Source: an uncultured Solobacterium sp.
GTDB taxonomy: Bacteria > Bacillota_I > Bacilli_A > Erysipelotrichales > Erysipelotrichaceae
Direction: 5' to 3'
Assembly: GCA_900543035.1 (NCBI GenBank)
Contig: UQPV01000036.1
Location: 1 to 29,117 of the forward strand
DNA: 29,117 nucleotides
Under the pieces are notes generated by a model. It did no database searches, was not told the origin of the DNA, and saw nothing but the letters and a program-made list of their open reading frames with translations. Positions 1 through 29,117 of the stretch are shown piece by piece. Position 1 is the first letter of the stretch, and every line of letters begins with the position of its first letter. Both the position numbers and the translations under genes were made by a program.

Positions 1-545
1 TGTGGTAATTTTGATCAGAGACGCCCTGTCAATTGCTCCGGAACTGCTCCCTCGACCAGAAATCATCTGAGTACCCTTTCAGGAAATTGATCTGCTTATT
101 TCTTCCAGCGTCTTCGTACGGAAAATCAATGGCATTTCCTTCTTCGATGACTTCGTATCGTATGTGGCCGCCGTTATCCGGATGTTACGGTAGAGTCTGC
201 TTTGAAAGAGTTTGGGGTCGATCCTGATCTGGTCTTTCTTGAAACGATCGGGGATAGCACGTTCCACCTTCTACAGTGTGCTGAAGAACGAATATTATGG
301 TCATGCCCTGGAAAAGATACCTCCGATCAAAGCGAGGCATCCAGATTCGGACAAAGATAAAGATAATGATATGCGCAGGAAGAGTAAATGCAACTTGCAG
401 TTCGTGGAGACTAAATGCAATTTCGGCTCCCTTAGCGTTGCATTTGCTTTTTTACTTCAGGTGAATTTTTCTGCGCATATTGACTAGGTAGCATGAAATG
501 GGCATAATATAGTTAGGATACTGCTATCAAATATAAAAGGGAGGT
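1..545. other. Gene-poor left flank with broken coding debris
   Basis: No intact, recognisable gene is seen here. Short open stretches occur in all three forward frames. One (about 62-187) reads like a hydrophobic helical segment, one (about 172-357) like an acidic soluble segment, and one (212-370) contains a helix-turn-helix-like stretch (GIARSTFY). None has a ribosome binding site and a full-length frame, and they shift frame relative to one another, as expected of a decayed gene. The stretch adjoins a toxin-antitoxin pair and a conjugative-gene fragment, so mobile-element debris is the likeliest reading. I cannot name the parent gene. Confidence 0.4.
413..453 (+). terminator. Probable intrinsic terminator upstream of the TA pair
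   Basis: AAATGCAA (413-420) is complementary to TTGCATTT (438-445), followed by GC and six T residues. The AAATGCAA arm also occurs as an extra copy at about 385-392, so two alternative pairings with the same downstream arm are possible. It would insulate the toxin-antitoxin pair from upstream transcription. Confidence 0.5.
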
Positions 546-551
546 GTGGCT

Positions 552-839
552 ATGAATATTCGTCCATCTGCAGCAATCCGCCAGAATTACAACGAGATTG
601 CAGAATTGTGCAGAAAGACCGCAGAGCCGGTATTCCTTACCAAGAATGGCGAGGGAGATTTAGTCGTTATGGATATTGAAACCTACAACCGCAGGGAGAA
701 GATGCTGAAACTTCGTGAGGAACTGCTTGCGGTTGAGGAGGACAGGATGCACGGAAGCAAAGGTTATTCTGTCGATGAAGTCGCGGCCATGATGCGCAGC
801 GCAATCAAGGAGGCGACGGGTCGTGGAAAATCAGAGTAA
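552..839 (+). CDS. Phd/YefM-family antitoxin
   Basis: A 95-residue protein. The N-terminal half matches the Phd/YefM DNA-binding fold: it opens with an IRPSAAIRQNYNEI segment, followed by EPVFLTKNGEGDLVVMDIETY, the family's strand-turn-strand with the conserved KNG. The C-terminal half is charged and helical, as expected for the part that wraps the toxin. In this family the antitoxin neutralises the toxin and represses its own operon. I chose the ATG at 552 because GGGAGG (539-544) lies 7 nt upstream; the in-frame GTG at 546 is too close to it. The toxin gene overlaps its 3' end by 17 bp. Confidence 0.88.
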   Translation: MNIRPSAAIRQNYNEIAELCRKTAEPVFLTKNGEGDLVVMDIETYNRREKMLKLREELLAVEEDRMHGSKGYSVDEVAAMMRSAIKEATGRGKSE

Positions 840-1140
840 ATACCGTGTCATTGTATCAGAGCAGGCGACGCAGATGCTTGTTTTCCATGCCGCTTTTTTG
901 GCGCAGGTCAGTCCAGAAGCAGCGGAAAAGCTGACCGTGGAATTTGAAAAGGCGGCAAACTCACTGGAAACAATGCCCCAGAGATGCCCGTGGCTTTCAG
1001 GGGAATATATCCCTAAACATGCCTACCGATTTATCTTGTTTGAAAAACGCTATATGATAATCTTTCAAATCATAGATGATACCGTCTATGCGGATTATGT
1101 GGTGGATTGCAGGCAGGATTACGGATGGCTCATCCGATGA
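823..1140 (+). CDS. RelE/ParE-family toxin
   Basis: A 105-residue protein of the RelE/ParE superfamily. Visible features are the N-terminal strand (YRVIVSEQA), two helices, the PQRCPWL segment, and the C-terminal beta-sheet core (KRYMIIFQIIDDTVYADYVVDCRQDY) that carries the active or binding face in this fold. Members either cleave mRNA on the ribosome (RelE) or poison gyrase (ParE); the sequence alone does not decide which. The GTG start at 823 lies 8 nt after AAGGAGG (808-814), inside the antitoxin gene, so translation is coupled. A strong terminator follows. Context is a mobile-element edge. Confidence 0.85.
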   Translation: MENQSKYRVIVSEQATQMLVFHAAFLAQVSPEAAEKLTVEFEKAANSLETMPQRCPWLSGEYIPKHAYRFILFEKRYMIIFQIIDDTVYADYVVDCRQDYGWLIR

Positions 1141-1160
1141 CAACAGAATATAAAGAATGA

Positions 1161-1193
1161 AAATCGTCACTTAATTGCAAGTGGCGATTTTTT
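1161..1193 (+). terminator. Intrinsic terminator of the toxin-antitoxin operon
   Basis: AAATCGTCACTT (1161-1172) pairs with AAGTGGCGATTT (1179-1190) through one G-T wobble, closing a 6-nt loop and running into further T residues. It sits 20 nt after the toxin stop. Confidence 0.85.
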
Positions 1194-1218
1194 ATGCCGA
1201 AAAGGAGGTGCTTTTCAT

Positions 1219-1326
1219 TTGGAAGTCAAGATAAATAAAGAAATCCGTAACTACACAGACGGCTTTTGTCATCTTTCCAGCAGCCACTGGATGCCATCGG
1301 CGCAGCGTTTGATGACATTGGTGTAA
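1219..1326 (+). pseudogene. 5' fragment of a conjugative-element PrgI-family gene
   Basis: A TTG start at 1219 stands 10 nt after AAAGGAGG (1201-1208). The first codons read (L/M)EVKINKEIRNYT. This is the near-invariant N-terminus of the small PrgI-family membrane proteins in Tn916/Tn1549-like conjugative elements, which normally continue into a transmembrane segment of about 100 residues. Here similarity stops after roughly residue 14. The frame runs into sequence that is antisense to the end of the neighbouring esterase and stops at 1326 after 35 codons. The gene is therefore truncated, and the break lies at about 1258-1268. Recognition of the family is from memory of its N-terminal motif. 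Confidence 0.7.
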
Positions 1327-1931
1327 TGGCTGCCGAGATTCAGCTGGAATGTGGTGTCGATCCCCTGTTTGCGGACATGATCGACGATCGCTTCGGTATT
1401 TTCCCGGACACAGCGGATCAGCTGGTTTCTCGTCTTGTGCTCTTTATTGCCCAATGAGAAATACAGATGGTCCGGTGTGCATCTCGGTTCGTGGGACAGG
1501 CAGTATTCTTTGATGCCGGGAAACCACAGGGAGCCGGATATGCTGGCGGCGCGGCTGAACGCGTCGCTTTGATACAGGGCGTAGAGAGCAAACAGTCCGG
1601 CCAGGGAATAGCCGGCGATGCCGCGCCAAAGCGGTCTTGTGCTGAGGGTCTTCTCTGCTTCGGGGATGATGCGGGAAATGAGCAGCCGCAGATAAGCATC
1701 GGCGCCACCATGGAAGGCATCGCTTTGCGGGATGTTCCAGGGGACCATATCGCGGTTCCAATCCAGATCGCTGATGATGACCAGCGTGGCTTGCGGACAG
1801 TGCGCGGCGCTCAGCTGTTGAAGCAGTTGTTCGCTGATCTCTTCAAACGCGTGGAAATAGATGATGGGACACGCTTGCGCCGTGCCAGGCCATACACGCA
1901 CTGTTTTGTGCTGCAATGAAAATGATGTCAT
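1269..1931 (-). CDS. Esterase-like alpha/beta hydrolase (Fes/esterase D type)
   Basis: A 220-residue, single-domain alpha/beta hydrolase without a signal peptide. Landmarks are an early oxyanion strand (CPIIYFHAF), a segment with WNRDMVPWNIP typical of the putative-esterase (Fes/EsD-like) family, the nucleophile elbow GYSLAG with Ser109, and a candidate catalytic His at GSH, residue 202. It probably cleaves a carboxylic ester; the substrate cannot be read from the sequence. AGGTGA precedes the ATG at 1931 by about 6 nt. The stop codon lies within about 10 bp of the element junction, so the last residues may have been replaced. It is divergent from the sngA operon and their promoters overlap. 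Confidence 0.75.
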   Translation of the reverse strand: MTSFSLQHKTVRVWPGTAQACPIIYFHAFEEISEQLLQQLSAAHCPQATLVIISDLDWNRDMVPWNIPQSDAFHGGADAYLRLLISRIIPEAEKTLSTRPLWRGIAGYSLAGLFALYALYQSDAFSRAASISGSLWFPGIKEYCLSHEPRCTPDHLYFSLGNKEHKTRNQLIRCVRENTEAIVDHVRKQGIDTTFQLNLGSHYTNVIKRCADGIQWLLER

Positions 1932-1951
1932 TTAGCTCACCTGATTTCTCC

Positions 1952-1980
1952 TTGACGTATGCAGGTAAGGGAATTATACT
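1952..1980 (+). promoter_or_regulatory. Sigma-A promoter of the sngABC operon
   Basis: TTGACG (1952-1957), a 17-nt spacer and TATACT (1975-1980). This is the best promoter match upstream of the defence operon. It gives a leader of about 75 nt before the chosen start of sngA. Confidence 0.75.
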
Positions 1981-2001
1981 ATGCCTGAATTGAGAACACA
2001 A
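1973..2001 (-). promoter_or_regulatory. Divergent promoter of the esterase gene
   Basis: Read on the minus strand: TTGTGT (2001-1996), a 17-nt spacer and TATAAT (1978-1973). Its -10 hexamer overlaps the -10 hexamer of the plus-strand sngA promoter by 4 bp, so RNA polymerase should not be able to occupy both at once. Confidence 0.6.
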
Positions 2002-2060
2002 ACGACCGTGAACATGCCCGAATGGAGGGCCTTTCTTTTGATGAGCAGGGAGGTGACGCT

Positions 2061-3872
2061 TTGGAACTGTCAGAGCTGACGGCATATGCCAAGGAAAAAT
2101 ATCAGATTCAGGAACAGCGCAAATGGCCTGAACTGCCTGGCCTGTCCGTGCTGGCAGATCCAAAGACAGGAAAATGGGCGGCTCTGCTGATGCGGCAGTG
2201 GGACGGGGAGAGCGGCAGCGAGATCCAGCGCTGTGACATCAAATGCGGGCGCGAGGTGCTCGCTGAGCTGCCACTGTCCTTCCTCTCGCTGCCTTTCCAT
2301 ATGAGAGGACCGAGGTGGGTAGGCGTTGCCTTTGATGATCGCACTGATCCGGATGTCGTCTTCCGGCTCTTTGAGCGGGCATTGCGCGGGGATGGATGGC
2401 AAGGCTGCACCATCGTGCTGGACAATGCGCCAAGAAAAATGGTGGTCATCGAGCCTGTCACGCCGGCTTTTGCCGGCAGGCAGAGCAGCGTGGATATCCC
2501 GGAAAAGATCGAAGCGATGCTCGATCTGTATGAATATGAGGGCGGCTCTTTTTCCCAGAAGTGCCGCAACTTTTACCGGCAAGGCAAATGGATGGAAGAC
2601 TATGAGGACGATGTGCCATGGACCGGCGCGTTCCGCCGGTATTTTCCGACTTATCATGACTTGAATGTTCGGCAGCTGCGCGGCTATTTTACCTGGCGGA
2701 CACAGGTGCGCAAAGGGGTGTTTCATCCGATCACGACGTCGTTTGCGTATTTGTATGTCTATGAGCTGCTCAATGGCATCGGCGTTCGTTCGCCGGAAGA
2801 AACGCTGAGGAAGATGCGGGAATTTGAGGTCGGTTTCCTTGATTCCGGCATCGGTGATCAGAAGATGCGCAGCAATCTGCATCGCTGGATGATGGGGCAT
2901 GCAGTGCTGCACGGCGTCTCTACGGCGCTGGCCCGTCAGTACATGGATCCTTCGCTCATGGCTAAAGATGATGCCCTTGCGGCATTGCGCCATCCTGAAG
3001 AGGCTGCGGATGAGGAGATCTTTTCTGCGCTCTGTGTCTTTGGGGGAAAGAAGCTGGAGAGCTCACCGGTCATCACGAAAGCGCGGGAACAGGGACAGCG
3101 GCTGTTCGCGGAACTCTGGCGCCATGCGGCGAAGACCAGCGTGATCGAAGGAAAGGACATGTTCACCGCATGCTTCGGTGAGCAGAAGACGTTTTTGTGG
3201 CATCCGCTGGCTAACGCGGTCTATTGGGAAGAACAGCGGCATCCGGACGCAGATGTGGTCTGGGATGCGTGCCGTTCGTTTCATTGCCGCAATGGTGTCT
3301 GGTATGAAAAGCGTTATGACCAGCTGTATTTCGATCAGCGCCGGCTGCAGGCGCTCCTGCACGAGGCGGACCGTCTGTTCCGCCGTGAGCTGAAGACCAA
3401 TCATTATCTGCGTCAGAAAGCAGATGAAGCATGGGCGACGCCTTTGGCACAGGCGGCCATCCATGCTTGGCGGCAGGCGTCCCGGCCGGCAGTCACGATC
3501 GATCTCTCTGAGCTGGAACAGATCCGCTTGGACGCAATGCAGACCAGGGACAGTCTGTTGATCGAAGAGGAGCTGGAAGAGGAAGAGATCGCGGCTGCGG
3601 ACACTGCGGCGTCGGAAACGCAGCCGGATACGGTCGAGGGCCTGGATGCGCTGCATACGCAGATCCTGCGGATGCTGGCTCATGGCGATCCGCCTGCGGC
3701 GCTGATCAAGGCAAACCATCTGATGCCCGCAGTGGTGACCGATACGATCAATGAGGCTTTGTTCGATGTGTTCGGGGACAATGTCCTCGACTGCGACGGA
3801 GACGTGCTGCTGGCCGTGGAAGACTACCAGGAGGAGATCTTGCAAATGTTGGGAGGCAATAAGGATGAATAA
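2061..3872 (+). CDS. sngA: TerB-N/TerB-C domain protein, Shango SngA
   Basis: First gene of a three-gene Shango-type anti-phage operon. In the Shango literature SngA is the TerB-like component, acting with an ATPase and a helicase; its molecular role is not established. The product has 603 residues from a TTG at 2061, preferred because GGGAGGTGA ends 4-7 nt upstream (2048-2056). The ATG at 2022 has no upstream ribosome binding site. Residues about 10-60 form an N-terminal domain (WPELPGLSVLADPKTGKW). The TerB-N signature RRYFPTYHDLNVRQLRGYF followed by ELLNGIGVRSPEE lies at about 192-250. A TerB-C-like segment (VTIDLSELEQIRLDAM) lies near 480. An acidic linker precedes a C-terminal domain that ends in YQEEILQMLGG. 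No signal peptide or membrane segment is seen. It overlaps sngB by 8 bp. Confidence 0.85.
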   Translation: MELSELTAYAKEKYQIQEQRKWPELPGLSVLADPKTGKWAALLMRQWDGESGSEIQRCDIKCGREVLAELPLSFLSLPFHMRGPRWVGVAFDDRTDPDVVFRLFERALRGDGWQGCTIVLDNAPRKMVVIEPVTPAFAGRQSSVDIPEKIEAMLDLYEYEGGSFSQKCRNFYRQGKWMEDYEDDVPWTGAFRRYFPTYHDLNVRQLRGYFTWRTQVRKGVFHPITTSFAYLYVYELLNGIGVRSPEETLRKMREFEVGFLDSGIGDQKMRSNLHRWMMGHAVLHGVSTALARQYMDPSLMAKDDALAALRHPEEAADEEIFSALCVFGGKKLESSPVITKAREQGQRLFAELWRHAAKTSVIEGKDMFTACFGEQKTFLWHPLANAVYWEEQRHPDADVVWDACRSFHCRNGVWYEKRYDQLYFDQRRLQALLHEADRLFRRELKTNHYLRQKADEAWATPLAQAAIHAWRQASRPAVTIDLSELEQIRLDAMQTRDSLLIEEELEEEEIAAADTAASETQPDTVEGLDALHTQILRMLAHGDPPAALIKANHLMPAVVTDTINEALFDVFGDNVLDCDGDVLLAVEDYQEEILQMLGGNKDE

Positions 3873-5196
3873 GAATGAACGCAAAGTGCCCAGACGGATC
3901 GCGCAGACGATCCTGAATTCACTGAAGGGCGGAGTCGTTCCCCGCATCGGTCTGCCGTATATCGCGGTGGGCAGGAAAAATGAGATCGAAGCATTGCTTC
4001 ACGATGTGGATATCATCGCGGAGGGCGGCGCGTCATTCCGCTTCATCGTCGGCCGTTATGGGTCAGGAAAGAGCTTTCTGATCCAGACGATCCGCAACTA
4101 TGTCATGGACCGCGGCTTCATCGTCGCTGACGCCGATCTTTCGCCGGAGCGCCGTCTGCAAGGAAGCAGAGGACAGGGCCTGGCGACCTATCGGGAACTG
4201 ATCAGCAATCTGTCGACGAAGACGAGGCCGGAAGGCGGCGCCCTGACGCTCGTGCTGGATCGCTGGATCAGCGGTGTGCAGAGCGAAGCTGTGCGCGAAA
4301 CAGGGCTGACGCCTGGCGATGCCGCGCTGACGCAGGCCGTGGATCAGAAGATCTATGCGGTCACCTCGGCCATCAGCGAAATGGTGCATGGCTTTGAGTT
4401 TGCGCGGCTGCTTTCACGCTATTACCACGCGTATCTGGAAGGCGATGATGAGACGAAGGCGAAGGTCGTCCGCTGGTTCCGCGGCGAATATGCGCTGAAG
4501 CGGGAAGCAAAGGAAGAGCTCGGGGTCAATATCCTCATCACGGATGATGACTGGTATGATTATCTGAAGCTCTTTGCCGTCTTCTTCCGTCATGCTGGCT
4601 ATGCGGGCATGATGATCATGATCGATGAGCTGGTCAATCTTTACAAGATCCCCAATGCCATCACCAGACAGTATAATTATGAGAAGCTGCTCACCATGTA
4701 TAATGACACTTTGCAAGGCAAGGCGCAGTATCTGGGCATCATCATGGGCTCGACGCCGCAGGCCATCGAAGACCGCCGCCGGGGCATATACAGCTATGAG
4801 GCATTGCGTTCCCGTCTGGCTGAAGGCAAATTCTCCAAGCCGGGCAGTAGGGATCTGCTGGCGCCGGTCATCCATCTGGAGCCGCTGCAGCCGGAGGAAA
4901 TGCTGGTGCTGTGCGAAAAGCTCGCAGACATGCATGGCGGTCTGTATGGCTATGCGCGCAAGCTCAGCACAACGGATCTCGCCTGCTTCATCAAGCTGGA
5001 ATACGGACGGATCGGCGCGGATCAGCACATCACGCCCCGTGAGGTGATCCGTGATTTCATCGAGCTTTTGGATCTGTTATATCAGGATCCGGCCCGGACC
5101 ATGGATGATCTGCTGGATTCGGAAGACTTCGCTTATGCGAGATCAGAGGCGGTTTCCGATGAAGCAGACCAGGCCTTTGCGGAGTTCACCATATGA
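3865..5196 (+). CDS. sngB: BrxD-like P-loop ATPase (DUF2791), Shango SngB
   Basis: A 443-residue cytoplasmic P-loop ATPase of the BrxC/BrxD (DUF2791) family, related to the BrxD ATPase of BREX systems. The Walker A motif GRYGSGKS is at residues 63-70. A conserved ADLSPERRLQGSRGQGLATYRELI segment follows. Walker B with its acidic pair (MIMIDEL) is near residues 250-256, and IIMGSTPQAIEDRRRGIYSYEALRSRL provides the sensor/arginine-finger region. The C-terminal part (TPREVIRDFIELLDLL) resembles the winged-helix end of these ATPases. The ATG at 3865 follows GGGAGG (3851-3856) by 8 nt. The gene overlaps sngA by 8 bp and sngC by an ATGA overlap, so stoichiometric, coupled expression is likely. Confidence 0.88.
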   Translation: MNKNERKVPRRIAQTILNSLKGGVVPRIGLPYIAVGRKNEIEALLHDVDIIAEGGASFRFIVGRYGSGKSFLIQTIRNYVMDRGFIVADADLSPERRLQGSRGQGLATYRELISNLSTKTRPEGGALTLVLDRWISGVQSEAVRETGLTPGDAALTQAVDQKIYAVTSAISEMVHGFEFARLLSRYYHAYLEGDDETKAKVVRWFRGEYALKREAKEELGVNILITDDDWYDYLKLFAVFFRHAGYAGMMIMIDELVNLYKIPNAITRQYNYEKLLTMYNDTLQGKAQYLGIIMGSTPQAIEDRRRGIYSYEALRSRLAEGKFSKPGSRDLLAPVIHLEPLQPEEMLVLCEKLADMHGGLYGYARKLSTTDLACFIKLEYGRIGADQHITPREVIRDFIELLDLLYQDPARTMDDLLDSEDFAYARSEAVSDEADQAFAEFTI

Positions 5197-7436
5197 ATGT
5201 CTTCACGCGCTATGCGCCGTTCATCCAGGACTACATCTACCAAAGCGGCTGGCAGGCGCTGCGCAGCGTGCAGAATGCCGCCGCGGAAGCGATATTCAAT
5301 ACAGATGACAATGTGCTGTTGACGGCATCCACCGCTTCCGGCAAGACCGAAGCAGCCTTTTTTCCCATCCTGACCTTGCTCGATGAAGATCCGCCCCACA
5401 GCGTTGGCGTCTTATACATCGCTCCCCTGAAGGCGCTCATCAACGATCAGTTCGGACGGCTGAGCGAGCTGTGCGAGGAAGCCGGGATCCAGGTGACGCG
5501 CTGGCATGGGGATGTGTCTCACGCCCAAAAGCGCAGGCTGCTGCGCAAGCCTTCCGGCATCTTGCAGATCACGCCGGAGTCGCTGGAGTCGCTGATGATC
5601 AACAAGCATATGGAGATCCCTTCGCTGTTTGGCGATCTGCGCTTCATCGTCATCGACGAGGTCCATTCGCTGCTGCGGGGCGATCGGGGCATGCAGACGT
5701 TCTGTCTGATCGAGCGCATGTGCAGGCTGGCGGATTGCCGGCCCAGGCGCATCGGACTGTCGGCGACGATCGGCAATCCTGAGGAAGCCGGCCGTTTCCT
5801 GGGCGCAGGCAGCGGGCGAAGGACGCTCATCCCGCGCATCGAGGGCGGACGGGAAGTGTGGCGCTTATCCATGGAGCATTTCTTCAACAGTGGCCCGCAG
5901 GCTGATGAAGGCCGACAGCTCATCGATGCAGCGCCGGTATTGGAGGAAGCGAGCGATTCGGCGCCCAAGGCCGCTGATCCAGGCATCGGCTATATCTTTG
6001 AACATACCCGCGGCAGGAAATGCCTGATCTTTACCAATTCCCGTGAAGAATGTGAAGCGCTCTGTCAGAGCCTGCGTCAATACTGTGAGGCCAATCATGA
6101 GCCGGACCGCTTTCTCATCCACCATGGCAACTTGTCCGCTTCATATCGGGAAAGCGCAGAAGAAGAGATGAAAGATGATGATTCGCTGCTTTCGGTCTGT
6201 GCCACTGCCACGCTGGAGCTGGGCATCGACATCGGCAGGCTGGAGCGCGCATTTCAGGTCGACGCGCCTTTTACCGTGTCCGGATTCTTGCAGCGCATGG
6301 GCCGCACCGGCCGCCGCGGCGATCCCTGTGAGATGTGGTTCGTCATGCGTGAGGATCATCCTGAGCCCCGGGCGATGCTGCCGCAGCTCATCCCCTGGTA
6401 TCTGATCCAGGGCATCGCGCTGGTGCAGCTGTACATCGAGGAGCGGTTCGTAGAGCCTCCGCGCACACAGCGCTTGCCTTACAGCCTGCTGTATCATCAG
6501 ACGATGAGCACGCTGGCTTCCTGCGGGGAGATGACGCCGGCAGAGCTGGCCACGCGCGTCTTGACGCTGTCCAGCTTTCATCTGATCACGCAGGATGATT
6601 ATCGGATCTTGCTGCGGCATCTGATCAAGATCGGCCATATCGACCAGACCGAGAACGGCGGGCTCATCGTCGGCCTGGAAGGAGAGCGTATCGTCAATAA
6701 TTACAAGTTTTACGCGGTCTTTCAGGAAAATGTCGAATATGCCGTGCGCGCCGGCGCTGAAGAGCTGGGCACCATCGTCAAACCGCCGCCGATCGGCGAC
6801 AAGATCGCCATTGCCGGCCGCGTCTGGGTCGTGGAGGAAGTGGATCATCGCCGCCGCGAAGTATGCTGCACGCTGGTCAAAGGCAATATCCCGGCTTATT
6901 TCGGCGATGTCGCCGGCGATATCCACACCCGCATCCTGGAGCGGATGTATGGTGTGCTGAAGGAACAGAACAGCTATCCATACCTGATGCGGCATGCGGT
7001 GTGCCGATTGCAGGAAGCCAGGGAAAGCTTTGCGAAATCCGGCATGCGCGATCATCCGCTCGTTCATCTGGGCGGGAACATGTGGGCGCTGTTTCCCTGG
7101 CTGGGCAGCTACGCTTTCCTCGCTTTGGAGCGGATGTTGAAGATCCGCTGCAAACAGCGGCTGGGCTTGAAGGGGCTAGATTCCCTCAGGCCTTATTATC
7201 TGCAATTCACCATGAAGGTCAGCGCGTCTGACTTTTATCGGATCATGGCGGAAGAGGCAGAACAGGACTTCGATCCCCTTGAGCTCGTCTATCCCAACGA
7301 AGTTCCAAACTTTGAGAAATATGATGAATATGTCCCTGCCGAACTGGTCAGAAAAGGCTTTGCGCTGGGCGTGCTGGATGTGGAAGGCATGAAGCAGAGC
7401 GTGAGAAGCTGGTCCAGGTATGTGAAGGATAATTGA
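5193..7436 (+). CDS. sngC: Lhr/BrxHI-like superfamily 2 helicase, Shango SngC
   Basis: A 747-residue DEAD/DEAH-box helicase, the third Shango gene and a relative of the BrxHI helicase found with BrxD in some BREX loci. Motifs in order: Q-motif-like N-terminus, motif I TASTASGKT (about 44-52), motif Ia with APLKALINDQ, motif II DEVH (155-158), motif III LSATIG, ATATLELGIDIG (motif V region), and motif VI QRMGRTGRRG (367-376). A long C-terminal region (about 400-747) with Lhr-like accessory folds follows; no nuclease motif is seen. It should translocate on nucleic acid using ATP. Its start codon overlaps the sngB stop (ATGA). The operon ends at a hairpin 50 nt downstream. Confidence 0.9.
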   Translation: MNVFTRYAPFIQDYIYQSGWQALRSVQNAAAEAIFNTDDNVLLTASTASGKTEAAFFPILTLLDEDPPHSVGVLYIAPLKALINDQFGRLSELCEEAGIQVTRWHGDVSHAQKRRLLRKPSGILQITPESLESLMINKHMEIPSLFGDLRFIVIDEVHSLLRGDRGMQTFCLIERMCRLADCRPRRIGLSATIGNPEEAGRFLGAGSGRRTLIPRIEGGREVWRLSMEHFFNSGPQADEGRQLIDAAPVLEEASDSAPKAADPGIGYIFEHTRGRKCLIFTNSREECEALCQSLRQYCEANHEPDRFLIHHGNLSASYRESAEEEMKDDDSLLSVCATATLELGIDIGRLERAFQVDAPFTVSGFLQRMGRTGRRGDPCEMWFVMREDHPEPRAMLPQLIPWYLIQGIALVQLYIEERFVEPPRTQRLPYSLLYHQTMSTLASCGEMTPAELATRVLTLSSFHLITQDDYRILLRHLIKIGHIDQTENGGLIVGLEGERIVNNYKFYAVFQENVEYAVRAGAEELGTIVKPPPIGDKIAIAGRVWVVEEVDHRRREVCCTLVKGNIPAYFGDVAGDIHTRILERMYGVLKEQNSYPYLMRHAVCRLQEARESFAKSGMRDHPLVHLGGNMWALFPWLGSYAFLALERMLKIRCKQRLGLKGLDSLRPYYLQFTMKVSASDFYRIMAEEAEQDFDPLELVYPNEVPNFEKYDEYVPAELVRKGFALGVLDVEGMKQSVRSWSRYVKDN

Positions 7437-7487
7437 GATAAATGGGGTAAAGGCTTGCTGCGGCGAAAAGCGTGAGGCCCTTCAATG

Positions 7488-7526
7488 AAAATTCCCGTCA
7501 GCTGAACAGCAGCCGGCGGGAATTTT
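7488..7526. terminator. Bidirectional terminator between sngC and the XRE gene
   Basis: AAAATTCCCG (7488-7497) pairs with CGGGAATTTT (7517-7526), with a further partly paired CAGCTG...CAGCCG inner stem. The A-rich left arm and T-rich right arm suit termination from both convergent genes. Confidence 0.65.
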
Positions 7527-7560
7527 ACTTGTGCCTGATCACAGATGCGGGAGTGACGCA

Positions 7561-7806
7561 TCATTGTTTCTTGGCGATGTTTCGCTTTTCTGGTATGCGG
7601 ACGATATCTTCGATCTCACAGTTCAGGATATGGCAGAGGTCGGAAATGGTGTAAATGTTGAGATTGCCGCCCTTCCTCAGTTTGGACAGCGTTCTGGAAT
7701 TGACGTTGAACTGGTTGATGAGCTGGTACTGTGTGATCCTTTTCTGTTCCAGAAGCTGCCAGAAAGGAGAGTAGTCCACATAGTCGCTTTTATAAGAATT
7801 CTTCAT
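7561..7806 (-). CDS. Small XRE-type helix-turn-helix regulator
   Basis: An 81-residue Cro/C1-type DNA-binding protein. The core YSPFWQLLEQKRITQYQLINQF, the recognition helix NVNSRTLSKLRKG, and ISDLCHILNCEIEDIV match the short XRE family that opens with a YxPFW motif and has no effector domain. No clear ribosome binding site precedes the ATG at 7806; a GTG just before DYSPFW would give a length closer to the usual one of about 65-70 residues. It is convergent with sngC and separated by a shared terminator. Such proteins are often autorepressors; its target, and any link to the defence operon, are unknown. Confidence 0.8.
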   Translation of the reverse strand: MKNSYKSDYVDYSPFWQLLEQKRITQYQLINQFNVNSRTLSKLRKGGNLNIYTISDLCHILNCEIEDIVRIPEKRNIAKKQ

Positions 7807-7881
7807 GATTTTATTATATGGAAGAAAACCTGCTTCATTATCGGTATCATCGTATCAATGTGCTGCTATGGCGTCGAGGTG

Positions 7882-8082
7882 ATGGACTTGAGCAACAGCA
7901 TATATGATCCGCTTGTCATCAATGCGGAAATCTTTAAGATCCTGCTGGAAATGGGGCTTTCTGACGATTCGGGAAAGCTTGTCCCTTTGGAGCGTGAGTT
8001 TCTGCGGCTGCTGCATCAGCGGCTGTACGCGCATGGCTGTCTTGAACAGAAGCTGGAATACTATATCGTGATCTCAGCGTGA
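7882..8082 (+). CDS. Hypothetical small protein
   Basis: A 66-residue open frame, mostly helical and acidic (residues 1-30 include DPLVINAEIFKILLEMGLSDDSGKL). I do not recognise it. The ATG at 7882 directly follows GAGGTG, closer than an ideal ribosome binding site spacing. The frame stays open upstream to 7531, but that part is antisense to the XRE gene, so the true 5' end is uncertain. An ATG at 7858 is an alternative start. It lies between the XRE gene and a promoter at 8140. It may be a real small gene or the remnant of a longer one. Confidence 0.4.
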   Translation: MDLSNSIYDPLVINAEIFKILLEMGLSDDSGKLVPLEREFLRLLHQRLYAHGCLEQKLEYYIVISA

Positions 8083-8139
8083 TCTGCGCTGAGGGATCAG
8101 CGCGTTTCCCTGTCAGCGGCGGATTCTACTGACGGTAGA

Positions 8140-8167
8140 TTGACTTTGCGGCGCGCTTTCTTACAAT
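8140..8167 (+). promoter_or_regulatory. Sigma-A promoter of the XRE-membrane gene
   Basis: TTGACT (8140-8145), a 16-nt spacer and TACAAT (8162-8167), about 20 nt upstream of the coding start, so the leader is very short. Confidence 0.7.
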
Positions 8168-8188
8168 GGAAGGCAGGAGGGATGGATG

Positions 8189-8905
8189 ATGGATCAGATC
8201 AGCAATGAGAAAGTCGGACAGTTTATCGCCTGTCTGCGCCGTGAGCAGCAGCTGACTCAGCGTCAGCTGGCCGAGCGTCTGTATGTCTCGGACAAGGCGG
8301 TCAGCAAATGGGAGCGCGGGGAAAGCCTGCCCAGCGTGGCCCTGCTGATGCCGCTGGCCCGATGCCTGGGTGTCAGCGTCAACGAGCTGCTGAACGGCTC
8401 CAGGGAACCGGCGCAGCAGCTTTCAGGCACGGTGAGGACGATGACACAGCGCCAGCGCAGTCGCTGGCGGATCAGCTTCTGGATCACGCTTGGCCTATCG
8501 CTGTCGCTTTGGATCGCCTGTCTGTGCGCGGGTGCGCCGGTGAGGCAGCTGGGGGAGCCGGCTATGGCAGGGATGGTGATGCTTGGCTGTGCGGCATGGC
8601 TGGTGTTCTTTGCGCGGGAGCTGCTGCCTTCCTATTATGATGAGCACCGCATCAGCTTCGTGACACAGGGCATCCTGCGGATCCATCTGGGCAATACGGC
8701 GCTGAACAACGCCAACTGGCTGTTGGTGTGCGCCGTGCTGAAAGGATCCATGATGGCGTTAGCCATCGCAGAACCTGCCGCGCTGCTGATCTCGCTGCTT
8801 CTCGGGGCAGAGGGCGCATGGCTTGCGCTGCATCGCCATGTGCTGACGGCAGCGATGCTGGTGATGCTTGCAGCGGTATGGATCACCGCCCGCAAATATG
8901 CGTAA
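8189..8905 (+). CDS. XRE regulator fused to a membrane domain
   Basis: A 238-residue protein. Residues 1-65 are a classic Cro/C1 helix-turn-helix (LRREQQLTQRQLAERLYVSDKAVSKWERGESLPS, then LARCLGVSVNELLNG). After a basic linker come about four hydrophobic, probably transmembrane segments: near residues 95-115, 125-145, 175-205 and 213-233. The layout is common in Firmicutes, where the membrane part may sense envelope conditions while the N-terminus binds DNA. AGGAGGG (8175-8181) fits the ATG at 8189 (7 nt) better than the one at 8186 (4 nt). The gene follows its promoter closely. No target can be assigned; the next XRE gene has its own promoter. Confidence 0.82.
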   Translation: MDQISNEKVGQFIACLRREQQLTQRQLAERLYVSDKAVSKWERGESLPSVALLMPLARCLGVSVNELLNGSREPAQQLSGTVRTMTQRQRSRWRISFWITLGLSLSLWIACLCAGAPVRQLGEPAMAGMVMLGCAAWLVFFARELLPSYYDEHRISFVTQGILRIHLGNTALNNANWLLVCAVLKGSMMALAIAEPAALLISLLLGAEGAWLALHRHVLTAAMLVMLAAVWITARKYA

Positions 8906-8907
8906 AT

Positions 8908-8936
8908 TTGTCATGTTTGCGGATTTGGTTTATACT
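8908..8936 (+). promoter_or_regulatory. Sigma-A promoter of the 69-residue XRE gene
   Basis: TTGTCA (8908-8913), a 17-nt spacer and TATACT (8931-8936), starting 3 nt after the previous stop codon. Confidence 0.72.
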
Positions 8937-8987
8937 TAACACAAGGCAAGGTGATGACGGTGAGATGGATGAGAGAGGGAAACGGAC

Positions 8988-9197
8988 ATGGATGAGACGC
9001 TGGTGCTCAAAAACCGGCTCAAGGAAGCTCGGGCAGAGAAGAAGCTTTCACAGGCGCAGCTGGCGGCGATGGTCGGCGTGTCCCGGAATACGATCAGCTC
9101 CATCGAGACCGGACAGTTCAACCCCACGGCCAAGCTCGCGCTGATCCTTTGCATCGCCCTGGATCGGAAATTTGAGGATCTGTTTTACTTTGAATGA
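8988..9197 (+). CDS. Small XRE-type transcriptional regulator
   Basis: A 69-residue Cro/C1 helix-turn-helix protein that is almost entirely DNA-binding domain: LKEARAEKKLSQAQLAAMVGVSRNTISSIETGQFNPTAKLALILCIALDRKFEDLFYF. This is the common short family that ends in a DLFxxE-type motif and is usually found next to small membrane proteins. Here the upstream neighbour is an XRE-membrane fusion. AGAGGG lies about 8 nt before the ATG. It has its own promoter (8908-8936) and ends at a hairpin directly after the stop codon. Function beyond DNA binding is not inferable. Confidence 0.88.
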   Translation: MDETLVLKNRLKEARAEKKLSQAQLAAMVGVSRNTISSIETGQFNPTAKLALILCIALDRKFEDLFYFE

Positions 9198-9199
9198 CA

Positions 9200-9225
9200 A
9201 TGACCGGCTCATCTGGGCCGGTCAT
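9200..9225. terminator. Hairpin between convergent XRE and hydrolase genes
   Basis: ATGACCGGC (9200-9208) pairs perfectly with GCCGGTCAT (9217-9225) around an 8-nt loop. The following T tract is weak (CGTTGGTTT), so termination is likely but not certain. Confidence 0.55.
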
Positions 9226-9232
9226 CGTTGGT

Positions 9233-10202
9233 TTATCGCAGATGCGTGCGGAAGAAGCTGCTGATCTGGTCAAATGGGATGATGTCCATGCGGTCATACA
9301 GATCGGTATGGACAGCTCCGGGAATGATCATCAGCGTTTTGTTGTCGCCGCTCAGCCGGGCAAAGGCGTCCTTGGAGAAATAGCAGGAATGCGCGTTTTC
9401 CCCATGGATCATCAGCACCGCGTTAGCGGATCTCATCGCTGTAGGCGAGGATCGGCATGTTCATGAAAGAGAGTGCGGAGGTGATGTTCCAGCCCTGATT
9501 GGAATTGAGCGAACGGGCATGATAGCCGCGCGGCGTCTTATAATAATCGTGATAGTCCTTCACATAGAACGGCGCGTCTTCAGGCAGCGGGTCGATGACG
9601 CCGCCGGCCTTGGCTGCCGATCCGCTGCGGTAATCTTCGGTCCGCTGTGCGTTCATCGCCTGTCTGGCGGCGAAGCGTTCATCCGCCTGCATCGCGTCGA
9701 AATAGCCGCGGGCATTCACCCGGCTCATGTCATACATCGTCGAAGTGACGGTGGCCTTGATGCGGGTATCGATGGCAGCCGCGTTGAGCGCCATCCCGCC
9801 CCATCCGCAGATGCCTAAGATCCCGATGCGCTCAGGATCTGTTTCTTCGCATGTGCTCAGGTAATCGACGGCCGCGCAGAAATCCTCGGTGTTGATGTCC
9901 GGGGAGGCCACATCGCGGGGCATGCCGCCGCTTTCCCCGGTATAGGAAGGATCGAACGCGATCGTCAGAAAGCCCATCTCGGCCAGCTTCTGCGCATACA
10001 GGCCGGACGCCTGCTCTTTCACCGCACCGAAGGGGCCGCATACCGCGATGGCCGGCATCCTGCCCTCGCGTGTCTTCGGCAGATAGCGGTCTGCCGCCAG
10101 CGTGATGCCATAGCGGTTGTGGAACGTGATCTTGTCGTGATCCACGCTGTCGCTTTTGGGAAACACCTTGTCCCATTCGCTGGTCATCTTCAGTTCATCC
10201 AT
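9233..10202 (-). pseudogene. Alpha/beta hydrolase broken by one inserted base
   Basis: The ancestral product is an alpha/beta hydrolase of about 320 residues of the dienelactone-hydrolase-like group. It has an HNRYGITLAADRYLP N-terminus, GPFGAVKEQ, FDPSYTGESGG, and the nucleophile elbow GICGWGG with Cys as the likely nucleophile. The upstream frame (10202 to 9423) stops after PILAYSDEIR. The remainder, NAVLMIHGENAHSCYF...IIPGAVHTDLYD, continues in a different frame to 9233. Removing one base at about 9425 (an A on the plus strand) rejoins the frames as EIR-NAV. The late catalytic His (AVHTD) lies beyond the break, so the truncated product should be inactive. AAAGGA precedes the ATG by 8 nt. 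A sequencing error is possible. Confidence 0.8.
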
Positions 10203-10233
10203 TTGTCTCGTCCTTTCTCGTGTTCATGCTTTC

Positions 10234-10262
10234 ATGATACAGAGCAGCGCGCTGGTTGGCAA
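10234..10262 (-). promoter_or_regulatory. Promoter of the broken hydrolase gene
   Basis: On the minus strand: TTGCCA (10262-10257), a 17-nt spacer and TATCAT (10239-10234), about 32 nt before the start codon. Confidence 0.6.
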
Positions 10263-10274
10263 ATGGTTAAAACG

Positions 10275-10288
10275 CATATCATGATATG
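10275..10288. promoter_or_regulatory. 14-bp perfect palindrome, possible operator
   Basis: CATATCATGATATG is a perfect 14-bp palindrome. It lies 12 bp upstream of the -35 of the minus-strand hydrolase promoter and about 35 bp upstream of the plus-strand promoter at 10323. The position suits a dimeric regulator acting on either promoter; the regulator is unknown. Confidence 0.45.
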
Positions 10289-10322
10289 ACTTTTGGTCAT
10301 GGATGAGGGGGAGAAGAACGGA

Positions 10323-10351
10323 TTGCCCGACGGCGGGGAATAGTGTATGAT
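10323..10351 (+). promoter_or_regulatory. Promoter of the NTF2-like/polymerase operon
   Basis: TTGCCC (10323-10328), a 17-nt spacer and TATGAT (10346-10351). The leader of about 80 nt can fold (GGATG...CATCC around 10377-10403). I see no LexA-type GAAC-N4-GTTC box here. Confidence 0.6.
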
Positions 10352-10437
10352 TAACCCAAACGGCCGATTCAGCGCTTGGATGTCCTGGTCAGGGACGGCA
10401 TCCGGCCTGAACAGGCATGAAGGAAAGGAGGATCTGC

Positions 10438-10830
10438 ATGAATGAAGAAATCAGAACGCTGATCGCGGAGGCGGACCGGGCCATCCGTGAAGAGCGCTTT
10501 GACGATCTGATGGACTTTTACACCGATGACGCGGTGCTGGTCATCAGCCCCGGACGGCTGGCGCAGGGCAAAGCGGCCATCCGCGCGGCGTTTGTCCGGA
10601 TCGCCGCATACTTTCAGCACAGCATCGTGCCTGCACAGGGCAATATGGTGATGCTGGAGGCAGGAGATACCGTGCTGGTGCTGTCACAGACGCTGCTGGA
10701 TGCGGACAACAAGGAGGCTTCTGCTTACAGCATGGAGCGGCGTGCGACCTATGTCTTCCGCCGGATCGATCAGAAATGGCTGTGCGCCATCGACAATTCG
10801 TACGGCACTTCATTGCTGGATGAGAAATGA
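10438..10830 (+). CDS. NTF2-like (SnoaL/DUF4440 type) protein
   Basis: A 130-residue, single-domain protein of the cone-shaped NTF2 fold. The N-terminal helix pair [31 protein letters not shown], the [14 protein letters not shown] turn-helix, and C-terminal strands ([19 protein letters not shown]) match the SnoaL/DUF4440-type ketosteroid-isomerase-like family. Enzymatic or purely binding roles are both known in this fold and cannot be separated here. AAAGGAGG (10424-10431) sits 6 nt before the ATG, which decides the start. The stop overlaps the start of the polymerase gene (ATGA), so the two are co-translated. The pairing with a Y-family polymerase is unusual and may be fortuitous. Confidence 0.8.
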
Positions 10831-12329
10831 CACGGGAAAAGAGCTATGTGGCCATCGACCTGAAGTCTTTTTATGCTTCGGTGGAATGTGTGGAACGCGG
10901 CCTTGATCCGCTCAACACAAATCTGGTGGTGGCGGATGAGCGGCGCAGCGAGAAGACGATCTGCCTGGCGGTCTCTCCTTCGCTGAAGCAGTATGGCATT
11001 CCCGGCCGTCCCCGTCTTTTCGAAGTCGTCCAGAAGGTGAAGGAGATCAACCGGGACCGTGAGCGGCGTTCCCCGCTTGGCTATCTGAGCGGGGAATCTT
11101 ATGCAGATGATGCGCTCAGCAAGGATCCTGTGCTGGCGCTCTCTTATATCGTCGCGCAGCCGCGCATGGCGTTTTACATGGCATACAGCAAGCAGATCTA
11201 TGAGATCTATCTGAAGTATGTGGCTGCCGAGGATATCCATGTCTATTCGATCGATGAGGTGTTCATGGATGTGAGCGGATATCTGCGTACATATCAGATG
11301 AGCGCCAGGGAGCTGACGGCCGCGATCATCCGCGATGTCCGCAAGACGACCGGCATCACGGCCACGGCCGGCATCGGCACCAACCTGTATCTGTGCAAGG
11401 TGGCGATGGACATCATGGCCAAGCACAGCTCGCCCGATGAAGACGGCGTGCGCATCGCCGAGCTGGATGAGATGAGCTATCGGCAGGCGCTGTGGGCGCA
11501 TGAGCCCATCACGGATTTCTGGCGTGTAGGCGCAGGGACCGCGCGCCGTCTGGCACAGGCCGGGATGCATACCATGGGAGATGTCGCCCGCTGTTCGCTG
11601 GGCAAAGCGGAAGATCGGCATAATGAAGAACTGCTGTATGAGCTGTTCGGCGTGAATGCCGAGCTGCTGATCGATCATGCGTGGGGATATGAACCATGCA
11701 CCATCCAGGATATCCGCGCCTATCAGCCGGCGCATCACAGCATCGGCATGGGACAGGTGCTCAGCGAGCCATATCCGCATGACAAAGCGTCGCTCGTGCT
11801 GAAGGAGATGGCGGACCAGCTGGCGCTGAATCTGGTGGAAAAGCGGCTGGTCAGCGATCAGATCATCCTGGATATCGGATATGACAGCGCCGATGTGAAA
11901 CGCGGATACCGCGGGGAGACGCATATCGACCGTTATGGGCGCAAGGTGCCTCGCCATGCGCATGGGAAGGCGCGGCTGAAATGGCCGACTTCTTCATCCA
12001 TGCAGATCCGTGAAGCGCTGCTGGCGCTGTATGCGCGCATCAGCGATCCATCCTTGTCCGTGCGCAGGATCACGCTGACGGCGGCCGATGTCGTCAGCGA
12101 TCTGCAGATGCCGCGCGTTGAACAGGGCGATCTGTTCACGGATGCGCTGCAGGCACAGCAGGAATATGAAAAAGAACGAAAGATGCTGGACAAAGAGAAG
12201 AAGCTGCAGGAGGTGACCCTGGCCATCAAGAAAAAGTATGGGAAGAATGCGCTGCTCAGGGGAATGGATCTGGAGGATGGTGCAAAGGCGAAGGAGAGGA
12301 ACGAGACGATCGGAGGGCATCAGGCATGA
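10827..12329 (+). CDS. Y-family DNA polymerase (UmuC/UvrX type)
   Basis: A 500-residue translesion DNA polymerase. The palm begins at [20 protein letters not shown] with metal-binding Asp11. The second catalytic pair is in [13 protein letters not shown] (Asp143, Glu144). A helix-hairpin-helix-like segment follows at [21 protein letters not shown], and then the little-finger domain (QVLSEPY onward). A C-terminal coiled region ([20 protein letters not shown], about residues 450-475) ends the protein. The long form resembles the Gram-positive UvrX/ImpB-MucB group rather than short DinB. It copies damaged DNA at low fidelity. The gene is coupled to an NTF2-like gene upstream and a YolD-like gene downstream by ATGA overlaps. 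Confidence 0.92.
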
Positions 12330-12748
12330 GCCGCCGCGATCATGCCGATATGCTTAAGCTCCCCCGGCCTATCTCTCGCCATCCGCGCATGTCCATGCGT
12401 GATCGTGCCGCGCAGTTTGCCCCTTTTTCGGCATTGAGCGGATATCAGGAGATCATCGCAAGCAGCGCCAGATACCGGGAGACGCGCAAGACGCTGGCGC
12501 CTGATCATCAGGCGCATCTCGATCTGGTCATGAGACAGCTGTGCCGATGCGAAGGCCCCGCTGCCCGGGTGACCTATTTTCTCGCGGATCGGCAGGGACA
12601 AGGCGGAAGCGTCTGCATCCTGCAGGGAAAGGTGCGCCGGATCGATCAGGAAAAGCGGGTCATCGTGATGGCGGATGGGACGGCGATCGCCTTTGCGGAC
12701 ATCGAGGAACTGGAGATCTTGCAGCGTGAGGATGCGCAGCGTGAGTGA
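12326..12748 (+). CDS. YolD-like protein
   Basis: A 140-residue protein. It contains HPRMSMRDRAAQFAPFSALSGYQEII (residues about 19-44), the hallmark opening of YolD-like proteins, which are regularly encoded beside UvrX-type polymerases in Firmicutes and their mobile elements. The C-terminal part (GKVRRIDQEKRVIVMADGTAIAFADIEELEI, about 100-132) forms the small beta-barrel typical of the family. It is thought to act as a polymerase accessory or UmuD-like partner; this is family inference only. Its ATG overlaps the polymerase stop (ATGA). The sequence after the stop is AT-rich with no strong terminator. Confidence 0.8.
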   Translation: MSRRDHADMLKLPRPISRHPRMSMRDRAAQFAPFSALSGYQEIIASSARYRETRKTLAPDHQAHLDLVMRQLCRCEGPAARVTYFLADRQGQGGSVCILQGKVRRIDQEKRVIVMADGTAIAFADIEELEILQREDAQRE

Positions 12749-12880
12749 TCAGGAAAAATATAGAAATATGCCCAGCATTTTGTATCAATATGATTTTTTT
12801 GTGAAAAAATATCCGTCTGCTCTTCCGATTTTTACAAAAATATGGTATTTTATTCGCATAGGCGAAAGGTAGGTTGAATT

Positions 12881-13192
12881 ATGTCAAAAGAAAATGCTTT
12901 CTTTAAGATGGAAATGCTGGTTCTGCTTGTTCTGAAAAAGCAGGATTGTTACGGTTATGAGATCGCCAATTACATGAAAGAACAGACTGACGGCATCATC
13001 GACATGAACCTCGGCACGCTGTATCCGGTGCTGTACCGTCTGGTCAATGACGGATGCATCACGGGGACCGACAGGATCGAGGGCCGCAGAATGCGCGTGT
13101 ATTATCACCTGGAACCAAAGGGAGAAGAAGTGCTGAAAACGCTGTGCGATAAGTATCAGTCATGGGTCTCCGCGATCAAGAAGCTGATGTAA
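12881..13192 (+). CDS. PadR-family transcriptional regulator
   Basis: A 103-residue winged-helix protein. The order FFKMEMLVLLVLKKQDCYGYEIANYM, MNLGTLYPVLYRLVNDGCI, and GRRMRVYYHLEPKGEEVL is the canonical PadR DNA-binding domain, with a short C-terminal dimerisation helix (PadR-s1/PF03551 type). PadR proteins usually repress a neighbouring membrane or efflux gene in response to a ligand. No such gene follows here, so the target is unclear. The 132-bp gap before it is AT-rich, and a weak promoter (TTCCGA, 17 nt, TATTTT at about 12823-12851) is the best I can find. GAAAGG lies about 11 nt before the ATG. Confidence 0.9.
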   Translation: MSKENAFFKMEMLVLLVLKKQDCYGYEIANYMKEQTDGIIDMNLGTLYPVLYRLVNDGCITGTDRIEGRRMRVYYHLEPKGEEVLKTLCDKYQSWVSAIKKLM

Positions 13193-13201
13193 TTGGAAGA
13201 G

Positions 13202-13290
13202 AACTGCGCTTAGCGCAGTTTCCGTTGATGAACCGTCTGTCAGAATAACGAATGAGCAGAAAGCGCGGCAGTCCGCATGGACTGCCTTTT
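13202..13290 (+). terminator. Tandem hairpins after padR
   Basis: The first hairpin is AACTGCGC (13202-13209) with GCGCAGTT (13213-13220). The second is GGCAGTCC (13267-13274) with GGACTGCC (13279-13286), followed by TTTTCTCTT; it is the better terminator. The second ends 10 nt before the ribosome binding site of the thioesterase gene, so it could also act on that gene's leader. Confidence 0.65.
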
Positions 13291-13311
13291 CTCTTGGAGA
13301 GGAGGAGAATG

Positions 13312-13752
13312 ATGAGCAGAGCAAAACAGCGTGCTGCGCAGTTCATCTCGCTGCGCACCCGGGCCGAAGGCACGATCAACGCGATGGTGGAGATGGAACT
13401 GGTGCGCATGGATGAGCAGACACGGACCATGACATTGAAGTTTCCCTTGCGCGGCTGGGAGATGAATCCGGTGGGCCGCACGCATGGCGGGATCCTGTGC
13501 ACCTTGCTGGACATGGCCATGGGCGGCGCTGCCTACACATACAGCGAGGCGGCGTTCACGCCGACGATCCAGATGTCGGTGAACTTCGTCAAAGGAAGCG
13601 AAACAGGGGATGAATTGTGGATCGATGCAGTCTGTGATCACAGCGGCAGCCGCATGATCATGACCAGGGCGACGGCCAGGCTGAAGGACGGAGAAGTGGT
13701 CGCCACTGCGGTCGGTTCTTACGCAAATAACAAAAGAATGGCAGAATCGTGA
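13312..13752 (+). CDS. PaaI-type hotdog thioesterase
   Basis: A 146-residue hotdog-fold protein. The motif GRTHGGILCTLLDMAMGGAAYTY (about residues 47-69) is the PaaI/YbgC active-site helix, preceded by NPVG. The strands IQMSVNFVKG and SRMIMTRATARLKDGEVVATAVGSY complete the fold. It probably hydrolyses acyl-CoA thioesters of small or aromatic acids; the substrate is not inferable. AGGAGG (13300-13305) sits 6 nt before the ATG at 13312; the adjacent ATG at 13309 would be only 3 nt away. The gene stands alone between terminators. Confidence 0.85.
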   Translation: MSRAKQRAAQFISLRTRAEGTINAMVEMELVRMDEQTRTMTLKFPLRGWEMNPVGRTHGGILCTLLDMAMGGAAYTYSEAAFTPTIQMSVNFVKGSETGDELWIDAVCDHSGSRMIMTRATARLKDGEVVATAVGSYANNKRMAES

Positions 13753-13797
13753 AATAAACGGGAAAAACCGGCAATCATGTGATCAGAACCGTAAAAT

Positions 13798-13830
13798 AAA
13801 ACGGAATCGTTGTGACAAAAATTCCGTTTT
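13798..13830 (+). terminator. Terminator after the thioesterase gene
   Basis: AAAACGGAAT (13798-13807) pairs perfectly with ATTCCGTTTT (13821-13830) around a 13-nt loop, followed by GTATT. The -35 of the next promoter lies inside the loop. Confidence 0.65.
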
Positions 13831-13840
13831 GTATTACAAT
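13812..13840 (+). promoter_or_regulatory. Promoter nested in the preceding terminator
   Basis: GTGACA (13812-13817), a 17-nt spacer that includes the right arm of the terminator, and TACAAT (13835-13840), 20 nt before the small gene at 13860. Confidence 0.6.
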
Positions 13841-13859
13841 GAAAAAGAGGAGTGATGAC

Positions 13860-14066
13860 ATGCAGCCGGGACGAGAGTACATTTACGGAATCAAACTGCG
13901 GCGGGAAATCAGGCTCATCAAAGGCACGACAGCAGACGTGCAGAGACTGCTGGCCTCCTGCCCGAACGCGATCATTACTAGACTGAAAGATGAACAGGCT
14001 GCCGAGAAATGGCTGAAACGGAATCAGCGCGGTCATCGCAGAGTGGTTAAGATGACCGATTCGTGA
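13860..14066 (+). CDS. Small basic hypothetical protein
   Basis: A 68-residue, strongly basic, soluble protein. I do not recognise a family. The middle (IKGTTADVQRLLASCPNAIITRLKDEQAAEKWLKRNQ) suggests a beta-alpha-beta-alpha arrangement. AGAGGAG (13846-13852) stands 7 nt before the ATG, and a promoter (13812-13840) and a following terminator (from 14069) frame the gene, so it looks like a genuine monocistronic gene. The end is rich in Arg and Lys, so nucleic-acid contact is possible, but this is only a guess from composition. Confidence 0.65.
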   Translation: MQPGREYIYGIKLRREIRLIKGTTADVQRLLASCPNAIITRLKDEQAAEKWLKRNQRGHRRVVKMTDS

Positions 14067-14068
14067 GA

Positions 14069-14098
14069 AGAATCCAAAAGGGGTTCTTTTTATTTTTC
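14069..14098 (+). terminator. Terminator of the small basic gene
   Basis: AGAATCC (14069-14075) pairs with GGGTTCT (14081-14087) with one G-T wobble, followed by a T-rich tail. It overlaps the stop codon of the convergent AAA ATPase gene. Confidence 0.7.
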
Positions 14099-14815
14099 TG
14101 TTTTGTTCAGCAGATGGTTGAACAGTTGATCCCGGTGACTGACGAGCAGCGTCATGATCTGCCAGCTTTCTGTCTCTTCCACGGTGCATGGAGAGATGCC
14201 ATCCGGGCCAAAGTGAAGCAGGCAGGCATCGGGAATGGACATGAGCAGCGGGGAATGGGTGGCGATGATGAACTGTGAGCCCAAAGCGAGGCTTTCGCTG
14301 ATCATGAACGCCAGCGTGAGCTGATGCTGCCAGGATAAAGCAGCCTCAGGCTCATCCAGGAAAAATAAGCCGGGACGGCCGAAATGATCGTCTGCCAGCG
14401 CCAGAAAGCTTTCTCCGTGCGATCGTTCATGATACTTTTTTGAGGGGTGCTGCGCATCTGCGTAAGCCTCCTCCATGGTGGCTGTCTGATAGAAGCTCTC
14501 GGCGCGCAGGAAATAGCCGCCGCGCAGCATGGGCGGCCGGCGGACGAGCGTGAGCGCCTCATGCAAGGAAGAATGGGAGTCCCGCGTAGCGAAATGATAG
14601 TTGCGGGTGCCGCCTTCCGGATTGAAGCCGGATGCGATGGCCATGGCCTCCAGCAATGTTGATTTCCCGCTGCCGTTTTCGCCGGTGAAGATGGTCAGCC
14701 TTCTGGGCAAGGAAAGATGATCCAGATCATGCAGCGCCGGGATCTGGCGCAGCCAGCTGTCGCTCGCGATGTCTTCCCAGCGGATCTTGATGCTGGTGAT
14801 GACAGAATTCACCAT
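14090..14815 (-). CDS. AAA/ABC-type ATPase, OLD/RecF-like
   Basis: A 241-residue ATPase of the AAA_21 (RecF/OLD/SMC-like head) group. Walker A TGENGSGKST is at about residues 44-53, the ABC-like signature is in SHGESFLAL, Walker B is LFFLDEPEAALS, and the switch His is in IIATHSPLL. There are no membrane segments and no long coiled coil, so it is an isolated head domain. Small proteins of this type are common, and a few belong to defence pairs, but no partner nuclease or effector is next to it here. AAGGAG lies 8 nt before the ATG at 14815. It runs in the same direction as the upstream YbaK-type gene, with a terminator-like hairpin between them. Confidence 0.85.
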   Translation of the reverse strand: MVNSVITSIKIRWEDIASDSWLRQIPALHDLDHLSLPRRLTIFTGENGSGKSTLLEAMAIASGFNPEGGTRNYHFATRDSHSSLHEALTLVRRPPMLRGGYFLRAESFYQTATMEEAYADAQHPSKKYHERSHGESFLALADDHFGRPGLFFLDEPEAALSWQHQLTLAFMISESLALGSQFIIATHSPLLMSIPDACLLHFGPDGISPCTVEETESWQIMTLLVSHRDQLFNHLLNKTEK

Positions 14816-14845
14816 ATTTTTCGCTCCTTATTCTATATAACAGAA

Positions 14846-14866
14846 GAGCCTGCGTATCGCAGGCTC
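14846..14866 (-). terminator. Terminator-like hairpin after the YbaK-type gene
   Basis: A perfect 9-bp stem, GAGCCTGCG with CGCAGGCTC, around a 3-nt loop, overlapping the stop codon of the minus-strand gene. The tail (TTCTGTTATA) is only partly T-rich, so read-through into the ATPase gene is possible. Confidence 0.55.
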
Positions 14867-15329
14867 AGATCTTACAGACATCGACCCATCGTGCGCCGGG
14901 CACCAGGGCCTGCAGCTCTTCATTGCTCAGCTTGATGGCGGAATTGGCGCTGCCGCAGGCAGGATAGATCCAGGGGAAGCGCTTCAGGGAGACATCCAGA
15001 TAGACGGGTGTCTCTTCCGGTACGGCAAAAGGGCAGACGCCGCCCACCGCATGGTTGGTGTACTTCTCCACTTCGTCCGCCTTCAGCATGCGCGCCTTGA
15101 CGTGGAAGGTCTCTTTGAACTTATGATTGTCGATCTTGCAGTCGCCGGCGCAGACGACGAGAAGGGCATGGTCGCGTCCCATGAAGGAGAGCGTCTTGGC
15201 GATGCGCTCAGGACCGGTGCCCAGCGCCTGTGCGGCAAGCTCCACCGTTGCGCTGGATGTATCCAGCTCGATGATGTCCTGATCTCTTCCGTATGCTTTC
15301 AGGTATTCTCTTACTAGTTCAATGGCCAT
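14865..15329 (-). CDS. YbaK/EbsC-family aminoacyl-tRNA deacylase
   Basis: A 154-residue protein of the YbaK/ProX (INS-like) editing family, which removes wrongly attached amino acids from tRNA in trans. The conserved Lys lies in ERIAKTLSF (Lys45). The substrate-pocket motif GGVCPFAVP is at about 96-104, and GSANSAIKLSNEEL near the C-terminus completes the family pattern. The protein has normal full length. Which tRNA it edits cannot be told from sequence. AGAGGTGAT precedes the ATG at 15329, and a TATAAT-like -10 (minus strand, 15359-15354) lies upstream. Confidence 0.88.
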   Translation of the reverse strand: MAIELVREYLKAYGRDQDIIELDTSSATVELAAQALGTGPERIAKTLSFMGRDHALLVVCAGDCKIDNHKFKETFHVKARMLKADEVEKYTNHAVGGVCPFAVPEETPVYLDVSLKRFPWIYPACGSANSAIKLSNEELQALVPGARWVDVCKI

Positions 15330-15403
15330 ATGATCACCTCTGACATATCATTTATTATAACATGAGCGATCGATGAAAAACAGACTGAAAAGATCATGAA
15401 ACA

Positions 15404-15621
15404 AATTGTATAATGATGAAAAGAACAAGATCAACACACGCAGGACGGATGAGGGATAATAACGATCGATCTGGCTGATGGATGCGGATGTCCTGCGAAT
15501 ATCATTTTTGACAAAACCGGCAGTGCGGAAGGCGCATGGTTTTTGGCGTATCGTTCCGGCTGTCTGCCCGATAATAGCGTAAATGGCATTAGCGATGCAT
15601 TCAGAATGAAGGGTGGTCAAC
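15404..15621 (+). promoter_or_regulatory. Promoter and long leader of glgCD
   Basis: A TATAAT at about 15409 with a poor -35 is the only convincing -10 here, giving an untranslated leader of about 200 nt. Inside it, CGCAGGAC (15439-15446) pairs with GTCCTGCG (15490-15497). A second small stem, TGCG...CGCA, is followed by TGG and five T residues (about 15523-15543) and looks like an attenuator. I match it to no known riboswitch. The whole region is non-coding on both strands as far as I can see. Confidence 0.35.
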
Positions 15622-16767
15622 ATGAAGAAGAACAAGATGATCGCAATGATCCTTGCAGGCGGACGCGGAACACGCCTGTATGAGCTGACGAAGAAGATTG
15701 CCAAGCCTGCCGTGTATTTCGGCGGGAAGTACCGCATCATCGATTTTCCCCTGAGCAACTGCGCCAATTCCGGCATCGATGTGGTCGGCGTCCTGACGCA
15801 GTATGAGAGCGTGCTGCTCAACTCGTATGCGGCAGCCGGACAGCGCTGGGGACTGGATTCCAATGACAGCGGCGTGTACGTGCTCCCTCCGCGCGAGAAA
15901 GAGGATGCGGCCTTTGCGGAATACCGCGGAACGGCGGATGCGATCTCTCAGAACATCGATTTTATCGATAATCAGGACCCGGACTATGTGCTCATTCTCT
16001 CGGGCGATCACATCTATAAGATGGATTATTCGAAGATGCTGGCATTCCACCGCGCACATGAGGCAGATGCGACGATTGCGGTGCTGCCGGTGCCGATGAA
16101 GGAAGCGAGCCGCTTCGGCATCATGAATACGGATGAAGAGGCGCGCATCATCGAGTTCGAGGAAAAGCCGGCGCAGCCAAAGAGCAACCTGGCTTCGATG
16201 GGCATCTATATCTTTAACTGGAAGCAGCTGCGCAGGATATTGAGCGCGGACATGAAAGATGAGCGTTCCAGCCATGATTTCGGAAAAGACATCATTCCAT
16301 CCATGCTGGCGGAAGGACGCCGGCTGTTCGCCTGGCGCTTTGAGGGATACTGGAAAGATGTTGGTACGGTGGATTCTCTGTGGGAGGCAAACATGGATCT
16401 GCTCGATCCCGATGATCCGCTCGATCTCAGCGATCCGTCATGGAAGATCTATACCGAAGACATCTCCACGGTGCCTCATTTCATCGGCAGGCAGGCGAAG
16501 CTTCGCCGGGCTTATGTCAATCAGGGCTGCGTGATCGAAGGCATGGTGGAAAACAGCGTGCTGTTCACCAATGTCAGCGTGGCGCAGGATGCGCGGATAT
16601 CGGATTCTGTGCTCATGCCCGATGTGGAGGTCGGACAGGGCGCGAAAGTCAGACGGTGCATCGTCATGGCAGGAGTGAAGATCGGCGCCGGTGCAGTCGT
16701 CGGTGATCCCGACAGCGAGCATATCGCGCTGATCAGCAAGAACGTGAGAGGTGAGTCAGATGTGTGA
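15622..16767 (+). CDS. glgC: Glucose-1-phosphate adenylyltransferase catalytic subunit GlgC
   Basis: A 381-residue enzyme that makes ADP-glucose from ATP and glucose-1-phosphate, the committed step of glycogen synthesis. The nucleotidyltransferase loop [18 protein letters not shown] is intact at residues 13-30. [22 protein letters not shown] with the metal-binding Asp, EFEEKP, and [18 protein letters not shown] follow in order. The C-terminal third is the left-handed beta-helix ([22 protein letters not shown]...). The ATG at 15622 follows GAAGGGTGG by about 7 nt; the in-frame GTG at 15613 lies within that site. The gene overlaps glgD by 8 bp. No glgA, glgB or glgP is nearby. Confidence 0.95.
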
Positions 16768-17875
16768 TGCATATGGAATCGTCAATTTCGAAAGCGCGAA
16801 CGTGCATGTGAAGGGCATGGGGGAATACCGCCCGGTCTCCGCGTTCTCTTATCTGGGACGCTACCGCCTGGTCGATTTTCCGCTCTCCAACATGAGCAAC
16901 AGCGGCATCGATCAGATCAAGGTGCTCGTGAAGAGCAATCCGCGTTCGCTGGTGGAGCATCTGGGCAATGGCCGGCAGTATAATCTGAATTCCAAGCGCG
17001 GCCGGCTGCAGATCATCCCGGCGATCAGCAGCGAAGGGGTCGATGTGAACAATACGGATATCTGTGCGATGCGCAGCATCCTGGAGCTGCTTGAGGCGAT
17101 GCCTCAGGAGTATGTGATCATCGCGCCGCCCAATATGGTATACCGCCAGGATCTGGATCAGCTGCTGCAGCAGCATCAGGCCAGCGGGGCGGATATCTCG
17201 GTATTGTATCAGAATGTGGACAATGCGAAGAGCGCGTATCTCAACTGTGATGTGCTGCGGCTGAACCGGCAGAAGGGCGTGCTGTCCATCGACCGCAACC
17301 GCGGCAACGCCAAGAACCGCTCGATCTCCCTGGAGACCTATGTCATGCGCAACACGCTGCTGATCACGCTGATCAAGCGGGCAGCAAACACGAGCATGAT
17401 GTACTGGCTGCGCGATGTCGTGAGCGAGGCGAGCGAAGAATATGACGTGCAGGGCATCGCCCACCGCGGCTATCTCGCCTGCATCAATGATTTTGACAGC
17501 TACTATCATGCCAACATGGATCTGCTGGATTACAGCAAGGGCGATGATCTGCTGCATCAGAGCTGGCCGTTCTATACCCGGACCAATGACTCCTGCCCGA
17601 CGCAGTATGGCGATGAGGTGATGGTGAATGAGAGCATCGTCTCCAATGGCTGCAAGATCCGCGGAACGGTGGAAAAGAGCGTCATCGGCCGCGGCGTCGT
17701 GGTGGAGGAAGGCGCTGTGGTGCGCGGCTGTGTGATCCTGCCGGGCGTCTATATCGGCAAAGGGGTCCATGTGGAGAATGCGGTCGTGGATAAGAAGGCG
17801 CGGATCATCCACCGCAAAGAGATCCTCGGCATGCCGGAGCATCCGCTCTACGTTCGCCGAAGGGATCAGATCTGA
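16760..17875 (+). CDS. glgD: Glucose-1-phosphate adenylyltransferase subunit GlgD
   Basis: A 371-residue GlgC paralogue of the Firmicute GlgD type. The N-terminus starts at [10 protein letters not shown] and lacks the GGxGTRL nucleotide loop. The later [16 protein letters not shown], the [22 protein letters not shown] segment and the beta-helix ([26 protein letters not shown]) are kept. In known systems GlgD is largely non-catalytic by itself and modulates or activates GlgC in a heterotetramer. AGAGGTGA lies just upstream of the ATG at 16760, which I prefer to the GTG at 16751. It overlaps glgC by 8 bp and ends at a hairpin terminator 5 nt downstream. Confidence 0.93.
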
Positions 17876-17879
17876 CGAT

Positions 17880-17926
17880 AAGGGTGTAAATTTCTGTATG
17901 ACAAATATGGAAATTTATGCCCTTTT
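17880..17926 (+). terminator. Terminator of glgCD
   Basis: AAGGG and TAAATTTC (17880-17894) pair with GAAATTTA and CCCTT (17910-17924), interrupted by a TG/TG mismatch, followed by TTATC. A long stem with a T-rich tail. Confidence 0.65.
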
Positions 17927-18045
17927 ATCGTGTTTTACGGTTCTTTGAAACAGGTTTCAGCAGTTCAACAAATGAAACTTTATATAGACGAAACCAGGGG
18001 AAAGCGGTATCATAGTAAATGAGAAGGAGAAGAAAGGAGCTAGGA

Positions 18046-21000
18046 ATGAAGAAGCAAAGAAAAGACTGGAAACGGATTTCCGCCAGTGCGCTGTTGGCTG
18101 GAACCATGGTCCTGAGCAATCTGGGCACCGTGATCCCTGTACAGGCCAGCGATACCGGCGTGAGCGTGCAGGATGCGGGCGAGAACCTGAGCGATCTTGA
18201 ACCGGCCGCTTGGTCCAATCCGATCGTGCAGAGCTATGAAGCGGACATGGAACATCCATGGAAGCTGACGAGCGGAAGCCGTTTCATCATCGAAGCAACA
18301 CAGGAAAATGTAGAGAATGATCGTCTGGCAGAAGTCGTCAAGCTGGTCAATTCCGAGTTTGCGGACAAGGAGATCGTCTCCGCTGAGCCGTTTACGATGG
18401 TTTATGGGATGAGAGAAGACATGACGCCGGCCGATGTGCTCATCGTGCTGGACACGGAGAACCCGATCTGTGAGGAATCCGACAGCGACGAAGCATACCG
18501 GATCGAGATCGGCGACAATGGCGCGGTGCTGACCGCAGCCAGCGAAAATGCCGTCATGTATGGCCTGCGTACGATCCAGACCATGATGATCAGCAATGGC
18601 AATCTCGTTTATGGTACGATCATTGATTATCCGGATGTGGCGGAGCGCCGCCTGCACGTCGACTGCGCGCGCAAGTACATCAGCAAAGACTGGTTCATCC
18701 GTCAGATCCGCGAGATGTCTTACATGAAGATGAACACACTGCAGATGCATTTCTCCGAGAACCTCGGATTCCGCATCGAGTGTGAGACGGACCCTTCGAT
18801 CGTGTCGGATGAATATCTGACCAAGGAAGAGGTGCGTGAGATCCTCGCAGAAGCGAAGAAGTACGGCATCAATGTGATCCCGTCCTTTGACAGTCCGGGA
18901 CATGTCGATCAGATCCTGAGGGCACATCCGGAGTATGGACAGGTCGACATCTATGGAAATCATTATGCGTCCGGTCTCGACGTCACCAACCCGGAGGCGG
19001 TCGAATACATGAAGAGCCTGTATAAAGAGTATATGGAGCTGTTTGAAGGCTGCACCGATTTCCATATCGGCGGCGACGAGTACATGGAGTTTGACCGTGC
19101 GCCGTTCACCACGCAGTATCAGCGTGTGCTGGACAACTATGCCCAGGAAAAATGGGGCGCGGGCTATACCTGGAAAGACGCCATCGCCAATTACATCAAT
19201 GAGATCGCTGAATTCGTGCATGAGGGCGGATTTACCCCGCGTATCTTCAATGACGGCGTATACTATGGAGAGAATTCCTCCACGCCGCAGAGGATCGACA
19301 TGCATGATTACATCGGCATCGATTACTGGTCACAGATGGGCTGGAACCGCAGCATCTCCACGCTGCAGATCCTGCGCAATCATGGATTTGACACATTCTA
19401 CAACTTCAACTCAAGTTATTTCTACTATGTGCTGAGAAACGATATGCCGACCGATGGACGTGATCAGGCTTCGTTCGATGTGCTGAACCAGGACCGCAAC
19501 ATCTTTGAAAACTGGACGCCGGGACAGTTCCCATCCGCATCGCATGTGGACAACACCGTTCCGGATGATTCGGATTTCATCGCCGGCGTCAGCATGGGCA
19601 TCTGGTGCGATAACCCGGATATCGTTACAGAAGACCGGATCGCGGAGGATATCGCCGATGAGATGCGTGCGCTGGCATCCAAGTCATGGAACACATCAAG
19701 CAGCGATATCGTTACCTTCGATGAATTCCAGGATAACTACACGAAGCTGGGACATGCGGCCGGATACGAAAAAGGATCCACGCTGCCTGATGCAGGTGAG
19801 ATCCAGGAAAGCGACAGCATGGGCAAGGTGACGATGAATTATGTCAGCGATACCGGCAAAGTGCTGAAAGATCCTGTCGTCCGTTATGGAAAGCTGGATG
19901 AGAGCTACTCCTTCACCGCAGATGAGATCTACGGTTATCGTCTGGTTTCAGAAGGCACGGTAAGCGGCACTTACAGCGAAGAAGGAGCGGAATACACCTT
20001 CACGTATACGCTGGATACAGATAAGAGCGAGCTGCAGAGCAGGCTGGACAACGTGATCGCGCAGGACAGCTGCATCGCAGAGACTTATGGTGAATATGCG
20101 GCAGCCATCGCCGCGGGCAAAGTGGTGAACGATGATGAGATGAGCGAGCAGACCGCGATCGATGAGGCAGTGAACGCCATCGATGAAGCAAGTGCCAAGC
20201 TCGTTTCCCTGGCTGATTTCGCCCTCTATGTCGAAACGCAGTATCCGCTGGAGGATACCGGTTATTCATCTGGTTACAGTGCATATCAGAGCGCAGTAGC
20301 CGATGCCAAGGAGATCCTGTATGGAGACAGCAGCGCTGAGCAGAAGGCGCAGGCGCTCGCTGATATCGAGGATGCCAAGTCCGCGCTGATGAAGCCGGAT
20401 GGCAACACGCCGCAGATCACGGCGTCCAAGCCGGCATATACGTATTATGCGCTGAGCAACATGATCGATGGCAACACGTCCACCAAGTTCTGGGCGGACG
20501 GCAATCAGATCGCTGGTGAGCACATCACCTTCACGTTCCCGGAAACGGTGAACATGAGCGAGGTCCGCATCGTGCAGCCAAGCGATGTCGGTGCCGATGT
20601 CATCAACGGCGCTGATGTGCAGGTCGCCGGCGACGATGGAGAATGGGTCACGGTCGGCCACATGAGCAGCGACAGCCTGGACTCCACCTTTGAATTTGAA
20701 CAGATGCCGGTCAAGCAGGTACGTATCCTGATCACTGAGGACAAGGGAAACTGGTATCAGATCTCCGAAGTGTATTTCACTTATGAACAGATCGAAGAAG
20801 ACTCCACGCTGAAGGATCTGATCCTGGAAGCGGAGCAGACCGATATTTCTGATAAGGATCCGGCCAAGGTGCAGAACATGATCTCCGCGCTGATCGAAGC
20901 GCAGAAAGTATATGCATCCGGCTCTTCTGACACTGAGCAGGTCATCGCAAGCCTGCGCGGCGCGCTGGATGAGCTGACGATCACGCAGCCGGCCAGCGAT

Positions 21001-22191
21001 GCGGCGGTCCAGGCATTGCAGAACATGGTCGAGAAGGCCGTTGCCCTGGGATCTGAGGATGCGGCGCTGAATGAAGCCATCGCCAACGCACAGGCCGTGC
21101 TGGCCAAGGAAACACCGACCACGACCGAGGTCGTGACCGCACTGCTCGATCTGAGCGAAGCGATGCAGGCGCTGAATACGGATGAAAGCACGGATGCCTT
21201 GAGAGAAGACGTCCAGGCGACGATCGACTTCATCAATGAGAACATCCTGACCAACGTAGAAGGACTCCGTCCAGGTAAGGTAGAGGCGCTGAGAGATGCG
21301 GTCGAAGCTGCACAGACACTGGTTGATAATCCTAAAGCAACCGCCGATGAGCTGAAGGCAGCGAATGAAGCGATGAGCAAGGCGGCCCAGGAGCTGTGGG
21401 AGATCGTATCCAAGGCTGAACTGGAAGATATGATCGAAGCCGCAAAGAGCTATCTGAGCAAAGAGTATACTCAGGCCAGCAAGGATGCGCTGCAGGCGGC
21501 GATCGACGCGGCACAGGCCGTGGCAGACAATGAAGATGCCACGACGGCAGAAGTGACCGGCGCCATCATGAACCTGAGCGATGCGATCGCTGCGCTGGAG
21601 AGCGAAGCGCTGGATAAGTCCGCGCTGCAGTTTGAGATCGATATCGTCAAAGAGATGATCGAAAACATCGATGATTATATCCCGTCCACCGTTGCGGGCC
21701 TGCAGGACAAGCTGGCTCAGGCTGAAGAAGTCCTGGCAAACGCGACGACGCAGAAAGAGATCGATGATGCCAGCAGCATGCTGCTGGAGGCAAGGCTGAA
21801 CGCAAGGACGAAGGCCGACAAGACCGCGCTGAACGAGGTGCTTGCCCGCGCGGCCGCGCTGGATCTCAGCCTGTATGACGAAGCGGACGTTGAAGCGCTG
21901 AATGCGATCCTGACCAGAGCGAAGACCATCAGTGATGATCCATATGCGACACAGGATACCGTGGATGCGATCGTGGAAGAGCTCAACGCTGAACTGGATG
22001 CGCTGAAGCCGGCGGAAGGCACATCTGCATCGGATGTGACCGCGGAAGGCAGCGCTGATTCTCCGGATCGTGCCGATACGGCAGAAACGGGAACCAGAAG
22101 CGGCATGGGCGCGCTGCTTGCCATGATGGCCCTGTCCGGCGGAATGATGATCATTCCAGGCCTGCGCAGGAGAAAGAGCGAAGAGCAGTAA
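18046..22191 (+). CDS. Secreted multidomain GH20 beta-N-acetylhexosaminidase
   Basis: A 1381-residue exported glycosidase releasing terminal beta-linked GlcNAc/GalNAc, probably from host mucin or milk-type glycans. A signal peptide occupies residues 1-32, with cleavage after VQA. A GH20b-like domain spans about 60-190 and the catalytic barrel about 195-540, with the Asp-Glu pair in FHIGGDEYMEF at Asp344/Glu345. A MucBP-like domain (VTMNYVSDTGKVLKD...) lies at about 592-652. A helical FIVAR-like repeat follows, then an F5/8C (CBM32-like) sugar-binding domain at about 790-916. About six further FIVAR-like repeats cover 917-1335. The C-terminus has a hydrophobic segment (1354-1372) and an RRRK tail, but TAETG replaces LPxTG. 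AAAGGAG lies 6 nt before the ATG at 18046, choosing it over 18019. No firm promoter is seen; repeated GAAAC/GTTTC elements lie at 17948-18000. Confidence 0.92.
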   Translation: MKKQRKDWKRISASALLAGTMVLSNLGTVIPVQASDTGVSVQDAGENLSDLEPAAWSNPIVQSYEADMEHPWKLTSGSRFIIEATQENVENDRLAEVVKLVNSEFADKEIVSAEPFTMVYGMREDMTPADVLIVLDTENPICEESDSDEAYRIEIGDNGAVLTAASENAVMYGLRTIQTMMISNGNLVYGTIIDYPDVAERRLHVDCARKYISKDWFIRQIREMSYMKMNTLQMHFSENLGFRIECETDPSIVSDEYLTKEEVREILAEAKKYGINVIPSFDSPGHVDQILRAHPEYGQVDIYGNHYASGLDVTNPEAVEYMKSLYKEYMELFEGCTDFHIGGDEYMEFDRAPFTTQYQRVLDNYAQEKWGAGYTWKDAIANYINEIAEFVHEGGFTPRIFNDGVYYGENSSTPQRIDMHDYIGIDYWSQMGWNRSISTLQILRNHGFDTFYNFNSSYFYYVLRNDMPTDGRDQASFDVLNQDRNIFENWTPGQFPSASHVDNTVPDDSDFIAGVSMGIWCDNPDIVTEDRIAEDIADEMRALASKSWNTSSSDIVTFDEFQDNYTKLGHAAGYEKGSTLPDAGEIQESDSMGKVTMNYVSDTGKVLKDPVVRYGKLDESYSFTADEIYGYRLVSEGTVSGTYSEEGAEYTFTYTLDTDKSELQSRLDNVIAQDSCIAETYGEYAAAIAAGKVVNDDEMSEQTAIDEAVNAIDEASAKLVSLADFALYVETQYPLEDTGYSSGYSAYQSAVADAKEILYGDSSAEQKAQALADIEDAKSALMKPDGNTPQITASKPAYTYYALSNMIDGNTSTKFWADGNQIAGEHITFTFPETVNMSEVRIVQPSDVGADVINGADVQVAGDDGEWVTVGHMSSDSLDSTFEFEQMPVKQVRILITEDKGNWYQISEVYFTYEQIEEDSTLKDLILEAEQTDISDKDPAKVQNMISALIEAQKVYASGSSDTEQVIASLRGALDELTITQPASDAAVQALQNMVEKAVALGSEDAALNEAIANAQAVLAKETPTTTEVVTALLDLSEAMQALNTDESTDALREDVQATIDFINENILTNVEGLRPGKVEALRDAVEAAQTLVDNPKATADELKAANEAMSKAAQELWEIVSKAELEDMIEAAKSYLSKEYTQASKDALQAAIDAAQAVADNEDATTAEVTGAIMNLSDAIAALESEALDKSALQFEIDIVKEMIENIDDYIPSTVAGLQDKLAQAEEVLANATTQKEIDDASSMLLEARLNARTKADKTALNEVLARAAALDLSLYDEADVEALNAILTRAKTISDDPYATQDTVDAIVEELNAELDALKPAEGTSASDVTAEGSADSPDRADTAETGTRSGMGALLAMMALSGGMMIIPGLRRRKSEEQ

Positions 22192-22206
22192 TCAAATGCA
22201 ATGAAG

Positions 22207-22238
22207 AGAAGTGTCTGAACGCAGGCACTTCTTTTTTA
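22207..22238 (+). terminator. Terminator of the hexosaminidase gene
   Basis: AGAAGTGTCTG (22207-22217) pairs with CAGGCACTTCT (22222-22232) through one G-T wobble, followed by a run of T. A strong, standard intrinsic terminator. Confidence 0.85.
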
Positions 22239-22268
22239 TGGAAAATGATGTGAAAATACACTTTATGG

Positions 22269-22328
22269 TTGACCATCAAGGCAAAAGGCATATAATGGTT
22301 AAGAGTGTTAACAGTTAATCTGCTTAAC
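22269..22328 (+). promoter_or_regulatory. Promoter and clustered TTAA operator of the MarR operon
   Basis: TTGACC (22269-22274), a 16-nt spacer and TATAAT (22291-22296). Directly downstream come GTTAAG (22298-22303), the palindrome GTTAAC (22307-22312), AGTTAA (22313-22318) and CTTAAC (22323-22328). The outer pair forms an inverted repeat around the central palindrome. MarR proteins usually bind such imperfect TTAA-rich palindromes, so this is the expected site of self-repression covering the transcription start. Confidence 0.7.
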
Positions 22329-22344
22329 TGACAGAGGTGATGAG

Positions 22345-22833
22345 ATGAACGAACAGAAGGTCGTGCAGGAGATCCTGTACATGCTCTACCTGTTTCAGAA
22401 GGAAAACGGGACGATGTTGAAGGCCAGGCCGAAGCCGGAGGAGATGAATCACCGGGAGATCATGGTGCTGCAGGCGATCTGCCGCATGCATCCGGATGGC
22501 ACGCCGGTGAAGATGAGCGACCTCAGCGCCTTTTTCCAGGTGACGCCGGCCGCGGTATCGCAGACGATCCGCGCGTTCGAACGAAAAGAATGGGTGGAGC
22601 GGGTGCGTCCGGAGCATGACCGGCGGACAGTCTACATCCGGGTCAGCGAAAAGGCGCGTGCGCATATGCAGGAATGCATGGATCAGATGCAGAGCAATCT
22701 GCAGTCGTTCGTCGCACAGCTGGGAGAGGAGGATGCCGCCGCCATGGTGCGCATCCTGAAAAAAGCGATTGACTTTTACCGCGATCATCACGACCGTGAA
22801 CAGACAAAACTGGAAGGAGAATCAGAATGCTGA
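22345..22833 (+). CDS. MarR-family transcriptional regulator
   Basis: A 162-residue winged-helix regulator. The helix-turn-helix is in VKMSDLSAFFQVTPAAVSQTIRAFERKEWVER, followed by the wing with RPEHDRRTVYIRVSEKA; the DRR motif is diagnostic of MarR. The terminal helices provide the dimer interface. AGAGGTGAT precedes the ATG. The stop overlaps the first ABC exporter gene by 7 bp, and an operator-like TTAA cluster covers the region just after the promoter. It is therefore very probably an autorepressor of this exporter operon, released by a ligand that the pump may export. The ligand is unknown. Confidence 0.9.
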   Translation: MNEQKVVQEILYMLYLFQKENGTMLKARPKPEEMNHREIMVLQAICRMHPDGTPVKMSDLSAFFQVTPAAVSQTIRAFERKEWVERVRPEHDRRTVYIRVSEKARAHMQECMDQMQSNLQSFVAQLGEEDAAAMVRILKKAIDFYRDHHDREQTKLEGESEC

Positions 22834-25109
22834 AACTGAGACGTTATCTGAAGCCGTTTGCCGTTTCCATCCTTGCCATCATCGTCCTGCTTTTCGCGCA
22901 GGCGATGTGTGAGCTGACGATGCCGGACTACATGTCCAACATCGTCAATGTCGGCATCAATGCCAACGGTATCGAAGACGGCGTGCCGGAGGCGATCCGT
23001 GAGCAAGAATATGAGAAACTGTCAGTATTCATGGATGAACAGCAGCAACAGCTGTTTGAGGAACATTATGAAAAAGTGAGCCCGTCTGCGGCAGACAGCG
23101 AGCAGACCGCGCGATATCCGCTGCTGAGCGAAGAAACGCTGTATATCCTGGAACCGGTGGATGAGGAACAGCGTGCGGCGCTCAACCTCGCTTTATCAGA
23201 TGCAGAGCTGTGCGTGAGCGGCGTCAATGAGATGGAGAAGACGCTGCAGGAAGCGATGAACGATCCCCAGAAGGCAGAGGCGCTTTCTGCAGAACAGCAG
23301 CAGATGCTGGCGATGATGCAGAGCATGCCGCAAGGCACATCACTGAGCGATGTGCTCAGCCAGCTTCCCCAGGAGCAGATCGATCAGATCAAAGCAGAGA
23401 TGACAAAGCTGAGCGACGCCATGGGACAAAGCAGCGCCGATACGGCCAATGCGCAATATATCAGAGGCGAATACGAGGCGATCGGCATGGATGTGGATGC
23501 CATCCAGTATTCTTATCTGTTTACCAATGGTGCGCTGATGCTGGCATTGGCGCTGGGATCCGCCGCCGCTGCGGTCACCATAGGCTTCCTCGCTTCGCGG
23601 ATCGCGGCCGGGATGTCGCGGAATCTGCGCCGCGATGTCTTCGCCAAGGTCGAGAAGTTTTCCCTGGCTGAATTCAGCCGGTTCTCGACCAATACGCTGC
23701 TGACGAGGACGACTGGCGACATCCAGCAGATCCAGATGGTCATGGTCATGATGCTGCGCATGGTCATCTATGCGCCCATCATCGGGATCGGCGCATTGCT
23801 CAAGGTGCTGAATTCTGACGCGGACATGACGTGGATCGTCGCGCTGGTCATCATCGTGATCATCGGCATCATGGGCAGTGCGTTTGCGATCGTCCTGCCG
23901 AAGTTCAGGATCACCCAGAAGCTGATGGACCGGCTCAATGCGGTCGTCCGTGAGTTCCTGGACGGTATGCCGGTCATCCGTGCCTTCAACAACCAGAAGA
24001 TCGAAGAGGGCAAATTTGAGAAAGCAAACCGCGACATCATGAAGAACCTGTTGTTTGTCGGACGGTCGATGGGCCTGCTCATGCCGCTCATCATGCTGGT
24101 CATGAACTGCACCTCGATCCTGATCGTCTGGGTCGGATCACATCAGGTGGACGCCGGCGTGATGCAGATCGGCGATATGATGGCGTATATGCAGTATACG
24201 ATGCAGATCATCATGGCGTTCATGATGATCACGATGATGTCGATCATGCTGCCGCGTGCATCGGTTGCGGCAGGACGCATCAATGAAGTGCTGAACACCG
24301 AGCCGTCCATCCAGGATCCCAGTCAGCCGCAGGCGTTTGATGAGTCCAAGAAGGGAATGGTGGAATTCCGCCATGTGTCTTTCCGCTATCCAGGCGCCGA
24401 GGAGGATGTGCTCCATGATCTGAGCTTTACGGCCGAGAGCGGATCGACCACGGCCTTCATCGGCAGCACCGGCAGCGGCAAGTCGACGCTGATCAATCTG
24501 GTGCCGCGCTTCTTCGACGTCAGCGAGGGAGAGATCCTCGTGGACGGCGTGGATGTGCGCAATGTCGCACAGCATGATCTGCGCGAGCGCATCGGATATG
24601 TGCCGCAGAAGGGCTATCTGTTCAACGGCACCATTGAAAGCAACCTGCGTTATGCGAAAGAAGATGCCAGTGAAGAAGACCTTCGCGAGGCTGCCCAGAC
24701 AGCACAGGCGATGGAATTCATCGAGGGCAAGCCAAAGGGCTTCCAGACAGAGATCGCACAGGGCGGAACGAATGTCTCCGGCGGTCAGCGGCAGCGTCTG
24801 TCCATTGCCCGCGCGCTGGTGAAGAAGCCGGAGATCTTTATCTTTGATGATACGTTCTCCGCCTTGGATTTCAAGACGGATGCCAGCCTGCGAAAGGCGC
24901 TGGGTGAGCTGTGCGAGCAGACGAAGTGCACGGTGCTGCTCGTGGCACAGCGCATCTCCAGCATCATGCATGCGGACCGCATCGTCGTGCTGGATCAGGG
25001 CGCGATCGTCGGCATCGGCACCCATGAGGAACTGATGGATTCCTGTGATGTATACCGCGAGATCGCGTTCAGTCAGCTGTCAAAGGAGGAACTTGGTCAT
25101 GAGCAGTAA
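22827..25109 (+). CDS. Heterodimeric ABC exporter subunit, degenerate ATP site
   Basis: A 760-residue half-transporter: membrane domain then nucleotide-binding domain. Between the first helix (about 13-32) and the second (about 232-258) lies an unusually long, hydrophilic, probably extracellular loop of about 190 residues, rich in Glu and Gln. Walker A is STGSGKST (548-554 region), the signature is VSGGQ (650-654) and Walker B is IFIFDDTFSALD. The catalytic Glu is Asp675, as in the degenerate site of heterodimeric exporters such as TM287/288. AAGGAG lies 8 nt before the ATG. It overlaps both neighbours. With the next gene it should form a drug- or peptide-type export pump in the membrane. Confidence 0.92.
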   Translation: MLKLRRYLKPFAVSILAIIVLLFAQAMCELTMPDYMSNIVNVGINANGIEDGVPEAIREQEYEKLSVFMDEQQQQLFEEHYEKVSPSAADSEQTARYPLLSEETLYILEPVDEEQRAALNLALSDAELCVSGVNEMEKTLQEAMNDPQKAEALSAEQQQMLAMMQSMPQGTSLSDVLSQLPQEQIDQIKAEMTKLSDAMGQSSADTANAQYIRGEYEAIGMDVDAIQYSYLFTNGALMLALALGSAAAAVTIGFLASRIAAGMSRNLRRDVFAKVEKFSLAEFSRFSTNTLLTRTTGDIQQIQMVMVMMLRMVIYAPIIGIGALLKVLNSDADMTWIVALVIIVIIGIMGSAFAIVLPKFRITQKLMDRLNAVVREFLDGMPVIRAFNNQKIEEGKFEKANRDIMKNLLFVGRSMGLLMPLIMLVMNCTSILIVWVGSHQVDAGVMQIGDMMAYMQYTMQIIMAFMMITMMSIMLPRASVAAGRINEVLNTEPSIQDPSQPQAFDESKKGMVEFRHVSFRYPGAEEDVLHDLSFTAESGSTTAFIGSTGSGKSTLINLVPRFFDVSEGEILVDGVDVRNVAQHDLRERIGYVPQKGYLFNGTIESNLRYAKEDASEEDLREAAQTAQAMEFIEGKPKGFQTEIAQGGTNVSGGQRQRLSIARALVKKPEIFIFDDTFSALDFKTDASLRKALGELCEQTKCTVLLVAQRISSIMHADRIVVLDQGAIVGIGTHEELMDSCDVYREIAFSQLSKEELGHEQ

Positions 25110-26964
25110 TCATTCATCCGGCATGCGCCGCGGCCCCATGGGCCATGGCAGAGGCAGAGGGCCGGCAGAAAAAGCAAAAGACTTCAAGGGCACCATGGCC
25201 AAGCTGATCCGCTATCTGGGTTCTTACCGGATCAACATCATCATCGCCTTCCTGTTTTCGATCGTCTCCGTGGCGCTCATGGTCATCGGACCGAAGATCC
25301 TGGGCAATGCGACGACGGAGCTGACCAACGGATTCATGGCGAAGATCTCCGGGACCGGCGGCATCGATTTCGGCAAGATCGAGACCATCCTGCTGCAGCT
25401 GATCGGCCTGTATCTCATCTCTACGCTGTGCGGGTTCATCCAGAGCTGGATGATGGCCGGCGTGGCGCAGAAGGTCGCTTATCAGCTTCGTGCGGAAATG
25501 GCGCACAAGGTCGATCTTCTCCCGTTCAGCTATTTTGACAGCCAGTCACACGGTGAGGTGCTCTCCCGCTTCTCTAACGATGTCGATATGATCCAGCAGA
25601 CGATGAACCAGTCGCTGGGACAGCTCATCAGCAGCTTCGTGCAGATCATCGGCTATCTGGTGATGATGCTGAGCATCAGCTTCACGATGACGCTGCTCGC
25701 GCTCATCGTCGTGCCGCTTTCGCTGATCCTGGTGACCACGGTAGTCAAGCATTCGCAGAAATACTTCGCCGCGCAGCAGAGCTCTCTGGGCGAGGTGAAC
25801 GGCCATATCGAAGAGATGTATGGCGCGCATATGATCATGAAGGCATTCAATGGGGAAGAGAAGAGCGTGGCAGAGTTTGAAAAACTCAATGACCAGCTGT
25901 ATGATTCAGCCTGGAAGTCACAGTTCCTCAGCGGACTGATGCAGCCGATCAGCACATTTGTCGGCAATCTGGGCTATGTCGGCGTGGCCATCCTGGGCGG
26001 CTATCTGGCGATGAATGGGTCGATCACCGTCGGTGATATCCAGTCATTCATCACGTATGTGCGCAGCTTCAACCAGCCGATCTCCATGATCGCGCAGAAC
26101 ATGAACATCCTGCAGTCGACGGCCGCTGCCGCAGAGCGTGTCTTCGCCTTCCTGGAAGAAGAGGAAGAGGTGCCGGAGTGTGAAAACCCGGTGGAGATCT
26201 ACGATGCGGACGGACATACGGATATCCAGGGCCAGGTCACGTTTGAAAATGTGCATTTCGGTTATCGCCCGGATAAGGTCATCATCCATGATTTCTCCAT
26301 GTATATCAAACCGGGGCGCAAGATCGCCATCGTCGGACCGACCGGCGCCGGCAAGACGACCATCATCAAGCTGCTCATGCGTTTCTATGAGCTGAACAGC
26401 GGAACGATCTACATTGACGGCATCCCTACTACGCAGATGCGCCGCAGTGACTTGCGTTCGCTGTTTGGCATGGTGCTGCAGGATGCCTGGCTGTTTGGCG
26501 GAACGGTGATGGAAAACTTGCGCTATGGCCGCCCGGATGCGACGGATGAGGAGGTCATCAAGGCCGCTGACGCAGCGTATGTGGATCATTTTATCCGTAC
26601 GCTCGACCATGGCTATCAGACGGTGATCAATGAAGAAAGCAGCAATATCTCGCAGGGACAGAAGCAGCTGCTCACCATCGCCCGCGCCTTCCTGGCGGAT
26701 CCTAAGATCTTGATCCTGGATGAGGCAACATCCAGCGTCGATACCCGTACGGAGGTGCTGATCCAGAAGGGCATGCAGAAGCTGATGGAAAACCGCACCA
26801 GCTTCGTGATCGCGCATCGTCTGTCCACCATCCGTGACGCGGATCTGATCCTGGTCATGAAAGACGGCGACATCATCGAGGCAGGCAGTCATGATGAGCT
26901 CATGAAGGCAGACGGCTTCTATACACAGCTGTATAATTCACAGTTTGACGAAGAGGAAGAATAA
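25099..26964 (+). CDS. Heterodimeric ABC exporter subunit, catalytic ATP site
   Basis: A 621-residue half-transporter and partner of the preceding gene. A Gly/Arg-rich N-terminus (RRGPMGHGRGRGP) precedes six transmembrane helices (about 40-330). Walker A is GPTGAGKT at 413-420. The ABC signature is altered to ISQGQ (517-521). Walker B is ILILDEATSSVD with catalytic Glu542 present, and the switch His is in IAHRLS. The altered signature would complete the degenerate site of the partner, while its own Walker motifs pair with the partner's intact VSGGQ. AAAGGAGG lies 9-10 nt before the ATG at 25099, inside the previous gene (11-bp overlap). Ends at a hairpin 8 nt after the stop. Confidence 0.93.
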   Translation: MSSNHSSGMRRGPMGHGRGRGPAEKAKDFKGTMAKLIRYLGSYRINIIIAFLFSIVSVALMVIGPKILGNATTELTNGFMAKISGTGGIDFGKIETILLQLIGLYLISTLCGFIQSWMMAGVAQKVAYQLRAEMAHKVDLLPFSYFDSQSHGEVLSRFSNDVDMIQQTMNQSLGQLISSFVQIIGYLVMMLSISFTMTLLALIVVPLSLILVTTVVKHSQKYFAAQQSSLGEVNGHIEEMYGAHMIMKAFNGEEKSVAEFEKLNDQLYDSAWKSQFLSGLMQPISTFVGNLGYVGVAILGGYLAMNGSITVGDIQSFITYVRSFNQPISMIAQNMNILQSTAAAAERVFAFLEEEEEVPECENPVEIYDADGHTDIQGQVTFENVHFGYRPDKVIIHDFSMYIKPGRKIAIVGPTGAGKTTIIKLLMRFYELNSGTIYIDGIPTTQMRRSDLRSLFGMVLQDAWLFGGTVMENLRYGRPDATDEEVIKAADAAYVDHFIRTLDHGYQTVINEESSNISQGQKQLLTIARAFLADPKILILDEATSSVDTRTEVLIQKGMQKLMENRTSFVIAHRLSTIRDADLILVMKDGDIIEAGSHDELMKADGFYTQLYNSQFDEEEE

Positions 26965-26971
26965 TGGGCAT

Positions 26972-27000
26972 AAAGAGACGGAGCGCGCTTCGTCTCTTTC
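26972..27000 (+). terminator. Terminator of the MarR-ABC operon
   Basis: AAAGAGACG (26972-26980) pairs perfectly with CGTCTCTTT (26991-26999) around a 10-nt loop. Confidence 0.75.
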
Positions 27001-27034
27001 ATCATATATGCCGCTTTGTTTCACGCCAAACACA

Positions 27035-27063
27035 TTGAAATCGCTTTCCTGTTATGGTATACT
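27035..27063 (+). promoter_or_regulatory. Promoter of the tRNA-Ala gene
   Basis: TTGAAA (27035-27040), a 17-nt spacer and TATACT (27058-27063), 12 nt before the mature tRNA 5' end. Confidence 0.75.
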
Positions 27064-27075
27064 GGGAAAGCATTC

Positions 27076-27151
27076 GGGGTTTTAGCTCAGTTGGGAGAGC
27101 GCTACGCTGGCAGCGTAGAGGTCAGGGGTTCGAGCCCCCTAAGCTCCACCA
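27076..27151 (+). tRNA. tRNA-Ala (anticodon GGC)
   Basis: A 76-nt cloverleaf with encoded CCA. The acceptor stem GGGGTTT/AAGCTCC includes the G3-U70 pair that identifies alanine tRNA. The D arm is AGCTCAGTTGGGAGAGC; the anticodon stem CTACG/CGTAG encloses CTGGCAG with anticodon GGC. The T arm is AGGGG-TTCGAGC-CCCCT. The base composition changes immediately after its 3' end, so it may be an integration target. Confidence 0.95.
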
Positions 27152-27225
27152 GATGGACATTACACGAACACCTATTTTTTCAAAGGCGGCTTTGCCGTAA
27201 GAGTGTGGTTGTGATGTCAAAACAG

Positions 27226-27259
27226 AAAGAAGAGAGTGGCATTTGCCACTCTCTTCTTT
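27226..27259. terminator. Long perfect hairpin, bidirectional terminator
   Basis: A perfect 15-bp stem (27226-27240 with 27245-27259) around ATTT. A-rich on the left arm and T-rich on the right, so it can terminate from either side. It separates the tRNA from the membrane-protein gene at 27344. The rest of 27152-27343 holds only a small CGGC-TTT-GCCG stem and no recognisable gene. Confidence 0.8.
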
Positions 27260-27343
27260 ACTATTTCTAGCAGATTATGTAGTATATATTAGTCAAGATA
27301 AATTGTGAGTAACATATTGAAACTCGGAGGATAGGAAAAGCTT

Positions 27344-28672
27344 ATGAAAGTTTCAATTAAAACTATAAAAATCACATCTGTAATCTCTGCTCTCTCTCTC
27401 GTTATTGCCTTGCTTATGGGGGCGGAATATTTTAAGGATACCTCGCAGATATATTTGTTTGGAATTTCTTGGGTTACACTACAAAATACAGCGTTTGGGA
27501 TTTTCGGAAGTGCTGCACTTGCAGCAGTATCAGCCGGAATTATTTATGGTGTAGATAAAGAAGCATATCTGAACAAATCTGAACAGTATTTGATTCATGT
27601 GTGTACAAAATCCAAAACTGCCTTTGTGCAGCTTACCGAGGCCAATAAAATTTTGGAGAATGGAATCCTTTCAAAAAACGAAAAAGCTACTTTCACAGGT
27701 GTTTCAACTATAGTTTCGTTTATTGAGACTCAACAGGAAGCAATACAGCCAGCATCAATGCAGTTTTTATTCAAGCGTAGCCAGGTGGCTTCGTATAACG
27801 CGCTGTTATGCAGATGCCATGAAGTAACACAAGGATTGATTCAGCTGAGCAACAAATTGCAGGTAAAATATGGACACTGGGAAATAAATGACGCCGTGAA
27901 GAATGCAGCACAGTCTTCGACTGGACTAGACAGTCCGCTTTTAGATGAGGCAAGAAGTTGTTCAGAAGAGGATCTGCGCTTAACAATTAACCAAATAAGT
28001 TGGCAACTCAATAATGTGATCCAATACACCACTTTGGCGATTCATCAACTTTTTTATCTTCAGAAGAAAGAAGATAAGCTCCAATCAATTTTTCAAATGA
28101 TGGATGATCAGGCACAATATTACCAAAAAACACTTGAGGTCCAAGCGCCTACGGTTGACAAGAAAACAATAGCAGAGCACCAGATCAAAGTTGTTCAACA
28201 GGTTTCTAACATAGAAGGCATATTGTGTGACTCCCATAGTCCTGCAATCACTATGATGACCCAAAATCCCTACGCATATGTGAATACTTTGACAGATGTA
28301 TTGAAGAATATGCGTGCTTGCCGATATGAGGTATCCGTGTTATATGCCTCTGATAAAAAGTTGGTTTTCGATATCAATACGATTGTGGATGATCTTGGTA
28401 TGCTAATTGAGCAGCTCCATACGACTGTTGCTTTGGCCACATCTCTTCGACCGGAGTGGATTGACCACTTGCAAAGAAATGGAATAGATGTAAATTCTGC
28501 TTACCTGTTTGATCCGAAGCTAATTGAGTTAACAGAAGCGTTTCTGAAGGAAAAGACGCCGTATGGAAAGACACAACTATTGGCAGATGAAATTTTTAAA
28601 ATAATTCGTTCTGACGAGTTTAAGAACCGCCTACATTTTAGCGATAATAGGAATAGTTTGGAAGCAAAATAA
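27344..28672 (+). CDS. Unrecognised membrane-anchored protein
   Basis: A 442-residue protein that I cannot assign. Two hydrophobic segments near the N-terminus (about 8-26 and 45-70) suggest a membrane hairpin. The remaining 370 residues are soluble and mostly helical, with long Gln/Lys/Glu-rich stretches (for example 235-290) that could form coiled coils; no catalytic motif stands out. An AGG 8 nt upstream, with a GGAGG 13 nt upstream, supports the ATG at 27344. The coding sequence is clearly more AT-rich, with different codon choice, than the genes left of the tRNA, which suggests transfer. Anchor-plus-helical-domain proteins of unknown function are common cargo on integrative elements. Confidence 0.75.
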   Translation: MKVSIKTIKITSVISALSLVIALLMGAEYFKDTSQIYLFGISWVTLQNTAFGIFGSAALAAVSAGIIYGVDKEAYLNKSEQYLIHVCTKSKTAFVQLTEANKILENGILSKNEKATFTGVSTIVSFIETQQEAIQPASMQFLFKRSQVASYNALLCRCHEVTQGLIQLSNKLQVKYGHWEINDAVKNAAQSSTGLDSPLLDEARSCSEEDLRLTINQISWQLNNVIQYTTLAIHQLFYLQKKEDKLQSIFQMMDDQAQYYQKTLEVQAPTVDKKTIAEHQIKVVQQVSNIEGILCDSHSPAITMMTQNPYAYVNTLTDVLKNMRACRYEVSVLYASDKKLVFDINTIVDDLGMLIEQLHTTVALATSLRPEWIDHLQRNGIDVNSAYLFDPKLIELTEAFLKEKTPYGKTQLLADEIFKIIRSDEFKNRLHFSDNRNSLEAK

Positions 28673-28699
28673 TCTGTTGTTATTAAGATAGTTAATTTA

Positions 28700-29090
28700 T
28701 ATGGATTATGTCGCAAGCAATGCGAGTGTTCATACACACGCTCCTTTTCCGCTTGTTGGGGACTATGCCCCAAACCCCACTGAACACAGAACTCATTCTG
28801 TGGCTCTACGTGTTCTGCGAATACTTTTGAAGGGTATGCTAAAACGCCGCCCCCTTTGCAGGGATGTGACGAATCGTTACACACTTATGAGGTGGCAATA
28901 TACCATCCCATCCGGCGATATAAGTTTCGCCAAAAGGGGTTTTCCAAAATGGAAGCCCCTTACTCGGGACGATAGCTATGGTGACTATCCCTCCAAAAGG
29001 GTGTTCAAATATCGCACCCCTTTACATCGTAAAGGTACTTTGAAACAGGGACACCCCTGATTCCGACTGGTACGTCGCAAAACGCGACGC
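28700..29090. other. Hairpin-rich non-coding region, possible oriT/ssDNA origin
   Basis: At least nine stem-loops are packed into about 370 bp: 28722-28741, 28756-28773 (TTGGGG/CCCCAA), 28785-28802 (CACAGAA/TTCTGTG), 28865-28881, 28934-28961 (AAGGGG/CCCCTT with an inner TTCC/GGAA), 28995-29023, 29020-29034 (CTTTAC/GTAAAG), 29046-29059 and 29074-29088 (GTCGC/GCGAC). An outer GAACAC/GTGTTC pair (28782-28815) encloses the third. A 119-codon frame crosses it (28701-29060) but has no ribosome binding site, and its sequence is explained by the stems. The first stems recall the intergenic stretch found in Firmicute integrative elements ahead of mobilisation genes. A structured RNA is the alternative. 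Confidence 0.5.
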
Positions 29091-29117
29091 ACCGAACATG
29101 AGCGGGTAGGCAAAACG

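Follow-up and report, generated by a model that had tools for sequence, protein, structure and literature searches.

The three-gene operon in the window, by which we mean the whole analysed stretch of 29,117 nucleotides from an uncultured Solobacterium sp., raises two questions: whether it codes for a complete Shango anti-phage system, and which of its products may recognise the phage. The sequence-only reading had described it as a complete Shango-type operon for a TerB protein, a BrxD-like ATPase and a BrxHI-like helicase. The relevant features are located as follows.

1952..1980, + strand: sigma-70-like promoter TTGACG-17-TATACT upstream of sngA, agreeing with 10 of 12 consensus positions
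2022-3872, + strand: sngA, 616 aa when counted from ATG 2022
2061..3872, + strand: likelier extent of sngA with a TTG start, GGGAGGTG lying upstream and MELSEL starts occurring in relatives; PADLOC SngA 2.7e-74
2061..2396, + strand: N-terminal MmcQ/YjbR (PF04237, DUF419) double-wing domain of SngA, residues 14-125 from ATG 2022
2484..3086, + strand: TerB_N domain (PF13208) of SngA, Pfam 6.6e-28
3471..3839, + strand: TerB_C domain (PF15615) of SngA, Pfam 8.2e-19, winged-helix-like in the model from about 3618
3865-5196, + strand: sngB from ATG 3865, 443 aa, BrxC/D-family AAA+ ATPase; PADLOC SngB 1.7e-188
5193-7436, + strand: sngC, 747 aa, Lhr/BrxHI-like SF2 helicase; PADLOC SngC 1.3e-279
7488..7526, + strand: strong hairpin, probable terminator, -23.4 kcal/mol, z -5.45

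Operon Layout and Expression Signals

The two gene overlaps reported earlier were confirmed, with 8 bp shared by sngA and sngB (3865-3872) and 4 bp by sngB and sngC (5193-5196); a mechanical list of open reading frames opens the frame of sngB earlier, at 3751. Because relatives of SngA such as P0005, P0006, P0008, P0010-P0012 and P0018 begin with MELSELTAYA and GGGAGGTG precedes TTG 2061, this codon appears to be the likelier start of sngA. ATG 2022 could also serve, given that the near-identical SngA cluster P0004 keeps the same 13 residues upstream of the MELSEL start. The single good promoter claimed before is well placed and close to consensus, but scanning positions 1150-8200 yielded 6 comparable sites versus 3.3 (sd 1.9) in shuffled sequences, which is not clearly above chance; the site is plausible from its position, the statistics giving no support. 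The claimed terminator does correspond to a strong hairpin, but its TTTT belongs to the stem itself, the hairpin is not followed by a T run, and the structure is missing from the output of a terminator scan that allowed loops of 3-8. We regard it as a probable terminator.

Identification as Shango

All three proteins matched their PADLOC Shango models, and the corresponding BREX models gave weaker matches (BrxD with 2e-46 for SngB and BrxHI with 3.9e-127 for SngC). Expressed in bit scores, the SngB model reached 625 versus 157 for BrxD and the SngC model 928 versus 423 for BrxHI, amounting to about four and two times the score. With the NCBIfam BrxD equivalog, SngB obtained 160.2 bits and thus stayed below the cut-off of 350. 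The Pfam families TerB_N, TerB_C and BrxC_BrxD (2.3e-167) were all matched, so the lack of hits that would have spoken against the Shango assignment did not occur. The three genes are adjacent within one operon, their ATPase and helicase motifs are intact, and TerB_N and TerB_C are both present in SngA of the window and in 71 of 71 aligned SngA proteins. What is missing is the TerB core domain PF05099, which is listed as a Shango component in a passage of PMC10952713. Because a Paenibacillus SngA without a Pfam TerB match outscored that of Salmonella with the PADLOC SngA model (359.9 versus 340.1 bits), this model does not require the TerB core, and we treated the domain as the mark of a subtype rather than of Shango as a system. 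As judged from these matches, the operon almost certainly codes for a complete Shango anti-phage system, in which both motor proteins, SngB and SngC, are ordinary and SngA is the variant part.

The names "BrxD-like" and "BrxHI-like" hold in that the families are homologous, but the proteins are only cousins, considering the BrxD cut-off and the separate position of BrxD-like proteins in the SngB tree (see below). The operon had also been presented as a stand-alone Gram-positive version without pglX and pglZ. In fact, no pglX, pglZ, brxC or pglW family was matched by Pfam among 27 scanned open reading frames of the window, apart from the BrxC_BrxD match of SngB itself. Neither this nor the Gram-positive host is exceptional, because PMC10250203 describes Shango as an independent system of three genes, and it has been reported in the Bacillus cereus group, in a single Staphylococcus aureus strain of CC15 and in genomes from the rumen (PMC11811056, PMC13216270, PMC13356809).

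Domain Architecture of SngA

The N-terminal domain of SngA agrees with PF04237 (DUF419) by sequence and by fold, leaving hardly any doubt that it is a YjbR domain. A YjbR profile matched 119 of the 120 SngA homologues listed; it was built from members of our alignment A1, whose matches are thus by construction. The TerB core PF05099 was found by Pfam in none of 71 aligned SngA proteins and with a custom TerB profile in none of the 120 homologues listed. The earlier label "TerB protein" is therefore correct as to TerB_N and TerB_C but misleading as to the core domain, which is absent, and the N-terminus, which is occupied by YjbR. Because 16 of the 71 SngA proteins in A1 lack YjbR, a few of them perhaps mis-started or cut by contig ends, the domain cannot be indispensable for the clade as a whole. 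Alignment A1 omitted L038, L054 and L060 (short or cut) of 73 SngA frames, and A2 took 58 of 70 locus references. Seven of the 80 loci compared had no called SngA frame (L005, L028, L039, L053, L065, L073 and L074), and tblastn detected SngA sequence in all of these except L074.

YjbR-family proteins are regarded as double-wing DNA binders from their fold and surface, and a fusion with TerB is mentioned (PMC7641849). The YjbR domain of SngA is a putative DNA binder. TerB_N and TerB_C may provide a docking site for SngB, which is a guess since TerB_N plus the middle region of SngA gave no match in the PDB.

The same source lists YjbR-EVE and YjbR-TerB fusions, which resemble SngA in joining YjbR to defence-linked proteins; in the passages concerned, the YjbR-TerB fusion is not tied to Shango (PMC7641849). 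Because it cites Anantharaman 2012 for YjbR-TerB, the fusion in itself is unlikely to be novel, and that work may already describe the protein family of SngA. Our literature search found no paper linking YjbR with Shango among the matches listed. A natural lineage without TerB suggests that the core of Shango consists of TerB_N, TerB_C, SngB and SngC, and points to the likely sensor. This division into core and sensor makes domain-removal and DNA-binding tests possible, and the Shango loci of the window's clade would escape searches based on PF05099.

Comparison with E. coli-Type Shango

The window shares with the Shango systems of E. coli and Pseudomonas aeruginosa PA14 the gene order A-B-C, the overlapping genes, TerB_N and TerB_C, an SngB of the BrxC/D family and an SF2 helicase as SngC. 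The SngA proteins of Salmonella, Klebsiella and Azospirillum carry Pfam TerB and no YjbR, whereas the reverse applies to SngA of the window. Pfam detected TerB in three of the four comparison proteins, a set which excludes PA14 SngA; the E. coli protein is 95.6% identical to that of Salmonella. Because our TerB profile, made from four proteins, matches these by construction, we repeated the search with profiles built without the query, which still matched SngA of E. coli (9.5e-69) and Azospirillum (4.6e-21). Between the window and E. coli, SngB is 41% and SngC 31% identical, and the SngA proteins gave no BLASTP match at 1e-4. A core profile derived from SngA of the gut clade also misses the Salmonella, Klebsiella and E. 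coli proteins at 1e-3, so it is the Pfam and PADLOC models that carry the proposed kinship of the two SngA types. For PA14 Shango transferred to PAO1, a 10-100-fold decrease in plating was reported for many, not all, phages, and liquid cultures were generally protected (PMC10250203).

The SngB and SngC Motors

The statement that all ATPase and helicase motifs are intact was borne out by their location. SngB contains Walker A at residue 63 (window 4051) and the hhhDE motif at residue 251 (window 4615), the latter kept in 74 of 74 full-length relatives, of which 66 show the Walker A pattern. SngC contains TASGKT at residue 47 (motif I), DEVH at 155 (II), LSAT at 189 (III) and QRMGRTGR at 367 (VI), all kept in 71 of 71 full-length relatives; ELGIDIG occurs in 64 of them. 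The best solved sequence relatives of SngC are the Lhr-type entries 5v9x (8.2e-31) and 7lhl; Lhr-type helicases are not known to work with partners like SngA or SngB. Pfam and PADLOC matched no nuclease catalytic family in SngA, SngB or SngC, the ResIII match of SngC presumably reflecting the helicase part of that family. SngC, together with BrxHI, DruE and DpdJ, belongs to a clade of SF2 helicases that act against phage (PMC12278908), and BrxD has been proposed to load or activate BrxHI, possibly (PMC12839542).

SngB Phylogeny and SngA Variants

The SngB tree comprised 54 proteins, namely 24 hand-chosen from the 80 loci, 20 from regions fetched from the phylum, five named systems, four BrxD-like proteins and the window. 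It was computed by a quick method, and many of its rows were hand-chosen, so counts taken from it are no census. The 50 Shango rows were split from the four BrxD-like rows with support 100, the outgroup branches being long; only L114 of the latter passes the BrxD cut-off of 350 (382 bits), and L115, L116 and L117 fail it (261, 168 and 140). The clade holding the window (25 rows, support 99) consists mostly of gut and rumen anaerobes and includes all 12 rows labelled YjbR.

To sample the phylum, the genome of L002 (G005, Ructibacterium, Bacillota) was taken as the centre because of its SngB match. SngB matches of at least 519 bits were found in 22 of 398 Bacillota genomes, the centre included, and some match at 1e-3 in 50 of them, many distant. 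Regions from 20 of the 22 strong genomes were fetched; G337 was left out and G005 was already in the set. The SngA core profile recognises 19 of the 20 SngA proteins, and these 19 match neither the YjbR nor the TerB profile at 0.01; Pfam likewise found neither domain in the 8 of them scanned. The twentieth (L138) matches TerB (8.4e-12), and its SngB clusters with that of the E. coli type (support 100). The layout of SngA thus tracks the SngB lineage, all 12 YjbR rows of the tree lying in the window's clade. Gains and losses of YjbR amount to 8 changes across the 50 Shango rows, with only 1 change forced by well-supported branches.

Other layouts occur as well. SngA of L137 (5309-7282) carries an N-terminal TM2 domain (5.9e-13), which suggests a membrane-attached Shango. 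SngA of L127 (5364-9056) has 1230 residues, 640 of them before TerB_N, and that of L126 (8-3991) 1327 residues with 799 before TerB_N, its frame touching the edge of the fetched stretch; neither N-terminal part has a Pfam match at 0.05.

Sequence Divergence and Distribution

The 80 loci are the best 80 of 295 relatives found with SngB. Among hits covering at least 95%, median identities to the window were 49.7% for SngA (36.0-58.3, n=53), 83.1% for SngB (81.3-87.1, n=74) and 81.2% for SngC (75.1-85.7, n=71). The ranking by SngB similarity inflates the SngB value, whereas the contrast of SngA and SngC is not biased in that way. Polymerase IV from five of the same genomes is 54-62% identical to that of the window. 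A variable SngA beside steady SngB and SngC proteins is as would be expected of a recognition subunit.

GC3 values are 0.67, 0.70 and 0.73 for the three operon genes, 0.72 for polymerase IV and 0.71 for a glycogen-type nucleotidyltransferase gene of the window. Because the GC3 of sngB follows that of the genes on either side (r 0.80, 65 loci), the Shango genes are settled residents rather than recent arrivals. About 0.9 kb upstream of the operon, a Phd/YefM-ParE type toxin-antitoxin pair (546-1140) shows lower GC3 values of 0.56 and 0.50.

Proposed Mechanism and Alternatives

A 2026 review lists the mechanism of Shango as unknown (PMC12926258), and our literature search found no account of it among the matches listed. 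The best overall explanation, which we rate as evenly balanced between right and wrong, is a complete Shango of a mostly gut and rumen lineage in which SngA recognises the target and SngB loads SngC. The detailed course is more tentative. SngA would act as the recognition subunit, with its YjbR double wing and C-terminal winged helix contacting invading DNA or phage nucleoprotein. SngB, as an ORC/Cdc6-like AAA+ ring, would dock on the TerB_N/TerB_C scaffold and load or activate SngC, an Lhr/BrxHI-type SF2 helicase, where SngA has recognised its target. SngC would then strip or unwind phage replication intermediates, causing phage DNA synthesis to fail. Self-marking by methylation would be unneeded, because SngA would read a structure or protein rather than a sequence mark.

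We further propose, with similar caution, that Shango may consist of a fixed SngB-SngC motor and an exchangeable recognition subunit SngA, whose TerB_N/TerB_C scaffold is kept and whose sensing part is swapped by lineage, the YjbR domain of the gut clade possibly reading phage DNA directly. The sensing parts would then be the TerB core, the YjbR double wing, the TM2 segment and the N-termini of 640-800 unassigned residues. If true, TerB, the domain used to describe SngA, becomes dispensable.

Two other modes of action seem rather unlikely, yet deserve consideration. In an abortive mode, SngB and SngC would respond to damage or replication stress by releasing a harmful SngA, as HamB releases HamA in Hachiman. 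The place of SngC among anti-phage SF2 helicases and the precedent of Hachiman for a helicase sensor (PMC12278908) are in line with this, but no nuclease or toxin family was matched in SngA. Equally doubtful is a clearance guided by the host, with Shango unwinding phage DNA for degradation by exonucleases of the host or by a restriction system nearby, so that Shango would lack an effector of its own. The lack of nuclease catalytic families in the three proteins fits this, as do DNA methylase genes inside the operons of L010 and L051, accompanied in one by EcoRI, and the reported preference of restriction-modification genes to be co-located with Shango at sites outside defence islands (PMC10924106). 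However, methylases occur in only two of four loci with scanned inserts, intergenic frames (some probably spurious) in 11 of 80 loci, and no gene lies between the Shango genes of the window.

A housekeeping DNA-repair operon around an Lhr-type helicase would agree with the old residence indicated by GC3 and with the Lhr-type relatives of SngC, but is very improbable in view of the patchy distribution, with SngB matches of at least 519 bits in 22 of the 398 phylum genomes and SngB-like matches in 479 of 5426 genomes of E. coli and 692 of 72,556 plasmid records, and of the commonest flanking gene cluster occurring at only 10 of 80 loci. Finally, a stand-alone BREX type 2 remnant, whose BrxD and BrxHI acquired a TerB-family gene, can practically be dismissed: the ATPase and helicase pair is homologous to the BrxD-BrxHI dyad and matches BrxC_BrxD and the BrxHI model, but the Shango models score far higher, SngB stays under the BrxD cut-off, no pglX, pglZ, brxC or pglW family was matched among the 27 window frames scanned, and the Shango rows form one side of a fully supported, albeit long, branch, with one of four BrxD-like rows passing the cut-off.

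Inserted Genes and Other Neighbours

At L010 (3783-6813), an EcoRI-family endonuclease gene (5.3e-151) and two N6/N4 methylase genes lie between sngB and sngC, where no gene was called in the close relative L012; either a restriction cassette entered the Shango operon, or the relative lost it. In L051 (5944-9976, Treponema vincentii), sngA and sngB are separated by two DNA methylase genes, and sngB and sngC by several small frames. At L009:3690-4622, a gene with a RhuM/Fic domain separates sngB from sngC, and at L071:6169-8067, genes with DUF3990 and Sel1 repeats separate sngA from sngB. At 8 of 80 loci, sngC overlaps with or directly adjoins a small gene at its end, e.g., L055:13526-13951, which presumably codes for an HxlR-type regulator.

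Elsewhere in the window, tRNA-Ala(GGC) at 27076-27151 directly precedes a stretch of low GC (27344-29060) with frames of 442 and 119 aa, the first with a GC3 of 0.37, neither matched by Pfam or PADLOC; this is possibly the start of an island at the tRNA. A short AAA_21 ATPase encoded at 14090-14815 on the - strand is weakly similar to AriA and PtuA by PADLOC and is probably an ordinary ABC-type ATPase.
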